64,000 nucleotides of DNA from Haloferax marisrubri (GTDB taxonomy: Archaea > Halobacteriota > Halobacteria > Halobacteriales > Haloferacaceae), in contig NZ_LOPW02000022.1 in the NCBI RefSeq assembly GCF_001469875.2, positions 11,829-75,828 of the forward strand, written 5' to 3'. Position 1 is the stretch's first letter, and each line of letters starts with the position of its first letter. Shown here one piece after another: positions 1 through 64,000 of the stretch. The position numbers and the translations under genes are program-made. Under the pieces are notes generated by a model. That model was given only the letters and a program-made list of their open reading frames with translations, was not told the origin of the DNA and searched no databases.

Positions 1-642
1 AGCGACCGCGACCGCAAGGACCGGTCCGCGGCGGACGCCGAACCGTCTCCATCGCTCGGTCTCGCCCGCGGTACCGTCGAACTCATCGCGCACGACCCGC
101 GCTGGCGCGAGGCGTACGAGCGCGAGGTCGAGCGCCTGCGACTGCGACTCGACAGCGACGACGCCGGCAGTAGTGGTGGCAACGCCGGTAGTGGTGGTGG
201 CGACGCCGGCAGTAGTGGTGGCGACGCCGACGGTGTCCGGTTCGAACACGTCGGGAGCACCGCGGTTCCGGGACTGGCCACGAAACCAATCATCGACCTA
301 CTCGTCCTCGTCTCCGACCGCGACGACGCCGGCGGCGTCGCGCGGGCGCTCGGAGCCGCGGGCTACGAGGAACGACCCGACGACGACGTTCCCGACCGCC
401 GGTTTTTCGTCCGCGGCCCGCCCGAACGCCGGACCCACTACCTCTCTCTGACCGAACTCGGAAGCGACTGCCACCGCGAGCAGGTCGCCTTCCGCGACGC
501 GCTCCGCGCGGACGACGACCTCGCGGCCGAGTACGAGCGACGCAAGCGCAGACTCGCCGCGGCGCATCCGGACGAACGAAGTCGATACACGGCCGCGAAA
601 TCATCGTTCGTCGAATCGGTGCTCGACGACTCGCTCGTGTGA
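1..642 (+). CDS. GrpB-family (UPF0157) nucleotidyltransferase-like protein, 5' end outside window
   Basis: The reading frame is open from base 1 to a TGA at 640-642, so the start lies upstream. The C-terminal part carries the GrpB/UPF0157 signature: a VELIAHDPRWREAYE segment, then FEHVGSTAVPGLATKPIIDLLV, read as two pieces around the GSTAVPG core, which is the nucleotidyltransferase-type GS motif. The family is known by fold only and its substrate is uncertain; many members sit in or near CoA and kinase genes. A low-complexity Gly/Ser/Asp stretch is inserted between the first helix and the GS motif (see the repeat at 166-228). The family call is good; the function is not known. Confidence 0.8.
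   Translation, partial: SDRDRKDRSAADAEPSPSLGLARGTVELIAHDPRWREAYEREVERLRLRLDSDDAGSSGGNAGSGGGDAGSSGGDADGVRFEHVGSTAVPGLATKPIIDLLVLVSDRDDAGGVARALGAAGYEERPDDDVPDRRFFVRGPPERRTHYLSLTELGSDCHREQVAFRDALRADDDLAAEYERRKRRLAAAHPDERSRYTAAKSSFVESVLDDSLV
166..228 (+). repeat. Three in-frame 21-bp tandem repeats inside the GrpB-family gene
   Basis: Three 7-codon units encode GSSGGNA, GSGGGDA and GSSGGDA, followed by Asp. The units differ by a few bases each. They form a flexible Gly/Ser/Asp linker just before the GS motif. The copy number may vary between strains through slippage. Confidence 0.85.
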
Positions 643-692
643 AGTCGGCACACTACCATACCTTTTCCCCGCCGGAGCGTCAACGGTGGGTC

Positions 693-1148
693 ATGGCACT
701 CCCAATCGACCCCAGCGCCATCAAACCGGAAGACATCGGCGAGGAACGCGTCGTCCTCGAGATGGAACACGAGGCGGCAATCGAGCGCGTCCGCGAGGCG
801 TTCACCGACGCCGGGTTCGGTGTCGCCACCGAATTTTCGCCCTCCGAGATGCTCAACGAGAAGGTCGACGCCGGCCGCGACCCCTACTACGTCCTCGGCG
901 CGTGTAACCCGAACATGGCGGACCGCGCGCTCGACGCCACCGACAAGAAGATGGGCGGACTCTTCCCGTGCAACGTGGTCATCTGGGAGGAAGAACCGGG
1001 CAAGCAAGTCGTCTACCACCTGAGCATCATGCGCGTCGCCCGACTCATCGGCATCGCGCCCGACAACGACGAGATGGCCGACATCATCGCCGACACGGGC
1101 GAACTCGTCGAACAGGCGCTCGCCAACCTCGACGCGGCCGAGGCATAG
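693..1148 (+). CDS. DUF302 family protein
   Basis: This 151-residue soluble protein has the DUF302 core: an EAAIERVREAFTDAGFGV helix, then SPSEMLNEKVDAG and YYVLGACNPNMADRALD, a pattern typical of this family. The biochemical role of DUF302 is unknown. The ATG at 693 was chosen because a CCTTTTCC box at 661-668 lies about 27 nt upstream, which fits a leaderless transcript; a longer frame from 639 would add non-conserved residues. The next gene is on the other strand, so this is a monocistronic unit. Confidence 0.8.
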   Translation: MALPIDPSAIKPEDIGEERVVLEMEHEAAIERVREAFTDAGFGVATEFSPSEMLNEKVDAGRDPYYVLGACNPNMADRALDATDKKMGGLFPCNVVIWEEEPGKQVVYHLSIMRVARLIGIAPDNDEMADIIADTGELVEQALANLDAAEA

Positions 1149-1178
1149 AGGGTATCGAGCGGACGCAGCCGTCTCGAC

Positions 1179-1352
1179 TTACAATCCGTCTCGCGCGTCG
1201 AGCGCGTCCGCGATGCGCTTCACGTCGCCGCGAATCTTGTACAGCAGGTAGAGCGCGACGAGCGCCGCGACCACGGGGAGGAGCGCGAAGATGCCGTAGA
1301 TGAGAATGATGATGAGCAGTTCGGGACCGCCGGGGACCTGTAACGGGACCAT
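1179..1352 (-). CDS. 57-residue single-pass membrane protein with TatA-like N terminus
   Basis: The product begins MVPLQVPGGPELLIIILIYG and continues as one long hydrophobic segment (about residues 11-38), then a charged amphipathic tail KIRGDVKRIADALDARDGL. The PGGPELL start resembles the N terminus of haloarchaeal TatA, but the TatA hinge and its FG motif are missing, so I do not call it TatA. It lies 35 nt downstream of nreA on the same strand. A CTATTTTGAC box (around 1371-1379, reverse strand) sits about 25 nt before the ATG, suggesting its own leaderless promoter. Function unknown. Confidence 0.7.
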   Translation of the reverse strand: MVPLQVPGGPELLIIILIYGIFALLPVVAALVALYLLYKIRGDVKRIADALDARDGL

Positions 1353-1387
1353 GCGGGAACGTATTATCCGACTGTCAAAATAGTTGC

Positions 1388-2650
1388 TCAGGCGAAGTCG
1401 AAGATATCGGTCTGGAGGCCCGCGGCCATCGTGGACTTCCGGCGGAGGTCCCCGAGCGAGATGGGGAGGTACTCCGTCACGTCGCGGACGGCGTCGCCGA
1501 ACGTCTCGGCGTCGGCCATCTCGCCTTCGAAGGCGTGGCGGATGGACTCGCGTATCTGCCAGACGCCGACGGGTCCCCAGTAGTCGTCGGAGACGTGTCT
1601 GATGACGAGCGCCTTCGCCTGTCGGCCGCGCTCCTGGAGGTGTTCGAGGACGCCGAGTCGGGAGGCGTGGTACGCGCCGGCCGTCTCGTTCACGTAGCCG
1701 GTCCGGCCCTCGTAGCCCTCGCGGTCGGCCGCGAGGTACATCCCCGCCTCGGGGTCGGGGTTCCAGACGCTCCCCGGCGCTTTCAGCTCTATCAGTTCGA
1801 ACTCCCACCGCCCCGGCGCGAGGATGACCCAGAAGGCGTTGCCGATGAACTCGTTGCGGTAGATTTCGACGCCGTCGATGCTGTCGGCGTGTTTGACCTG
1901 TCCGCGGAGGTACTGTCCGAGCGTGTCGTCGACGGCGGTGATGGACCATCGCGTCGGGACGAGTCGGCGCTGTTCGGTCTGGCCGAGCGCGCCCGCAGAG
2001 AGGATGGTGTTGATGTCGTACACGTCGAAGCCGCGGCGGTAGAGGTACGTCATCGCGCCCTCGGCGTTCCAGTCGTCGTCTTCGAGCGTCTTTTTCACCA
2101 GTTTGGGGACGTGCGGGTTCTCCGCGAGGTCGGCCGAGCGGGCGCGGGCCCGCGGGCCGACCGGCGTCGCCACGTCGTCGGCGCTGGCGTCGAGGTCGAG
2201 CGACGGCTTCCCGTCGAGGCCGATTTCGACCGTCACGGGGCGGTCGGCGATGGCGACCTCGCGTTGCGTCCCGAGGAAGCCGTCCCACGAGTCGGCGACG
2301 TTCGTCACCTTCGTCCCGCGATTTGAGTTCAGAAGCGAGGTGCGCCGCTGGAACACGTCGTCGATGCTCACGCCCTCGTCGTACCACGCGGCGCTCGTCT
2401 CGAACGAGGCGGCGTCCTCGTCGTGACCGACCGGCGAGAGGATGCCCGTCGAGACGTTCGGGTAGTTCGACCGGCCGACGAAGATAGACGGGGAGACGCC
2501 GCCGTACAGCGAGTCTCCCTGCACCGTCTCCTCGAACCGGTCTTGGAACGTTTCGAGGTGGTCGAGGATGCCGTAGGACTTCTCCTCGGCGAGTCGCCGC
2601 CGCTCGGCGCGCTCGTCCCGCTCGATGTCCATGTACTCGTCGAGCCGCAT
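1388..2650 (-). CDS. nreA: DNA repair protein NreA
   Basis: This 420-residue protein matches the archaeal Nre family, which in Haloferax is linked to repair of mitomycin-type DNA damage together with PCNA. Family blocks seen are SPSIFVGRSNYPNVSTGIL near the N terminus, SLLNSNRG, and IYRNEFIGNAFWVILAPGRWEFE near the middle. The last eight residues, QTDIFDFA, form a PCNA-interacting (PIP) peptide, as expected for NreA. No N-terminal zinc finger is visible. The start is an ATG at 2650; a TTCATAC box at about 2675 supports a short leader. Confidence 0.93.
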   Translation of the reverse strand: MRLDEYMDIERDERAERRRLAEEKSYGILDHLETFQDRFEETVQGDSLYGGVSPSIFVGRSNYPNVSTGILSPVGHDEDAASFETSAAWYDEGVSIDDVFQRRTSLLNSNRGTKVTNVADSWDGFLGTQREVAIADRPVTVEIGLDGKPSLDLDASADDVATPVGPRARARSADLAENPHVPKLVKKTLEDDDWNAEGAMTYLYRRGFDVYDINTILSAGALGQTEQRRLVPTRWSITAVDDTLGQYLRGQVKHADSIDGVEIYRNEFIGNAFWVILAPGRWEFELIELKAPGSVWNPDPEAGMYLAADREGYEGRTGYVNETAGAYHASRLGVLEHLQERGRQAKALVIRHVSDDYWGPVGVWQIRESIRHAFEGEMADAETFGDAVRDVTEYLPISLGDLRRKSTMAAGLQTDIFDFA

Positions 2651-2734
2651 TCACCGGATGTGGGTCGCCCGCGGGTATGAACCTTCGGCGACGCGTCCGG
2701 GGTCAAAACGGGGTACGACTCGCGCGGACGGAGT

Positions 2735-3715
2735 TCAGGTGTGGATGCCCATCGCTTCGATCTGTTCTTGGTAGCGGTTCCGGATGGTGACTTCCGTCAC
2801 CTGCGCGACCTCTGCGACCTCGCGTTGGGTCTTCTTCTCGTTGCAGAGAAGCGACGCGGCGTAGATTGCGGCGGCGGCGAAGCCGGTCGGCGACTTCCCG
2901 GAGAGAAGCCCCTGTTCCGCGGTCGTCTCGATAATCTCGTTCGCCTTCGACTGGACCTCCTTCGAGAGGTCGAGTTCGGACGAAAAGCGCGGGACGTACT
3001 TCTTGGGGTCCACCGGCCGCATCTCCAGGCCGAGTTCCTGCGAAATGTAGCGGTACGTGCGCCCGATTTCCTTGCGCTCGACGCGCGACACCTCGGAAAT
3101 CTCTTCGAGGGAACGGGGGATGCCCTCCTTCCGACAGGCGGCGTACAGCGCCGAGGTGGCGACGCCCTCGATGGAGCGCCCGCGAATCAGGTCCTCGCTG
3201 AGCGCCCGGCGGTAGATGACCGAGGCGACCTCCCGGACCGACCGCGGGACGCCGAGCGCCGACGCCATGCGGTCGATTTCGCTGAGCGCGAACTGCAGGT
3301 TGCGCTCGCCGGCGTCCTTCGTCCGAATGCGCTCTTGCCACTTGCGCAGGCGGTGCATCTGCGACCGCTTCTTGGAGGAGATAGAGCGGCCGTAGGCGTC
3401 TTTGTCCTTCCAGTCGATGGTCGTCGTCAGCCCCTTGTCGTGCATCGTCTGCGTGGTCGGCGCGCCCACGCGAGACTTCGACTGCCGCTCGGAGTGGTTG
3501 AACGCCCGCCACTCCGGGCCGGGGTCGATGCGCTCTTCTTCGATGATGATGCCGGTCTCCTCGTGAATCAACTCGCCGTCGCCGGTCCGAACGACTTCCT
3601 CGGGGTCGAGGTTGTCGAGGTCCAACTCCTCTTCGGATGTCTCGTCGTCCTGTGACTCGTCTCCCCATCGAGTCCGGTCGTGCTCACGCTCCCGCTGGCG
3701 GGTAGGCCGTTTCAT
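2735..3715 (-). CDS. tfb: Transcription initiation factor IIB (TFB) paralogue without zinc-ribbon cysteines
   Basis: This 326-residue TFB-type factor would recruit RNA polymerase to TBP-bound promoters. Two cyclin-fold repeats are clear (about residues 125-215 and 225-315), preceded by the conserved ...PGPEWRAF and SRVGAP blocks (about 66-85). The canonical N-terminal zinc ribbon is degenerate: residues 31-60 keep the spacing and the [10 protein letters not shown] strand, but all four Cys ligands are gone, and the first Cys of the protein is at residue 194. A 30-residue Arg/Asp/Glu-rich extension precedes it. The ATG at 3715 is the first in-frame Met before the extension; an AT-rich TATATAAA lies only about 10 nt upstream, too close to serve as its TATA box. 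It diverges from rnhA. Confidence 0.93.
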
Positions 3716-3833
3716 CGCATTTATATATTGTCTATTTCCTTGCACTTCAACCTTTGGCGGGGTTCGTCGGAGTGTTATCGCGCCCGCAACGACGAACGGA
3801 GCGCCTTTACCGAGTCCCCGGTGAGGTGACGGT

Positions 3834-4427
3834 ATGCCGACCGTCGAGTGCGACCCCGACGAAGCCCGACGACGACTCGAAGCCGCGGGCGTGTCCGTCT
3901 CGCCCGGAAACACCGACCACGAACGCTGGCGCGCCGAACGCGGCGACGCCAGCGCGGTCGCCTACGACGGGAAAGTCGTCGTACAGGGGTCGAGACCGAC
4001 GGACCTGCTCGCGCTCATCCGGCCGAAAGGCGGCCGCGCGCACGTCTACTTCGACGGCGCGAGCCGGGGGAATCCCGGTCCCGCCGCCATCGGGTGGGCC
4101 ATCGTGACGAGCGACGGTATCGTCGCCGAGGGCTCGAAGCGAATCGGCGAGACGACCAACAACCGCGCGGAGTACGAGGCGCTCGTGGAGGCGCTGTCGG
4201 TCGCCGAGGAGTACGGCTACGACGAGGTGGACGTGCGCGGGGACTCGCAGTTAATCGTCAAGCAGGTCCGCGGCGAGTGGAACACCAACGACCCCGGTCT
4301 CAAGGAGCGCCGCGTGAAGGCCCGAGAACTCCTGTCGGCGTTCGACCGCTGGTCGCTGGAGCACGTACCGCGAGAGATAAACGACCGCGCCGACTCCCTA
4401 GCCAACGAGGCCCTCGACGATGCCTGA
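3834..4427 (+). CDS. rnhA: Ribonuclease HI
   Basis: This enzyme cuts the RNA strand of RNA-DNA hybrids. All acidic catalytic residues of type 1 RNase H are present: Asp74 in [11 protein letters not shown], Glu113 in [10 protein letters not shown], Asp137 in GDSQLI and Asp187 in NDRADSLA. A roughly 65-residue N-terminal extension with a small folded domain precedes the catalytic domain, as in other haloarchaeal RNases HI. A GAGGTGA Shine-Dalgarno-like sequence (3823-3829) lies 4 nt before the ATG, and a CCTTTACC box at about 3804 could also give a near-leaderless start. It overlaps the next gene by 8 nt. Confidence 0.95.
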
Positions 4428-4980
4428 GTCAGAACTCCCCGAAGACGTGCTCGCCGAAGCCGAGCGGCTGACGCGGCTGGCCCGCGACGCCGTGGACCCC
4501 GACGAGGCCGCGACGTACCGGTCCGTCCGCGACGACCTCGTCGGCGAGTACGAGTTCCGCGCGCGACACCGCGAGGAAGACGACGTGTTAGTGCTCCACC
4601 CCGACGAGTGGGTCGACGACGACGGAATCGTCGACCCGACGGAGATAGAGGACGTGGACCGCGGAATCGAGCGGCCGCTGTCGGGGACCGGCGAGGACCA
4701 CGAGTGGAGCGCGGTCGAAGAACACAACGCGGCGTGCGTCGCGGCCGTCGCCGAGGAACACGGCGCGGACCACGCGGCGAACGCGCGGGCGTTCGCGGAC
4801 TTCCTCGGTAACCACTACGTCCGGCGAATCGAGACGGCCGGCGCTCCCGAAGTGCGCGAGTTCGTCGAAGAATATTATCCACGCAACGCGTGGCCGACCG
4901 CTGAACAGCGGTCGTTGTTACCGGAGTCGCTCGAGTTGCTCTTCGACGCCGCAGACGCCGAAGTGCCCGAATACAACTGA
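4420..4980 (+). CDS. rnhA operon protein, conserved haloarchaeal
   Basis: A 186-residue acidic soluble protein whose ATG overlaps the end of rnhA by 8 nt, so the two are translationally coupled. It has a helical N terminus (LAEAERLTRLARDAVDPDEAATYRSVR, read in parts), a central HPDEWVDDDG segment and a C-terminal EYYPRNAWPTAEQ segment. I see no catalytic motif. It belongs to the haloarchaeal group usually annotated only as rnhA operon protein. The strict pairing suggests a role in R-loop or hybrid processing, but that is inference. Confidence 0.85.
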   Translation: MPESELPEDVLAEAERLTRLARDAVDPDEAATYRSVRDDLVGEYEFRARHREEDDVLVLHPDEWVDDDGIVDPTEIEDVDRGIERPLSGTGEDHEWSAVEEHNAACVAAVAEEHGADHAANARAFADFLGNHYVRRIETAGAPEVREFVEEYYPRNAWPTAEQRSLLPESLELLFDAADAEVPEYN

Positions 4981-5015
4981 GCGAACCCCGCGGTTCGTGC
5001 GGTGTGTGTCGCCGA

Positions 5016-5375
5016 TTACAGCTTGCCTTCGACGAGCTCCGAGACCATCTCGGCGCGCTCGTCGTCGGTGACGAACTTCGAGAGCATCCAGTCGAAGCGG
5101 TCGAGGACCGCCTGGAGGCCGTCGTCGGTCAGTTCGTACTGGTTCGTCCGCTTGTCGAGTTCGCTCTTTTCCACCAGACCCATCTCGACGAGGTCGTCGA
5201 GGTTGGGGTACAGACGCCCGTGGTTGACCTCGGTATCGTAGTACGATTCGAGGTGACGCTTGATAGCCAGGCCGTACATCGGTTCCTCGGCGAGAATGAC
5301 GAGGATGTTCTGTTGGAACGCGGTGAGGTCCCGAGCCGCACCGGATTTGTTGCCAATTGTTTGTGCCTCTGACAT
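5016..5375 (-). CDS. rosR: PadR-family winged-helix regulator, RosR-like
   Basis: A 119-residue PadR-type DNA-binding protein: winged helix with MYGLAIKRHLESYY and VNHGRLYPNLDDLVEMGLVEK, then DKRTNQYELTDDG as the wing and a C-terminal dimerisation helix. The sequence closely resembles what I recall of RosR, the haloarchaeal regulator of the oxidative-stress response. It has a strong promoter, TTTAAATA (5398-5405 on the reverse strand), about 27 nt before the ATG, so the mRNA is probably leaderless. It is divergent from ppa across a 335-nt intergenic region that could hold its operators. Confidence 0.85.
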   Translation of the reverse strand: MSEAQTIGNKSGAARDLTAFQQNILVILAEEPMYGLAIKRHLESYYDTEVNHGRLYPNLDDLVEMGLVEKSELDKRTNQYELTDDGLQAVLDRFDWMLSKFVTDDERAEMVSELVEGKL

Positions 5376-5397
5376 GCATATGGAAATGTCACCTTCC

Positions 5398-5405
5398 TAT
5401 TTAAA
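5398..5405 (-). promoter_or_regulatory. TATA box of rosR
   Basis: TTTAAATA on the reverse strand, centred about 27 nt before the rosR ATG; fits a leaderless transcript. Confidence 0.7.
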
Positions 5406-5607
5406 CTTTGTCAACGAGCAGTCTGTTTCACCGTCGTATGCGGGGCCACTATACAAAGAAACTGGGGCGGAGCGGACATGAGTGCCGAGTATTGCACAGA
5501 ATCGAGTCACGGAGTCAGCGGAGCGCCGACACGAAGTAGCAACTCGGGCATACCTGAGGAATATCTCACACGCATAGCGGTAACGTCGAGGGATTCTATG
5601 AAGAATA

Positions 5608-5623
5608 CCTCTACATATAGAGG
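5608..5623. promoter_or_regulatory. Perfect dyad CCTCTA-CATA-TAGAGG
   Basis: Two 6-bp arms separated by CATA, lying about 88 nt upstream of ppa and 233 nt from rosR. Its AT-rich core and symmetry suit a dimeric DNA-binding protein. No matching copy was noticed elsewhere in the window. Confidence 0.4.
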
Positions 5624-5681
5624 GGTTCGAAGCGGCCGACGGGGCCCGGGTGACAGCGGTACGAGAGCAATCCCGAAAGGA

Positions 5682-5688
5682 CTTTTGC
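5682..5688 (+). promoter_or_regulatory. Promoter element of ppa
   Basis: CTTTTGC centred 26 nt before the ppa ATG; the same T-rich box and spacing occur before several other genes here. Confidence 0.55.
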
Positions 5689-5710
5689 CCGCATCGAGGA
5701 TGGGTTCGGT

Positions 5711-6244
5711 ATGGTGAACCTCTGGGAAGACATGGAGACCGGCCCCGACGCGCCGGACGAAATCTACGCAGTTGTCGAGTGTCTCAAAGGCGAGCGCAAC
5801 AAGTACGAGTACGACAAGGACATCCCCGGCGTCGTCCTCGACCGCGTGCTCCACTCCAACGTCCACTACCCGTCGGACTACGGTTTCATCCCGCAGACGT
5901 ACTACGACGACGAGGACCCCTTCGACGTGCTCGTTCTCGTCGAGGACCAGACGTTCCCCGGCTGTGTCATCGAGGCACGCCCGGTCGCGCTCATGAAGAT
6001 GGACGACGACGGCGAGCAGGACGACAAGGTCATCGCCGTCCCCATCGAGGACCCCCGCTACGACCACATCGAGGACCTCGAAGACATCCCGCAGCAGACG
6101 CTCGACGAGATTGACGAGTTCTTCGCGACCTACAAGAACCTCGAGGCCGGCAAGGAAGTCGAGACGCTGGGCTGGGAGGACAAGCAGGCCGCCAAGGACG
6201 CCATCGAACACGCGATGGACCTCTACGAAGAGAACTTCGCGTAA
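5711..6244 (+). CDS. ppa: Inorganic pyrophosphatase, family I
   Basis: A 177-residue cytoplasmic enzyme that hydrolyses pyrophosphate and pulls biosynthetic reactions forward. The family I signature DEDPFD (residues 67-72) and the DRVLHSNVHYPSDYGFIP substrate-binding block (residues 44-61) are intact, along with the KDYKNL-like segment TYKNLEAGK near the C terminus. The length is normal. It is a single gene with its own promoter and is divergent from rosR. The start is the ATG at 5711, since the conserved MVNLWEDMETGP begins there. Confidence 0.97.
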   Translation: MVNLWEDMETGPDAPDEIYAVVECLKGERNKYEYDKDIPGVVLDRVLHSNVHYPSDYGFIPQTYYDDEDPFDVLVLVEDQTFPGCVIEARPVALMKMDDDGEQDDKVIAVPIEDPRYDHIEDLEDIPQQTLDEIDEFFATYKNLEAGKEVETLGWEDKQAAKDAIEHAMDLYEENFA

Positions 6245-6446
6245 GCGACTCCACCGCGCGTTTTTTCGACGCCACCCGCCGAGCGAGAGCGCCGCCGCGG
6301 TCGGCGACGACTTCCAGGAACCGTCCGAACCGGAAACCGACCGGCTTCGGCGACCCGGATACCCGACAGTTATCGCCGGCGCATCGACCGATGAATTATG
6401 CGCATGGGTAATCTTTAGTCCCTGTGTCGGGTACGTCGAGACGAGT

Positions 6447-6563
6447 ATGGCAGCCAAGCAACCCCGTCTCGGGCTCCAGCACCCGACCGTCGTCCCCACG
6501 AACTTCACGCCCGCCGACGAGGCGGACGAAGACGCCGAGGAAGCGTCCTCGGAAGACGCGTAA
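6447..6563 (+). CDS. Small acidic protein of 38 residues, hypothetical
   Basis: The reading frame starts MAAKQPRLGLQHPTVVPTNF and ends in an Asp/Glu/Ala-rich tail with a TAA stop. A TAATCTTTAG box around 6407-6416 is about 35 nt upstream. The N-terminal half is Pro/Thr/Val-rich and not acidic, which is unlike random frames in this GC-rich DNA. It stands alone between ppa and the rhomboid gene. I do not recognise a family; it could still be a chance frame. Confidence 0.45.
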   Translation: MAAKQPRLGLQHPTVVPTNFTPADEADEDAEEASSEDA

Positions 6564-6764
6564 TCCCGAATTTCTCGCGCGACGACCGCCGAGAGCGACA
6601 GCGCCGTCGAACCGACGACAGCCCCGTGCCGACCTCCGGGCGGACAGGACCCGACCGAATGAATCGCGAGATACCGCCCCGTCGTCTTCGCGTTTGCGCC
6701 CCGTGTTCACACACCACATCCATGAGGGAACCCCTTTTTATCTCGCCGCTGTAAGGCGTTGGTA

Positions 6765-7655
6765 ATGCCTATCTGCGACGTGTGCGGCAAAGACGAGAGT
6801 CTGCCGTACCGCTGTTCACGGTGTGGCGGGACGTTCTGTTCCGAACACCGCCTCCCCGAGAACCACGACTGCGCGGGGCTCTCCGACTGGGACGACCCCG
6901 CTGGCGTCTTCGACAGCTCCTTCGACGACTCGGTGAACAACCAGGGCGGCCGCGGCGGCGGACTGCTGAGTTCGCTCACGGGCGCCGGCGGCGTGCTCGG
7001 CTACTTCCGCGGGAACGTCACCTACCTGTTCCTCGCGCTGATGTGGCTCACGTTCTTCGCCCAACTCGTCTTGGAGCAGTTCCTCGGACTGCCCAACCTC
7101 TCGATTAGCGCCTTTTACCTCACGAGCATCCACCCCGAGTACGTCTGGACGTGGGTCACCTCGGTATTCGCCCACGGCGGCTTCTACCACATCGTCGGCA
7201 ACTCCATCGTGCTGTTCTTCTTCGGCCCGCTGGTGGAGCGCTACGTCGGCTCGCGGAAGTTCGCGGCGCTGTTCCTCGTCAGCGGGATGCTCGCCGGACT
7301 GGCGCAGGTCGGCTCGTCGATGGTCCTGTCGCCGGCGAGCCCGAGCGCCGTCGTCGGCGCGAGCGGGGCCATCATGGCCGTCCTCGGCGTCCTGACCGTC
7401 CTCAATCCGGGGCTCCGCATCTATCTGTACTTCATCATTCCCGTCCCGCTGTGGCTGTTCACGCTCGGGTTCGCCGGCATCTCGGTGTTCTTCTTCGTCA
7501 GTCAGAGCGCCGACGGCATCGCCCACTTCGCGCACCTCATCGGCCTCGTCATCGGCCTCGTCTACGGCGAGCGGGTGAAGGGTCGCCGGAGCGTCCCCTC
7601 GCAGATGTCGCTCGGCGGTCGCGGCCCCGGTGGTCCCGGCCGCGGCCGGTTCTGA
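6765..7655 (+). CDS. rhoII: Rhomboid intramembrane protease with N-terminal AN1 zinc finger
   Basis: A 296-residue protein. The first 36 residues form a complete AN1-type finger: Cys4, Cys7, Cys17, Cys20, Cys25, His28, His34 and Cys36. Residues 84-285 are a six-helix rhomboid core with catalytic Ser200 in GASGA and His257 in AHLIG, plus the HxxxN-like HIVGN at 142-146. A Gly/Arg-rich tail ends the protein. It is the type named RhoII in Haloferax, from memory. The ATG at 6765 was chosen over the TTG at 6759: a CTTTTTATC box at 6734-6742 gives a leaderless start, and the AN1 Cys begins at residue 4. Confidence 0.93.
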   Translation: MPICDVCGKDESLPYRCSRCGGTFCSEHRLPENHDCAGLSDWDDPAGVFDSSFDDSVNNQGGRGGGLLSSLTGAGGVLGYFRGNVTYLFLALMWLTFFAQLVLEQFLGLPNLSISAFYLTSIHPEYVWTWVTSVFAHGGFYHIVGNSIVLFFFGPLVERYVGSRKFAALFLVSGMLAGLAQVGSSMVLSPASPSAVVGASGAIMAVLGVLTVLNPGLRIYLYFIIPVPLWLFTLGFAGISVFFFVSQSADGIAHFAHLIGLVIGLVYGERVKGRRSVPSQMSLGGRGPGGPGRGRF

Positions 7656-7656
7656 G

Positions 7657-8481
7657 ATGCGACCGGTCCGTTCCGACCTCGCTCCGCGCCCCGGACTCTC
7701 GCGCGACGAGATGGAGTCGCTCCAGCGCCGGGTCGCCGAGGCCGCCGTCTTCGAGGACGACCTCCCGTTCGACCCGGCACGCGTCTCGCTGGACTCGCCG
7801 GAACGAGAAAACGAGACGCTCACGGACGCGACAGCACCCGGCGGTGACGCCGACTCGCCGCCGCTCGTCGCCGGCATCGACCAGTCGTTTCTGGACGACC
7901 GCGCGCTGAGCGCCGTCGTCGTCCTCCGCGGCGGCGAGGTGGTCGAGCGCGTCCACGCCGTCTCGGACCTCGATTTGCCGTACATCCCCGGCCTGCTCTC
8001 GTTCCGCGAGGGCGGCCCCATCCTCGACGCGCTCGCCGAACTCGACTGCGACCCCGACCTGCTCGTCTTCGACGGCTCCGGCCGCATCCACTTCCGACAG
8101 GCGGGCCTCGCCACCCACCTCGGCGTCGTCTGCGACGCGCCGAGCATCGGCGTCGCCAAGTCCCTCCTCTGCGGGACGCCGGACGAGGACGTGGACGGCC
8201 GGCCGGAGGGCTGGCGAACGCCGATTCGCGCCGACGACTCGGTCGACCCCGTCGGCGGCCATCCCGCCGGCCCGGAGACGACCATCGGCTACGCTTTCCA
8301 GTCGCGGCAGTACGACTCGCGGCCCATCGTGAACCCGCTGTACGTCAGCCCCGGCCACCGCCTCTCCGCGGCGACGGCGGTCGACCTCGTCTCCCAGCTC
8401 TCGGGATCCTACAAGCTCCCCGAGCCGACCCGACTGGCCGACGCGTACGCCGACGAGGCGAAGGCCCAGTACGAAGACTGA
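7657..8481 (+). CDS. nfi: Endonuclease V (deaminated-DNA repair)
   Basis: A 274-residue enzyme that nicks DNA near deoxyinosine. The catalytic acidic residues of the family are visible in GIDQSF (Asp), YIPGLLSFREG (Glu) and LLVFDGSGRIHFRQAG (Asp), followed by PSIGVAKS. It carries a roughly 50-residue N-terminal extension compared with bacterial Nfi, with an acidic insert before GIDQSF. It starts 1 nt after the rhomboid stop codon, so the two are probably co-transcribed; no functional link is apparent. Confidence 0.93.
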   Translation: MRPVRSDLAPRPGLSRDEMESLQRRVAEAAVFEDDLPFDPARVSLDSPERENETLTDATAPGGDADSPPLVAGIDQSFLDDRALSAVVVLRGGEVVERVHAVSDLDLPYIPGLLSFREGGPILDALAELDCDPDLLVFDGSGRIHFRQAGLATHLGVVCDAPSIGVAKSLLCGTPDEDVDGRPEGWRTPIRADDSVDPVGGHPAGPETTIGYAFQSRQYDSRPIVNPLYVSPGHRLSAATAVDLVSQLSGSYKLPEPTRLADAYADEAKAQYED

Positions 8482-8604
8482 GCGCGGGTGGGGGCGTCTC
8501 GAAACCGCGCTCGGCGCGTCGCTTGTGCTGCCGCCGTCGCGACGAGTGCGACTCAATCGTGGCGAACCGCGTACACTTAACAGCGCGCGGTTCGACCTAC
8601 CGAC

Positions 8605-9450
8605 GTGCATCAAAAGACGGTCCTCATCACCGGATGCTCCACGGGAATCGGGCGCGCGACGGCGCTCGACTTCCTCGACGAGGAGTGGGAGGTCTACGCC
8701 ACCGCCCGGAACCCGGCCGACATCGAGACGCTAGGGGAACGCGGCGCGAACATCGCGACGCTCGACGTGACCGACCAGGGGGACGTCGACCGCGTGGTCG
8801 ACCGCATCGCCGACGAGCAGGGCCGCATCGACTGCCTCGTCAACAACGCCGGCTACGGCCAGATGGGCCCCGTCGAGGACGTGCCGACCGAGCAGGTCCA
8901 CGCCCAGTTCGACGTGAACGTCTACGGCCCGCACCGACTCATCCGCGCCGTGTTGCCCCACATGCGCTCGCAGGGCGACGGCACCATCGTCAACGTCTCC
9001 AGCGTCGTCGGCCGCGTCGCCTTCCCCGGTACGGGAATCTACGCCGGCTCGAAGTTCGCACTCGAAGCGATGACCGACGCGCTCCGCACCGAGGTCGAGG
9101 AGTACGGCATCGACGCCGTCCTCGTCGAACCCGGTCCGGTCGAGACGCAGTTTTCGAACCGCGTCGACGACGAGGTCAACGGCAACAGCGAGGACGCCGA
9201 CGGCCTCGACCGCTCCGGCGCGTACGAGAAACTCTACAAACTGTTCGACGACTCGCAGGCGCTCGGCAGCAGCGGTCCCGGCGCGATTCCGCCCGAGCGG
9301 GTCGCAGAAGACATCGTCAACGCCGCGAGTTCGACCAAACCGCGGGCGCGCTACCAACCCGGAACCGTCGCCCGCGTCGGCGTCCTCGCGCGCTTCCTGC
9401 CCGACGCGTGGCGCGACGCGCTCTACGGCTTCGCCCGCAAACTTCCCTGA
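8605..9450 (+). CDS. Short-chain dehydrogenase/reductase (classical SDR)
   Basis: A 281-residue oxidoreductase. Rossmann motif TGCSTGIG (residues 9-16), NNAGYG, the Ser in VNVSSVVGR, and the catalytic YAGSK (Tyr-x3-Lys) are all present. The C-terminal part (from about residue 190) contains the RVAEDIVNAASSTKPRARY segment seen in oxidoreductases of the YusZ/steroid-dehydrogenase type. The substrate is not predictable. The start is GTG at 8605; an ACACTTAA box at about 8573-8580 is about 28 nt upstream, which supports a leaderless GTG start. Confidence 0.88.
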   Translation: MHQKTVLITGCSTGIGRATALDFLDEEWEVYATARNPADIETLGERGANIATLDVTDQGDVDRVVDRIADEQGRIDCLVNNAGYGQMGPVEDVPTEQVHAQFDVNVYGPHRLIRAVLPHMRSQGDGTIVNVSSVVGRVAFPGTGIYAGSKFALEAMTDALRTEVEEYGIDAVLVEPGPVETQFSNRVDDEVNGNSEDADGLDRSGAYEKLYKLFDDSQALGSSGPGAIPPERVAEDIVNAASSTKPRARYQPGTVARVGVLARFLPDAWRDALYGFARKLP

Positions 9451-9517
9451 AGCCGACCCGTCGCGGTCGGCCTGCGCCGACGGCCCGCGCTGACGACCTG
9501 CTCGACGCCGCTCGGCG

Positions 9518-10738
9518 TCAGTCGAGACAGGTCGCGACGACTCGAAGGGCGTCTTCGCCCTGTACCTGTTCTGCGAGCAGCGGCACCCGCTTCACGTCGC
9601 GGCCGCGAAAGAGGTTCGTCGCCGACCGGAGCGCGTCCTGCTGGACCTGCCAGCGGCGCTGACAGAAGCCGCAGTTCTCCAGGTCCGGCGACTCTATCCA
9701 CTTGAGGTCCACGTTCGCCACGTCCTCGACGGACTCCATCACGCGGTTGACGACGAGCGTCTGGACGGGGATGCCGAACTCGTCGAGCCGCGAGACGAGG
9801 CGCTTGGACTCCACGACGCTCATCTCCTCGGGAATCATGACGACGCGGAAGTCGGTCCGCGTCGGGTCCCGGAGGACCGCGCGCAGGCGCTCGATGCGCT
9901 CGCGGAGGTCGTCGAGGTCCGCCATCCCGGCCTGCGGGTCGTCGGGGCCGCCGCCGAACATCCCCTTGAGGTTGTCCATCATGCCGGAAAAGCGCTGGCG
10001 CATGCGGGCGATGCGGCCGAGCATGGAGTCCATCAGTTCGGGGAGTTCGAGCAGGCGGAGCGTGTGGCCCGTGGGGGCGGTGTCGATGACGACGCGGTCG
10101 AACCGCGGGTCGTCCATGTATTCGAGGAGCTGCTGCATCGCCGCGGCCTCGTCCGCGCCGGGCATCGGCCCACCCATCCCCATCGGCCCGTCGCCGCCGA
10201 GGAGGTCCTCGAAGCCGCCCATGCCACCGCCCATCCCGCCGAACGGGGAGTCGGCGTCGTCGCCTGCGAAGGGGTTGTCGTCGTCGTACTCGCCGCTCTC
10301 GAAGTCGGTCTCGTCGTCGTACTCCTCGCCCGCGCCGTCGCCGCCCGCGAACGGACCGTCCATGACCGCGTCGGGGTCGATTTCGGCCGCGTAGAGGGGT
10401 ATCTCCTCGCGGATGCGACTCGGCTTGTCGGGGACCGGCACGCCGAGCGTGTCGGAAAGAGAGTGTGCGGGGTCCGTGGAGACGACGAGCGTCGCGGTGC
10501 CGTCGGCCGCGCTGGCGAGCGCCGTCGCCGCGGCCATCGTGGTCTTCCCGACGCCGCCCTTGCCGCCGTAGAGGACGTAATCGGGCGCGTCGATTCCCTC
10601 GGGGAGGTCCTCGGTGTCGGTCGACGTGACCTCGTCGGGGTCGGTGACTTCCACCTCGATTTCGGCCGGCCCGTCGTCGCCGGCGTCGTCGTCTTCGTCG
10701 GCGTCGGGTCGCTCCGTCGGCTCAACGTCGATGTCCAT
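9518..10738 (-). CDS. ArsA/Get3-family ATPase with Gly/Met/Asp-rich insert
   Basis: A 406-residue P-loop ATPase. Walker A GGKGGVGKTT is at residues 58-67, VVSTDPAHSLSDTLG is the switch I block, and VIDTAPTGHTLRLLELP is the switch II block; all are diagnostic of ArsA/Get3. Between switch I and switch II lies a low-complexity insert (about residues 120-210) rich in Asp, Gly and Met. A CGFCQRR CxxC pair near the C terminus recalls the zinc-binding pair of Get3. It could be a tail-anchored-protein targeting factor or an arsenite pump ATPase; no arsB lies nearby. A 50-residue acidic N terminus precedes Walker A. Confidence 0.88.
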   Translation of the reverse strand: MDIDVEPTERPDADEDDDAGDDGPAEIEVEVTDPDEVTSTDTEDLPEGIDAPDYVLYGGKGGVGKTTMAAATALASAADGTATLVVSTDPAHSLSDTLGVPVPDKPSRIREEIPLYAAEIDPDAVMDGPFAGGDGAGEEYDDETDFESGEYDDDNPFAGDDADSPFGGMGGGMGGFEDLLGGDGPMGMGGPMPGADEAAAMQQLLEYMDDPRFDRVVIDTAPTGHTLRLLELPELMDSMLGRIARMRQRFSGMMDNLKGMFGGGPDDPQAGMADLDDLRERIERLRAVLRDPTRTDFRVVMIPEEMSVVESKRLVSRLDEFGIPVQTLVVNRVMESVEDVANVDLKWIESPDLENCGFCQRRWQVQQDALRSATNLFRGRDVKRVPLLAEQVQGEDALRVVATCLD

Positions 10739-10903
10739 GTCGGACCCGACACCGCGGGGCTTTGTGTACTTCTCGGTCTCGGAACCGCCGGAGGACTTTT
10801 GCCCGGTCGCGCCGGGGTCCGCCCGCGTCCTCTCTGCTCGCGGTCTGTCCGCCCGCGTGTCGCCCCCAGTCCGCTTTTGTCCCGACCGCCCGTGGTCGGT
10901 CGT

Positions 10904-11428
10904 ATGCGCGAGTTCGCATCCGACCCGCCCGAGGAGGTCCGCGTCGGCGACGCCCTCCGCGAGGCGGGCCACACCGTCGCCGTCGCGGAGTCCTGCACCG
11001 GCGGTCTCATCGGGTCGCTCCTGACCGACGTGCCCGGCTCCAGCGACTACTTCGACCGCTCGCTCGTCACCTACTCCTACGACGCCAAGCGCCACGAACT
11101 GGCGGTCTCGCGGGAGTCGCTCGACGAACACGGGGCCGTCTCCGAACCGGTCGCCCGCGAGATGGCCGCCGGCGTCCGCGACGTGGCCGACGCGACGTGG
11201 GGGCTGGCGACGACGGGCATCGCCGGGCCGGAGGGCGGCCTGCCCGGCAAGCCGGTCGGCACCGTCTTCGTCGGCGTCGCCTTCGCCGCGCCGTGGGGGT
11301 CCGGCGACTCCTACGCCCGCGTCGAGCGCTTCGGGTACGACGGGTCGCGGACGCAGGTCAAAGAACAGATTGCACGCGGGGCGCTCGCACTCCTCCGCGA
11401 GGAAATCGAGTCCGTCACGACCGACTGA
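10904..11428 (+). CDS. CinA C-terminal domain protein (nicotinamide-nucleotide amidohydrolase-like)
   Basis: A 174-residue stand-alone CinA-C domain. The family motifs AESCTGGLIGSLLTDVPGSS, the YSYDAK segment and ATTGIAGPEGGLPGKPVGTVFVG are clear, the latter two read as separate blocks. In bacteria such domains deamidate NMN in pyridine-nucleotide salvage. The MoCF-like N-terminal half of full CinA is absent, as is common in archaea. A CTTTTGT box at 10874-10880 places the ATG at 10904 as leaderless. It is divergent from the ArsA-type gene. Confidence 0.9.
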   Translation: MREFASDPPEEVRVGDALREAGHTVAVAESCTGGLIGSLLTDVPGSSDYFDRSLVTYSYDAKRHELAVSRESLDEHGAVSEPVAREMAAGVRDVADATWGLATTGIAGPEGGLPGKPVGTVFVGVAFAAPWGSGDSYARVERFGYDGSRTQVKEQIARGALALLREEIESVTTD

Positions 11429-11498
11429 GCCGGCCGCACGGCCGCCGTCGGTCGGTTCCGTGGGAAAGCTTTGTATCCCGCCAGACCAGTCTGCATCC

Positions 11499-12023
11499 AT
11501 GAACAAGAAGGGACACGTGCTCAACGCCATCCTGTTGGCGCTCGGGCTCGGTGTCATCCTCACCGTGGACCCGCGGTCGTTCGAACCGACGATGGATTCG
11601 GCGTTCCTCCTCGCCCAGAAAATCGGCCAACTGTCGCTGCCCGTCGTCCTCGGGGCGCTGTTCCCCGACGTTGACACCGCCTTCGGCAAGCACCGCAAGA
11701 CGCTCCACAACCTCCCGGTGTTGGCGATATTCCTCGCGTTCCCGCTCGTCTTCGGCAACCTCCACTTCGTCTGGATCGGCGTCGCCACCCACTACGTCCT
11801 CGACATGGTCGGCTCGAAGCGCGGCATCGCGCTGTTCTACCCGCTGTCGCCGCAGGAGTACGACCTGCCGACCGGCGTGGCGACGAGTTCGAAACACGCC
11901 GACGCGGTGACCGTCGTCGTCACGGCCGCCGAACTCGGCGTCCTCGCGGGCGTCCACTACTACCTCTTTTCGCTCGACGTGTCCCTCGCGGACGCCGCGG
12001 CGACGTTCACCGCGGTGGTCTGA
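11499..12023 (+). CDS. Membrane-bound metal-dependent hydrolase family protein (DUF457/YdjM type)
   Basis: A 174-residue integral membrane protein with about four hydrophobic segments. It has GALFPDVDTAFGKHRKTLHNLPVL, with the Asp and His residues that define the YdjM/DUF457 group, and a later THYVLDMVGSKRG block. The group is annotated as metal-dependent hydrolase from sequence only. A CTTTGTATC box at 11469-11477 gives a leaderless ATG at 11499. A longer frame exists but lacks similarity. Confidence 0.8.
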   Translation: MNKKGHVLNAILLALGLGVILTVDPRSFEPTMDSAFLLAQKIGQLSLPVVLGALFPDVDTAFGKHRKTLHNLPVLAIFLAFPLVFGNLHFVWIGVATHYVLDMVGSKRGIALFYPLSPQEYDLPTGVATSSKHADAVTVVVTAAELGVLAGVHYYLFSLDVSLADAAATFTAVV

Positions 12024-12081
12024 GAGCGGGGCGGCCGCGACGCTGGCGCGTTCGGGCGCGCTCGGAAAGCTATTTTGCGAA

Positions 12082-12846
12082 TCAGTAGACGCTCACGTCG
12101 TCGAACCGGCCGTCGTAGGCGATGTGGCTCGGGTGCGTCGGCTCCATCCCCGAGAGTAGGAGCCGGTCGATTTTCCCCCACGAGTTCTCGTAGCCGAGAT
12201 GGGCGAACTCGACCGCGCCGCGGAACCCGTGGGAGACACCCGTTCGGCGGACGACCCGGCGTTCCGCCCCCTCGCGGAGCGCGGCGACGAGGTCGGCCTC
12301 TGAGTCGATGTCGCGGTCGAACTCGGTCCACGCCTCGCCGACGGTGCCGCGGAGGTGCGCGTAGGACGACGCGAACCCCGGAAGCCCCGTCTCGCGGGCG
12401 ATGTCGCGCCCGCGGCGGTTGTCCCGCGGCAGGGCCTTCGTGTTGTACGTCTCGACGGCGTCGATGTCGTCGCGGCGGGCGGCCACGTCCTCGGCGGTGA
12501 GGCTCACCGTCAGGAACGCGGGGTGCGGGACGAGCGTCGCCGCGTCCTGCCGGTCGAACTCCGCGAAGGCCCCGTCGAGGGTGATGAAGTCGGGAACGGG
12601 ATCGGAGAGACCGACCGCGAGGACGTGTTTCCGGTCGCGCCACGACCCAGTGAACACCTCGCGGGCGGGGACGACGAGCAGGTCGTCGTCGGAGAATCGC
12701 TCCGCGCGGGCGCGGATGTCGGGCAGGCGGACGAAGTGCGGCGCGTAGACGAGCACGTCGATGTCGCGGGCCTTCGCGCGCGAGACGACCCGCTCGTCGA
12801 GAATCTTCACGTGCATATCGACCCGCGTCGTCGTGGTCGCGCTCAC
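12082..12846 (-). CDS. PHP-domain phosphoesterase-like protein
   Basis: A 254-residue protein with a PHP fold: VDMHVKIL (motif I), LVYAPHF (motif II), LLVVPAREVFTGSW (motif III) and LVPHPAF (motif IV), then a conserved C-terminal domain ending in a GYENSWGKIDRLLLSGMEPTHPSHI-like stretch, read in parts. Motif I normally reads HxH; here the second His is Lys, so metal binding may differ. The start is probably GTG at 12846, with an internal ATG 30 nt later as the alternative. The substrate is unknown; similar proteins occur across haloarchaea. Confidence 0.75.
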   Translation of the reverse strand: MSATTTTRVDMHVKILDERVVSRAKARDIDVLVYAPHFVRLPDIRARAERFSDDDLLVVPAREVFTGSWRDRKHVLAVGLSDPVPDFITLDGAFAEFDRQDAATLVPHPAFLTVSLTAEDVAARRDDIDAVETYNTKALPRDNRRGRDIARETGLPGFASSYAHLRGTVGEAWTEFDRDIDSEADLVAALREGAERRVVRRTGVSHGFRGAVEFAHLGYENSWGKIDRLLLSGMEPTHPSHIAYDGRFDDVSVY

Positions 12847-12944
12847 AGGGTACGGTCGGGTCAGCCACCAGTTAGTGGTTGCTATTTGTCGAACACCGGG
12901 CGGCCGAAGAAACGGTTTTGTCGCTCACGTCCGTCGGGGAGAAC

Positions 12945-13247
12945 ATGTCCCGGTGGAAGTGCGGAATCGAAGGGTGTGACGGTCGGTTCGAAGACGTGGA
13001 GAGCGCGGTCATCCACCAGACGGTGGAACACGAGCGCCACGAGTGCAAAGTGTGCGGGACGATCGTCCCCGAGGGCTACTTCGCGATTCGGCACGCCTTC
13101 GACGAGCACACCCGCGCGGAGTTCGTCCGCGCGTACGACGCCGACTCCTCCGCGGTCCGCATCCGCGAGGACGTGAAGGACGCCGTCGAGGCCGACGCGG
13201 ACCTCAACAGCGTCGTCGAGACGCTCCGCGAGCAGGGCGCGCTGTAG
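12945..13247 (+). CDS. Small zinc-finger-like protein, conserved haloarchaeal
   Basis: A 100-residue protein beginning MSRWKCGIEGCDGRFEDVE. It contains CGIEGC, two His-containing helices (VIHQTVEHERHE) and CKVCG, so one or two zinc sites of C2H2/ribbon type are likely. A long C-terminal helix ([20 protein letters not shown], read in parts) follows. The ATG at 12945 was chosen over upstream frames because a GGTTTTGTC box (12914-12922) lies about 27 nt before it. It may bind nucleic acid; the target is unknown. Confidence 0.78.
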   Translation: MSRWKCGIEGCDGRFEDVESAVIHQTVEHERHECKVCGTIVPEGYFAIRHAFDEHTRAEFVRAYDADSSAVRIREDVKDAVEADADLNSVVETLREQGAL

Positions 13248-13439
13248 GACGCGCAGGGGGAGTCAGGTCGGTCGCGGTGGGACGCGACGCGGTCGCTCGG
13301 GGGCAACGGACGGCGCTCGTCGGGGACTGTCGGGGGACATGGGAGTCGCCGGGGAGACGAGAGCCGCGGGGGGACGCGCCGCTCGGCGCTCGGGCGAGTC
13401 GAAACTGAGAGAGAAGAGAGCCCTCGTCGGGGCGGACGC

Positions 13440-13892
13440 TTACCGCTCTTCGGAGTCGAGGACGCGAATCTGGTCGCCGCGGACGGTGACCGGAATCGGG
13501 ACCGTCGCCTCGTACAGTTCGACGGTGACCTGGTCTTTCGTCTCGTCGATGCGCTGGACGCGCGCCTTCTCGCCTTTGAACGGACCGGCGATGAGTTCGA
13601 CGATGTCGCCCTCCGCGATGCCCTCCACGTCCGGCGTCGGCGAGAGGAAGTGCTCGACTTCGGCCATGCTGGAGGTGCCGACCGCGCCGCCGCTCTCGAC
13701 GAGGCCGCGGGCGTGCGGAATCTCTTCGAGGACGCGCGTGACGATGCCGTCGTCGTCGGCTTCGACCATCACGTAACTCGTGAGCGAGTCGGGCGCGAGG
13801 ACGGCGTGAATCTCGGCGAAGTCCTTCGTCGCGATCATGTCTGCAACCGTTCGCTCCTGGCGAGCGGTGGTCTTTACGGCGAAGATGGGCAT
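13440..13892 (-). CDS. spt5: Transcription elongation factor Spt5 (NusG)
   Basis: A 150-residue archaeal Spt5 that binds the RNA polymerase clamp with Spt4 and increases processivity. The NGN domain spans about residues 1-85 ([16 protein letters not shown], then SYVMVEADD). The KOW domain spans about 90-145, with [17 protein letters not shown]. It starts 1 nt after the secE stop codon, giving the conserved secE-spt5 pair. Confidence 0.96.
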
Positions 13893-13893
13893 C

Positions 13894-14067
13894 TCAGACC
13901 CCTCCGGGGAGGAAGCTCATGACCGCGAAGATGGTAAAGCCGAGCAGTCCGACGAGGAAGATACCCGCACCGGCGATTTTGGAGATCTGGGAGAACTCCT
14001 GCCAGGACGGGGTGCTCGCGAGTTTCAACACGCGAACGTAGCTGTTCAGATCGTACTTAACGTCCAT
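13894..14067 (-). CDS. secE: Preprotein translocase subunit SecE/Sec61-gamma
   Basis: A 57-residue single-pass membrane protein, [20 protein letters not shown] at its start, then a cytoplasmic amphipathic helix with [10 protein letters not shown] and one membrane helix (about residues 32-52). This is the normal archaeal SecE size and layout; it clamps SecY in the translocon. It lies directly upstream of spt5 with a 1-nt gap. A TAGATAGAAA box near 14098-14107 may be its promoter. Confidence 0.93.
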
Positions 14068-14274
14068 GTTGCTGGGGTCTAAGTCGTCGGGCTTTTTCTA
14101 TCTATTGATGCACCGACGAGCCGAGCGCGCCGGGCAGGCGCGTGCTGCCGGGCGAGAACGACCGATTCGGGGCGGCACAGCCGCTCTGCGACGGTCGAGC
14201 GGGCGCGGACCAGAGGGGTCGGAACCGCGGGGAAGTAAACGAGTCCGCGCGGCAGACGACGGCGATGGCGACGA

Positions 14275-15414
14275 CTACTCGACGTAGTCGATGTCTTCGA
14301 GGCGACCTTCGGCCTGCGCCTGCACCTCGCCGTTGCGGCCGTAGATCTGGGGCGATTCGACGCCGGTGACGACGATCATCGTCCGCATCATGCCTTCGAG
14401 TTCGTCGTCGACGGAGGTCCCCCAGATGATGCGCGCGTCGGGGTCGATGCGGTCGTAAATCTCCTCGACGACGCCCTCGGCTTCCTCGATGCTCATGTCG
14501 GAGCCGCCGGTGACGTTGACGAGCGCGGAGTTCGCGCCGGAGATGTCCACGTCGAGAAGCGGCGAGCGGAGGGCGGACTTGACGGACTCTTGGGCCTTGG
14601 ACTCGGAGTCGGACTCGCCGAGACCGATCATGGCGACGCCGCCGCGCTCCATGACCGTCTTCACGTCGGCGAAGTCGAGATTGACGAGACCGGGCTTGGT
14701 GATGAGTTCGGTGATGCCCTTGACAGAGCGCATCAGCACCTCGTCGGAGACCTTGAACGCCTGGCGGACCGGGAGCTTCCCCACGGCGTCGAGCAGGCGG
14801 TCGTTCGGGACGACGATGACCGTGTCAGAAACGTCGCGGAGACGTTCGAGACCGGCTTCGGCGTTCGTTCGTCGCACCTCGCCTTCGGCCGTAAACGGCG
14901 TCGTGACGATGGCGATGGTGAGCGCGCCCGACTCGCGGGCCGCCTTGGCGACGACGGGGGCCGAGCCGGTGCCCGTGCCGCCGCCGAGACCGGCGGTGAC
15001 GAACACCATGTCGGAGCCCTCGATGGCGTCGTAAATCTCTTCTTGGGATTCGAGGGCGGCCTCCTCGCCGACCTGCGGGAGCGACCCCGCCCCGCGGCCC
15101 TGGGTCTTCTGCTCGCCCATGAGAATCTTCGTGTCGGCCCCGATTTCCACGAGGTGTTGCACGTCGGTGTTGGCGGCGACGAGCTTCGCCCCCTTGATTC
15201 CCTCCTCGTGCATCCGGTTGACGGTGTTCCCACCGGCACCGCCGCACCCGACCACCGTGATGTTGGTCTGGAGGTCTTTGAGAACCGCTTTCAGTTCGTC
15301 GTCAGTCATCGTCCCGGACCGGTTGATGTTGGTCGAGCCGTCGACCTGAGCCGACTCATCCCCCATGTCCTCGGCCTCGGCCTCGTCAATTGCGTCGCCG
15401 ACGATAGAGTCCAT
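14275..15414 (-). CDS. ftsZ1: Cell division protein FtsZ1
   Basis: A 379-residue tubulin-like GTPase that forms the division ring. [11 protein letters not shown] (nucleotide-binding T1), [12 protein letters not shown] (T4, the tubulin signature) and the [12 protein letters not shown]7 loop are present. The acidic N-terminal extension of about 45 residues and the short C-terminal tail with DIDYVE fit the haloarchaeal FtsZ1 type. A TAATTA box (15443-15448) lies about 30 nt before the ATG, giving a short leader. Confidence 0.97.
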
Positions 15415-15572
15415 ATTTATGGAGACGGTTTACGGAGGACGACTAATTATCTTTCCCCCTTCCGTCAGACATCTGTCCGACGAGCCGCCGATTCGTGCCG
15501 AAACGTGACATGTGAGCCCGCGGCACAGGACGGCTCACGGGCCGAAATCAGTCGGCCGCGCCCCGTCGGGGG

Positions 15573-16892
15573 TCACACCGTGAACTCGACGAGTCGCTCT
15601 TTCGATACGTCGTCGGGCGCGACAGTCTCGCCGTCAATCTCGACCGATTGCCCGGCCGAAAGCTTGCCGAACGCCGGTCCTTCCGGGACGCCGAACTCGC
15701 GTGCCGCGGCGGGGTCGAAGGCGCGTGTCGTCGCCGTGACCGCCCCGTCATCGCGGACGACGCTGTCGTATTTCTCGCGGAGCACGTCGCAGAGCCGTGA
15801 CACGAGTTCGTCGTAGCCATCGCCCGCGACGGCGGCGCGCCCCACCGCGCGCGTCCCGCCCTCGGTCGTGTGGAAGGCGACGGTCGTCTCGCGGACCGCA
15901 TCGAGCGCGGCGTCGAGGTCGATGCCCTGCGCCTCGCCGAGCAGGCCGTCGGGGAGCGAGACGACCGCGTAGTCGTCGGCGTCGATTCGCGCGCCGAAGC
16001 GGAGGCCCTCGTCGACCGCGGTGATGTCGGCTTCGAGGGCGGTGACGCGGTCGAGAGGGACGCCGGTGGTCTCGCGGACCCACGTCTCGGAGACGACCCG
16101 GAACCCCTCGGCTTCGAGGGCGGCCGCGAGGTCGTCACGGTCGCCGTCGACCAGCGCGAGGTCGGCCGCCGAGGCCTCGAAGGCCCGGCGGAGCACGTCG
16201 CGGTTGTTCTCGGGCGCGCCCATCGCCTTGAGTTGCCAGTCGGCGGCGATATGGCCGACGCGCCAGTCGGTCTCGCGGAGGACGCGCTCGAACCGCGGGG
16301 CGTAGTGGCCGCCGCCGAAGCCGACGAGCTGGCGGTCCGCGTCGGGCGCGACGCCCTCGATGTCGAGGACGGCCGCCGCGACCGCGCGGGCCCCCTCGGG
16401 GTCTTCCCACTGTGCTTCGTCGCTTCCGAGTTCGACAAACATCGAGGGGACCGTCGGCTCGGTCGGGCCGTGGTGGGTCGCCTCGATGCCGACTTCGTAG
16501 TCGTCGGGCGCGCGCTCGCGAAGCGCCTCGACGACGGCGCGCTGGGCGTTGGGACACGCGCGGGCGAACCGCGCCGGCTCGCCGCCGTAGTCGGCGGGAC
16601 CGAAGTTCCCGGTGAAGTGCGCGGTCAGGAGCGCGCCGGTCTCGCCGGCGTGTCGGGAGACGACGACGAGGAAGTCGAGGTCGGCGTCGAACGCCTCGGC
16701 GGGGTCGTCGAGGTCGATGTGCAGGTCGTCGAACTCGCGGAGTTCGAAGCCGTCGCGGGAGAAGACGGTGCCGCCGCCGTCGGCGTCGGGTCGGTCCCCG
16801 TCGGTCCGTTCGTCCCAGTCGGCGAGTTCGAGCAGGTGCTCGCCGATGTGAACCGATGCGCTGTCGGCGCGGCTGACGACGATTCCAATCAC
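15573..16892 (-). CDS. dtdA: D-aminoacyl-tRNA deacylase (DtdA/GEK1 type)
   Basis: A 439-residue enzyme that frees tRNA from D-amino acids. It carries the archaeal DTD2 blocks: FLVVVSRHAGETGALLTAHFTGNFG, split around the HAGET motif, IEATHHGPTEPTVPSMFVELGS in the middle, and VGFGGGHYAPRFERV. A C-terminal haloarchaeal extension of about 170 residues follows the core, so it is longer than the roughly 270-residue archaeal forms. It is followed by two exchanger genes on its upstream side, with no visible functional link. Confidence 0.9.
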   Translation of the reverse strand: MIGIVVSRADSASVHIGEHLLELADWDERTDGDRPDADGGGTVFSRDGFELREFDDLHIDLDDPAEAFDADLDFLVVVSRHAGETGALLTAHFTGNFGPADYGGEPARFARACPNAQRAVVEALRERAPDDYEVGIEATHHGPTEPTVPSMFVELGSDEAQWEDPEGARAVAAAVLDIEGVAPDADRQLVGFGGGHYAPRFERVLRETDWRVGHIAADWQLKAMGAPENNRDVLRRAFEASAADLALVDGDRDDLAAALEAEGFRVVSETWVRETTGVPLDRVTALEADITAVDEGLRFGARIDADDYAVVSLPDGLLGEAQGIDLDAALDAVRETTVAFHTTEGGTRAVGRAAVAGDGYDELVSRLCDVLREKYDSVVRDDGAVTATTRAFDPAAAREFGVPEGPAFGKLSAGQSVEIDGETVAPDDVSKERLVEFTV

Positions 16893-16949
16893 GATACGAG
16901 GGTCGCCGAGGTCGGCGAAAAGGGCGTCGGAAGCGGCGAGGGGGGCCGG

Positions 16950-18302
16950 TCAGTCTTCGACCGCGGCCGGGACCTCGTTCGCGCTGTAGTCGCCGCGAAC
17001 GCGCCGGACGGAGAGCTTGGCGACCGTCGCGAGTTGCTTGCGTCGCCGGACGAAAAGCGCCGTCCCGACGACCAGATAGACGACCGAGAAGCCGATGAGC
17101 GAGGTCGGACCGTCGAAGGTGACCGCGCCGAGCCCCGGAATCGGGAGCGTGAGCGCCAGGCCGGTGACGGAGTAGACGAACTGCGCCAAGAAGAGCCCGA
17201 GCAAGGCGACCGCCTCGCGGAGGCTGATGGAGAACGTGATGAGGATGGCGATGGCGAAGTAGCTCTGGGCGGCCGTCAGCCAGAGTTCGCCCATCTGGTG
17301 GGTGTCGAGCGGGAGCGGACCGTAGTAGCCGAGCGACAGGCTGTAGACGAGCACGAGCGTCCCGATGAGGAGCGTCCACTGGTTGAGCTTCGAGGAGATG
17401 AGCGCGTTGAAGCCGGCGGTCGACCGCGCCTTGTTGACGAGGTAGGCCACGACGATGAGTTCGGGGCTCTCGCTCGCCAGCGGCGCGACCCACTGAATCA
17501 TCAGGAACGACGGGATGCCGACCGACTTCCCGAGGGCTTCGAGGCCGTGGGCGAACGGCTCGACGGCGACGAGGATGACGATACCCGAGAAGACGAACAG
17601 CGCGAGCGTCGTGGCGATGCGCCTGCGTTTCGGATACGACTGGAGGTAGGCGGGCACGCCGATTTGCTCTTCGTCCTCGTGCGGCGAGTTCATCGCCACG
17701 AAGATGTACGCGACGTAGAGGCCGACGAGGACGAACATATCGACCGCGCCGATGCCCGCACCGAGCGGGACGAAGAAGGCGAACACGGTCGCAGCGAAGA
17801 GGAACAGAATCTCCGTCGCGATGCCGTGGTCGAGTCGGACCACGTCCGCGAGGAAGCCGGGGCGGGACTCGACCGCCTCGTCGCCGGTGTCGCGGGCGCG
17901 GTAGACGGTGAAGAGGGCGATTGCGGACCAGCCGATGCCGATGAGGATGCGGTTCGCGCCGGTCATGTTGGCGACGGCGAGGCTCGCGGCCTCGGCCGAC
18001 TCGGGAGAGCCGGGGTTGATGCCGGCCTCCCACGCGTAGAGGGCGTCCACCGCGTACTCCGGGGCGACCGCGAGCACCGCGAGGATGGCGAGCGCGAACG
18101 CCCGCGGCACGTCGGCCTCGGCGGTCTCCGCGCCCCACGCGAGGAGGAACGAGGCCCCGATAACGGCGATACCGCAGAGGGCGACGGTGACGCCGGTCGT
18201 GAGGTCAACGCCGAACACCGTGTGGAGGCCCAGCCACGGGACCGTCAGGAGCGCGGCCCCGAACACCGCGGTCAGCGGATGACTGAGTCGTTGTCCGACC
18301 AT
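16950..18302 (-). CDS. Cation/Ca2+ exchanger-superfamily membrane protein
   Basis: A 450-residue protein with about 11-12 membrane segments. It has two alpha-repeat-like motifs, AVAPEYAVDALYAWE and PLASESPELIVVAYLV, each with an acidic residue in a Pro/Ser-rich setting, as in CaCA antiporters. It is longer than YrbG-type exchangers, with a cytoplasmic loop (SPHEDEEQIGVP) between the halves. The ATG at 18302 is preferred; an in-frame ATG at 18347 would add a short charged stretch. It lies just downstream of a second, shorter exchanger gene, and the two may act together or form an operon. Confidence 0.8.
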   Translation of the reverse strand: MVGQRLSHPLTAVFGAALLTVPWLGLHTVFGVDLTTGVTVALCGIAVIGASFLLAWGAETAEADVPRAFALAILAVLAVAPEYAVDALYAWEAGINPGSPESAEAASLAVANMTGANRILIGIGWSAIALFTVYRARDTGDEAVESRPGFLADVVRLDHGIATEILFLFAATVFAFFVPLGAGIGAVDMFVLVGLYVAYIFVAMNSPHEDEEQIGVPAYLQSYPKRRRIATTLALFVFSGIVILVAVEPFAHGLEALGKSVGIPSFLMIQWVAPLASESPELIVVAYLVNKARSTAGFNALISSKLNQWTLLIGTLVLVYSLSLGYYGPLPLDTHQMGELWLTAAQSYFAIAILITFSISLREAVALLGLFLAQFVYSVTGLALTLPIPGLGAVTFDGPTSLIGFSVVYLVVGTALFVRRRKQLATVAKLSVRRVRGDYSANEVPAAVED

Positions 18303-18395
18303 CGTGGCTACAAGAGCGGAGCCGAAGCGGTTGCTCTTGTGTTTCACAATCTCCCGAAACGGGAGCGAGGTGCGGACGAGTCGCCCGGCGGGGCG

Positions 18396-19367
18396 TTAGG
18401 GAAGGATGAGCCAGAAGAACACGAGATAGCCGACGACGAGGATGCCGCCGTCGAGACGGGACACGTTGCGGTTGCGGAGCATCAGCGCGATGACACCGAA
18501 TGTGAACACGAGGAGCGCCGGGAAGTCCAAGGAGATGGTGCTCGCGGGGACGTTCACGGGGACCATGATGGCGAGGATGCCGAGGACGGCGACGACGTTG
18601 TAGATGTTGGAGCCGACGACGTTGCCGATGCTGAACTCCGACTCGCCGCGGACCGCGCTGATGACGGACGCCGCGAGTTCCGGCAGGGAAGTACCGAACG
18701 CGAGGACGGTCAACCCGATGAATCGAGTGCTGAAGCCGTACGCCTCCAGCAGGCCCTTTCCGCCCTGAATGAGCCAGTTCGAGCCGATGAACAGGAGGAG
18801 CAGGCCGAGACCGAGGTAGAGCACGTCCTTGAACTGCGCCGACACCTCGTCTTCGTCCTCGATGTCGAGTTCGTCCGCGCCGAGGGCGTCTGCCGTCGCC
18901 GACCGGGCGCGGTAGAGCAGGTAACCCGTGAACGCGACGAGGATGAGCAGGAGGACGCCGCCGTCGATGGCGCTGAGGTTCCCGTCCATCCCGAGGGCGA
19001 CGAGCGCGACCGCCGCGGCAATCATGAACGGAACGTGTCGGCGGAGCGTCGTGGTCGAGACGCCCATCGGCTGGATGAGCGCCGAGATGCCGAGGACGAG
19101 GCCGATGTTGGCGATGTTCGAGCCGACGATGGCACCGAGGCCGAGGTCGGCGCTGTAGCCAAGCCCGCTCAGGACCGCGACGAAGAGTTCGGGGGTGGTC
19201 GTCGCGAACGCGACGATGGTCACACCGACGATGGCCGCCCGGAGACCGAGGCCGATGGCGAGTCGAGACGCGCCCTCGACGAGCGCCTCGGCCCCGAGAT
19301 AGAGCGCGACGATACCCGCCACGAGGAGCGCGGTATCGAAGGAGAGCAGGGTTGCGAGTGCCGACAT
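18396..19367 (-). CDS. Calcium/sodium antiporter (CaCA family, YrbG type)
   Basis: A 323-residue integral membrane protein of ten predicted helices. The two alpha repeats read TPELFVAVLSGLG and GTSLPELAASVISAVRG, and each is followed by a GSNIANIG or GSNIYNVV block; this is the classical CaCA signature. A charged central loop (ALGADELDIEDEDEVSAQ) separates the halves. It should exchange Ca2+ for Na+ or K+ across the membrane. The start is ATG at 19367. Confidence 0.92.
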   Translation of the reverse strand: MSALATLLSFDTALLVAGIVALYLGAEALVEGASRLAIGLGLRAAIVGVTIVAFATTTPELFVAVLSGLGYSADLGLGAIVGSNIANIGLVLGISALIQPMGVSTTTLRRHVPFMIAAAVALVALGMDGNLSAIDGGVLLLILVAFTGYLLYRARSATADALGADELDIEDEDEVSAQFKDVLYLGLGLLLLFIGSNWLIQGGKGLLEAYGFSTRFIGLTVLAFGTSLPELAASVISAVRGESEFSIGNVVGSNIYNVVAVLGILAIMVPVNVPASTISLDFPALLVFTFGVIALMLRNRNVSRLDGGILVVGYLVFFWLILP

Positions 19368-19509
19368 ACGCGGGAGTAGACCAACGGGGGACTAAAAGCG
19401 CGCCGGTACACCACGAGTCAGCGACAATCTATCATGGGAGAGCGAAGTGGGTCGAAACCCGCACCGCGCGGCCGTCGAGTCCCGGCGGAATCCGACGCGG
19501 GCGGGCGAG

Positions 19510-19515
19510 TTATAT
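19510..19515 (+). promoter_or_regulatory. TATA box of aroE
   Basis: TTATAT centred about 27 nt before the ATG at 19539; decides the start and suggests a leaderless mRNA. Confidence 0.65.
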
Positions 19516-19538
19516 CGCCGGCAGGACACCTCCCGCCC

Positions 19539-20348
19539 ATGCAAGTCTACGGTCTCGTCGGCAACCCGGTCGGCCACTCGCTGTCGCCGCCGATGCACGA
19601 GGCGGCCTACGAGGAAACCGGTCTCGACGCCAGATACGTCACGTTCGAACCCGCACGCGACGACATCGCAGCGGCCGTCGACGGCGCGGACGCCCTCGGC
19701 GTCTCGGGGCTGAACGTCACCATCCCGTTCAAACAGGACGTGCTCGAACTGGTCGACCCCGACCCGCTCGCAGAGCGCATCGGCGCGGTCAACACGGTCG
19801 ATTTCGGCGGGGAGACGCCGACGGGCTACAACACCGACGCGGCGGGCGTCACCCGGTCGTTCGAACGCCACGGCGTCGAACTCGACGGGAAAGACGCCGT
19901 GGTCGTCGGTGCCGGCGGGGCGGGGCGGGCCGCCGCGTTCGCCCTCGCCGACGCCGGCGCGTCGGTCCACGTCGCCAACCGGACCGCCGAGACCGCGGTC
20001 GAACTCGCCGAGGCCGTCCCCGGCGCGACCGGCGGCGGACTGGACACGCTCGACCGGATTCGAGAGGCGGACGTCCTCCTCAACGCGACTAGCGTCGGGA
20101 TGGAATCGCCCGACGAGACGCCCGTTTCGGCGGAGTACCTCCACGGCGACCTCGCGGTGCTCGATGCGGTCTACACGCCGCTGGAGACCCGACTCCTCCG
20201 CGAGGCGGCCGCGGCCGGCGCGGTCACCATCGACGGCGCGTGGATGCTCCTCCTGCAGGGCGTCGAAGCCTTCGAACTGTGGACCGGCCGCGACGCGCCC
20301 GTCGAGGCGATGAACGCCGCGCTCCGGAGTCACCTCGAAAGCGACTGA
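19539..20348 (+). CDS. aroE: Shikimate dehydrogenase
   Basis: A 269-residue enzyme that reduces 3-dehydroshikimate with NADPH in the aromatic pathway. The shikimate site [13 protein letters not shown], catalytic Lys in VTIPFKQDV and Asp in YNTDAAG are seen. The nucleotide site [10 protein letters not shown] and the NRT loop (NADP preference) follow. The start at 19539 is supported by the TATA box and by the conserved [11 protein letters not shown] at the N terminus. The pabBAC operon, also a chorismate-branch user, lies 1 kb downstream. Confidence 0.96.
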
Positions 20349-20357
20349 GGCCGCTGG

Positions 20358-20367
20358 TTTTTAAATA
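20358..20367 (+). promoter_or_regulatory. TATA box of the acidic helix-hairpin-helix gene
   Basis: TTTTTAAATA about 30 nt before the ATG at 20393; one of the strongest TATA boxes in the window. Confidence 0.65.
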
Positions 20368-20392
20368 ACGGGATTGCATAGGAGAAGGTAAC

Positions 20393-21154
20393 ATGGGCTT
20401 GCTTGACACTATTTCGTCGCTCTGGAAATCCCTCGTTGGTGGCGACTCGTCGTCCTCCTCGAAGGAGGGACGTGACGACACGGCGACCGTTACGGTCGAA
20501 CGCGACACCAGAACCGAGCGCGAGGAACCGGACACCGAGACCGAGGCCGCGGTGAAGGAGCCGGTCGAGGAGACGGAATCGGCGGACGAGACGGCGGACG
20601 AAGAGACCGACGACGCGGTCGAAGACGAAGCCGACGCGGAGTCCCAAGCGGACGACGACGACACCCGCGACGACGCCGAGGTGGCGGCCGACGCCATCGA
20701 GGAAGCCGAACCCGAGGACGAAGAAGCCGAACCGGAGCCTGAGTCCGAGCCCGAGGCCGAAGACGAATCCGGCGAACCCGAGGCCGAGGACGAACCGGAG
20801 GTCGACGACGAACCCGAACTCGAAGACGAGGACGAAGACGAGTCTGAACCCGACGAATCCGACGCCGAAGAAGCGGACGAAGAAGACGCCGAGGAACCGG
20901 ACGAGGAATCCGACGAAGCCGACGAGGAACCGGAAGATGAAGACGAAACGGCCGACGAGTCGACCGCCGACCCCGACGCGCCGACCGTCGATACGATTCG
21001 CGGCATCGGTCCGGCGTACGCCGAGCGCCTCTCCGAAATCGGTATCGAGACCATCGCGGACCTCGCGGCGGCCGACGCCGACGAGGTCGGCGACGAAATC
21101 GACGTGTCGCCGAAGCGCGTCCAGCGCTGGATCGACCGCGCCGGCGACGCGTAA
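20393..21154 (+). CDS. Highly acidic protein with C-terminal helix-hairpin-helix domain
   Basis: A 253-residue protein in three parts. An N-terminal amphipathic segment (MGLLDTISSLWKSLVGG) could touch a membrane or a partner. A low-complexity tract of about 165 residues is made almost only of Asp, Glu, Pro, Ala and Ser. A C-terminal helix-hairpin-helix (TIRGIGPAYAERLSEIGIETIADLAAADADEV, in parts) would bind DNA non-specifically; a similar domain ends the topA product in this window. The strong promoter suggests it is well expressed. Function not known. Confidence 0.8.
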   Translation: MGLLDTISSLWKSLVGGDSSSSSKEGRDDTATVTVERDTRTEREEPDTETEAAVKEPVEETESADETADEETDDAVEDEADAESQADDDDTRDDAEVAADAIEEAEPEDEEAEPEPESEPEAEDESGEPEAEDEPEVDDEPELEDEDEDESEPDESDAEEADEEDAEEPDEESDEADEEPEDEDETADESTADPDAPTVDTIRGIGPAYAERLSEIGIETIADLAAADADEVGDEIDVSPKRVQRWIDRAGDA

Positions 21155-21267
21155 CCGACGCGCGCCTCGGGCGACCGACGCGGCTTTTCTCCCGACTGAC
21201 GACCGCTTTCGACACCTCGTAGATACGTCGCGAAACCGTTTACACGGCGGACGGACTGGTGTGGGTA

Positions 21268-22782
21268 ATGACCGCATTGACCGTCGTCACCGACCGCGAC
21301 GACTTTCGCGCGACCGCCGCGGTCGCGTCTGCCGGCGCGCGCGTCCCCGTCGAGGTCCGCGTCGCCGTCTCGGACCCCTTCGACGCCTACCGACGCGCCC
21401 GTTGGGGCTCCGGCGGCTTCTTCTACGAGACGACCGGCGGGCAACCCGGCTGGGGTGCCTTCGGCGTCGACCCCGCGGAGCGCCTGACCGCTGACGACCC
21501 GACCGACGACGACTGGGGCGAACCCGGCGTCGACCCCGCGCCGAGCCTCGCCGCGCTCGAATCCCTCGTCGACTCGGAGACGCTCGTCCGCGGCGACTGC
21601 GACGTGCCGTACCCCTGCGGCCTGTTCGGCTGGCTCTCGTACGACGCGGCCCGCGAACTCGAATCGCTCCCCGAGCAGACGACCGACGACCGGGGGCTCC
21701 CACACCTGCAACTCGGCCTGTACGACCTCGTGGCGTCGTGGGAGGAACCCCGACCCGACGACGGCGAGACGACGCTCCGCGTCACCTGCTGTCCCGCCGT
21801 CGAGGCCGACGCGGACCTCGACGCCGTCTACGACGAGGCGCGAGGACGAGCGAGCGACCTCGCCGTCGAAGCGGTCGAGGGCGACCCCGCGCCGGTCTCC
21901 GCGCCCGTCGAGGCCGACGAGGCGACGTTCGAGAGCGCCTGCGGCCGGGAGGCGTTCGCCGACCGCGTCCGCGCCGCGAAGAGGTACGTCCGCGACGGCG
22001 ACACGTTTCAGGCGAACCTCTCGCAGCGACTCGTCGCGCCCGCCGCGGTCCACCCGGTGGACGCCTACGCGGCGCTCCGTGAGGTCAACCCCGCGCCGTA
22101 CTCGGGTCTTCTCGAACTCCCCGGCGTCGACCTCGTGAGCGCCAGCCCCGAACTCCTCTTGCGCGTCGAGGGCGACCGCCTCGTCACCGAACCCATCGCC
22201 GGCACCCGCCCGCGGGGAGCGACGCCCGAGGAGGACGACGCGCTGGAGGCCGACCTGACGACCGACGAGAAAGAGCGCGCCGAGCACGCGATGCTCGTCG
22301 ACCTCGAACGCAACGACCTCGGAAAGGTCTCCGAGTACGGGTCGGTCGAGGTGACGGAGTACCGCCGGGTAGACCGCTACTCGGAGGTGATGCACCTCGT
22401 CTCGCTGGTCGAGGGGACCCGGCGCGAGGGGACCAGCCTCGCCGACGCCATCGCCGCGGTGTTCCCCGGCGGGACCATCACGGGCGCGCCGAAGCCCCGG
22501 ACGATGGAGATAATCGACGAACTCGAAGCCACCCGGCGCGGCCCCTACACCGGGAGCATGTTCGCCGTCGGCTTCGACGACCGCGCGGTGCTGAACATCA
22601 TCATCCGGACGCTCGTCCGCTTCGGAGACGAGTACCACCTCCGCGTCGGCGCGGGCATCGTCCACGATTCGGACCCCCAACGCGAGTACGACGAGACGCT
22701 GGCGAAGGCGCGGGCGCTCATCACCGCCATCGACGAGGCGCTCGGCGAGCGCGCGAACATGACCGTGGGGGCGGAGCGATGA
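21268..22782 (+). CDS. pabB: Aminodeoxychorismate/anthranilate synthase component I, in a pab operon
   Basis: A 504-residue chorismate-binding enzyme that would make 4-amino-4-deoxychorismate with PabA. The chorismate-binding domain (from about residue 230) contains [49 protein letters not shown] and [11 protein letters not shown], all typical. The active-site motif is PIAGT, as in anthranilate synthase, not the PIKGT of some PabB enzymes. Assignment to the PABA branch rests on the following pabA and pabC genes. A GTTTACAC box at about 21238 makes the ATG at 21268 leaderless. It overlaps pabA by 4 nt. Confidence 0.87.
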
Positions 22783-23489
22783 CGCGTATCCTCGTCATCG
22801 ACAACTACGACTCGTTCGCCTACAACCTCGTGCAGTACGTCGGCGAGGCGGTCACCGAGGCGCGGGGTGGAGACGAGAGCGCGGACGGGAGCAGTTCAGA
22901 CGCTTCGGACGACGTGCTCGTCTACCGCAACGACGCGCTCTCGGCCGACGACATCCGCGACATCGACCCGGACGGCATCGTCGTCTCGCCCGGCCCCGGA
23001 ACCCCCGCGGACGCCGGCGTCTCCGTCTCGGTCTTCCGCGACCTCGACTACCCGACGCTCGGCGTCTGCCTCGGCCACCAGTCGCTCTGTGCCGCCCTCG
23101 GGAGCCCCGTCGGCCACGCGCCCCACGTCGTCCACGGGAAACCGTCGCTCGTCGAACACGACGGCGCGGGGGTCTTTTCCGGGCTTCCAGACAGAATCGA
23201 AGTCGGCCGTTACCACTCGCTCGCGGTCGAACACGAGGACATTCCCCCCGAGTTGACGGTGACGGCTTACACGGTCACAGAGGGGTCCGAAACCGGCGGT
23301 TCCGATACTGACGAGGGAGACGAGCCCTCGGTCGTGATGGGCGTTCGCCACCGCGAGAAGCCCCACGTCGGCGTGCAGTTCCACCCCGAGAGCATCCTCA
23401 CCGACTCGGGGAAGGACATCGTCCGCAACTTCGTCGCGCTCGCCGCGGGCGACGGCCCGGCGGCCGACGCGTGGGAGGGCGAGCGATGA
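22779..23489 (+). CDS. pabA: Aminodeoxychorismate synthase component II (glutamine amidotransferase)
   Basis: A 236-residue class I glutamine amidotransferase that feeds ammonia to PabB. The catalytic triad is visible: Cys97 in LGVCLGHQS, His and Glu in GVQFHPESI. The oxyanion block SPGPGTP is intact. Two acidic Gly/Ser/Asp-rich inserts (about residues 30-45 and 165-180) are haloarchaeal additions. ATGA overlaps with both pabB and pabC indicate a coupled operon. An anthranilate synthase subunit (TrpG) is the alternative. Confidence 0.9.
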
Positions 23490-24445
23490 GCGACGGCGGC
23501 GACAGCGGCGACGGCGACGACGAGAGTCGGTCGCTTCGCTACCACGTCGACGGCGAACTCGCCCCCGCCGAGTCGGCGTCGATTCCGGTCACCGACCGCG
23601 GCTTCCTCTACGGCGACGCGGCCTTCGAAACCCTCCGCGCCTACGGCGGTGAGGTGTTCCACTGGGACGCCCACGCCGACCGACTGGCCGAGACGTGCGA
23701 CGCGCTCGGGATGGACCACGGCCTGTCAGACGACGACCTCCGCGCGCGAATCGACGAGACGCTGGCGGCGAACGACCTCGACGAGGCGTACGTCAGGCTC
23801 TCGGTCACCCGCGGCAGTCAGGGCGGCCGCCTCACGCCGGCCGAGGCGGTCGACCCCCGCGTCGTCGTCATCGTGGAACCGCTCTCTCGCGGCGGCCGCG
23901 GCTCCGACCCCGTGTGGGACGGCCCCGCGACGGTCCAGACGGTCAAGACCCGGCGCATCCCCGACCGGTCGCTTCCCGCGCGGGCGAAGACGCACAACTA
24001 CCTCAACGGCATCCTCGCCCGCGTCGAACTCCGCGTCACCGGCGCGGACGAGGCGCTCATGCTCGACGCCGACGGCTACGTCACCGAGGGCGCGACGAGC
24101 AACCTCTTTTTCGTCGAGGACGACGCGCTCTGCACGCCGAGTCTCGACGGTCCCGTTCTCCCGGGCATCACCCGCCGCGTCGTCCTCGACCTCGCTCGAC
24201 AGGAGGGCATCCCGATTCGGGAACGACGCTTCACGCCGGACGACGTGCGCGGCGCGAACGAGGCGTTCCTCACGAACTCGACGTGGGAACTCCGGCCGGT
24301 CGAGACGGTCGACGGCATCCAAGTGGGCGATGGGCCAGTAACGAAACTGCTCTCGCGACTCTACGACGACTACGTGGAGCGACGCCACTACGGCGACGAC
24401 AACGGAGACAGCGACGATGGCGGCGACGACGACGGCGAGAACTGA
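23486..24445 (+). CDS. pabC: Aminodeoxychorismate lyase, PLP class IV
   Basis: A 319-residue fold-type IV PLP enzyme that would release pyruvate from aminodeoxychorismate to give p-aminobenzoate for folate. The catalytic Lys168 lies in RAKTHNYLNG. The VTDRGFLYGDAAFETLRAYGGE N-terminal block, split around the FLYGDA motif, and the EGATSNLFFVEDD cofactor block are typical. Branched-chain aminotransferases share these motifs, so the call rests on the operon. The C terminus is an acidic Gly/Asp-rich tail. It starts 4 nt before the end of pabA. Confidence 0.87.
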   Translation: MSDGGDSGDGDDESRSLRYHVDGELAPAESASIPVTDRGFLYGDAAFETLRAYGGEVFHWDAHADRLAETCDALGMDHGLSDDDLRARIDETLAANDLDEAYVRLSVTRGSQGGRLTPAEAVDPRVVVIVEPLSRGGRGSDPVWDGPATVQTVKTRRIPDRSLPARAKTHNYLNGILARVELRVTGADEALMLDADGYVTEGATSNLFFVEDDALCTPSLDGPVLPGITRRVVLDLARQEGIPIRERRFTPDDVRGANEAFLTNSTWELRPVETVDGIQVGDGPVTKLLSRLYDDYVERRHYGDDNGDSDDGGDDDGEN

Positions 24446-24466
24446 GTCGCCGCGCTGCGCCCGCCG

Positions 24467-24892
<426 letters not shown>

Positions 24893-24936
24893 TGTGCTCT
24901 CGTTGGGTCGGGGTCGAAAATCTCCTTCGAAAGCGG

Positions 24937-25443
24937 TCAGTACAGTCCCGTGTCTAAACCGCGCGACGAGTCACCACCGACCCACAGCAACCACCCAGCA
25001 TGCAGGAGAACAGTCACGGCGGCCACACACAGCGGCGCAGCAATGAACAGGGCGATTGCCACGGCTGCCCCCGGTGGCAGCGGCGCATCCGACGAGCGGT
25101 CTACGAGAACGAGCGGAACGACTGGTGCCGCGAGTGCGGAGAGCGTTGCGACCGTCCGAAAGACGCCGTTGACGAGACTCTCTCGGTCGTCCAGCGCGTC
25201 GATTTTTCGACGCCGAAGCAGATGCCACCCGTCGCCGAGAGCGTGCGCGACGAGAAAAACCCAGAGCGCAATGAGCGAGAACAGGGCAGGCCCCCACAGC
25301 CACCCGGCTCCGGAAGGTGCGGAGAGCCCCGTCTCCGAGAACAGAACAAACGGAACCACCCCTATGGCGAGAAACACGACGGCGAGGACGACCTCGATGG
25401 CGAAAATCCGAGGGAATGGGGTAAGACGTGTCAGAGAGGGCAT
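24937..25443 (-). CDS. Membrane protein of unknown function, 168 residues
   Basis: Four or five hydrophobic segments: about residues 14-34, 46-68, 94-112, 122-150. No conserved catalytic motif is visible. Loops are less acidic than in most neighbours. It lies upstream of the tRNA-Met repeat region. I do not recognise a family. Confidence 0.6.
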   Translation of the reverse strand: MPSLTRLTPFPRIFAIEVVLAVVFLAIGVVPFVLFSETGLSAPSGAGWLWGPALFSLIALWVFLVAHALGDGWHLLRRRKIDALDDRESLVNGVFRTVATLSALAAPVVPLVLVDRSSDAPLPPGAAVAIALFIAAPLCVAAVTVLLHAGWLLWVGGDSSRGLDTGLY

Positions 25444-25526
25444 GGGTGGTGCAAAGCGGCAGGGTCGATACAGGTGGTACTGGAGACAACTGAATAAATT
25501 TTGTCGGCGAAGTATAACGTTCGAGA

Positions 25527-25578
25527 CGCGCTGCTTGGAGTGTCGTTTTCAGGAGAATAGCGGGAGGTAGATTTGAAC
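25527..25578. repeat. Direct repeat copy 1 with tRNA-Met 3' end
   Basis: 52 bp, 49 of which match the copy at 25665-25716. Bases from about 25558 match the 3' end (acceptor and T arm) of the initiator tRNA at 25824-25898. A T-arm-derived hairpin follows: GGTAGATTTGAAC (25566-25578) against GTTCAAACTACC (25609-25620). Confidence 0.85.
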
Positions 25579-25664
25579 GACGCGACTCTCGCTTCGCTCG
25601 AGTCTCTAGTTCAAACTACCTGTTGCGATTACCACGGAAAACGGGCCGCCGCAGCGCGATAAAC

Positions 25665-25716
25665 CGCGCTGCTTGGGGTGTAGTTTTCAGGAGAATAGCG
25701 GGAGGTAGAGTTGAAC
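25665..25716. repeat. Direct repeat copy 2 with tRNA-Met 3' end
   Basis: Second copy, 138 bp from the first. It carries AGCGGGAGGTAGAGTTGAAC, one base off the tRNA 3' sequence. Its right part forms a hairpin, 25705-25721 against 25735-25749, again with T-arm-like arms. Confidence 0.85.
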
Positions 25717-25760
25717 CCCGGTCGCTGACGCTCCCCGGTTCAAATCTACTGCGCTATGAG

Positions 25761-25816
25761 GCTGACCTCGTGGGTCGCGCCGAGCCGAGACTCGGCGCTC
25801 AGGAGTTGAGGTCAGC
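25761..25816. repeat. Nested inverted repeat next to the tRNA
   Basis: Outer arms GCTGACCTC (25761-25769) and GAGGTCAGC (25808-25816) are perfect. An inner hairpin has arms GCGCCGAG (25777-25784) and CTCGGCGC (25791-25798) around CCGAGA. It could be a terminator for the tRNA, a structured RNA or a recombination site. Confidence 0.75.
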
Positions 25817-25823
25817 AAAACCA

Positions 25824-25898
25824 TAGCGGGAGGTAGATTTGAACTACCGATCTCCGGGTTATGAGCCCGGCGGAATCTCCTGGCTATCCCATCCCGCT
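25824..25898 (-). tRNA. Initiator tRNA-Met (CAU)
   Basis: 75 nt on the reverse strand. The 7-bp acceptor stem AGCGGGA/TCCCGCT, anticodon stem CCGGG/CCCGG around CTCATAA, and T stem GGTAG/CTACC all pair. Three G-C pairs flank the CAU loop and the 5' A1 pairs with U72, both typical of archaeal initiator tRNA. CCA is not encoded. No intron is seen. Confidence 0.93.
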
Positions 25899-25958
25899 GA
25901 ATCAACAAACGAGTCTGCTATTGTTAAGACTTCTGTTTCGACCGCTGTGTGTCAATTT

Positions 25959-26426
25959 TCACCGTGAGTCGCGCTGACTCGAACGGGCCGCGATGCGCCA
26001 CGTGAACAGGCTCTCGGCGACGTAGTTCAGGAGCATCGACGCGCCGATAGCGAGGGGGAGTGGGATGAGTTCCCAGAGGTCGATACCGGCGACCGGAATC
26101 GACAGCGGCACCTCGCCGAGCGCCCGGACGACGAGCACCTGCACGAGCAGGCCGCCGCTCCGCACGAGGTTCGACTTCACGAAGCGCCGCACCTTCGCGG
26201 TGAGGAGGTCCGAGCCCGCGCCCGCGAACGTCCAGCGGTCGTTGATGACGAACATGATGATGATTGCGAGCTCCGCGCCGGCGAGCTTCGCGAGTTCGTT
26301 GGCGACGCCGAAAAAGACGATGAGGAGACTGCTCAGAGAGAGGTCGAACACCGCGCCGACCGCGCCCACGGAGGCGAACTTGCCGAAGCGGGTGCCGGAG
26401 ACGAGCGCCGAGAGCCGGTCAGTCAT
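25959..26426 (-). CDS. GtrA-family membrane protein
   Basis: A 155-residue protein with four membrane segments (about 18-38, 44-66, 88-108, 120-142) and the GtrA layout: FGKFASVGAVGAVFDLSLSSLL at the start and NYVAESLFTWR at the end. GtrA proteins are proposed flippases for polyprenyl-linked sugars. It overlaps the GT2 gene by 8 nt, a common pairing that supports a role in moving or attaching lipid-linked sugars. Confidence 0.88.
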   Translation of the reverse strand: MTDRLSALVSGTRFGKFASVGAVGAVFDLSLSSLLIVFFGVANELAKLAGAELAIIIMFVINDRWTFAGAGSDLLTAKVRRFVKSNLVRSGGLLVQVLVVRALGEVPLSIPVAGIDLWELIPLPLAIGASMLLNYVAESLFTWRIAARSSQRDSR

Positions 26427-27204
26427 CCGTGACCTCCGCCGAGAACTGCTCGACGAGGGTCCGCTCGTCGTTCCGAGCGTCGATGAGTTCGTGGAGGCGG
26501 TCCTCGCGAATCGTCCGGGCGCGGTGGCGCGACCGGAGCAGCCCGCGGGCCATCTTGAGCGTCGTATCGACCGGCGAGACCGTCGAGTTGGGCTGGTCCT
26601 CCCAGACGACCGGCACCTCGGCCACGCGGTGGCCGAACGCGCCCGAGACGGCGATGAGTTCGATGTCCCACGCGAACCCCGGCTCGTACAGGTGGGTCCG
26701 AACGTCGTTCCACGCCGCGGCGGTGATGGCCTTCGCGCCGCACTGGTAGTCGTACAGCGGGACTTCGGTCAGGTGGCGAGCCAGCCACGCGAAGCCGTCG
26801 CCGAGGTAGCGCCGGGCGACCGTCTGGTGGGAGGCGACGGTCGCGTTCGGGTGGCGGCGCGACCCCACGGCGAGGTCGGAGCCGTCGCGGACGGCGGCGA
26901 CGACGTCGGCCATCGACGCGGCCGGGGTGCTCCCGTCGGCGTCGGCGAACGCGAGGATGTCCGTGCGGAGCGACTCGAACCCGGCGGTGATGGCCGCGCC
27001 CTTGCCGCGGCGGGCGTCGACCGGGTTCACGTGGGCGACGGCGGGGAGGGCGTCGAGGGCGTCGAGCGTCTCGGGTCGCGGCGCGTCGAGTTCGACGCGG
27101 ACCACCTCGGGGTCCAGCGCCTCGACGAGGGCGTGGACGTAGGGGACCAGACGCTCTGGGTCGGGTCGATAGGCGGGGACCACCATCCCGACAGACTGCG
27201 ACAT
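26419..27204 (-). CDS. Family 2 glycosyltransferase (polyprenyl-phosphate sugar synthase-like)
   Basis: A 261-residue GT2 enzyme. The core motifs are MVVPAYRPD, VDARRGKGAAITAG (nucleotide-sugar binding) and FADADGS (DxD-type metal site), then a GSRRHPNATV block. It resembles dolichol-phosphate-sugar synthases. No C-terminal membrane segment is seen; the neighbouring GtrA protein may supply it. An in-frame TTG at 27222 is an alternative, but a CTTTTTACC box at 27227-27235 favours the ATG at 27204. Confidence 0.88.
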   Translation of the reverse strand: MSQSVGMVVPAYRPDPERLVPYVHALVEALDPEVVRVELDAPRPETLDALDALPAVAHVNPVDARRGKGAAITAGFESLRTDILAFADADGSTPAASMADVVAAVRDGSDLAVGSRRHPNATVASHQTVARRYLGDGFAWLARHLTEVPLYDYQCGAKAITAAAWNDVRTHLYEPGFAWDIELIAVSGAFGHRVAEVPVVWEDQPNSTVSPVDTTLKMARGLLRSRHRARTIREDRLHELIDARNDERTLVEQFSAEVTDD

Positions 27205-27299
27205 GCACGACCATTCACTCAATGGGGTAAAAAGCGAACCGCTCTGGGCGCACCGGCCATCACAAAACGTATTGCACCCGCGGCGCAGTCATCGGACAG

Positions 27300-29663
27300 A
27301 TGGAGTACGCCCTCGTGGTCCGGTGGTTGCTGCTGTTCGCGGCCCTCTGGGCGGTCGCCCTTCCCCTCTCGACCCGCCTGTTCCGACGCCTTCCCGGTCG
27401 CGGTGCCGGACTCGCCCTCCCCGTCTCGCTCGTCGCGTTGACCCTCCCGGCCTACTACGTCGGCCACCTCTCGTTCGGCCCCGTCGCCCTCGTCGCTGGC
27501 GTCGGGTCGCTCCTCGTCACGTCCGCGGTCGCGGGGCTCGACCTCGGTGCGCTCCGCCGCGGCGACCTCCGACTCGCGCCCGACCTCGACATCGACCGGC
27601 GCGCCGTCGCCGACGCGGCCGCGGTGTTCCTCGTCGCCTTCCTGTTCGCGGTCTCGCTCCGGGCGCTCGACCCGTCGGTCCACGCCGGCGGCGGCGAGAA
27701 GTTCCTCGACTTCGGCCTTCTCCAGTCGCTCGCTCGCGCGTCGGTCCTCCCGCCGGAGGACATGTGGTTCGCCGGCGAACCGGTCCGCTACTACTACGGC
27801 GGCCACCTCGTGTCGATTCTCCTCGCGCGGCTCACCGCCACCGACCCGTCGTTCGCCTACAACCTCGCGCTCGCCGGCTTCTTCGGGGTCCTCGTCACCG
27901 CGGCGTTCGAACTCGGACGCGGCGTCGCGGCCGCCGCGGGCGCGAACGGTCGAATCGCCGGCCTGCTCTCGGCGTTCTTCGTCGGCTTCGCCAGCAACCT
28001 CGTCACCGCGGGGCGGTTCGCCCTCGCCGCGCTCCCCGAGGGACTGCGCCGGCCCGTCGCGCAGGCTGTCGCCGAACGGTCGCAGTACACCGTCGAGCAG
28101 GTGCTCGCCGGGGCCTCGAACTTCTCGTACTGGAGCGCGAGCCGCGTGATTCCGGGCACCATCAACGAGTTCCCGCTTTTCGCGTGGCTCAACGGCGACC
28201 TCCACGCCCACATGATGGGCACGCCGTTTCTGCTCCTCGCGGCCGGCCTCGCCTTCGCGTACTTCCGGACGCCGGAGGAAGCGGTCGGGGAGCGCCGCCT
28301 CCTCGTCGCCGCGACGACGCTCGTCGGCGCGCTCCAAGTCGTCATCGACACGTGGAGCTTCCCCTCGGTGTTCGGCGTGCTGTTCCTCGGGATGGTTTTC
28401 GCACCCGCGCGCCCGTGGACGTTGTTTCCGGGCCGAGAGCGCGTTCGCTCGGCCGTCGGCGACAACCCAGTCGCCGGCGAACTCGCTCGTCTCGGTGGCA
28501 CGATTGCGGCCGTCGGCCTCGCCGGCGTCGTCGCGGCCGTCCTCGCCAGCCCGTTCCTCCTCGGCGCGGTCGCGGGCGGGGGAAGCGCCCGGACGGTCGA
28601 GATTCTCGCGCCCGACCAGCGAAGTGGGTTCGGCGTGCTGGCGCTCGTCCACGGGGCGTTCCTCGCGGCGTTCGCGGGCTACTACGTCCGTCGCCTCGGG
28701 GCGCAGGACGGGCTCGGCGGGCGCGAGTGGGCCGTGCTCCTCGGGAGCTTCGCGGCGCTGACCGTCGTCGCGGCCGTCCACTCGTTCGCCGCGCTCGCGC
28801 TCGTCGCCCCCCTCGTCGCCGTCGGCTGGGTGCTCCTCCGGTTCGCCGACGACCCGCGGTTCGAGACGGTGCTCGTCGTCGCCGGCGCGGGCCTCGTGAC
28901 GCTCGTCGAATTCGTCTACGTGAACGAGCAGGCCGGGCCCGGTCGGATGAACACGGTGTTCAAGACGTACATGCAGGTCTGGGTGCTCTGGGGGAGCGCG
29001 ATGGGGGCCGTGTTGGCCGGCTTCGTCGGCGACGCGGTCGCCGCGAGCGACGTGTCGCTTCCGAAGGTCGACCTCAGCGTCCGCGGGAGCGCGGTCAGCG
29101 CCGTCGGCGTCGCCTTCGTCGTCTTACTCGTCGCCTCCACCTCGGTGTACGGCGGACTGGCCGTCGCCGACCACGCGGACACCCCTCGACAGGAGGAGAC
29201 GCTGGACGCGACGGCCTTCGCGGAATGGTGGCACGGAGACGAGTCGGCCGCCATCACGTGGCTCGACGAGACCGTCGAGGGCAACCCGACGATGCTCACC
29301 GCGCCGGGGACGACGTGGTCCGCGACCGTGAGCGACGAGCGCGAGACCGTCATGTACGGCTGGCGCGGGAACCCCGAGTCGAGCTTGACGGGCGTGCCGA
29401 CGGTCGCCGGCTGGGCGCACGAGGTCGGCTACCGCGGCCCCGACGCGTACTACGACCGCGTGCGCGACGTGGACGCGATGTACGTCGGCAACGAGTCGAC
29501 GCGGGCGCGGCTCATCGAGCAGTACGACGTGCAGTACGTGTGGGTCGGACCGGGCGAGCGCGCTCGCTACGGGGAGATAGAGACGGACGTGGCGTGGCTG
29601 ACGCCGGTCCACCGGTCGGGGTCGGTCGTGGTCTACGAGGTAGAAGAAGCGAGACTACCTTAG
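27300..29663 (+). CDS. DUF2298 (YYY) membrane protein, GT-C-like
   Basis: A 787-residue protein with about 15-18 hydrophobic segments up to about residue 620, then a soluble C-terminal domain. The family hallmarks are present: the YYYGGHLVSILLARLT block, split around the YYYGGH motif, and NEFPLFAWLNGDLHAHMM with its acidic and His residues. Such Chlor_Arch_YYY proteins resemble GT-C glycosyltransferases that use lipid-linked sugars. It is divergent from the GT2-GtrA pair, so the three may make or attach a surface glycan. It ends 4 nt into the convergent gene. Confidence 0.87.
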   Translation: MEYALVVRWLLLFAALWAVALPLSTRLFRRLPGRGAGLALPVSLVALTLPAYYVGHLSFGPVALVAGVGSLLVTSAVAGLDLGALRRGDLRLAPDLDIDRRAVADAAAVFLVAFLFAVSLRALDPSVHAGGGEKFLDFGLLQSLARASVLPPEDMWFAGEPVRYYYGGHLVSILLARLTATDPSFAYNLALAGFFGVLVTAAFELGRGVAAAAGANGRIAGLLSAFFVGFASNLVTAGRFALAALPEGLRRPVAQAVAERSQYTVEQVLAGASNFSYWSASRVIPGTINEFPLFAWLNGDLHAHMMGTPFLLLAAGLAFAYFRTPEEAVGERRLLVAATTLVGALQVVIDTWSFPSVFGVLFLGMVFAPARPWTLFPGRERVRSAVGDNPVAGELARLGGTIAAVGLAGVVAAVLASPFLLGAVAGGGSARTVEILAPDQRSGFGVLALVHGAFLAAFAGYYVRRLGAQDGLGGREWAVLLGSFAALTVVAAVHSFAALALVAPLVAVGWVLLRFADDPRFETVLVVAGAGLVTLVEFVYVNEQAGPGRMNTVFKTYMQVWVLWGSAMGAVLAGFVGDAVAASDVSLPKVDLSVRGSAVSAVGVAFVVLLVASTSVYGGLAVADHADTPRQEETLDATAFAEWWHGDESAAITWLDETVEGNPTMLTAPGTTWSATVSDERETVMYGWRGNPESSLTGVPTVAGWAHEVGYRGPDAYYDRVRDVDAMYVGNESTRARLIEQYDVQYVWVGPGERARYGEIETDVAWLTPVHRSGSVVVYEVEEARLP

Positions 29664-29920
29664 GCCGCGCCGCGCTCGCGAACGACCTCGACGGCCTCGG
29701 CGTCGACGCCCTCGGTGTCGAGCCAGTGCGGGACGAACTCGCGCTTTTCGAACGCCTCGCGCTCGTCTTCGGTGCCGACGGTGCACCACAGCTGGACGCG
29801 GTCGGGGCCGTGCCAGTCGCCCTGTCGGTCGACGGAAAACAGGACGTACTCCTCGCCGTCGTACTCGATGACGCCGTCGCGGCGGACGCCGGGGTCGCCG
29901 TGGATGATGAGCTTCTTCAT
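29660..29920 (-). CDS. Small conserved haloarchaeal protein (HAH_0734 family)
   Basis: An 86-residue soluble protein starting MKKLIIHGDPGVRRDGVIEY and containing GDWHGPDRVQLWCTVGTEDERE, read as two blocks. It fits the haloarchaeal HAH_0734 group from memory. Trp/His-rich and acidic, with no catalytic motif that I recognise. It lies tail to tail with the DUF2298 gene. Confidence 0.78.
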   Translation of the reverse strand: MKKLIIHGDPGVRRDGVIEYDGEEYVLFSVDRQGDWHGPDRVQLWCTVGTEDEREAFEKREFVPHWLDTEGVDAEAVEVVRERGAA

Positions 29921-30078
29921 GTGCCGGGATTGGCACAGTCACCGCTTAACCGCTTCGGCTTCGGGCGTGCGGCGCGCGGCGGGGGAACCGCGGGCGGTGC
30001 AGTCACCGTGGCCTGCCCACACGTGACACGGAGAACGCCCGGTCACGGCGGGTTCAGGGGCCGCGTCGAACCAAACGG

Positions 30079-30086
30079 GTTTTAAC
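30079..30086 (+). promoter_or_regulatory. Promoter of the rpl44e operon
   Basis: GTTTTAAC about 40 nt upstream of the rpl44e ATG, preceded by an A-rich BRE-like CCAAACGG. It should drive rpl44e-rps27e-eif2a-nop10 and perhaps the PAC2 gene, with a short leader of about 12 nt. Confidence 0.55.
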
Positions 30087-30121
30087 GGGCCACACCAAAA
30101 CCCACCACAAGGTCGATATCT

Positions 30122-30403
30122 ATGCAGATGCCACGCCGTTTCAACACGTACTGCCCGAACTGCAAGGGTCACCACGAGCACGAAGTGGAGAAGGTCCGGA
30201 AGGGACGCCCGACCGGCATGAAGTGGAACGCCCGTCAGACGCGACGAGGCAAGGCCACCATCGGTAACGCCGGCAAGTTCTCCAAGGTGCCCGGTGGCGA
30301 CAAGCCGACGAAGAAGACCCACCTGAAGTACATCTGCTCCGACTGTGGCAAGGCCCACATGCGCGAGGGCTGGCGCGCCGGTCGCCTGGAGTTCCAGGAG
30401 TAA
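30122..30403 (+). CDS. rpl44e: Ribosomal protein eL42 (L44e)
   Basis: A 93-residue large-subunit protein near the E site. Two CxxC pairs form the zinc site: CPNC near residue 11 and CSDC near residue 72. The basic central loop ([18 protein letters not shown], in parts) is typical. First gene of a five-gene translation operon; the next gene begins 3 nt after its stop codon. Confidence 0.97.
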
Positions 30404-30406
30404 ATC

Positions 30407-30601
30407 ATGGCAGGAAACTTCTACAAGGTCGCGTGCAGCGACTGCGAGAACGAACAGGTCGTCTTCGGAAAGGCCTCCTCGGTCGTCAACTGCGCCGTCT
30501 GCGGAACGACCCTCGCCACGCCGACCGGCGGCAACGCCGAGTTCCACGGCGAGGTCGTCGAGACGGTCGAGCGTCGCGACAGCGACGAACTTGAGGCGTA
30601 A
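30407..30601 (+). CDS. rps27e: Ribosomal protein eS27 (S27e)
   Basis: A 64-residue small-subunit zinc-ribbon protein. The four ligands are in CSDC and CAVC. The length is usual for archaea. A GGAG at the end of rpl44e, about 8 nt before the ATG, can serve as Shine-Dalgarno site. Confidence 0.96.
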   Translation: MAGNFYKVACSDCENEQVVFGKASSVVNCAVCGTTLATPTGGNAEFHGEVVETVERRDSDELEA

Positions 30602-30619
30602 CTCCCTGGAGGACCTCGT

Positions 30620-31420
30620 ATGAAGTACAGCGGATGGCCTGACCCCGGCGAACTCGTCGTCGGAAAGGTAGACGACATCGCGGACTTCGGCGTCTTCGTC
30701 GACCTCGAAGAGTACGAAGACAAACGCGGCCTCTGCCACATCAGCGAGGTCGCCAGCGGATGGATCAAGAACGTTCGCGACCACGTCCGCGAGGGACAGA
30801 CAGTCGTCGCTAAAGTGCTCGAGGTCAACGAGAGCTCTCAGCAGATCGACCTCTCGATCAAGGACGTCAACGAGCACCAGCGCAAAGAGAAGATTCAGGA
30901 GTGGAAAAACGAGCAGAAGGCCGACAAGTGGATGGCGCTGGCGTTCGGCGAGGACATCGCCGACGACCGCTACCAGTCCATCGCTAACGCCCTGCTCGCC
31001 GAGTTCGAATCGCTCTACGACGGCTTCGAGCAGGCCGCGATTCACGGTCTCGAAGCGCTCGAAGACGTCGAACTCGACGACGACGAACTCGATGCCATCG
31101 TCGACACCGCGCGTCAGAACGTGTCGGTGCCGTACGTCAACGTCACCGGCTACGTCGACCTGCGCTCGCCCGCGGGCGACGGCGTCGACGACGTAAAGGA
31201 GGCCCTGAAGGCCGCCGAAGGCGACGGCGAAATCGGCGACGAAATCGAACTGTCGGTCACGTACGTCGGCGCGCCCGAGTACCGCGTCAAGGTCAAAGCG
31301 CCCGACTACAAGACCGCCGAGACGGAGCTCGAATCGAGCGTCGCTCGGGCCCGCGAGGTCATCGAGGCCGCGGGCGGAACCGCGGAGTACCACCGCGAAC
31401 GCAGCGGCGACGAAGAGTAA
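30620..31420 (+). CDS. eif2a: Translation initiation factor 2 subunit alpha
   Basis: A 266-residue aIF2-alpha, part of the factor that brings initiator tRNA-Met to the ribosome. The N-terminal S1 domain (about residues 8-80) shows [21 protein letters not shown] and the [13 protein letters not shown] block. A helical domain and a C-terminal alpha/beta domain with [22 protein letters not shown] follow, read in parts. A GGAGG Shine-Dalgarno site (30608-30612) lies 7 nt before the ATG. Confidence 0.97.
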
Positions 31421-31424
31421 TCGC

Positions 31425-31616
31425 ATGAAATCTGACATCCGGGTGTGCAGCGCGTGGCGCGACCGCCACGACCGCCCGGTGTACTCACTTTCTGAGACCT
31501 GTCCGGAGTGCGGCGCACCCACCGAGAACAGCGCGCCCGCCCCGTACAATCCCGAAGACCCCTACGGCGAGTACCGCCGCGCGCGGAAGCGCCGGCTCGC
31601 CGAGGAGTCGGAGTAG
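31425..31616 (+). CDS. nop10: H/ACA RNP protein Nop10
   Basis: A 63-residue Nop10, a core part of the H/ACA guide complex for tRNA/rRNA pseudouridylation. It has the archaeal layout: MKSDIRVCSAWRDRHDRPVYSL, a TCPECGAPT zinc ribbon and NPEDPYGEYRRARKRR at the C terminus. One ribbon ligand pair is N-terminal (a single CS here) and the other is CPEC. Its 4-nt spacing from eif2a is conserved in archaea. Confidence 0.95.
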   Translation: MKSDIRVCSAWRDRHDRPVYSLSETCPECGAPTENSAPAPYNPEDPYGEYRRARKRRLAEESE

Positions 31617-31673
31617 CCGTCTGCGTCTTCGGCTACCGACGCTCTCTTAACCGGCGCGGCCGCCACTACGTGC

Positions 31674-32441
31674 ATGGACGACATCGAAATCGAGGCTGTC
31701 GAGGAGGTCGACCTCACCGACCCGGTCCTCATCGAGGGGCTGCCGGGCGTCGGGAACGTCGGCAAACTCGCCGTCGAGCACCTGCTGGAGGAGTTCGAGG
31801 AGGCCACGCTGGTCCGCCGCGTCTACGCCGACGTGTTCCCGCCGCAGGTGAGCATCGACGAGGGCGTCGCCGAGTTGACCCACGCCGCGATTCACGCCGT
31901 CGAGACGCCCGGTGAGGGGCCGGACCTGCTCTTGCTGACGGGCGACCATCAGGCGCAGTCCAACGAGGGCCACTACCACCTCACCGACGCCTTCCTCGAC
32001 ATCGCCGAGGAGTTCGGCGTCGAGCGACTGTTCGCGCTGGGCGGCGTCCCGACCGGCGAACTCGTCGACGAACCATCCGTCCTCGGGGCCGTCGCCGACG
32101 AATCGCGCCTCGACGAACTCGAAGAAGCGGGCGTCGAGTTCCGCGAAGACGAACCCGCCGGCGGCGTCGTCGGTGTCTCGGGACTGCTTCTCGGCCTCGG
32201 CGCTCGCCGCGGCCTCGACGCGACGTGCCTGATGGGCGAGACGAGCGGCTACCTCGTCGACCCCCAGAGCGCGCAGGTCGTCATCGAAGTCCTGCAGGAC
32301 CTCCTCGAGTTCAGCGTCGACTTCGAGTCGCTCGAAGAGCGCGCGGAGGAGATGAAGGAAGTCGCCGCGAAGATTCAGGAGATGCAACAGCAACAGCAGG
32401 GAACCATCGCCAGCGACGACGACCTCCGGTACATCGGCTGA
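31674..32441 (+). CDS. PAC2-family protein (proteasome assembly chaperone-like)
   Basis: A 255-residue protein with the PAC2 fold: LIEGLPGVGNVGKLAVEHL at the N terminus, ADVFPPQVSIDEG, and the YHLTDAFLDIAEEFGVERLFALGGVPTGE core, read in parts. Archaeal PAC2 homologues are annotated as proteasome assembly chaperones by similarity. The C terminus is a coiled coil rich in Glu and Gln (about 205-245). It lies 57 nt after nop10 on the same strand, so it is probably in the same operon. Confidence 0.88.
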   Translation: MDDIEIEAVEEVDLTDPVLIEGLPGVGNVGKLAVEHLLEEFEEATLVRRVYADVFPPQVSIDEGVAELTHAAIHAVETPGEGPDLLLLTGDHQAQSNEGHYHLTDAFLDIAEEFGVERLFALGGVPTGELVDEPSVLGAVADESRLDELEEAGVEFREDEPAGGVVGVSGLLLGLGARRGLDATCLMGETSGYLVDPQSAQVVIEVLQDLLEFSVDFESLEERAEEMKEVAAKIQEMQQQQQGTIASDDDLRYIG

Positions 32442-32486
32442 GGCCGCTCCGGCCGTCACGGACCGTCTCGTTTTCAGCCCGGGCGT

Positions 32487-33386
32487 TCAGGCTTCGATGA
32501 TGTCGTCGTCTGCGAACTCCGGGACGACGACTTCGCCGTCGAGCGACTGCACCGCGCGGCCGCCGACGCGTATCTCCGCGCCGACTCGCACGCGGACGGT
32601 GCCCGGCCGGTCCACGAAGTGACCCTGTTCGAAGCGGAGTTCGTCCGGCATGGAGTCGAACGCGCCGACCTGTCGGAGGTACGCGCCGCAGGCACCCGCG
32701 GCGGTGCCGGTCGCGGGGTCCTCGGAGATGCCGATACCGGGCGCGAAACACCGCGCATGGAGCGTGGAATCGCCGTCGATGGCGTCGAAGGTGAAGGCGT
32801 AGACGCCCGCGGCGTCGTGTTCGGCGGCGAGGTCGGCGATGGCGGCGTCGTCCGGGTCGGCACCCGAGAGGTGTTCGAGGAAGTTGACCGGGACGACGAG
32901 GAAGGGAAGCCCCGTGGAGGCGACCGCGACGGGGAGGTCCGCGCCCACGTCGCGGAGCGCGGCGTCGTCGACGCCGAGCGCCGCCGCGAGGCGGTCGTAG
33001 TCGACTTCGAGCGGGCGCACCGTCGGCGCGTCCTGCGTCATCCACACCTCGCCGAGGTCGCCGATTTCGATGTCGAGGGTGCCGACGTTCGTCTCCAGCG
33101 TGTGCGTGCCCGGTTCGAGTTCGCTCTCGGCCGCGAGGTGGGCGTGAGCCGCGATAGTCGCGTGCCCGCAGAGGTCGACTTCCTGTTGCGGCGTGAAATA
33201 GCGGATACGGCGGTCTGCGGCGGCCGACGAGCAGACGAACGCCGTCTCGCTCGCGCCGAGTTCGGCGGCGACGGCGCGCATCTGCTCCGCGTCGAGGCCG
33301 TCGGCGTCGGGGACGACGCCGGCCGCGTTTCCGGACAGCGGTTCGGTCGTGAAAGCGTCGACGAGGAGGGCGCGTCGGCTATCCAT
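32487..33386 (-). CDS. PhzF-family isomerase/epimerase-like protein
   Basis: A 299-residue protein with the two-domain PhzF fold. The active-site Glu47 lies in LGASETAFV, and the family blocks EPLSGNAAGVV, YFTPQQEVDLCGHATIAA and EDPATGTAAGACGAYL are present. The substrate is unknown; PhzF proteins outside phenazine clusters are mostly uncharacterised. The ATG at 33386 is preferred over a frame start at 33416, since the conserved RRALLVDAFT follows it directly. Confidence 0.88.
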   Translation of the reverse strand: MDSRRALLVDAFTTEPLSGNAAGVVPDADGLDAEQMRAVAAELGASETAFVCSSAAADRRIRYFTPQQEVDLCGHATIAAHAHLAAESELEPGTHTLETNVGTLDIEIGDLGEVWMTQDAPTVRPLEVDYDRLAAALGVDDAALRDVGADLPVAVASTGLPFLVVPVNFLEHLSGADPDDAAIADLAAEHDAAGVYAFTFDAIDGDSTLHARCFAPGIGISEDPATGTAAGACGAYLRQVGAFDSMPDELRFEQGHFVDRPGTVRVRVGAEIRVGGRAVQSLDGEVVVPEFADDDIIEA

Positions 33387-33493
33387 GGAAAGGCGCACTA
33401 CACGGCGATGTATCAAACCAGCGGGTCGGCGGCCGGATTAGGCGAGAAGTTGGAGAGAAGGAGACGAGCGCGGGTCGGTCGATAGCGGCCGAT

Positions 33494-33664
33494 TCACGCG
33501 CGGGTCCACCGGACGCGGCCGCTCGTTTGAGCTGCGCCGTCGCCCTGCATCACTTCGCGCATGTTCATACAGGCTGGACACCCGACGACCTCGTCCATGT
33601 CGTTGCCGAAGACGCGGACGAAGTCTCGGGAGACGAACTCACCACAGTTACCACACGTGTGCAT
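33494..33664 (-). CDS. 56-residue zinc-ribbon protein, conserved haloarchaeal
   Basis: The product starts MHTCGNCGEFVSRDFVRVFG and has CGNC and CPAC pairs, 24 residues apart, forming one zinc ribbon, then MNMREVMQGDG and a short tail. This matches the small haloarchaeal zinc-finger type listed as DUF7563 from memory. It is too short for usual gene callers but has a typical codon pattern and a clean start and stop. Its function is unknown; single-ribbon micro-proteins often act in regulation. Confidence 0.82.
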   Translation of the reverse strand: MHTCGNCGEFVSRDFVRVFGNDMDEVVGCPACMNMREVMQGDGAAQTSGRVRWTRA

Positions 33665-33874
33665 TCTGTTTCACCTACAAATCCGCATACTCCGGCACTC
33701 GACATAACTATGACCCTTGTTAACATGCGTTAGTGTCCGCCTGAACGACGGGTTTTCCGGTTAGTCGTCGCATAACGTCGGTTCGAGCGGTTTTGACACG
33801 CCGACACACGGGCGGGGCGAGTCGTACAGATTAAAGGGCGTCAGGCGCGGCAGTACGCACGGTGAACGGAAGAT

Positions 33875-34588
33875 ATGGGCGACCTCCCCGACGAGTTTAA
33901 CTGTACTATCACGAACTGGGAGTACATCTACGGCCTCTGCCGCGACGTTTCGGACGAGGTCAAGACATCCGAGTTCGAACCCGACGTCATCGTCGCGTTG
34001 GCCCGCGGCGGCTGGTTCGCGGGCCGGTGTATCTGTGACTTCCTCGGGCTGGACGACCTGACGAGCCTGAAGATGGAACACTACGTCGGGACGGCCCAGA
34101 AATCGAACGAGCCGGAGGTCCGCTACCCGATGCCGGAAGGCAGCGTCGAGGGCAAGGACGTGCTCATCATCGACGACATCGCCGACACCGGCGGCTCCAT
34201 CAAGCGCGCACACGAGTACGTCAACGAGCGCAACGCGGGCGAGGTCCGGACCGCGACGCTCCAACTCCTCCAGACCAGCGAGTTCGAACCCGACTACGTC
34301 GGCGAGCGCCTCGAAGAGTGGGCGTGGGTCGTCTACCCGTGGAACTTCATCGAGGACATGATAGACCTCACCTCGGGCGTCATGGCGAAAGCCGACGACG
34401 ACACCTTCGAACTCGAAGACATCCGCCACTACCTCGCGGAGTTCCACGACGTGGACCGCATCGAGATGGAAATCGCCCAACCCGACCGGATGCCGGAAGT
34501 CATGTCCGAGATGGAGCGCCGCGGCTACGTCGAGTCCACCGGCGACGGCGCGTGGCGACTCCTCGAAAACGACGGCGTCGGGGCCTGA
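33875..34588 (+). CDS. Phosphoribosyltransferase family protein
   Basis: A 237-residue protein. The PRPP-binding motif VLIIDDIADTGGSI is perfect, preceded by VIVALARGGWFAGRCICDFLGL, read in parts, with the N-terminal substrate hood. A C-terminal extension of about 70 residues (EDIRHYLAEFHDVDR, then a helix-turn-helix-like MPEVMSEMERRGYVES) suggests a small winged-helix domain. This may be a purine or xanthine PRTase; the base is not predictable. A GGTGA Shine-Dalgarno site (33861-33865) lies 9 nt before the ATG, and an ATTAAAG box near 33830 may be the promoter. Confidence 0.87.
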   Translation: MGDLPDEFNCTITNWEYIYGLCRDVSDEVKTSEFEPDVIVALARGGWFAGRCICDFLGLDDLTSLKMEHYVGTAQKSNEPEVRYPMPEGSVEGKDVLIIDDIADTGGSIKRAHEYVNERNAGEVRTATLQLLQTSEFEPDYVGERLEEWAWVVYPWNFIEDMIDLTSGVMAKADDDTFELEDIRHYLAEFHDVDRIEMEIAQPDRMPEVMSEMERRGYVESTGDGAWRLLENDGVGA

Positions 34589-34726
34589 ACGCGGCTCTTT
34601 CGGTCCGCTTCGACGGTCTTCGGTTTCTTCTGCTTCGTTCGGCGCGCTCCGACCGCCTGAGTCCGACCACCGCCCGGACTCGCCCGAAGCGAAACGTTCG
34701 TTTGCGTGACGCGCTTCGGCACGCGC

Positions 34727-35701
34727 ATGTCGCTGTTTTCTATCTTCGTCAGCGCGCTTCTCCCGATTCTCGCCATCGGCGCGGTCGGCTTCGTCCTCGG
34801 TCGCGTCCGCGACGTTGACCCCGAACCGCTCAACACGGTTACGGTGTACGTCCTCGCGCCGGTACTCGTGTTCTACAGCCTCGCGACGACCGAACTCGCC
34901 GGCGAGACGTTGGCGACCATCACCGCCGGCGTCGTCGTCTACCACGTCGCCATGCTCCTCGTCGCGGGCGGCGTCGCCCGACTCGCTGGCATCTCCGAAC
35001 CTCTCCTCGGCGCGCTCGTCCTCGTCGCCGCCTTTCCGAACTCCGGGAACTACGGCATCCCCGTCAGTTCGTTCGCCTTCGGCGACACCGGCCGCTCGAC
35101 GGCCGTCGTCTACCTCGCCGTCCAGAGCGTCCTCATCTACACGTTAGGTGTGTACATCGCCGGGCGAGGGACCGACCGCGACGACGGCGCACCGGGGTGG
35201 CGCGTCGGCCTCGAACGCATCGTCCGCATCCCGCTCGTGTACGCCGTCGTCGCCGCGCTCGCGGCCCGCTGGCTCGGCGTCGTCCCGCCGACGGGCGTCC
35301 CCGCGATGGAGACGTTGCGGCTCGTCGGCGACTCGTCGATTCCGATGATGCTTCTCATCCTCGGCATCCAACTCGCGGGTGCCGACCTCGGCTCGACGCT
35401 CTCGGAGGTCGGCGTCGTCGCCGCGCTCAAGATAGTCGTCGCGCCCGCGGTCGCGGTCGGCGTCGCGCTCGTCGCCGGCTTCGGCGACCCGACGGTCGCG
35501 CGGACGTTCGTCCTCGAATCTGCGATGCCCGCGGCCGTCACGCCGCTCATCCTCGTCGCGGAGTTCGGCGACGCCTCGGGGACCGGCTCTGCCACCTCGC
35601 TCGCCGAGTTCGTCTCCGCGGCCGTCTTCGCGACGACGCTCCTCAGTGTGCCCGCGCTCTCGGTACTCATCTACCTCTTGAACCACGGCTTCGTGGTGTA
35701 G
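34727..35701 (+). CDS. AEC-family transporter (auxin efflux carrier type)
   Basis: A 324-residue protein with ten predicted membrane helices in two halves of five. Family blocks are LPILAIGAVGFVLGR at the start and FPNSGNYGIPVS in the middle, with a loop (GRGTDRDDGAPGW) between halves. AEC proteins in prokaryotes move small organic anions or amino acids. The substrate is unknown. The ATG at 34727 was chosen over an in-frame Met 21 nt upstream because the membrane segment starts there and a GTTTGCG box lies about 26 nt before. Confidence 0.87.
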   Translation: MSLFSIFVSALLPILAIGAVGFVLGRVRDVDPEPLNTVTVYVLAPVLVFYSLATTELAGETLATITAGVVVYHVAMLLVAGGVARLAGISEPLLGALVLVAAFPNSGNYGIPVSSFAFGDTGRSTAVVYLAVQSVLIYTLGVYIAGRGTDRDDGAPGWRVGLERIVRIPLVYAVVAALAARWLGVVPPTGVPAMETLRLVGDSSIPMMLLILGIQLAGADLGSTLSEVGVVAALKIVVAPAVAVGVALVAGFGDPTVARTFVLESAMPAAVTPLILVAEFGDASGTGSATSLAEFVSAAVFATTLLSVPALSVLIYLLNHGFVV

Positions 35702-35746
35702 CCCCCGTTCCGCCACGATTTTGTGCGCCCTCCCCGACCTTCGAGT

Positions 35747-36607
35747 ATGAAAATCGGATTCATCGGTGGCAGCGGTATCTACGAGGCGCTCCCGCTGGAG
35801 AACACCCGCGAGGAACCCGTCGAGACGCCGTTCGGCGAACCCTCGACGACGCCCATCGTCGGCGAGTTCGGCGACACCGGCCGCGAGGTCGTCTTCCTCC
35901 CGCGACACGGCCCGGACCACCAGCACTCGCCGACGACGCTCCCCTACCGCGCGAACATCTTCGCGCTCAAGAAACTGGGCGTCACCCACGTCCTCGCCAG
36001 CAACGCCGTCGGCAGTCTCAAAGAGGACCTGCCGCCGCAGACGCTCGTCGTCCCCGACCAGATTTACGACCGCACGAAACACCGCCCGCTGACGTTCTTC
36101 GACGAGGGCATCGTCGTCCACCAGCCCTTCGCGATGCCGTACGACGAGGAACTCGTCTCCATCCTCGCCGAGGCCGCCGAAGAGGCGACCGACGCGCAGG
36201 TCCAGGAGGGTGGAACCTACGTCTGCATCGAGGGCCCGTCGTACTCCACGAAGGCCGAAAGCGAACACTACCGCGCGCAGGGCTGGGACGTCATCGGCAT
36301 GACGACCATCCCCGAGGCCAAACTCGCCCGGGAGGCCGAGATGGCCTACGCGACCATCACCGGCGTCACCGACTACGACGTCTGGAAGGAAGACAGCGAA
36401 GTCACGCTCGACGAAGTGCTGAAGAACGCCGCCGCCAACGAGGAGGCCATCAAGGAGACCGTCGAGGCCGCCATCCGCAAGATTCCCGACGGCCACGAGA
36501 CCGACAGTCACACTGCGCTCGAAGGGACCATCAACACGCCCGACGAGGCCATCCCCGCCGAGACGAAAGAAAAGCTCGCGCCGCTCATCGACACGTACGT
36601 CGACTGA
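35747..36607 (+). CDS. mtnP: S-methyl-5'-thioadenosine phosphorylase
   Basis: A 286-residue purine-nucleoside-phosphorylase-type enzyme that splits methylthioadenosine, the by-product of polyamine and other SAM-dependent pathways, into adenine and methylthioribose-1-phosphate. The start IGFIGGSGIYEALPL, the phosphate site LPRHGPDHQHSPTTLPYRANI and EGPSYSTKAES are conserved, the second read as two blocks. A GATTTTGTG box (35718-35726) gives a leaderless ATG at 35747. Confidence 0.95.
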   Translation: MKIGFIGGSGIYEALPLENTREEPVETPFGEPSTTPIVGEFGDTGREVVFLPRHGPDHQHSPTTLPYRANIFALKKLGVTHVLASNAVGSLKEDLPPQTLVVPDQIYDRTKHRPLTFFDEGIVVHQPFAMPYDEELVSILAEAAEEATDAQVQEGGTYVCIEGPSYSTKAESEHYRAQGWDVIGMTTIPEAKLAREAEMAYATITGVTDYDVWKEDSEVTLDEVLKNAAANEEAIKETVEAAIRKIPDGHETDSHTALEGTINTPDEAIPAETKEKLAPLIDTYVD

Positions 36608-36614
36608 GCCGGCC

Positions 36615-37091
36615 TCAGCCGTTCAGTTCTGCGGATTCTGCCGAATCGTCCTCCGACTTCACGACCTCGCGTTCGCCACGCGCCGCCTCGTCGGTCGGTG
36701 AGAACTCGACCGCGTGACAGCGCGCGCAGTACTCGTTTTCCCCGCGGTCGGTCGTCGCGAGCGGGATGCCCGCGACGACGAGTTGCGTGCTGAACTCCCG
36801 GCCGACGCCCCGGTCGTCGGCCTCGCCGCAGACGACGCACTCGCGGACCGCCCGCGGCGACGTGACCACCTCGCGGACGCGGCCGAACGAGGTCGGACTG
36901 TGCGAGACGTAACCGGGGAAGTAGCAGTGCAACCAGAAGATGGGGAGGAAAAACAGGAGCGCCCACGTCCAGATTTCCGACTGGGGAAACAGAATCGCCG
37001 CCGCGAGCGCCGCGAACAGTGTCGACGTGACGAGTGAGACCGCGACCGTCAGTCGTCGGAGCGTGCTGGAGAGCAGGGTCGGATGGGGCAC
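36615..37091 (-). CDS. Two-helix membrane protein with C-terminal zinc ribbon
   Basis: A 158-residue protein: two hydrophobic segments (about residues 12-34 and 42-62), then a soluble domain with CVVCG and CARC pairs some 35 residues apart that should bind one zinc, and an acidic tail. The start is GTG at 37091; a TTTTTATC box at 37117-37124 lies about 27 nt upstream and overlaps the end of scpA, so it is leaderless and separate from smc-scpA. Function unknown. Confidence 0.7.
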   Translation of the reverse strand: MPHPTLLSSTLRRLTVAVSLVTSTLFAALAAAILFPQSEIWTWALLFFLPIFWLHCYFPGYVSHSPTSFGRVREVVTSPRAVRECVVCGEADDRGVGREFSTQLVVAGIPLATTDRGENEYCARCHAVEFSPTDEAARGEREVVKSEDDSAESAELNG

Positions 37092-37124
37092 GTCCGAGAG
37101 TGACGACGGGGCCGATAAAAATAG

Positions 37125-38261
37125 CTAGTCGTCCGCGATGGCCTCGGCTTCGAGTTCGGGGTCGTCAGCGTCGTCAGCGTCGTCAGCGGCGGCGTCGGAA
37201 CCGCGGTTGCCCGTCTTCGTCTCGGCGTCCGCTTCGTCGGCATTTTCTGCGTCCGTATCCACCTCCGACCCCGCGCCGGGGTCGGCGTCGAACACCTCGG
37301 GGTTCCGAATCCAAAGGTCGCCGAACAGGTCGTCCTGCTTGAGGTAGACCGTGCTTCGGTGGGACAGAAACAGGAGCGCGAGGTAGGTCGTCATCACGGT
37401 GTCGGCCACGTCGCGTATCTCGGCGAACAGCACCTCGTCGCGGCCCTTCTCGTAGTGGGTGGCGAGCACGTCGCCGACGGCTTCGACGACCGCCTCGATG
37501 TCCTCGTTGTGGGCGGTCCCCGTCACGTCGTCCTCCGTGGGTTCGCCCGCACCGCGCATCTCGCCGGGCGTGTGGTAGTCGAGCGTCTGCGTCCCGCGGG
37601 AGAAGCCGCGGGGCGATTCCGAGGTGTCGTACTCGCGCCGGCGCTTCCACCACGACCCGCGTTCGACCTCCCGGAGTTCGCGGACGAGTTCGTCCAGCGT
37701 CTCCGGCGACCCGCGGGCGTTCTTGCGTTCGAGCCGCCGGTCCATCTCGTCTTCCAGCGCGTCGATGGGGTCGAAGCCGGGCGGGCCGTCGCCGTCGTCG
37801 CCGGGGTGGCCCTCGTCGCCGCCGCCCTGTAAGGCGAGTTCCCACGGTTCGAGTTCCTCCTCGTCGGGTTCGTCCGGCGCGAGGAGTTCGTCGGACTTCA
37901 TTCGCAGGAGGACGCTCGCGTAGAACAGCGCCCGCCCGGTCGTCCGGAGGTCCATCGCGTCGAGGCGGTTCAGGAAGGCGTCGGTGACCTCCACGATGTC
38001 GATGTCCCACGGGTCGATGGTGCCCTCCTTGGCGAGTTGGACGAGGAGTTCGACTGGTTCGACCTCGTCGTCGTCGGTCTCGGAGACGTCCTCCGGGAGG
38101 ACCTCGTCCATCGCGTCGGGTTCGACGGGGTCGGGAGAGCCGTCGGAGTCGGGCGCGGCGTCGTCGGTGGCAAACGAGAAGACCGCGTCGTCATCGTCGT
38201 CGCTCGCGTCGCGCTCGCCACGCCCGCGAGAGAGGTTGAGTTCGGGGATGTCGTCAGTCAT
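37125..38261 (-). CDS. scpA: Segregation and condensation protein A
   Basis: A 378-residue kleisin that bridges the Smc head domains. The core starts at about residue 60 with EPVELLVQLAKEGTIDPWDIDIVEVTDAFL, split around the DPWDIDI motif, and continues ALFYASVLLRMKSDELL, the usual ScpA N-terminal domain. The C-terminal winged helix (DVADTVMTTYLALLFLSHR) is present. Both ends have long acidic extensions, common in haloarchaea. The ATG overlaps the end of smc by 8 nt, so the pair is translationally coupled. No ScpB is in this window. Confidence 0.93.
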   Translation of the reverse strand: MTDDIPELNLSRGRGERDASDDDDDAVFSFATDDAAPDSDGSPDPVEPDAMDEVLPEDVSETDDDEVEPVELLVQLAKEGTIDPWDIDIVEVTDAFLNRLDAMDLRTTGRALFYASVLLRMKSDELLAPDEPDEEELEPWELALQGGGDEGHPGDDGDGPPGFDPIDALEDEMDRRLERKNARGSPETLDELVRELREVERGSWWKRRREYDTSESPRGFSRGTQTLDYHTPGEMRGAGEPTEDDVTGTAHNEDIEAVVEAVGDVLATHYEKGRDEVLFAEIRDVADTVMTTYLALLFLSHRSTVYLKQDDLFGDLWIRNPEVFDADPGAGSEVDTDAENADEADAETKTGNRGSDAAADDADDADDPELEAEAIADD

Positions 38262-41200
38262 CCGCCGGAACCTCCGCTTCCACGTCCGCGTCGGCTTCAC
38301 CGCCGTCACCACCGTCGGCATCGTCGCTGCTGTCGCCGCCGTCGTCGCTTCCACCGTCGTCCCCGCCCGGTCCGTCCGCGTCGCTACCGCCGCTCCCGTC
38401 ACCTCCTGCTTCGCCGTCGCCGCCGAACTGGATACCCGTGACGGCGCTGACGTTGTCGCCCTGCATCGTCACGCCGATGGCGCGCTCGGCGCGTTCGAGG
38501 AGCGCGGAGCGGTGCGAGACGACGACGAACTGGGCGTCGCCCGCGAGGTCGTCGACCATCTGGCCGACGCGCTCGGCGTTCGCGGCGTCGAGGAAGGCGT
38601 CCACCTCGTCGAGCGCGTAGAACGGCGCGGGATTGTGCCGCTGGATGGCGAAGATAAAGGCGAGCGCCGTCAGCGACTTCTCGCCGCCGGACATTGCGTC
38701 GAGGCGCTGGATGGGTTTGTCGCCCGGTTGGGCCTTCATCGTCAGGCCCTCCTCGAAGGGGTCTTCGGGGTTCTCCAACTGGAGGTGGCCCGTCCCGTTC
38801 GACAGGCGCTCGAAGATGTCCGTGAAGTTCTCGGCGATGGCGTCGAACGACTCCATGAACGTCGCCTTCTTCTGGGACTCGTACTGGTCGATGCGGTCGG
38901 CGATGGCGTCGCGCTCTTCGACCAGCACGTCGCGGCGCTCCTGGAGGTCTTCGAGGTCGGCCTTCACGTCGTCGTACTCGTCGATGGCGAGCATGTTGAC
39001 CGGTTCGAGTTCCTCCATCTCCTCGGTGAGCCGCTCGATTTCGGACTCGACCGTGTCGTGGTCGGGAATCTCGTCGGGGTCGTAGTCACCGACCTGCGAT
39101 TCGAGCTCGTCGATTTCCCATTCGAGGCGCTCGGCGGCCGAACGCATGCTTTCGAGCTTCGATCCGACCGCGCTCACGCGGTCTTTCTTCTCGTCGCGGG
39201 CGCTCCGGGCCTCGCGGAGGTCGCCCTGGAGCTCCGTGCGGTCCTCTTTGAGGTCGACCAGTTCCTCCTCGAGTTCGGCGACCGCCTCGCGTTTGGCCTC
39301 GAGGTCGTCCTCGCGCTCCTCGATTTTCGACTCCGCTTCGGAGATGGATTTTCGGGCCTCAGCCTTGCGGTTCTGGGCGGCCTCGACCGTGTCGTGGAGG
39401 TCGTCGACCGCGTCTTCCGCGTACTGCTTTTCGAGTTGAATCTCGTTGAGCCGGCCGTCGAGCGTCGACATCCGGTCTTCGAGGTCGTCGATGTCCGCGC
39501 GAACCTCGTCGGCGCGGGCGGTGAGTTCCGGAATCTCGGAGTCCGCGAGTTCGGACTCGATATCCTCGATGGCGGCCTCGACCGTCTCGATTTCGTCGTC
39601 GAGGTCGGCGATTTCGTCGTCGAGGTCGGACATCTGTTCGTCCACCGACTCGCGTTCGGACTGGAGTTCGTCGAGGCGGTCGTTCAGCCGGTCGATTTCG
39701 GCTTCGGCGTCCTCGATGTCCTCCTCTGCGTCCTCGATTTCGCGCTCGATGGTCCGGACGCGGTCGGCGGCGTCGGAGGCCCGCCCGCGGGCGTCGTCGA
39801 GGTCGTCGTCGATGTCCCGAATCTCGCTGTTGAGCGAGCGACGGCGGTCTTCGAGCTTCGTAATCTCCTTCGCGAGGCGTTCGAGTTTGCCCTCGCCGGA
39901 CTTCGAAAACGAGTAGCGAGAGCCGCCGCCGGAGCCGCCGGTCATCGCGCCGGAGCGCTCCACGAGGTCGCCGTCGAGGGTGACCATTCGGTAGTCGCCC
40001 ATCAGGTCCCGGGCGGTCTCCATATCCTCGACGACGAGCGTCGACCCGAGGACGTACGAGAAAATCGACTCGTACTGGCTGTCGTAGTCGACGAGGTTGC
40101 GCGCGAAGTCCACGACGCCGGGGTTGTTGGGCTTGCGCGGCAGGCTCCGGTTGTCCATCTTCGTGATGGGCAGGAACGTCGCGCGGCCCGCGTTGCGGGA
40201 CTTCAGGTGGTCGATACAGGACGACCCGACGCCGTCGTCGTCGACGACGACGTTGGCGAGGCGGCCGCCGGCGGCCGTCTCACAGGCTTTGGCGTACTCG
40301 CCGTCGACGGAGCCGAGTTGGCCGACCGCACCGTGGACGCCGGAGATACCGGCGTTGAGAATGGTCGTGACGGCCCGGGGCCACGAGTTATCGCCGTCTT
40401 TGCCGGCGCGGGCTTCGAGGCGGGCGTACTCCGACTGCTTGGTCTGGAGTTCGTCCGTCACCTCGGAGAGGTCGTCGTTCAGTTCGGCCTTCTCGGCCTG
40501 CAGGTCCTCGATGACGCCGTCTATCTTCGCCTTGTTCTTCTCGGCGGTGTCGAGTTCGCTGTGCAGGTCGGAGATTGTCGCCTTCAGTTCGGGGATGCGC
40601 TCGCGGGCGCGTTCGAGTTCGTCCCGCGTCTCCGAAATCTGGTTCGAACGGCGGCGCGCGTCGTCGAGCAGGCGGTCCTTGGCGCGCTGGCGGTCGTTCT
40701 TCTCGTCTTTGAGGTCGTCGAGCGTCTCCTTTCGCTCCGCGAGTTCGGACTTCAGTTCGTCGAACTCGGTGTCGACCGAGTCGATTTCGGCCTGCACCTC
40801 GGAGAGTTCGACCCGCTTGGACTGGATGTCGCTTTTGACCGACGCCTTCTCGACTTTGACCTCGCGGATGTCGTCTTCGAGGTCGTCTATCTGCTCTTGC
40901 TTGCGGTCGATGTCGATGAACGCCTTCCGGCGCTCGGCCTCGGCGTCATCGCGCTTTTCCTCGGCGGCCTCGATGGCGTTTTCGAGCCGAGAGATGTCGC
41001 CTTTTATCTCCTCCATCTCCGACTTGATGCGGAGCTGTTCGTCCTCGCCCTTGCGCTCTATCTCGCGGGTGAGGTCTTCGAGGTCTTCTTCGAGCCGGGT
41101 GACTTTCCCCTGTCGCTCGTCGAGTTCGGCCTGTAGGTCTTCGAGGTCGGCCTCGGTGGACTCGATGCGCGATTCGGTCCGCGAGAGGTCGTCGCGCTTG

Positions 41201-41973
41201 TCTTCGAGTTCCGCGGCCTTCAGGTAGCCCTCGTACTCCTCTTTCTCCTCGCGGAGTCCCTTGTAGGTGAGCGCGGTCTCGCGCTCGTCGGCGAGCTGGT
41301 CGAGTCGGGTCTCCTTTTCTTCGATGCGGAGGTCCGCCTCGTCGACGCGCTCTTCGACCGCCTCCAACTCCTCGAAGGCGGCGTCTTTCTTCTCGTCGAA
41401 CTCGGCGACGCCCGCGATTTCGTCGATGATGCCCCGCCGCTGGTAGGGCGTCATGTTGATAATCTCGGTCACGTCGCCCTGCATGACGACGTTGTAGCCC
41501 TCGGGGGTGATGCCCGCCTGCGCGAGCAGGTCCTTGATGTCCGAGAGGTTGACCGAGCGCTCGTTGAGGTAGTAGTACGAGTAGTAGTTGTCCGGCGTCT
41601 CCTTGACGCGGCGCTTGATGGTTATCTCCTCGACGTCGCCGACCTTGTCGGTGCCGGCGGCGTTGACGACCTGCGAGCGGTCGAGCGTGCCCTCGGAGTT
41701 GTCGAGGACGACCGTGACGCTCGCCTCTTTCGGCTGTTTCGCGGCCTCGTCGCTGCCGTCGGCGTGGCCGGGGTTGTAGATGAGGTCCGTCAGCTTCTCG
41801 GCGCGAATCCCGCGGGTGCGGGCGAGGCCGAGCGCGAAGAGGACGCCGTCGATGATGTTCGATTTGCCGGAACCGTTCGGGCCCGTAACGACCGTGAAAT
41901 CCTCGTAGAACGGGATGCGAGTCGGCCGCCCGAAGCTCTTGAAACCGTCAAGGACGAGCTCTTTGATGTGCAT
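38254..41973 (-). CDS. smc: Chromosome segregation protein Smc
   Basis: A 1239-residue SMC ATPase for chromosome condensation. Walker A GPNGSGKSN is at residues 31-39; the ABC signature MSGGEKSLTALAFIFAIQ and the Walker B FYALDEVDAFLD are near the C terminus. Two coiled-coil arms (about 165-500 and 670-1030) flank a hinge with GAVGQL. A Gly/Asp-rich acidic tail of about 60 residues follows the head, a haloarchaeal trait. It overlaps scpA by 8 nt and is preceded by a small coiled-coil gene. Confidence 0.97.
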   Translation of the reverse strand: MHIKELVLDGFKSFGRPTRIPFYEDFTVVTGPNGSGKSNIIDGVLFALGLARTRGIRAEKLTDLIYNPGHADGSDEAAKQPKEASVTVVLDNSEGTLDRSQVVNAAGTDKVGDVEEITIKRRVKETPDNYYSYYYLNERSVNLSDIKDLLAQAGITPEGYNVVMQGDVTEIINMTPYQRRGIIDEIAGVAEFDEKKDAAFEELEAVEERVDEADLRIEEKETRLDQLADERETALTYKGLREEKEEYEGYLKAAELEDKRDDLSRTESRIESTEADLEDLQAELDERQGKVTRLEEDLEDLTREIERKGEDEQLRIKSEMEEIKGDISRLENAIEAAEEKRDDAEAERRKAFIDIDRKQEQIDDLEDDIREVKVEKASVKSDIQSKRVELSEVQAEIDSVDTEFDELKSELAERKETLDDLKDEKNDRQRAKDRLLDDARRRSNQISETRDELERARERIPELKATISDLHSELDTAEKNKAKIDGVIEDLQAEKAELNDDLSEVTDELQTKQSEYARLEARAGKDGDNSWPRAVTTILNAGISGVHGAVGQLGSVDGEYAKACETAAGGRLANVVVDDDGVGSSCIDHLKSRNAGRATFLPITKMDNRSLPRKPNNPGVVDFARNLVDYDSQYESIFSYVLGSTLVVEDMETARDLMGDYRMVTLDGDLVERSGAMTGGSGGGSRYSFSKSGEGKLERLAKEITKLEDRRRSLNSEIRDIDDDLDDARGRASDAADRVRTIEREIEDAEEDIEDAEAEIDRLNDRLDELQSERESVDEQMSDLDDEIADLDDEIETVEAAIEDIESELADSEIPELTARADEVRADIDDLEDRMSTLDGRLNEIQLEKQYAEDAVDDLHDTVEAAQNRKAEARKSISEAESKIEEREDDLEAKREAVAELEEELVDLKEDRTELQGDLREARSARDEKKDRVSAVGSKLESMRSAAERLEWEIDELESQVGDYDPDEIPDHDTVESEIERLTEEMEELEPVNMLAIDEYDDVKADLEDLQERRDVLVEERDAIADRIDQYESQKKATFMESFDAIAENFTDIFERLSNGTGHLQLENPEDPFEEGLTMKAQPGDKPIQRLDAMSGGEKSLTALAFIFAIQRHNPAPFYALDEVDAFLDAANAERVGQMVDDLAGDAQFVVVSHRSALLERAERAIGVTMQGDNVSAVTGIQFGGDGEAGGDGSGGSDADGPGGDDGGSDDGGDSSDDADGGDGGEADADVEAEVPADD

Positions 41974-42057
41974 GGGTTGGTGTTCACGCGGGCGACGCCC
42001 GCAGGTGGAGCGCGCCGCATGAACACGGGGCGCGCTCGCGTCGGACGGCGCGCCCGA

Positions 42058-42366
42058 TTACGCGACGATGATGTCGTCGTCGGGCGTCTCGCCGTCGCCT
42101 TCGTCAGTCTCGTCGGTCTCGTCCGGTTTAGTCTCATCGCCGTCGGCCGACGCCACCTCGTCGGCTTCGGCGGACTCCGCGGCGGCCTCGTCTTCGGTCT
42201 CCCAGTCGCCGCGACGGGTCGCCGCCCGCGAGGGGACCTCCACGTCGTTGGCGTCTTCGAGTTGGCGAAGCCGTTCTTTGGTCTCGACGAGCTCCTCGGT
42301 GAGCCCGTTGACGGCGGCCTGCAGTTCTGCGACTTTGGATTCGAGTTCCTCCACCCGGTTACTCAT
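42058..42366 (-). CDS. Small coiled-coil acidic protein upstream of smc
   Basis: A 102-residue protein: a heptad coiled coil in residues 1-45 (NRVEELESKVAELQAAVNGL, then EELVETKERLRQLED) and a disordered Asp/Glu/Thr-rich tail ending DDDIIVA. It lies 84 nt upstream of smc on the same strand and may share its transcript. It fits the DUF7518 type from memory. An in-frame Met 9 nt further up is an alternative start. It could assist Smc, but that is inference from position only. Confidence 0.75.
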   Translation of the reverse strand: MSNRVEELESKVAELQAAVNGLTEELVETKERLRQLEDANDVEVPSRAATRRGDWETEDEAAAESAEADEVASADGDETKPDETDETDEGDGETPDDDIIVA

Positions 42367-42471
42367 GGGTAACATAGCCCCGCGCGTGAGACATAAATGT
42401 GCGTCAGACAATCACCGAAAATGTGATACGTGTGGGAGTGGTCCCGCTGTCGAACCGCCGCCGCTGACCCC

Positions 42472-43794
42472 TCAGTCGCGGTACGACTCGGTCGTCGTGG
42501 TCCGGAGCGACCGGACCGCGTCGAGGTACTCCTCGCGACTGCGCTTTTCCGCTTTCGCCGCGCGGACCGCGGCCATCGCCTCGGGGCTCGTGAGCAGGTC
42601 GACCAGCGTGCAGGCGGTGAGTTTCGCTGGGATGACGTACGCCATCTCCTCGTCGACGACGCGGAAGTCGCGGGCGTGGACCGCGCCCTCGAAGCCGCCG
42701 GTCCACGGGTGGATGCCGGGGACGAGTTGCGTGATGTCGCCCATGTCCGTCGACCCCGAGAGGTGCGGCGTCCCCGCCGTGACCGCGTCGGGACCGACGA
42801 TGTCGCGGGCGTTCTCGTCGTAGAACGCGACCAGCGTCTCGTCGGTCCGAAGCGGCATGTAGCCGGGGTAGTCCTCGATTTCCACGTCGCCGCCGACGCC
42901 CATCGCGCCGGCGGCGAGCGCCCGGTTGACCGACTCGTTGACGTCCGAAACGGCCTCGATGGACGCCGCGCGGACGTACGACTCCATCGTCACCTCGGCG
43001 GGGACGACGTTGACGCCGTCGCCGCCGCGGGTGATGATGGGATGGACGCGGACGTGGTCCTCGTCGCGGAAGCGCTCGCGCTGGGCGTGGACCGCGTTCA
43101 TCCCCAGCATCGCGGCGTTGAGCGCGTTGACGCCCTCTTCGGGGGCCGCACCGGCGTGCGCTTCGGTCCCGCGATAGGTGACGAACTTGCCGACGAAGCC
43201 GTTGGTCGAGATGTCGCTCGTGACGGTCCGCTCGGGCGTGTCGCTCCCGGCGTGCATCATCGCGGCGGCGTCCCAGTCGTCGACGTAGCCGCGGCGGATG
43301 ATCTCCTGTTTGCCGCCGAAGAACTCGATGTCGCCGGCTTCGAGGAGACCGCGGCGGTAGTCGAGGTCGAGGTACTCCTCGGCCGGGACGGCGACGAACT
43401 CGACCGCGCCGTCGAGGTCGTCCACGACGCCGCTTTCGACGAGGCCGACGGCGGTCCCCACGAGGTGCGCGAGTTGGGCGTTGTGGCCGCAGGCGTGGAC
43501 CGCGCCGGTCTCGGGGTCCGCGAGCGGGTGGTCCGGGTTGACGAGCGCGTCGAGTTCGCCGAGGACGGCCGCGACGAAGTCGCCGGAGCCGGCGCGGGCG
43601 CGTGCGCCGGTGACGGCGAGTTCCGTCTCCACGTCGAGACCGAGGGCTTCGAAGCGGGAGACGACCTTCTCCGTGGTCTTCACCTCCTTGTAGCCGAGTT
43701 CCGGTTCGGCCTGCACGTCCTCCGCGAAGGCGATGATGTCGTCGGCGTGGGCGTCGATAGCGTCGCAGACGCGGGCTTTGAGGTCTGCAGTCAT
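42472..43794 (-). CDS. M20-family amidohydrolase (AbgA/AbgB type)
   Basis: A 440-residue metallopeptidase-like enzyme. The GAVHACGHNAQLAH block, PAEEYLDLDYRRG and the dimerisation-domain motif YRGTEAHAGAAPEEGVNALNAAM, read in parts, match M20 amidohydrolases of the aminobenzoyl-glutamate utilisation type. The C-terminal HLSGSTDMGD supplies another metal ligand. It could split p-aminobenzoyl-glutamate or another N-acyl amino acid; the pabBAC operon is 18 kb away and gives no direct support. Confidence 0.88.
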   Translation of the reverse strand: MTADLKARVCDAIDAHADDIIAFAEDVQAEPELGYKEVKTTEKVVSRFEALGLDVETELAVTGARARAGSGDFVAAVLGELDALVNPDHPLADPETGAVHACGHNAQLAHLVGTAVGLVESGVVDDLDGAVEFVAVPAEEYLDLDYRRGLLEAGDIEFFGGKQEIIRRGYVDDWDAAAMMHAGSDTPERTVTSDISTNGFVGKFVTYRGTEAHAGAAPEEGVNALNAAMLGMNAVHAQRERFRDEDHVRVHPIITRGGDGVNVVPAEVTMESYVRAASIEAVSDVNESVNRALAAGAMGVGGDVEIEDYPGYMPLRTDETLVAFYDENARDIVGPDAVTAGTPHLSGSTDMGDITQLVPGIHPWTGGFEGAVHARDFRVVDEEMAYVIPAKLTACTLVDLLTSPEAMAAVRAAKAEKRSREEYLDAVRSLRTTTTESYRD

Positions 43795-43902
43795 CTGGGT
43801 CGCGTGTCGAGACGAGTCGGGACGTGATAAGTGACGCCGCCGAGGCGGGCGTCTGCGACCAGTCCCGTTAGTCTTTAGCCCACCGCCGTCGAAGCGCGGC
43901 CA

Positions 43903-45393
43903 ATGACTGCGCAAGCGCTCGAACAGCGCGAACTCGCGGTCGTCATCGGGTTGGAAGTCCACGTTCAACTCGAGACGGCCACGAAGATTTTCTGTAGCTG
44001 TTCGACCGAGCCTGCCGAGGACGAGGAGCCGAACACCCGCGTGTGCCCCGTCTGTCTCGGGCTGCCGGGCGCGCTCCCGGTGCTCAACGAGGCGGCGGTG
44101 GAGTCGGCGGTCAAAATCGGCAAGGCGCTGAACGCCGATATCGCCGAGGACACCCGCTTCCACCGGAAGAACTACTACTACCCCGACCTGCCCAAGAACT
44201 TCCAGATCACCCAGTACGACGCGCCCATCTGCGCCGACGGGACGCTGGAAGTGTCCGTCGAGGGCACCCGCCGCGACATCGGCATCACGCGCGCCCACCT
44301 CGAAGAGGACCCCGGCAGCCTCCAACACAAAGGCGGTAGCATCGACACGGCGGACTACACGCTCGTCAACTACAACCGCGCCGGCACGCCGCTGGTCGAA
44401 ATCGTCACCGAGCCCGACTTCCGGAGCCCGCAGGAGACCCGCGCGTTCCTCGCGAAGCTCGAAGAGGTGCTCGAATACCTCGGCGTGTTCGACGCCACCC
44501 GCGACGGCTCGCTCCGCATCGACGCCAACATCTCGCTCGTCCCCGCCGACGAGGTCGACGACGACGGCTCGATTTCCGACGAGGCGCTCGAAGCGGCCAA
44601 CCGCACCGAAGTCAAGAACATCTCCAGCCACAAGGGCGCAGAGAAGGCGCTGGCCTACGAAGTCACCCGTCAGAAGAACGCCATCAAGCGCGGCCGCGCC
44701 GTCGAACAGGAGACGCGCCACTGGGACGAGTCCCGCGGCATCACCGTCTCGATGCGCTCGAAGGAAGAAGAAAAGGACTACCGCTACTTCCGGGAGGCCG
44801 ACCTCCCGCCGCTCCAGGTCGCCCACTGGAAAGAGGAGATTCCGATTCCGGAGCTCCCCGACGCCCGTCGCGAGCGCTTCCACACCGAGTACGGCATCGA
44901 CGAGGAATCGGCCTCGAAGCTCACCTCGACCAAGGAGGTCGCGGACTTCTTCGAGGACGTGGCCGCCGAGTTCGACGCCGACCTCGCCGCGACGTGGGTC
45001 GCCGACAACCTGCTCGGCGAACTCAACTACCGCGACATGCACATCACGGACGTGTCGGACCGCCTCGACGAGTTCACGCGGCTCGTCGAACTCGTCGACG
45101 CCGACGAGGTGACGACGAAGAACGCCGAGGAAATCGTCCTCCGAGAGATGCTCGACGAGGGCAAGGACCCCGACACCATCGTCGACGAAGAAGGGCTCGG
45201 CAAGGCCGACGACGACGAAATCGGCGGCTTCGTGCAGGAAGCCATCGACGAGAACCCCGACGCCGTCGAGGACTACCACAACGGCGAGGGCGGCGCGCTG
45301 AACTTCCTCGTCGGGCAGGTCATGCAGAAGTCCAAGGGGAGCGCCGACCCCGGCACCGTGAACCAGTTGCTCCGCGAGCGACTGGACGAATAA
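43903..45393 (+). CDS. gatB: Asp/Glu-tRNA amidotransferase subunit B
   Basis: A 496-residue GatB that recognises mischarged tRNA and forms the amide with ammonia. The N-terminal blocks VVIGLEVHVQLETATKIFCS (with the Cys of the zinc pair) and CPVCLGLPGALPVLNE are present, followed by the RKNYYYPDLPKNFQITQYDAPI block, split around the YYYPDLPKN motif, and the C-terminal YqeY-like domain. It is a full-length subunit. A GTCTTTAGC box (43871-43879) gives a leaderless ATG at 43903. gatA and gatC are not in the window. Confidence 0.96.
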   Translation: MTAQALEQRELAVVIGLEVHVQLETATKIFCSCSTEPAEDEEPNTRVCPVCLGLPGALPVLNEAAVESAVKIGKALNADIAEDTRFHRKNYYYPDLPKNFQITQYDAPICADGTLEVSVEGTRRDIGITRAHLEEDPGSLQHKGGSIDTADYTLVNYNRAGTPLVEIVTEPDFRSPQETRAFLAKLEEVLEYLGVFDATRDGSLRIDANISLVPADEVDDDGSISDEALEAANRTEVKNISSHKGAEKALAYEVTRQKNAIKRGRAVEQETRHWDESRGITVSMRSKEEEKDYRYFREADLPPLQVAHWKEEIPIPELPDARRERFHTEYGIDEESASKLTSTKEVADFFEDVAAEFDADLAATWVADNLLGELNYRDMHITDVSDRLDEFTRLVELVDADEVTTKNAEEIVLREMLDEGKDPDTIVDEEGLGKADDDEIGGFVQEAIDENPDAVEDYHNGEGGALNFLVGQVMQKSKGSADPGTVNQLLRERLDE

Positions 45394-45435
45394 CGCGGGG
45401 TCGTCCCGCTCGGCGTCTCGATTCTCCGCGCCCCG

Positions 45436-45615
45436 TCAGGCGACTTCGTGGTTCACGTACTGGTCGAACGGGACGAACGACGCCGAACCGCAGGCGGCGC
45501 ACTCGTCGGGGGCGCTGTAGTGGTACAGTCCGTCGTCGTGCGTCACCGACCCGGCGTAGACCGCGTGACAGTCGGTGCAGACGTATCGGTCCGGTAACTC
45601 GGGCGTGTGAGCCAT
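45436..45615 (-). CDS. 59-residue zinc-ribbon protein
   Basis: The product starts MAHTPELPDRYVCTDCHAVY and ends near CAACGSASF, so CTDC and CAAC pairs about 26 residues apart should form one zinc ribbon. The ending FDQYVNHEVA is neutral. An upstream in-frame start exists, but the conserved part starts here. I know no precise family; it belongs with other haloarchaeal single-ribbon micro-proteins. Confidence 0.75.
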   Translation of the reverse strand: MAHTPELPDRYVCTDCHAVYAGSVTHDDGLYHYSAPDECAACGSASFVPFDQYVNHEVA

Positions 45616-45674
45616 ACGTTCATGTTGTACCTGCGGCCACATGATACTATCTTGCCAGAATGTGACGGGAACGG

Positions 45675-46364
45675 CTACGCCCTGTCGGCGTCGCGGCCGA
45701 ACAACATCGCCGATCCCAGAACGACCGCGAACCACGTCAGCGCCTCCTCTGCCGCCGGTGACGCCGGAAGCGGGCGCTCTACGCCGGCCCGGTAGACGAG
45801 GAAGTAGTCGCCGTCGACTTCGAACACTCTCGCGCCCGCGTCCGCGGACCAGAGTTCGCGGTCCGCCGTCGCCGACCCGTCCTCGATAGCCGTCCGCGCG
45901 GTCGGGTATCGGTCCGGGGGCCGAGCGATATGGTCCAGCGCCGCCGCGGCCGAGACGCGCGCCGTCGAGAGGACGTACCGGCCGTCCTCCCACGTCGATT
46001 CGCGCTCGAAGACCCGGCCGTCGTAGTAGGCGAGGTACAGTTCTTCGGTGTCGAGATGCCCGGACGAACTCGATTTCACGTCCGGGTGGTCCACCGCGAG
46101 CGTCTCGTTCAGGGTCGCGGCCTCCAGCGCGCAGTAGCGCGTCACCGATGACCCGACCGAGCAGGCGAAGCCGTCGATGCCGTACCACAACTCCGAGCGA
46201 GCGTCGCGGTCGGGCACGACGAGTCGGTCGTCTTCGACCCCGATTTCGGCGGACTCGTAGGTGTACGTCGGGTCGGTGAGTCCGAGCGCCGGCCCCCAAA
46301 GCGGCGTGAAAATCAAGAGGACCGCGAGACCGAGCCGAAGGTGTTCGGTGGAGGGCTGTCGCAT
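45675..46364 (-). CDS. Exported or membrane-anchored protein, hypothetical
   Basis: A 229-residue protein with an N-terminal hydrophobic segment (residues 11-28) and a second one close to the C terminus (about 203-222), ending RDADRA. The acidic middle (YESAEIGVEDDRLVV, then LYLAYYDGRVFERES) is probably extracellular and includes two Cys (CSVGSSVTRYC) that could form a disulfide. No catalytic motif is recognised. It is separate from the neighbouring zinc-ribbon gene by about 60 nt. Confidence 0.65.
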   Translation of the reverse strand: MRQPSTEHLRLGLAVLLIFTPLWGPALGLTDPTYTYESAEIGVEDDRLVVPDRDARSELWYGIDGFACSVGSSVTRYCALEAATLNETLAVDHPDVKSSSSGHLDTEELYLAYYDGRVFERESTWEDGRYVLSTARVSAAAALDHIARPPDRYPTARTAIEDGSATADRELWSADAGARVFEVDGDYFLVYRAGVERPLPASPAAEEALTWFAVVLGSAMLFGRDADRA

Positions 46365-46439
46365 GGTTCGCCTTTCCGGGCCGTCGAAGAAAGTCGTTCT
46401 GCTGTCAGGTTTGTCGGTGGGGGTCGAAGGTGGCAGAGA

Positions 46440-47867
46440 CTAGTCGTCGCCCGCCGCCGGCGTCGCTCCGCGGTCGATGACGCCCTCGCGCCACGTACCG
46501 AGGCGGAACCACGCGACTGCGACCGCAAAGGAGGCGACGGCACCGACGACGTACGCCCACCAGAGACCTTCGACGCCCCACGCGAGCCCCGAGACGGGGC
46601 CGACGACCGGGAGCGAGACGGTCCACGTGAACGCGACCGCGAGGGCGACCGGGACGCGGAAAATCCACCGCGAGAGGAACGACAGCGCCATCGCGGCCTT
46701 CGTGACGCCCGCGCCGCGGAACGCCCCCTGAATCACCATCACGCCGCCGAAGAACGCCCACGACGGGGCGACGATGCGGAGGAACGTCACGCCCTCGTCG
46801 ATGACGTCCTGTTCGTCGATGAACAGCCGCATCGCCTCGTCCGGGAAGGCCATGACGAGCCCCGCGGCGGCGAAGAGTAGCCCCATCGTCCCCGCCATCG
46901 CGGTCCACGCGACCGAGGCGGCTCGGTCGGGTGTCCGCGCGCCGAGGTTCTGGCCGACGCCGGTCGCCGTCGCCTGCCCGACCGCGCCGGAGACGGTCCA
47001 CGAGACGGACATGAGGCGGACGCCGATGCCGTAGGCCGCGGTCGGCGTCGGGCCGAATCGGGCGACGAACGCGGCCATCACGACCGCCGAAAAGCTCCGC
47101 GCCCAGCCGTCGAGGGTGGCCGGGTAGCCGATATCGACCAGTTTTCTGAGGCGCTCCGGGTCGGGCCGGAGGTCGGCGAGTCGGAGCCTGACGCCCCAGT
47201 CGCCGCGCAGGAGGATGTAGACGCCGGCGGCCGTCGCGAACAGGCGGGCGATGAGCGTCGCAATCGCCGCGCCGCGGGTTCCCATCCCCGCGATTGGCCC
47301 CCAACCGATGATGAGAATCGGGTCGAGAACGACGTTGAGGCCGGCGGAGGCGACCATGAGCCACATCGCGGTCTTCGTGTCGCCCGCGCCCTGGAGCGCC
47401 GCCCGAAACGCAAAAAACAGGAACGTGAGCGGCAGCGAGAGGAAGATGACCTCGATGTAGGCGAGCGCCTCGGTGAAGACGGCACCCTCCGCGCCGATGA
47501 GTTCCAAAAGCGGATATCTGAACGCGAAGCCGGCGACGGCGAGGACGACCGAGACGGCGAGGGTGAGAAGCACCGTCTGGCCGACGACGCGGTCGGCCTC
47601 GCGGTCGTCGCCCGCGCCAACGTGCTGCGAGACGAGGGCGATGGTCGCGGCGGTGATGCCCATCGCGGTCGAGACGAACATCCAACTCGTCGGGAACATG
47701 AGCGAGACGGCGGCGACGGCGTCCGCGCCGACGCGGCCGACCCAGAACACGTCCGCGAGGTTGTACAGCGTCTGGAGGAGGTTTCCCGCGACGAGCGGCC
47801 ACGAGAGGGAGAGCAGTTTGGGGGCGATTCTCCCCTCGGTCATGTCGATTCGCGAATTACCCGACAC
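46440..47867 (-). CDS. MATE-family multidrug/Na+ antiporter
   Basis: A 475-residue transporter with twelve membrane helices in two halves. Family blocks are SLSWPLVAGNLLQTLYNLADVFWVG (helix 1, read in parts), FFAFRAALQGAGDTKTAM and, in the second half, IQGAFRGAGVTKAAM. It would export cationic compounds against Na+ or H+. The start is either GTG at 47867 or ATG at 47843; the second is the first conserved stretch (MTEGRIAPKLLSLS). The acidic C-terminal tail is short. Confidence 0.9.
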   Translation of the reverse strand: MSGNSRIDMTEGRIAPKLLSLSWPLVAGNLLQTLYNLADVFWVGRVGADAVAAVSLMFPTSWMFVSTAMGITAATIALVSQHVGAGDDREADRVVGQTVLLTLAVSVVLAVAGFAFRYPLLELIGAEGAVFTEALAYIEVIFLSLPLTFLFFAFRAALQGAGDTKTAMWLMVASAGLNVVLDPILIIGWGPIAGMGTRGAAIATLIARLFATAAGVYILLRGDWGVRLRLADLRPDPERLRKLVDIGYPATLDGWARSFSAVVMAAFVARFGPTPTAAYGIGVRLMSVSWTVSGAVGQATATGVGQNLGARTPDRAASVAWTAMAGTMGLLFAAAGLVMAFPDEAMRLFIDEQDVIDEGVTFLRIVAPSWAFFGGVMVIQGAFRGAGVTKAAMALSFLSRWIFRVPVALAVAFTWTVSLPVVGPVSGLAWGVEGLWWAYVVGAVASFAVAVAWFRLGTWREGVIDRGATPAAGDD

Positions 47868-48110
47868 GGTCTCAGGTTCGGCGGGCGGCGGTTATCGCTT
47901 CTGGTGTCGCGGTCGCTCGTCGCGTCGAGTCGATAAGGCGAGTCGGCGAAATCCGTCGGGAGACGCGGCGTGTGGCGGACGCGTCGGCAGACACACACCT
48001 TCGCGCGCGAGGCGCGCTCACCCGCACGCTCGTATCCGCGCGCGTTGAGGCCGCTACGCTCCGAATTCGGCACGAAAGGTTTAGGACAACCCCCATCATA
48101 TCGCCGCTCA

Positions 48111-50633
48111 ATGAGCAGGGGTCCGGAACTCATCATCACGGAGAAGGACAACGCCGCGAGGCGCATCGCCGACATCCTGAGCGGCGAGACCGCCTCCGCG
48201 GAGCGAATGAACGGCGTGAACGTCTACAAGTGGGGTGGCAAGCGCTGTATCGGCCTGTCGGGCCACGTCGTCGGCGTGGACTTCCCGCCGGAGTACAACG
48301 ACTGGCGCGACGTGGAGCCGGTCGAACTCATCGGCGCGCCCGTCGAGAAACACCCCACGCAGGAGAACATCGTCGCCGCGCTCCGCCGACTCGCCCGCCG
48401 CGCGGGGACGGTCACCATCGCGACCGACTACGACCGCGAGGGCGAACTCATCGGGAAGGAGGCGTACGAACTCGTCCGCGACGTGAACGAAGACGTGCCC
48501 GTCGACCGCGTGCGGTTTTCCTCCATCACGAAGCGCGAGGTGACGGAGGCGTTCGAGAACCCCGACGACCTCGACTTCAACCTCGCCGCCGCGGGCGAGG
48601 CCAGACAGATTATCGACCTCGTCTGGGGGGCCGCGCTCACGCGCTTCCTCTCGCTTTCGGCCCGCCAACTCGGCAACGACTTCATCTCGGTCGGCCGCGT
48701 GCAGGGGCCGACGCTGAAGCTCATCGTCGACCGCGAGCGCGAAATCGAGGCGTTCGACCCCGAGGACTACTGGGAGCTGTTTTCCAAGCTAACGAAGGAC
48801 GCCAACGGTGACGCCGAGTCGTTCGAGGCGCAGTACTTCTACCTCGACGACGACGGCACCGAAGCCGAACGCGTCTGGAACGAGGCGGACGCGGAGGAAG
48901 CGTACCAGACGCTCCTCGGCGTCGAGGCCGCGGAAGTCGCGTCGGTCAACCGCCGCACGCGGACCGACACGCCGCCCGCGCCGTTCAACACCACGCAGTT
49001 CATCCGCGCCGCCGGCTCAATCGGCTACTCCGCCCAGCGGGCGATGAGCATCGCCGAGGACCTCTACACCGCCGGCTACATCACCTACCCGCGGACCGAC
49101 AACACGGTGTACCCCGACGACCTCGACCCGCGCGAACTGCTCGGCGCGTTCGAGGGCGACCGCCGGTTCAAGGAGGACGCCGAATCCCTCCTCGAACAGG
49201 AGGAAATCGAGCCCACCGAGGGCGACAACGAGACGACCGACCACCCGCCGATTCACCCGACCGGCGAGCTCCCCTCGGCGTCCGACCTCACCGAAGACGA
49301 GTGGGACGTGTACGAACTCGTCGTCCGGCGCTTCTTCGCCACCGTCGCCGAGGACGCCGTCTGGGAGCACCTCCGCGTCGTCGCCGAGGTCGAGGGGCTC
49401 TCGCTGAAGGCCAACGGCAAGCGCCTGCTCGAAGCCGGCTACCACGACGTCTACCCGTACTTCAACTCCAGCGAGTCGTTCGTGCCGGACGTCGAGGAGG
49501 GCGAGTCGCTCGTGCTGTCCGACACGCACCTCGACGCCAAGCAGACCCAGCCCCCGCGGCGCTACGGCCAGTCGCGGCTCATCGAGACGATGGAACAGAT
49601 GGGCATCGGGACGAAGGCGACCCGCCACGACGTGATTCAGAAGCTCTACGACCGCGGCTACATCGAGAGCGACCCGCCGCGACCGACCCGCCTCGCGCGG
49701 GCGGTCGTGGAGGCCTCCGAGGACTTCGCGAAGCTCATCGTCAGCGAGGAGATGACCTCGCAGCTCGAATCCGACATGCTGGCTATCGCCCGCGGCGAGG
49801 CCACCCTCGAAGACGTGACCGAGGAGTCCAAGGAGATGCTCCAAGACGTGTTCGAGGGGCTGATGGAGTCCCGCGAGGAACTCGGAAAACAGCTGCAGGA
49901 CTCGCTGAAGGCCGACAAGACGGTCGGCACTTGTCCCGAGTGCGGCGGCGACCTCGTCGTCAGAAAGAGCCGCCGCGGCTCGTACTTCATCGGCTGTGAC
50001 TCCTACCCCGACTGCACCTACACGCTCCCGCTTCCCTCCACGGGCAAGCCGCTCATCATGGAGGACTCCTGCGAGGACCACGACCTCCACCACATCAAGA
50101 TGCTCGCCGGGCGCAAGACGTTCGTCCACGGCTGTCCGCTCTGTAAGGCCGAAGAAGCCGACGAGGAAGACGACCTCGTTATCGGGACGTGCCCGGAGTG
50201 CGGCGAAGAACACGACGGCGAACTCGCCATCAAACGGCTCCGGTCCGGCTCGCGACTCGTCGGCTGTACCCGCTACCCCGACTGCGACTACTCGCTGCCG
50301 CTGCCCCGTCGCGGCGACATCGAGGTGACAGACGAGTCCTGCGAGGAACACGACCTCCCCGAACTCCGGATTACCTACGAGGGCGACCGCGAGCCGTGGG
50401 AACTCGGCTGTCCCATCTGTAACTACCGCGAGTACCAAGCCCAGCAGAACGGCGAGGGCGGTTCCGACTTAGAGAGCATCAGCGGCATCGGCGCGAAGAC
50501 CGCCGAGAAACTGAAAGACGCCGGTATCGAGGACGTGAAGACGCTGAAGGCGTCCGAACCCGACGACATCGCGGCGAAAGTCGAAGGCGTTGGTGCGGAT
50601 ACGGTTCGGAAGTGGCAGACGGCGGCGGATTAA
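48111..50633 (+). CDS. topA: DNA topoisomerase I (type IA)
   Basis: An 840-residue enzyme that relaxes negative supercoils. It shows the TOPRIM start ELIITEKDNAARRIADILSG and acidic ATDYDREGELIG motif, the active Tyr326 in YITYPRTDN, and two C-terminal zinc fingers with CPECGG and CDSYPDC and a second CPECGE/CTRYPDC set. It ends with a helix-hairpin-helix (SGIGAKTAEKLKDAGI), an addition in haloarchaea. A GGTTTAGGAC box near 48078-48087 is the likely promoter. It overlaps mrr by 4 nt, tail to tail. Confidence 0.97.
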   Translation: MSRGPELIITEKDNAARRIADILSGETASAERMNGVNVYKWGGKRCIGLSGHVVGVDFPPEYNDWRDVEPVELIGAPVEKHPTQENIVAALRRLARRAGTVTIATDYDREGELIGKEAYELVRDVNEDVPVDRVRFSSITKREVTEAFENPDDLDFNLAAAGEARQIIDLVWGAALTRFLSLSARQLGNDFISVGRVQGPTLKLIVDREREIEAFDPEDYWELFSKLTKDANGDAESFEAQYFYLDDDGTEAERVWNEADAEEAYQTLLGVEAAEVASVNRRTRTDTPPAPFNTTQFIRAAGSIGYSAQRAMSIAEDLYTAGYITYPRTDNTVYPDDLDPRELLGAFEGDRRFKEDAESLLEQEEIEPTEGDNETTDHPPIHPTGELPSASDLTEDEWDVYELVVRRFFATVAEDAVWEHLRVVAEVEGLSLKANGKRLLEAGYHDVYPYFNSSESFVPDVEEGESLVLSDTHLDAKQTQPPRRYGQSRLIETMEQMGIGTKATRHDVIQKLYDRGYIESDPPRPTRLARAVVEASEDFAKLIVSEEMTSQLESDMLAIARGEATLEDVTEESKEMLQDVFEGLMESREELGKQLQDSLKADKTVGTCPECGGDLVVRKSRRGSYFIGCDSYPDCTYTLPLPSTGKPLIMEDSCEDHDLHHIKMLAGRKTFVHGCPLCKAEEADEEDDLVIGTCPECGEEHDGELAIKRLRSGSRLVGCTRYPDCDYSLPLPRRGDIEVTDESCEEHDLPELRITYEGDREPWELGCPICNYREYQAQQNGEGGSDLESISGIGAKTAEKLKDAGIEDVKTLKASEPDDIAAKVEGVGADTVRKWQTAAD

Positions 50634-51634
50634 TTCCCGTTCCAAACGTATCGTTTTCCCCGGTCGTTTTCGACCGAGACTTCGGGGAGTCGGGCGAGCC
50701 AAACGCCGACTGAACTCGCCCGACGTTTCGCGCTACTCCGCGATAGCTCCGACTCAGATGCGACGAAGTCAACGAGCTTACTGTGTTCGAGTGACCCCGA
50801 CTCAGAGAGCGGGTGCGCGAGTCGTTCGATTATCTCTGCGTTTCGAATCCCGTCGAGAAGGAGGGGTTCGGCCTCGTCGTCGAGGCCCTCCGTTCGATAG
50901 GCGACGTACCGAGCGCCGCTTCGGGTGAGCGACCAGCGGCGCTGTCTGTGGGACTCCTCGTCGGGCCACTCTTGATGAACGAACCCGAGAATCCAGCCCG
51001 CAATCGCGTACAGGTCCGCGTGGCGGGGCGATACGCCCGCGGACGAGACAATGTCGTCTTTCGCGCCGCGGGTGTCGCCGATAGCCGAGAGAACAGCGTC
51101 GAGGGTTTCGAACGAGTTGGCGAGCGGAATTCGTTTCGACGGAACCGTGCCCGTCTCGTCGGTCTCTCCGAACAGGTTCCAGAAACCCTCGTCGGGTTCG
51201 AACTGTCCGCCGCCCTGTCGAACGCCGACGCGAAGGTCGACCATCGACTCGAACAGCGCGGAACCATTCACCAAGTTGATACCTGCCCGTTCGGCGCTTT
51301 CGACGGCCGGGTCGGTGAACGAACTCGTCGTGATGACCGTCCCGGTGTCGCATCCCGTATCGGCTAGCGCGCCCTGAAATCGCTGTATTGCGGGCGAACC
51401 GACCGTGTTGCTCGGGTCGTACTGCTTCGCCTGAACGCCGAGCGAAACGTCCAGAAGCGGATTACTGACGCGACCGTCGATGTCGATGCCGCCGTCCTGT
51501 CGGAACGCGGTCACCGAGAACCGCGCCGGGGGAAGTGACTCCGTAAGCACCGACTCGCAGAGTAGCTCGAACTCCGCCGCGGACAGAGCCATCGCTCTGT
51601 GTTCGACGTACTCGGTCGCGGCGGCAGCGTCCAT
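50630..51634 (-). CDS. mrr: Mrr-type restriction endonuclease
   Basis: A 334-residue type IV restriction enzyme that would cut methylated foreign DNA. The Mrr_cat PD-(D/E)xK core is clear: Asp51 in [11 protein letters not shown], then Gln68 and Lys70 in VQAKQY, and [17 protein letters not shown], the usual third block. The rest (about residue 150 on) looks like a winged-helix target domain. An mrr next to topA is known in Haloferax from memory. The gene looks less GC-extreme than its neighbours, which suggests later acquisition. It is convergent with topA. Confidence 0.9.
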
Positions 51635-51707
51635 CGTACACCGGATTTGGTGACAAGTGGGTTAAAATTCACTCCCGACTATGCGTGTGACCCATTTCAT
51701 CCGCACG

Positions 51708-51715
51708 CTTTTTAC
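51708..51715 (+). promoter_or_regulatory. TATA box of the GGGP synthase gene
   Basis: CTTTTTAC centred about 28 nt before the ATG at 51740; fits a leaderless transcript. Confidence 0.6.
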
Positions 51716-51739
51716 GCCCCCTCAAGCATAGAGCGACCA

Positions 51740-52462
51740 ATGAGCTATCCGTGGGAAGACTGGGACCATATCACCAAAATCGACCCAGACAAGGACCTCG
51801 TCGACGGCGAGACGTTCGAAGACGTATGTGAGACGGGCACCGACGCCCTCGAAATCGGCGGCACGCTCGACATCACAGAGGAGAAGATGGAACGCGTCAT
51901 CGAGGCGACCGCGAAGTACGACGTGCCCATCTACCAGGAGCCGTCGAACCCCGGCGTCGTCATCGACGACGACGCGCTGGACGGCTACCTCATCCCGACG
52001 GTGTTCAACGCGAGCGACTCGTTTTGGATTACCGGCGCGCACAAAGAGTGGGTCCGCATCGAAGACGGCCTCGACTGGGACCGCACCCACACCGAGGCGT
52101 ACATCGTGTTGAACCCCGAGTCGTCCGTCGCCGAGTACACCGACGCCGACACCGACCAGTCCGCCGAGGACGTGGCTTCGTTCGCCCGCGTCGCCGAGAA
52201 GATGTTCGGCCAGAAAATCATCTACGTCGAGTACTCGGGCACCTACGGCGACCCCGAGAAGGTCGGCGCGGCGCACGACGCGCTCGACGATGCGACGCTG
52301 TTCTACGGCGGCGGCATCCACGACTACGAATCGGCTTACGAGATGGGCCAGCACGCGGACGCGGTCGTCGTCGGCAACCTCCTGCACGACAAGGGCGTCG
52401 ACGCGGTGCGCGAGACGGTCGAGGGCGCGAAGGACGCGACGGCCGAACTCGTCGCCGAGTAA
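51740..52462 (+). CDS. Geranylgeranylglyceryl phosphate synthase
   Basis: A 240-residue TIM-barrel prenyltransferase that joins geranylgeranyl-PP to glycerol-1-phosphate, the first ether bond of archaeal lipids. [11 protein letters not shown] near the N terminus (G1P/metal site), [24 protein letters not shown] and [12 protein letters not shown] are conserved. The type is the haloarchaeal group I form. The start at 51740 is supported by the TATA box and by [11 protein letters not shown]. Confidence 0.95.
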
Positions 52463-52508
52463 TCCCCACGGGCGCGGTTTCGCATCTCCGACGCTGACAC
52501 GCCTTCTT

Positions 52509-53249
52509 CTACGCCGACTCCGGGTTTGCGCCGCCAGCGTGCGACTCCCGAGTGGCTTCGACGCCGAGCGCCGTGGCGTCCGGCGCGCCGCGCCCGAGGA
52601 GCGCCGCGGCCGCGACGAGAAAGCAAAACGAGGCGGTCGCGACGAGTGCGGTCCCGGCGACCGGCACCGCGGCGCAGAGGGCGACGAGCAGGCGGGCCGC
52701 GAAGCCGACGAGCGCGACGGCCGAAGCGACGCCGACGAACGAGCGGTCGAGCGCGAGGTCGCGTGCGACCGGAACTGCCGCCACGAGCGAGCGGTCGCGG
52801 GCGAGGGCGACCGTCGCGGCCATCGAGAGATACGAGCCCGCCAGCGTGGCGACCCCGGCCGCGGCCAGCGTGGCGGTGTCGAGCGGGGAGAGGCCGAAAA
52901 GCCCGAGCATCACCGGGTCGGTCGCGTGCGTGAGCATCGAAAGCGACGGCGTGGACCCCGGAAGGGCGGCGGTCGCGAGGCCGACCGCGGGGAGTTGGAG
53001 CGCGACGAGCGCGGCCGAGAGGCGAGCGCCGTCGGCGGCCATGCCGGTGAGGCCGTCGAACGACGGGAGCGCGGTCGCCTCGCGGTCGCCGGCGCGAACG
53101 AGGCGGACGACGTAGCCCGCAAGCAGAACGCCCGCGAGCGGCGTGGCGAGCGACGCGAGCGTCGCGAGGACCCCGACGACGGCCGTGTCGAGCGAGGAGT
53201 CTTCGGCGAGCGGGAGGGCGAACGCGGCTTCGAGGTCTGAAACGTCCAT
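52509..53249 (-). CDS. DUF4013 membrane protein
   Basis: A 246-residue integral membrane protein with six hydrophobic segments. The start SDLEAAFALPLAED and the GVLATLASLATPLAGVLLAGYVVRLVRAGD block resemble haloarchaeal DUF4013 proteins, read as parts. The function of the family is unknown. An ATATAAAC box (53278-53285, reverse GTTTATAT) lies about 32 nt before the ATG at 53249, so this start is preferred over an in-frame Met at 53279. Confidence 0.78.
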   Translation of the reverse strand: MDVSDLEAAFALPLAEDSSLDTAVVGVLATLASLATPLAGVLLAGYVVRLVRAGDREATALPSFDGLTGMAADGARLSAALVALQLPAVGLATAALPGSTPSLSMLTHATDPVMLGLFGLSPLDTATLAAAGVATLAGSYLSMAATVALARDRSLVAAVPVARDLALDRSFVGVASAVALVGFAARLLVALCAAVPVAGTALVATASFCFLVAAAALLGRGAPDATALGVEATRESHAGGANPESA

Positions 53250-53277
53250 GTCCGAGGCGAGGTGGCCGCGGGTTCGC

Positions 53278-53285
53278 ATATAAAC
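53278..53285 (-). promoter_or_regulatory. TATA box of the DUF4013 gene
   Basis: GTTTATAT on the reverse strand; decides the start at 53249. Confidence 0.6.
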
Positions 53286-53324
53286 CTCAGCACCGGAGCC
53301 GTCGCGGGCGAAGGGGAAACCGGG

Positions 53325-53876
53325 TCACTCCTCCGTCGTCGGTTCGTCGTCCCAGTAGCCGACGGCGGCGTCTCGCGGATAGTAGCCGTGGAGCGTCCGG
53401 GCGTTCTTGTCGCCGCCCGGCGGTGCACCGCAGAACACGCCGACTTTGTCGGAGTCCGGATAGACGGTCACGTCCGGGTGGTTCATCGTCGAGAGCGCGA
53501 GGTATCGGAGCGGTTCGTCGCCGTCGTTCTCGATTTGCCTGACGTAGTCGGCCCCGGCGGGGAGCGCGACGTAGGTGTCCGGTTCGAGGTCGAGGTCGGC
53601 CGCGCCCTCGCGCGTCCGGAGCGCGCCCGTTCCAGAGAGCACGTACAGCGCCTCCTCGTTGCCCTCGTGGTAGTGGGTCGGCCACGGCCGCTTCCCGGGT
53701 GGGACTTCGTAGAGCGAACAGCCGAGGTCGCGGCCGCCGGCGCGTTCGGCGAGTCGCTTCCGACGGAACGCGAAGCGGTCGCCGCGCTCGCTTTCGGACC
53801 AGTCGAGGTCGGCGGCGCGAACGGCGTTCGGGGCCGGACTGGACGCCGAAGACGCGTCGGATGGGTCGGGAGCCAT
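53325..53876 (-). CDS. Cupin-domain protein
   Basis: A 183-residue beta-barrel protein. The conserved cupin motif 1 is YEVPPGKRPWPTHYHEGNEE (metal ligands HxH and Glu) and motif 2 is DTYVALPAGADYVRQI with NDGDEPL. A GxxP-like LSTMNHPDVTVYPDSDKVGV block follows, seen in a haloarchaeal cupin type that may bind sugar or metal. The target is unknown. An N-terminal Ser/Ala/Pro-rich stretch of about 18 residues precedes the domain. Confidence 0.85.
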   Translation of the reverse strand: MAPDPSDASSASSPAPNAVRAADLDWSESERGDRFAFRRKRLAERAGGRDLGCSLYEVPPGKRPWPTHYHEGNEEALYVLSGTGALRTREGAADLDLEPDTYVALPAGADYVRQIENDGDEPLRYLALSTMNHPDVTVYPDSDKVGVFCGAPPGGDKNARTLHGYYPRDAAVGYWDDEPTTEE

Positions 53877-54035
53877 GCCGGAGCAACGCGCGCCGCGGAC
53901 TAAGTACCGCGGTGCCGATTGCCACGAGAACTCGTGTCTCGATTTCGCCTCGGCGTGCGTGTGAGTGGACGGTCGAACGCCTCCGAGCGAGGCGAAGACA
54001 CGATGTTTAAGACGAACGGTCGGGAACCACGTCGT

Positions 54036-55340
54036 ATGCGAAACCGAACGTACACGGCCGACGCCGAACCCGGTGACACGGTCACCGTCGCCGGCTGGGT
54101 CCACGAAGTCCGTGACCTCGGCGGCATCGCGTTTCTGATTCTCCGGGACACCTCCGGCAAGATTCAGGTCAAGTTCGAGAAGGACGAGATGGACGACGAC
54201 CTCGTCGAGACGGGTCTGGGCGTCCACCGCGAGAGCGTCATCTCCGTGACCGGCGAGGTCGCGGAAGAGCCCCGCGCGCCGACGGGCGTCGAAATCACGC
54301 CCGAGAGCCTCGACGTCATCGCCGAGGCCGAGGCGCAGCTCCCGCTCGACCCCTCCGGTAAGGTCGACGCCGAGCTTTCGACGCGCCTCGACAACCGCAC
54401 GCTCGACCTCCGCAAGGACGAAGTGAAGGCCATCTTCGAGATTCGAGCCGAGGTCCAGCGCGCCGTCCGCGAGCAGTTCCGCGACCTCCGCGCTACGGAG
54501 ATCAACACGCCGAAAATCGTCGCCACGGGTACCGAGGGCGGCACCGAGCTCTTCCCCATCACCTACTTCGGCAAGGAAGCGTTCATGAACCAGTCGCCAC
54601 AGCTGTTCAAGCAGCTGATGGTCGGCTCCGGTCTGGAGCGCGTCTTCGAGGTCGGCCCCATCTTCCGCGCCGAAGAGCACAACACGCCCCGCCACCTCAA
54701 CGAGGCGACCTCCATCGACTTCGAGTCGGCGTTCATCGACCACACGGAAGCGATGGACGTGTGCGAGGCCGTCGTCACGGCCGCCTACGAGGCCGTCGAG
54801 GAGAACTGCCAGGACGCACTCGAAGCGCTCGGTCTCGAAGACGAGTTCGAAGCGCCGTCCGGCGAGTTCCCGCGACTCACCTACGAGGAGGCCATCCAGC
54901 GCATCAACGCGACGGGCAAGCTCGACGAGCAGCTCGTCTGGGGCGACGACCTCCCCACCGAGGGCGAGAAGGCGCTCGGCGAGGACGTCGGCGAGCACTA
55001 CTTCATCACCGACTGGCCCAGCGAAATCAAGCCGTTCTACATCAAGGACCACGACGACGACGAGACGCTCTCGACGGGCTTCGACATGATGCACCCGAAC
55101 ATGGAGCTCGTCTCGGGCGGCCAGCGTGAACACCGCTTCGACCACCTCGTCGCCGGCTTCGAACAGCAGGGTCTCGACCCCGACGCGTTCGAGTACTACA
55201 CGAAGATGTTCAAGTACGGCATGCCCCCGCACGCCGGCTTCGGACTCGGCGGCGAGCGGCTCATCATGACGATGCTCGGACTGGAGAACATCCGAGAGGC
55301 TGTTCTGTTCCCGCGCGACCGGCAGCGCCTGTCGCCTTAG
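54036..55340 (+). CDS. aspS: Aspartyl-tRNA synthetase
   Basis: A 434-residue class IIb synthetase. The N-terminal anticodon-binding OB fold ([21 protein letters not shown], read in parts) is followed by the catalytic domain with motif 2 [20 protein letters not shown] and motif 3 [15 protein letters not shown]. Archaeal AspRS of this type may be discriminating or not; this cannot be read from motifs here. The start is ATG at 54036, 28 nt after a GTTTAAGA box. The last codons form part of a duplicated palindrome (see the repeats after it). Confidence 0.97.
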
Positions 55341-55355
55341 GCGACGGCGCAACAC
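55323..55355. repeat. Direct repeat copy A, aspS 3' end
   Basis: 33 bp that include the last aspS codons, its TAG stop and the following bases. The sequence is itself a hairpin (GCGCC-T-GTCGCC, then TTA, then GGCGACGGCGC). 31 of 33 bases match the copy at 55485-55517. Confidence 0.85.
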
Positions 55356-55358
55356 GAG

Positions 55359-55476
55359 CGCGGGAGCAGGGAGCAACGCGAAGCGTTGCGACCGAGTTCC
55401 CGCGTGATCGCCAGCGTCTGAGCCCGTAAGGGCGAAGACGTGGCGAGCCAACGAGACGAGCGCACGCGAGTCTCGT
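55359..55476. repeat. Cluster of three hairpins after aspS
   Basis: Three inverted repeats lie between the direct repeats. The first has an outer pair, 55359-55365 with 55398-55404, and an inner 7-bp pair GCAACGC/GCGTTGC (55373-55389). The second spans 55409-55445 (CGCCA/TGGCG plus CGTCT/AGACG with one bulge). The third spans 55451-55476 (ACGAGAC/GTCTCGT). The region is not coding. Confidence 0.8.
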
Positions 55477-55484
55477 CAGCCCGT

Positions 55485-55517
55485 CAGCGCCTGTCGCCTT
55501 AGACGACGGCGCACCAC
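55485..55517. repeat. Direct repeat copy B of the aspS 3' end
   Basis: Near-identical copy 162 bp after copy A; in the aspS frame it repeats the codons for RQRLSP and a TAG. No gene leads into it. Confidence 0.85.
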
Positions 55518-55604
55518 CGACGCGCCTCATTTTTGCGAAACAGTCGTTATCTCCCGGACACGTTAGAGCACCATGCACGAACGCCGTCGTCGCGGGGGAG
55601 ACCG

Positions 55605-56057
55605 ATGACCGACGCGGACCGAATCGTCGGCGACGCCGTCGAAGACGCGGGCGACGACGAGGACTCGGCGCTCGAAGAGCTGGTCGCCGGCGTCGTCATG
55701 GCGCTCATCTTTCTGGTCGGCTTCGGCCTGCTCGCGCTCGGGGTGTCGTGGTTCTGGATCGTCTTCCCGGTCGGCTTCGCGGGCGTGCTCCCCGCCGCGC
55801 TCGCCCTCGTCCGCATCTACGAGTCCCGCCGCGGCGACGACGCGGACGAGTCGATGACGACCGAGACCGAAGACGCGCTCGAAACGCTCCGGCGGCGCTA
55901 CGCGACCGGCGAACTCTCCGAGGAGGAGTTCGAGGCGAAAGTCGAGCGGCTGTTAGAGACGGAGACGGTTACGGACGCCCGGAAGTCGACCGCTGCGCGG
56001 CGACGCGAGAGCAACGCAGGCGAGGCGGAGCGAGAGTCGGCGTTCGACCGCGACTGA
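55605..56057 (+). CDS. SHOCT-domain membrane protein
   Basis: A 150-residue protein with two membrane segments (about residues 25-45 and 48-70) and a C-terminal SHOCT motif: ALETLRRRYATGELSEEEFEAKVERLLE, split around GELSEEEF. SHOCT domains are found at the ends of many oligomeric membrane proteins. The function is unknown. An in-frame Met 72 nt upstream is less likely because the first conserved residues start at 55605. Confidence 0.82.
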   Translation: MTDADRIVGDAVEDAGDDEDSALEELVAGVVMALIFLVGFGLLALGVSWFWIVFPVGFAGVLPAALALVRIYESRRGDDADESMTTETEDALETLRRRYATGELSEEEFEAKVERLLETETVTDARKSTAARRRESNAGEAERESAFDRD

Positions 56058-56111
56058 CGCGGACGCGACGAAACGCAACACCGTTAACCGACCCCCGTCG
56101 TAGAAAGACCG

Positions 56112-56945
56112 ATGAGCGACGACGCGACGGCGTTCGTGCCCGGTCACGTGACTGGGTTTTTCAGCGCCCACCCCGCCGACGACCCGGCAGTCGCCGGCTC
56201 TCGCGGCGCGGGACTGACGCTCTCGCACGGCGTCACCGTGACGGTCGAACCGGCACCGGAGACCACCGTCAGTCTCGACGGCGAGGCGGTCGAGATGCCG
56301 CCCGTCGCGGACGTGCTTCGGTCGCTGGGCGTGACGGCCGCCGTCGACGCGGAAAGCGACCTGCCTCTCGGCGCGGGCTTCGGCGTCTCGGGGGCGATGG
56401 CGCTCGGGACGGCGCTCGCGGCGAACGCGGTCTTCTCCTGCGGCCGGTCGGAGAACGAACTCGTCACCCTCGCCCACGTCGCCGAGGTCCGCGCGGGGAC
56501 CGGCCTCGGCGACGTGGTCGCGCAGGCCCGCGGCGGGATGCCCGTCCGGGTCGAACCCGGCGCGCCGGACCACGGCCGGATGGACGGCATCCCCGCGCGC
56601 CCCGAAATCGAGTACGTCGCGTTCGGCGGCCTCTCGACGGCCGACGTGCTGTCCGGGGACACGACCGCACTCACGGCGGCCGGGGAGACGGCCCTCGAAG
56701 CGCTCCGCGCAGAGCCGACGCTCGACCGGTTCGTCGCCGAGTCGCGGCGGTTCGCTCGCGACGCCGGCCTCCTGACCGACCGGGTCGAGACCGCCATCGA
56801 CGACGTGCGCGCGACCGGCGGCGACGGCTCGATGGCGATGCTCGGCGAGACGGTGTTCGCGGTCGGGTCGGGGCTGTCGGACGCCGGCTACGACCCCGAG
56901 CGCTGTCGCGTCCACCCCGCCGGCGCGACGCTTCGGAGCGAGTGA
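56112..56945 (+). CDS. Pantoate kinase
   Basis: A 277-residue GHMP-type kinase that phosphorylates pantoate in the archaeal CoA route. It has the start FVPGHVTGFFSAHP, the ATP loop LPLGAGFGVSGAMALGTALA (a GHMP motif 2 form) and the VAEVRAGTGLGDVVAQ block. It is the archaeal PoK family, distinct from bacterial PanK. The next enzyme of the path, phosphopantothenate synthetase, is 96 nt downstream. Confidence 0.9.
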   Translation: MSDDATAFVPGHVTGFFSAHPADDPAVAGSRGAGLTLSHGVTVTVEPAPETTVSLDGEAVEMPPVADVLRSLGVTAAVDAESDLPLGAGFGVSGAMALGTALAANAVFSCGRSENELVTLAHVAEVRAGTGLGDVVAQARGGMPVRVEPGAPDHGRMDGIPARPEIEYVAFGGLSTADVLSGDTTALTAAGETALEALRAEPTLDRFVAESRRFARDAGLLTDRVETAIDDVRATGGDGSMAMLGETVFAVGSGLSDAGYDPERCRVHPAGATLRSE

Positions 56946-57041
56946 CGGCCGCGAGGCCCTCGCGGACAGTCGGCGTCGTTGCGGAATCCCGTCGGCCCCG
57001 ATGAGAAAACGTGTTACTGCCGCGGCGACGACCCACCACCA

Positions 57042-57800
57042 ATGAGCGACATCGAGATTCCCGAGAGCCACCCGAGATACCAGTCGCTTCTCACCCGCCA
57101 CCGCATCGAGGAGGGCGTCGAGAAGGGTATCACGAGTCGGCAGGGACTCATCGCGCAGGGACGCGGCGAGGCGTTCGACTACCTCCTCGGCGAGCGGACG
57201 ATTCCGAGCGCGGACGAGGCGGCGCGGGCGGCCGCGGCGCACCTCCTGCTCGCAGACCACCCGGTCATCTCGGTCAACGGAAACGTCGCGGCGCTCTGCC
57301 CCGGCGAAATCGTCGAACTCGCCGCCGCCGTCGACGCCGACATCGAGGTGAACCTGTTCAACCGCACCGACGAGCGCATGCGGGCCATCGTGGACCACCT
57401 GCGCGACCACGGCGCGGACGAGGTGAAGGGACTCACCGCCGACGGCCGGATTCCGGGCATCGACCACGAGCGCGCGAAAGTCGACGCCGACGGCATCGGG
57501 AGCGCCGATGTGGTCGTCGTCCCGCTGGAGGACGGCGACCGGGCCGAGGCGCTCGGCGCGATGGACAAAGTCGAAATCGTCGTCGACCTCAACCCGATGT
57601 CGCGGTCGGCGCAGGTCGCCACGGTCCCCATCGTGGACAACATCGTGCGCGCCGTGCCGAACGTCACGGCTCACGCCCGCGACCTGCGGGACGCCGGCGC
57701 GACGCGCGAGGAACTGGAAGCCATCGTCGCCGACTTCGACGCCGACGTTGCGCTCGACGCCGCCGAGCGGGCGATTCGCGCGGGCGGAGACGACGAGTAA
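57042..57800 (+). CDS. 4-phosphopantoate--beta-alanine ligase (phosphopantothenate synthetase)
   Basis: A 252-residue enzyme that joins 4-phosphopantoate and beta-alanine with ATP, following pantoate kinase in the archaeal CoA path. Conserved blocks are HPRYQSLLTRHRIEEGVEKG, QGRGEAFDYLLGE, VNGNVAALCPGE, NLFNRTDER and the VVVPLEDGDRAEALGAMDK, DLNPMSRSAQ pair. The order pantoate kinase then synthetase is common in haloarchaea and supports both calls. Confidence 0.92.
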   Translation: MSDIEIPESHPRYQSLLTRHRIEEGVEKGITSRQGLIAQGRGEAFDYLLGERTIPSADEAARAAAAHLLLADHPVISVNGNVAALCPGEIVELAAAVDADIEVNLFNRTDERMRAIVDHLRDHGADEVKGLTADGRIPGIDHERAKVDADGIGSADVVVVPLEDGDRAEALGAMDKVEIVVDLNPMSRSAQVATVPIVDNIVRAVPNVTAHARDLRDAGATREELEAIVADFDADVALDAAERAIRAGGDDE

Positions 57801-57897
57801 GCGACCGAGCCGTCTCGCTCACTCGTCACGTCTCTCGATTCGGTACGCGGGGTCCTCCACAGAAAACATTTCCACGTTGACAGGCATAGCGACCAGT

Positions 57898-58047
57898 ATG
57901 CCCTCCTCCGATTCGAGCGCGCCCGACGAAGCCGGAGCGACACACGCGCAGGACGCGTCGACCGACGACACGGCGGACGATAACCACGAGCGCAAGAAGA
58001 CGATTCTGGACCGCCTCGTCGACGTGCTGTGGATTCTCCCGTGGTGA
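57898..58047 (+). CDS. Small protein of 49 residues, hypothetical
   Basis: It starts MPSSDSSAPDEAGATHAQDA and ends in HERKKTILDRLVDVLWILPW. The acidic, Ser/Asp-rich N terminus and hydrophobic amphipathic C terminus (ILDRLVDVLWILPW) suggest a peripheral membrane peptide. An AGAAAACAT box at 57861-57869 lies about 33 nt upstream. No known family; the codon use fits the genome. It is convergent with the next gene. Confidence 0.5.
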   Translation: MPSSDSSAPDEAGATHAQDASTDDTADDNHERKKTILDRLVDVLWILPW

Positions 58048-58056
58048 GGAGAGCCG

Positions 58057-59130
58057 CTAGCTGAACCCACTCACTAGCACCGCGAGCCACTGCGCCGGGT
58101 CGCGTCGCCGACGGACCTCGACCGCATCGACCCACTTGACCCACTGGAACCCGCGGCGGTTCGGCGCGACCAGTCGGAGCGGCGCGCCGTGGCCGTGCGA
58201 AAGCGGTTCGCCGCCGACGCGGGTCGCAAGGAGCATCTCGCGGGCCTCCGCGATGGGGAAGGACCACCGAAACCCCGTCACCGACCGGACCGTCACCCAC
58301 CGCGCCGACGAGTGAACACCGGCGGTATCGAGCGCGTCACCGAGTCTGACGCCGGTCCAGTTCTGCTCGGTGTACCACCCGCTCGTGCAGTCCAAGAGGA
58401 CCGACCGCGTCTCGTCGGGCGCGAGGTCGGTCCGGCCGAGTTCGAGCGGGCGGTCGACCAGCCCCGCGACCGAAAGTGACCACGAGTCGGGGTCGATGGG
58501 GTCGGGGTCGTCGGCGACCCAACTCGTCACCGGAAAGGCGTCGTTGCCCTCGCCCGGCGGGAGCGGCCGCGATCCGGTGAATCGTCGGCCGACGCCGCGG
58601 AGCGCCCCGACCGTCTCGGTCGCCCGGTAGGTCGCCGCGCCAAAGACGAGTATCGCACCGTACTGGAGCGCCCGGCGTCGCTCCGCGAAATCGACCCGGC
58701 GGGGCGGGCGAAAGCGCGCCCGGAGGTGGACGAGCAGAATCGGCAGCACGAGCAGGCCGAAGCCGATGTGGACGTTGAGAAGCGTCCAGAACCCGATTCG
58801 GACCTCGACGCCGAGCACCCACGCGACGCCGGTGCCGAGGGCCGCGAGCGCGACGACCGCGAGGAGCACCGAGAGCGAAGTGTGGCGGTCGCGGAGCCGC
58901 GAGTCGAGGACGCGCCGCCGGACCCGGTAGAGTTTGAAGCCGACGAGAACGACGAGCGAGAGACCGGCGACGCCGTGGGCGACGAACAGGAGGCCGTTGG
59001 CCGGGTGGCCGGCCCCGAGGCTCAGCACGCCCGAGAGCGTCTCGAAGACGACGAGCGCGAAGATGGACCAGTCGACCGCCCGCGGCGGCGGTTCGAACCG
59101 CCGGAGAGCGCGAGTCGCGCGGCTTGCCAT
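58057..59130 (-). CDS. Membrane molybdopterin oxidoreductase: cytochrome b-like and sulfite-oxidase-like domains fused
   Basis: A 357-residue protein in two parts. The first 140 residues have four membrane helices with His residues (His52, His121, His135) placed as heme-b ligands, like the YedZ or cytochrome b561 type. A linker with one more hydrophobic stretch (about 157-167) leads to a SUOX-fold molybdenum domain (about 195-357). Its Cys248 in LLDCTSGWYTEQNW is the Mo ligand, and SHGHGAPLRLVAPNRRGFQW, in parts, is the cofactor block. This joins the roles of MsrP and MsrQ in one chain. The substrate is unknown. Confidence 0.85.
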   Translation of the reverse strand: MASRATRALRRFEPPPRAVDWSIFALVVFETLSGVLSLGAGHPANGLLFVAHGVAGLSLVVLVGFKLYRVRRRVLDSRLRDRHTSLSVLLAVVALAALGTGVAWVLGVEVRIGFWTLLNVHIGFGLLVLPILLVHLRARFRPPRRVDFAERRRALQYGAILVFGAATYRATETVGALRGVGRRFTGSRPLPPGEGNDAFPVTSWVADDPDPIDPDSWSLSVAGLVDRPLELGRTDLAPDETRSVLLDCTSGWYTEQNWTGVRLGDALDTAGVHSSARWVTVRSVTGFRWSFPIAEAREMLLATRVGGEPLSHGHGAPLRLVAPNRRGFQWVKWVDAVEVRRRRDPAQWLAVLVSGFS

Positions 59131-59239
59131 GAGAAGTGATAGCGCTTCGAGCGGGAATAGGGTGTCGAGGGGGACGACGAGAACGGAGATGGGGGCGGAG
59201 ACGGGAACGGAGCGAAGACCGGAACGGAGCGGAGACGGC

Positions 59240-60220
59240 TCAGTCGTCGGCCGTCAGCGCCGCGGGGAGGTCCGCCGGGAGGCGGTCGCGGTCGTGTTCC
59301 GCCTCGAAGTCGAGGTCGGGGCCGACGCCGTAGATGCGCTTGGGGTTGATGTCGCCGTGGCTGACGAAGTAGTGCCGGACGATGTGGTCCATGTTGACCG
59401 TCTTCTCGATGCCGGGGAGTTGGTAGAACTCCTTCGTGTAGTTCCAGAGGTTGTCGTACTCGTGGATGGCCTTCTTGTTGCACTTGAAGTGCGTGTGGTA
59501 GACGTGGTCGAAGCGAATCAGCGTCGCGAACATCGCGATGTCCGCCTCGGTGAGCACGTCGCCGGCGAGGAACCGCTGGTCGTCGAGCACCTCGTCCCAG
59601 TGGTCCAGCGCGTCGAACAGTTCCTCGACCGCCTCCTCGTAGGCTTCTTGGGTCGTCGCGAACCCGGCGCGGTAGACGCCGTTGTTGACCGGTTCGTAAA
59701 TCTCGTCGATGAGGCGGTCGACCTCCTCCTCGTAGCCGTCGGGGTTGAGGTCCACGTCGTTGTCGGCGATGGGGTCGAACGCCTCGTCGAGCATCCGCAT
59801 TATCTCGCGGGACTCGTTGTTGACGATGGTCTCGCGCTCTTTGTCCCACAGCACGGGGACGGTGACGCGCCCGGTGAACTCGTCGTCGGCGCGGAGGTAG
59901 ATGTCGCGGAGGAACTCCTCGCCGTACAGCGGGTCCGGGAGGTCCTCGGAGAACTCCCAGCCGTCGTCGATGCGGACGGGTTCGACGAGCGACAGCGAAA
60001 TCGCGTCTTCGAGGCCCTTCAGCGCGCGCGTCATCGCGGTGCGGTGGGCCCACGGACAGGCGCGGCAGATGTAGAGGTGGTACCGCCCGGCCTCGACCGG
60101 GAACCGCTCGTCCTCGCCGACCCAGTTGCGGAAGTCGGTCGTCTGGCGCTCGAACTCGCCGTCTTCGTTGTTGGCGACGAACTTGTCGGTTCGCCACTCG
60201 CCTTCGTAGAGCATGTTCAT
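59240..60220 (-). CDS. Glutathionyl-hydroquinone reductase-like GST (ECM4/YqjG type)
   Basis: A 326-residue GST-superfamily enzyme with the Xi-class layout. The active-site CPWAHR has Cys55 (preceded by Cys52 in ICRACPW), and the N-terminal FRNWVGEDERFP and FATLIRFDHVYHTHFKCNKK blocks are typical. Haloarchaea use gamma-glutamylcysteine rather than glutathione, so the thiol cofactor may differ. The start is ATG at 60220 or, 6 nt later, at 60214. Confidence 0.9.
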   Translation of the reverse strand: MNMLYEGEWRTDKFVANNEDGEFERQTTDFRNWVGEDERFPVEAGRYHLYICRACPWAHRTAMTRALKGLEDAISLSLVEPVRIDDGWEFSEDLPDPLYGEEFLRDIYLRADDEFTGRVTVPVLWDKERETIVNNESREIMRMLDEAFDPIADNDVDLNPDGYEEEVDRLIDEIYEPVNNGVYRAGFATTQEAYEEAVEELFDALDHWDEVLDDQRFLAGDVLTEADIAMFATLIRFDHVYHTHFKCNKKAIHEYDNLWNYTKEFYQLPGIEKTVNMDHIVRHYFVSHGDINPKRIYGVGPDLDFEAEHDRDRLPADLPAALTADD

Positions 60221-60357
60221 GCTACCACGACCTGGAGTGCTCGCATCGTCCGTCCGTTAGGACGTGAACACCAAAAGTAGGGAGGCGACATCGGTGTAAC
60301 CGGCCGTCGATGAGGGTCGGCGGCGACGAACCGACCGGAGACTCCACCGACCAACAG

Positions 60358-60365
60358 GTTTTACT
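60358..60365 (+). promoter_or_regulatory. TATA-like box of thi4
   Basis: GTTTTACT centred about 27 nt before the thi4 ATG; places transcription start at or close to the start codon. Confidence 0.6.
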
Positions 60366-60374
60366 ACTAGGTGG

Positions 60375-60389
60375 TATCACTAGGTGATA
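60375..60389. promoter_or_regulatory. Operator-like dyad TATCAC-TAG-GTGATA over the thi4 start
   Basis: A perfect 6-bp-arm palindrome whose last base is the A of the thi4 ATG. A second half-site-like ACTAGGTGGTA lies just upstream (60365-60375). Its place at the predicted transcription start suits a repressor that blocks initiation. A ThiR-like gene lies 1.8 kb away. Confidence 0.55.
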
Positions 60390-61312
60390 TGTCGTTTGAC
60401 GGATTCACCGACGCGACGGAAGCACAGGTCACACGCGCGATTTCCGACTCGTGGATGGAAGAGTTCCGCGAGCGCACCGATACGGAGGTCATCGTCGTCG
60501 GCGGCGGGCCCTCCGGCCTCGTCGCGGCCAAGGAACTCGCCGAGCGCGGCGTCGACGTGACCATCGTGGAGAAGAACAACTACCTCGGCGGGGGCTTCTG
60601 GCTCGGCGGCTTCCTCATGAACAAGGTGACCGTCCGCGACCCGGCCCAGCGCGTCCTCGACGAACTCGGCGTCCCCTACGAGGAGAGCGACGAGGCCGAG
60701 GGGCTGTACGTCGCCGACGGCCCGCACGCCTGTTCCGCGCTCATCAAGGCCGCCTGCGACGCCGGCGCGAAAATCCAGAACATGACGGAGTTCACCGACG
60801 TCGTCCTCCGCGAGGACGACCGCGTCGGCGGCATCGTCATGAACTGGACGCCGGTCCACGCGCTCCCGCGCGAACTCACCTGCGTCGACCCCATCGCGGT
60901 CGAGTCCGACCTCGTCCTCGACGCGACGGGCCACGACGCGGTCGTCCTCTCGAAGCTCTCCGAGCGCGGCGTCCTCGACGTGAACGGCATCGAACACGCC
61001 AAGGAACACAACACGGGCATGGACAAGACCGCCGACGGCGAGTACGGCGCGCCCGGCCACGACTCGCCCGGCCACGACTCCATGTGGGTCTCCGAGAGCG
61101 AAGACAGCATCGTCGACGCGACGGGCGTCGTCCACCCCGGCGTCGTCGCCTCCGGCATGGCCGTCGCCACCGCGCACCACCTGCCGCGCATGGGACCGAC
61201 GTTCGGTGCCATGCTGCTGTCCGGTCGGCAGGCGGCGCAGTCCTGTCTCGACGAACTCGGCCGCGACGCGCCCGAAGTGAGCATCTCCGGGCCCGCTCCG
61301 GCCGACGACTGA
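60389..61312 (+). CDS. thi4: Thiamine thiazole synthase Thi4
   Basis: A 307-residue enzyme that makes the ADP-thiazole precursor of thiamine from NAD and glycine. The FAD/NAD-like [13 protein letters not shown] (about 38-50) and the [10 protein letters not shown] block are typical. Cys165 is present, in RELTCVDP. The Haloferax enzyme is reported to depend on this Cys, which in yeast is the sacrificed sulfur donor. The ATG at 60389 lies inside a dyad, and a ThiN-type regulator gene is nearby. Confidence 0.96.
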
Positions 61313-61447
61313 CCGCTTCCCGGCGGTCCGATTGTCGGTTCCCCCGACGCCTCTGACACTTGTTCTGGGTCGCTCCCGACCCGTTTTCGCCCGTATCCGA
61401 GACTCCCGAGACGTGGTGATAGCGCGGCGCTCGAAAGGCGACTTATT

Positions 61448-62155
61448 CTACTCCACGACGCCCGCACGAACCCGCGCGAAGCCGAGCGCGTGGGTCGTCT
61501 GGTGCGTCACCCGACACCGCGATTCGAGCGCCCGGTGGGCCGCGACGAGCCGCCGGTTCAGCATCCGGGTCGGTGACGCGCGCATCGTGCGCGACCCCGG
61601 CGGCGCGGTGACACGGACGAGCGCCCGAAACACCGGGTTGAGCGGTCGCCAGCGCCGGTCGGTCGTCTCCGCGAGGTCCACGAGACAGAGTCGCCCGCCG
61701 GGGCCGACGAGGTCGGCCCACGACGAGACCACGGCCGCGGGGTCGTCGAACATCCCCGAGACGAAGGTGGCGAGGACGGCGTCCGGCGATTCTTCGAGTT
61801 CGGGCGCGACCGGCGGTCGGGTCGCGTCGGCGCGGACGAGGTGGACGTTCGGGTACTCGCGGGTCCGCTCGCGGGCCACGTCGAGGACGCCGGGTGAGAA
61901 ATCGATGCCGACGACGGTCCCCTCGGGACCGACGCGCTCGGCGAGGTACGGGAGGTTCGCGCCCGTTCCGCACCCCATCTCGACGACCGTCTCGCCCGGG
62001 GCGAGCGCGAGCGCGTCGGCGGCTTCGGTTCTGACGCTCCCGACGCCGGGCGCGCGGCGGGCGAGCGCGTCGTAGAGCGTCGCCCACCGGGTGTAGAACG
62101 ACTGGGCGACCGACGACGGAGAACGAGAGCGAGAGTTGGACTGTTCGGCTGTCAT
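61448..62155 (-). CDS. Class I SAM-dependent methyltransferase
   Basis: A 235-residue Methyltransf_11/25-type enzyme: FYTRWATLYDALARRAPG at the start, the SAM loop VVEMGCGTGANLPYLAE, then VVGIDFSPGVLD and LVRADATRPPV. It resembles the UbiE/MenG type, but the substrate cannot be told. It ends with a basic helical domain of about 65 residues. It lies 12 nt downstream of the ThiR-like gene, same strand. Confidence 0.85.
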   Translation of the reverse strand: MTAEQSNSRSRSPSSVAQSFYTRWATLYDALARRAPGVGSVRTEAADALALAPGETVVEMGCGTGANLPYLAERVGPEGTVVGIDFSPGVLDVARERTREYPNVHLVRADATRPPVAPELEESPDAVLATFVSGMFDDPAAVVSSWADLVGPGGRLCLVDLAETTDRRWRPLNPVFRALVRVTAPPGSRTMRASPTRMLNRRLVAAHRALESRCRVTHQTTHALGFARVRAGVVE

Positions 62156-62167
62156 GGGACGGGAGCC

Positions 62168-63067
62168 TCAGAGCAGGACGCGGACCACGTCGGCGACGGC
62201 GGGCGCGTCGGGGCCGAGGATGTACGTGATGGGTTCGATACCGTAACCGCCGCTCTGGTAGACGACGAACGTCTCCGGCAGGTCGCGGGCGGTGAGGAGT
62301 TCGCGGACCGGGTCGGTCGGCGCGTCCGGGTCGAACTCGATGCACTCGTAGCCCGCGGCTTCGAGGTCCTGGATGACGCCCGCGTCGTAGACGATGTTGA
62401 GCGCGGCGTTCACGTCGGCACCGGCGGCGCGGGCCGAAAGCAGGACGCCCGCGACGTGGCCGCTGACGCCGAACTCGGGTTCGCCGGGAACGGTCGCCTG
62501 GCCCTTCACGTCGAAGATGCGGCCGGGGATTGCGGCGATGTCGTCCACGCTGTCGGCGTCCGGCAGCGACTCCACGAGGTTGGAGCCGACGTTCGGGATG
62601 AGCCCCGCGAAGCCGGAGGTGTTCGTGAGCATGCGGAGGCCGCGGCGGACCGACGAGCGGACCTGCTCGACGGTTCGGAGGCGACCCTCGGGGTCGTGGA
62701 TGCTCCGGAAGCCGTCGTGGGAGGCGAGTTCGGGCATCTCCTCCTCGTGGAGGTCGGACAGCAAGTCGCCTTCCTCCAGTTGGCGGATGAGGACCTCGGC
62801 CTCGACGAGCGCCTGCACGGGGGTCATATCGCCGGTTGCGAGGCCGTCGCCGACGCGGGAGACGAGGTCGACGACGCGGGGGTCGGTGGCGACCCGCTCG
62901 TTCGTGCTGACCTCGCCGTGGGCGTACTTCGAGACGGCGCTCTGGCTGATGCCGAGCGCCTCGGCGACCTCCGACTGGGTGAACCCGCGGTCGCGGAGGT
63001 CCTCCGCGAGGAGCGCGCGGAACGTGGGCAGGAACGCGTCCACGACGATTTCTTCGATGAACTTCAT
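62168..63067 (-). CDS. thiR: ThiR-like regulator: HTH plus ThiN domain
   Basis: A 299-residue protein. The N terminus is a helix-turn-helix ([21 protein letters not shown], read in parts, about residues 28-48). A linker with [19 protein letters not shown] follows, then a ThiN domain from about residue 125, with [20 protein letters not shown]-like [15 protein letters not shown] and [21 protein letters not shown]-ThiN proteins are the archaeal ThiR repressors, which sense thiamine phosphate. The nearby thi4 is a likely target. The ATG overlaps the dcd stop codon by 4 nt. Confidence 0.87.
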
Positions 63068-63651
63068 TCGTCGCCACCGAACTCGGGGTCGGAGCTGAGC
63101 CGCGACGCCTGCGGCCCGCGCTGGCCCTGATACTTCGAGCCGCGTTCGACCCCGTAGGGGCGGTCAGCGGGCGATTTCATCTCCGTGAACACGAGCTGTG
63201 AGATGCGCATGCCGGGGGTGAGCGCGACCGGCGCGGTGCCGAGGTTCGACAGTTCGAGCGTGATTTGCCCCTCGTAGCCGGGGTCGACGATGCCCGCGGT
63301 GGCGTGGATGACGACCGCGAGGCGGCCGAGCGAGGACCGCCCCTCGACGGTCGCCAGCAGGTCGTCCGGAATCGCCACGCGTTCTTTGGTCGTGCCGAGG
63401 ACGAAGTCGCCGGGGTGGAGGATGAAGTCGTCGCCCTCCGGGACGTGCGTCTCGCGGACGTACTCGGAGACTTCGTGCTCTCGGTTCGGGTGGATACAGG
63501 AGATGTTCGTGCGCTGGAACTCCAGGAATTCGGTGCCGAGACGGAGGTCGACGCTCGCGGGCTGGACCTGCATGTCCACGTCGTCTATCGGGTCGACCAC
63601 GAGGTCACCCTCGGCGAGGCGAGCGAGGATGTCCGAGTCGGAGAGTATCAT
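63064..63651 (-). CDS. dcd: dCTP deaminase
   Basis: A 195-residue trimeric enzyme that makes dUTP (or dUMP if bifunctional) from dCTP for dTTP supply. The family motif [33 protein letters not shown], split around HATAG, and the start [15 protein letters not shown] are conserved. The bifunctional dCTP deaminase-dUTPase type cannot be excluded. The ATG at 63651 begins at the conserved ILSD; an in-frame frame start 36 nt further up has no conserved residues. Coupled to thiR by a 4-nt overlap. Confidence 0.93.
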
Positions 63652-63745
63652 ACTCGAAGGGAGCGCGTCGCGGACAAGTAAATCCACCTTTCGACGGGAG
63701 ACGCCACCCCGTCTCGGCGGAGCGACAGCGCCCCGTGTTGATGGT

Positions 63746-64000
63746 TCAGAGGAGTTCGAACAGGAGACCGACGAGGCTCAGGCCGACGGTGACGACCGCG
63801 GCCGACTCGACGTCGAGGTCGCGGGCGCGGGCCATCCCGTAGGTCCGGACGTACGTCGCCCACGCGACCGTGACGACCACGACGGCCCCGCTGACGAGGC
63901 CGAAGCCGGACAGCGCGGCCTGCATCGCGGCGACCGCGGCGTCGGGGGTCGACGGGAGGTCGATTCGCGGGAGGGCGTAGGCGAGGTAGCCGGCAATCGC
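63746..64000 (-). CDS. Membrane protein, C-terminal part only
   Basis: The frame runs into the right edge of the window; 84 residues remain. Two or three hydrophobic segments are seen: [20 protein letters not shown] in the middle and [16 protein letters not shown] at the end, with a charged loop ([15 protein letters not shown]) between. No family is recognised. The stop TGA is at 63746-63748. Confidence 0.65.

Follow-up and report, generated by a model that had tools for sequence, protein, structure and literature searches.

Tandem hairpin cassettes ending in tRNA-tail copies downstream of the initiator tRNA-Met gene of Haloferax marisrubri and of other haloarchaeal tRNA genes

In the 64,000-nucleotide stretch of Haloferax marisrubri DNA analyzed in this study (the window), the 3' end of an initiator tRNA gene occurs three times in close succession, which raises the question of how these repeats were formed and whether they are, as the original prediction held, the footprint of one departed element. 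Both ARAGORN and Rfam (RF00005) concluded that the single tRNA in the window is tRNA-Met(CAT), located at 25824–25898 on the minus strand, and Rfam identified no RNA family other than tRNA. The repeat unit consists of the last 21 nt of this tRNA (GTTCAAATCTACCTCCCGCTA, 25824–25844), which recur exactly at 25558–25578 and with one mismatch at 25696–25716; no further site was found in the 64 kb at up to five mismatches. The two partial copies of the 3' end of an initiator tRNA-Met that had been reported are thus real.

Read 5' to 3' on the minus strand, the order is tRNA, cassette A, cassette B and a truncated B-like trailer. Cassette A (25696–25823, 128 bp, non-coding) carries a hairpin 1 at 25762–25816, composed of the outer stem GCTGACCTC/GAGGTCAGC and an inner 8-bp hairpin, followed by a hairpin 2 whose 5' arm (GTAGATTTGAACC, 25738–25750) is the antisense of the T-loop and T-stem and whose 3' arm is the first tail copy (25696–25716), which starts at G53. 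Cassette B (25558–25695, 138 bp, non-coding) has a two-hairpin layout like that of A, with the 5' arm of hairpin 2 (GGTAGTTTGAAC) at 25609–25620, and ends in the second tail copy (25558–25578), beyond which lies the truncated B-type trailer (25527–25557). Each tail copy forms the 3' arm of a hairpin, opposite a 5' arm that is antisense to the T-loop, and a 12-nt inverted repeat was identified here. The original prediction's 52-bp direct repeats were reproduced at 25527–25578 and 25665–25716 (94% identity, three differences, spacing of 138 bp), and they correspond to the ends of cassettes A and B together with the start of the trailer after each. Their extension of 31 bp past the tRNA-derived part, which had been taken to exceed a simple att core, is present and is explained as the start of the following cassette's trailer.

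The cassettes identified in this study are mostly about 70–220 bp in length and non-coding, with no genes inside and two hairpins each; hairpin 1 is formed by an outer stem and an inner hairpin, and hairpin 2 by an antisense T-loop arm paired with the copied tail. The whole of cassette A folded with a z-score of -4.9. In an alignment of hairpin 1 of cassette A from 13 homologues, 8 of the 17 pairs had changed on both sides and 93.7% of the cells were paired, a value that no shuffle reached and for which slid controls gave 28–41%. Compensatory changes in a conserved secondary structure, as in a non-coding RNA family, are thus present, and template switching could be an alternative cause of this covariation. 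The inner hairpin could be aligned across Ser, Met and Asp cassettes, and trailers were more structured where a copy follows. The antisense arm was present in 40 of 41 class-2 cassettes and agreed with the T-stem of the cognate tRNA at 2.3 of 4 positions, versus 1.4 for other tRNAs. No clear extension of this arm into the acceptor was detected (2.4 of 7 positions for cognate and 2.1 for other tRNAs), and the cassette showed no terminal inverted repeat.

A census of tail copies was carried out, in one joint comparison, on H. marisrubri, a second Haloferax genome (G003), a genome of another family (G033) and an outgroup (G405). A tRNA was counted if its own last 14 nt, at two or fewer mismatches, recurred within 300 bp downstream, and the chance level was obtained by setting the tails of other tRNAs behind the same genes (swapped tails). 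Own-tail copies were found for 24 of 48 tRNAs in the window genome (0.3 expected), 26 of 52 in G003 (0.39 expected) and 22 of 44 in G033 (0.51 expected), the last count being possibly one too high because a Ser/Ala pair is one gene called twice. The outgroup had 2 tRNAs out of 45 with a copy (0.3 expected), and both were whole-tRNA duplicates. The census ruled out a restriction of the repeats to the initiator tRNA.

Computational searches for the hairpin pattern, defined as an antisense T-loop followed 15–40 nt later by a T-loop with no further requirement, found it in 144 of 391 Halobacteria genomes and in 52 of 86 genera, while the backward control gave no matches. In the phylum sample, the pattern was found in 21 of 53 members of the order versus none of 242 others, and it is confined to Halobacteria within this sample. 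Among 151 inspected matches, 113 were located within 700 bp downstream of a tRNA and represented 27 isoacceptors, and in most of these 113 the next 12–15 nt agreed with the acceptor strand of the same tRNA, although the pattern made no such demand. The remaining matches were mostly bacterial repeats, lay near contig ends or belonged to intron-bearing tRNA-Trp genes skipped by the length filter. Chance repeats were ruled out by the swapped-tRNA controls and the backward-pattern control. The repeats at the initiator tRNA are one case of a haloarchaeal pattern, which suggests repeated recombination aimed at tRNA genes. In an uncultured Armatimonadetes MAG (L132, L137, L166 and others), a 37-bp palindrome (GATTTGAACCTGCGCATGGGCACTAGAGGTTCAAATC) with matching flanks was seen on many contigs, with no tRNA found near.

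The initiator tRNA region was kept in all 14 congeneric genomes sampled and was recognizable in other genera. Most Haloferax genomes sampled have two initiator tRNA loci, one resembling that in the window and one on another contig, and the second locus matches loci on the H. gibbonsii plasmids pHGLR2 and pHG2. Variation among the arrays is in units of whole cassettes. The window has A-B-b, G003 and G001 have A-B-A', G004 and G007 have A-b, and locus 2 of G007 has B-A'; in G009, B-type sequence comes immediately after the tRNA. At locus 2 of H. gibbonsii, strain LR2-5 has B-A' and strain ARA6 has A-A', with near-identical sequence beyond both. In most Haloferax the initiator tRNA is followed by A-type cassettes, and four further genera (G020, G021, G027 and G038) have A- or B-like cassettes at this position. 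An element between the copies was looked for in initiator tRNA regions of about 10–20 kb from 15 Haloferax and several other genera, and only adjacent copies were found. In agreement with the reported absence of an integrase gene near the repeats, none of the integrases listed, a set that omits the weakest matches, lies within 10 kb of an initiator tRNA array. In G006 (L052, about 9.5–11.3 kb), a frame that by eye resembles an IS605-type TnpB follows cassette A of the initiator array, about 1.8 kb ahead of a degenerate tail copy. The junction of the apparent tandem initiator tRNAs in G002 and G008 (L038, L039 and L045) contains an N, and these tandems probably arose in scaffolding.

Alignment of orthologous loci at other tRNA genes resolved presence and absence of cassettes with base precision. 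At tRNA-Thr(ggt), G003 has the tRNA, 97 bp and the old trailer, versus the tRNA followed directly by the old trailer in G000; equally exact filled/empty pairs between these two genomes were identified at Glu(ctc) (121 bp), Val(cac) (140 bp) and Lys(ttt) (112 bp). The extra cassettes of G000 at Ser(cga) and Gly(ccc) are tRNA-proximal. Among 15 species, Ser(cga) arrays contain trailer modules X and Y and loops p, q, r and s in varied combinations. Between G000 and G003, the best match of a hairpin-1 module was at the same tRNA in 15 of 26 cases, and between families no tie to the same tRNA was seen among hairpin-1 modules. In G033, Leu(gag) and Val(cac) have a closely similar cassette in common, with acceptor ends that differ and are each cognate.

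The boundaries of the copies were sharp. Of the partial copies, 64 are longer than 16 nt, and every one of these has its start no more than 6 nt upstream of G53; complete tandem tRNAs aside, no copy starting deeper in the tRNA was found. Copies of a second class start at about T60, with a right edge that is less certain since shorter copies are harder to detect. The 7-nt T-loop is bounded by G53|T54 on one side and T60|C61 on the other. A review of tRNA-targeting integration (PMC8371274) pointed out a resemblance between tRNA stem-loops and the sites of tyrosine recombinases with their 7-bp overlap and core, named the T stem-loop among the regions used and cited SNJ2 sites of 13–14 nt, and a Haloquadratum prophage was described with a 22-nt tRNA duplication next to its integrase (PMC3119063).

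Genuine inserts carry tail copies of the same two lengths. At tRNA-Thr(ggt) of G004, a 12-kb insert lies in an island that has integrase hits and is closed by a 20-nt tail copy from G53 with one mismatch, and further inserts at tRNA-Thr(ggt) have longer tail copies at their ends. At tRNA-Arg(tcg) of G306, an 8-kb insert ending in a 13-nt tail is placed between the tRNA and two older cassettes (L415, about 9.7–17.7 kb); Pfam and PHROGs scans of its six longer frames identified no integrase, and one frame matched DUF4238. Hairpin 2 is absent next to the att of both large inserts, and on this ground a collapsed large element was rejected as the origin of the cassettes. Integration in Haloferax seems to be concentrated at tRNA-Thr(ggt), a hot spot with inserts of about 2–15 kb (L417 in G004, L418 in G012, L419 in G009, L420 in G006 and L421 in G001); several inserts have integrase hits, and two are in tandem in G004.

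In conclusion, these analyses showed that arrays of repeats and cassettes bound to tRNA genes occur clade-wide and have sharp boundaries, exact presence and absence and conserved folds. The array could have been built by site-specific recombination of non-autonomous cassettes at the T-loop, likely by tyrosine recombinases acting in trans, an explanation that we favor tentatively and rate as somewhat short of probable. Cassettes would enter and leave with the T-loop as the 7-bp crossover region, and catalysis in trans would most likely come from the type of tyrosine recombinase that puts viruses and plasmids into the same tRNA genes. Each insertion would keep the tRNA intact and push the old tail downstream, and the folded hairpin 2 may be the cassette's own recombination site. 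The cassettes would then behave as mini-elements that are not autonomous, somewhat as integron cassettes devoid of genes might. This reading is suggested by the copies at half of the tRNA genes of three genomes against 0.3–0.5 expected, by copy starts near G53 or T60, by the filled/empty pairs and the difference between the H. gibbonsii strains, by real inserts with the same two copy lengths, one of which has integrase hits inside, and by the antisense T-loop arm and its distribution in the clade. As in elements moved by tyrosine recombinases, a direct repeat of the tRNA 3' end, an edge at the loop crossover region and both filled and empty sites were found; an integrase in or beside the insert was not found, and the cassettes are too short to encode one. 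Tyrosine recombinases are present among the integrases listed. Phage records gave no match that would indicate a phage source, and haloarchaeal plasmid records matched at chromosome-like tRNA loci only.

Several observations argue against site-specific recombination at the T-loop in this form. No integrase adjoins the initiator arrays among those listed, and hairpin 2 is missing from the ends of the large inserts that were inspected. In addition, the copies are cognate despite shared inner modules, which argues against a simple attP model, since a donor with an attP would bring its own acceptor end. The cognate tails are awkward for such a model, and a mechanism based on target duplication may be considered instead. 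An enzyme of the Cas1 or casposase type inserting cassettes beside the tRNA would make the tRNA end a target-site duplication in a CRISPR-like array, with duplications that are always cognate, as observed, and with extra cassettes tRNA-proximal; furthermore, the A. boonei casposase recognizes the T-loop-like sequence TCAAATC, which precedes a duplication of 14 bp at the 3' end of a tRNA (PMC6614799). Nevertheless, the duplications made by casposons are located 3' of the T-loop motif and extend beyond the tRNA (PMC6977970), whereas the copies described here start at G53 or T60 and end with the tRNA. With neither terminal inverted repeats of the cassette nor a 14–15 bp duplication past the tRNA end found, the duplication window and the termini do not fit, and insertion of this type was rejected as very improbable.

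Alternatively, no dedicated recombinase may be needed, if homologous recombination, slippage and gene conversion between tails shaped the arrays and template switching at imperfect palindromes kept the arms complementary and cognate. This possibility deserves consideration but is rather doubtful. Trailer and loop modules assort freely at Ser(cga), the share of best hairpin-1 matches at the same tRNA implies that most change is local, Haloquadratum provides documented cases of deletion between repeats (PMC3119063), and two flanking tails suffice for exact cassette loss. Homologous recombination between 21-nt tails is therefore adequate for losses and shuffling, but not for the origin of the cassettes or the sharp 5' edges, and it leaves unexplained the uniform start at G53 and the single hairpin plan behind dozens of unlike tRNAs. 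The covarying stems of hairpin 1, the strong folding, the additional trailer structure where a copy follows and the A-type cassettes behind the initiator tRNA of several genera would be consistent with functional RNA trailers, in which hairpins 1 and 2 are transcribed with the tRNA for termination, 3' processing or as small RNAs. Such a function appears unlikely to account for the arrays, as gain and loss between congeners are fast, half of the tRNAs have no cassettes, Rfam identified no family besides tRNA, and covariation could be mimicked by template switching.

The model of the original prediction, in which the repeats are scars of larger elements that departed or were internally deleted, agrees with the copy lengths, which are those of att sites of real inserts, and with partial tRNAs reported at the ends of integrated elements in H. 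gibbonsii (PMC7921747). It is nonetheless improbable, because clean excision would restore one tRNA and leave no second copy, and because cassettes of similar size and structure occur at unrelated tRNAs while their hairpins are missing from large inserts. The footprint of one departed element is too simple an account of a locus whose cassettes have their own two-hairpin anatomy, recur in most Haloferax and have counterparts at about half of the tRNA genes. Recombination at tRNA 3' ends is at work, as had been proposed, and copies 3' of the tRNA that start at T-loop edges, exact filled/empty pairs and inserts with like tail repeats in the clade bear out the mark of integration; the locus is not the scar of a single element at the initiator tRNA. 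The antisense hairpin arms, the trailer nature of the 31 bp and the arrays at about half of the tRNA genes had been overlooked.

Among the known systems that most resemble the cassettes, inserts of tRNA-targeting tyrosine recombinases, such as SNJ2-type haloarchaeal integrases (PMC8371274), likewise target the 3' part of a tRNA, leave the tRNA intact and have a short tail repeat at the far end, with boundaries that fit the T-loop or a 13–14 nt site; in contrast to those inserts, the cassettes are small, gene-less, tandem and hairpin-bearing and occur at about half of the tRNA genes. Haloquadratum has PATEs and short mobile repeats (SMR; PMC3119063), which are also small (about 50–150 bp), non-coding, palindromic and haloarchaeal, but they have no target duplication and were not described as tied to tRNA tails. 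The arrays share with casposons and with Cas1-mediated CRISPR spacer acquisition a repeat-insert organization, a target by the tRNA 3' end and the T-loop-like anchor of the A. boonei casposase (PMC6614799), and differ from them in the duplication window, in having no terminal inverted repeats that could be found and in their gene-less inserts. Eleven partial tRNAs were counted in H. gibbonsii LR2-5, several of them directly beside a full copy, and the parts of that report considered here contain no hairpin anatomy, array concept or clade-wide survey (PMC7921747).

Integron arrays resemble the haloarchaeal ones in that their cassettes stand in tandem and terminate in imperfect inverted repeats whose loops vary, in the exchange of whole cassettes and in the addition of extra cassettes beside the primary site. 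A folded imperfect inverted repeat was likewise found at the cassette ends, with the antisense arm in 40 of 41 class-2 cassettes. The attC core is GTTRRRY/RYYYAAC, which the cassette arms GTTCAAA/TTTGAAC do not fit. Unlike integrons, the cassettes (71–220 bp) contained neither genes nor an attC core, no known integron integrase is associated with them, and the primary site is a tRNA. It is conceivable, yet hardly likely, that they form a gene-less integron-like system with tRNA genes as primary sites, in which a T-loop recombinase would add and remove folded non-coding cassettes next to the tRNA and the cassettes would serve the host, for example as decoys or spacers protecting tRNA genes from viruses and plasmids that integrate at the same T-loop.

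Our literature search found no description of tRNA-tail cassette arrays. If site-specific recombination at the T-loop is the correct explanation, members of a large archaeal class would bear, at about half of their tRNA genes, arrays of mini-cassettes that record repeated recombination at the T-loop, and these would offer a testable archaeal case of gene-less cassettes mobilized in trans and could account for many of the partial tRNAs in haloarchaeal genome annotation. In that case, a duplicated tRNA tail would also be a poor indicator of a lost provirus in these genomes.

A second family of hairpin-2 loops, with the conserved core TCGCGCGCAGCGAAGCGAGCACGT and short variable paired stems around it, was observed at L252, L257, L265, L269, L272 and other loci, behind several different tRNAs in other families of the class. 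In the window, a cassette-like hairpin loop (GGGAGCAACGCGAAGCGTTGCGACCGAG) was identified at 55362–55396 in a palindrome with different arms and no tRNA near. This loop motif occurs at eight sites in the genome, and all except the one at 55362–55396 are located directly downstream of a tRNA.
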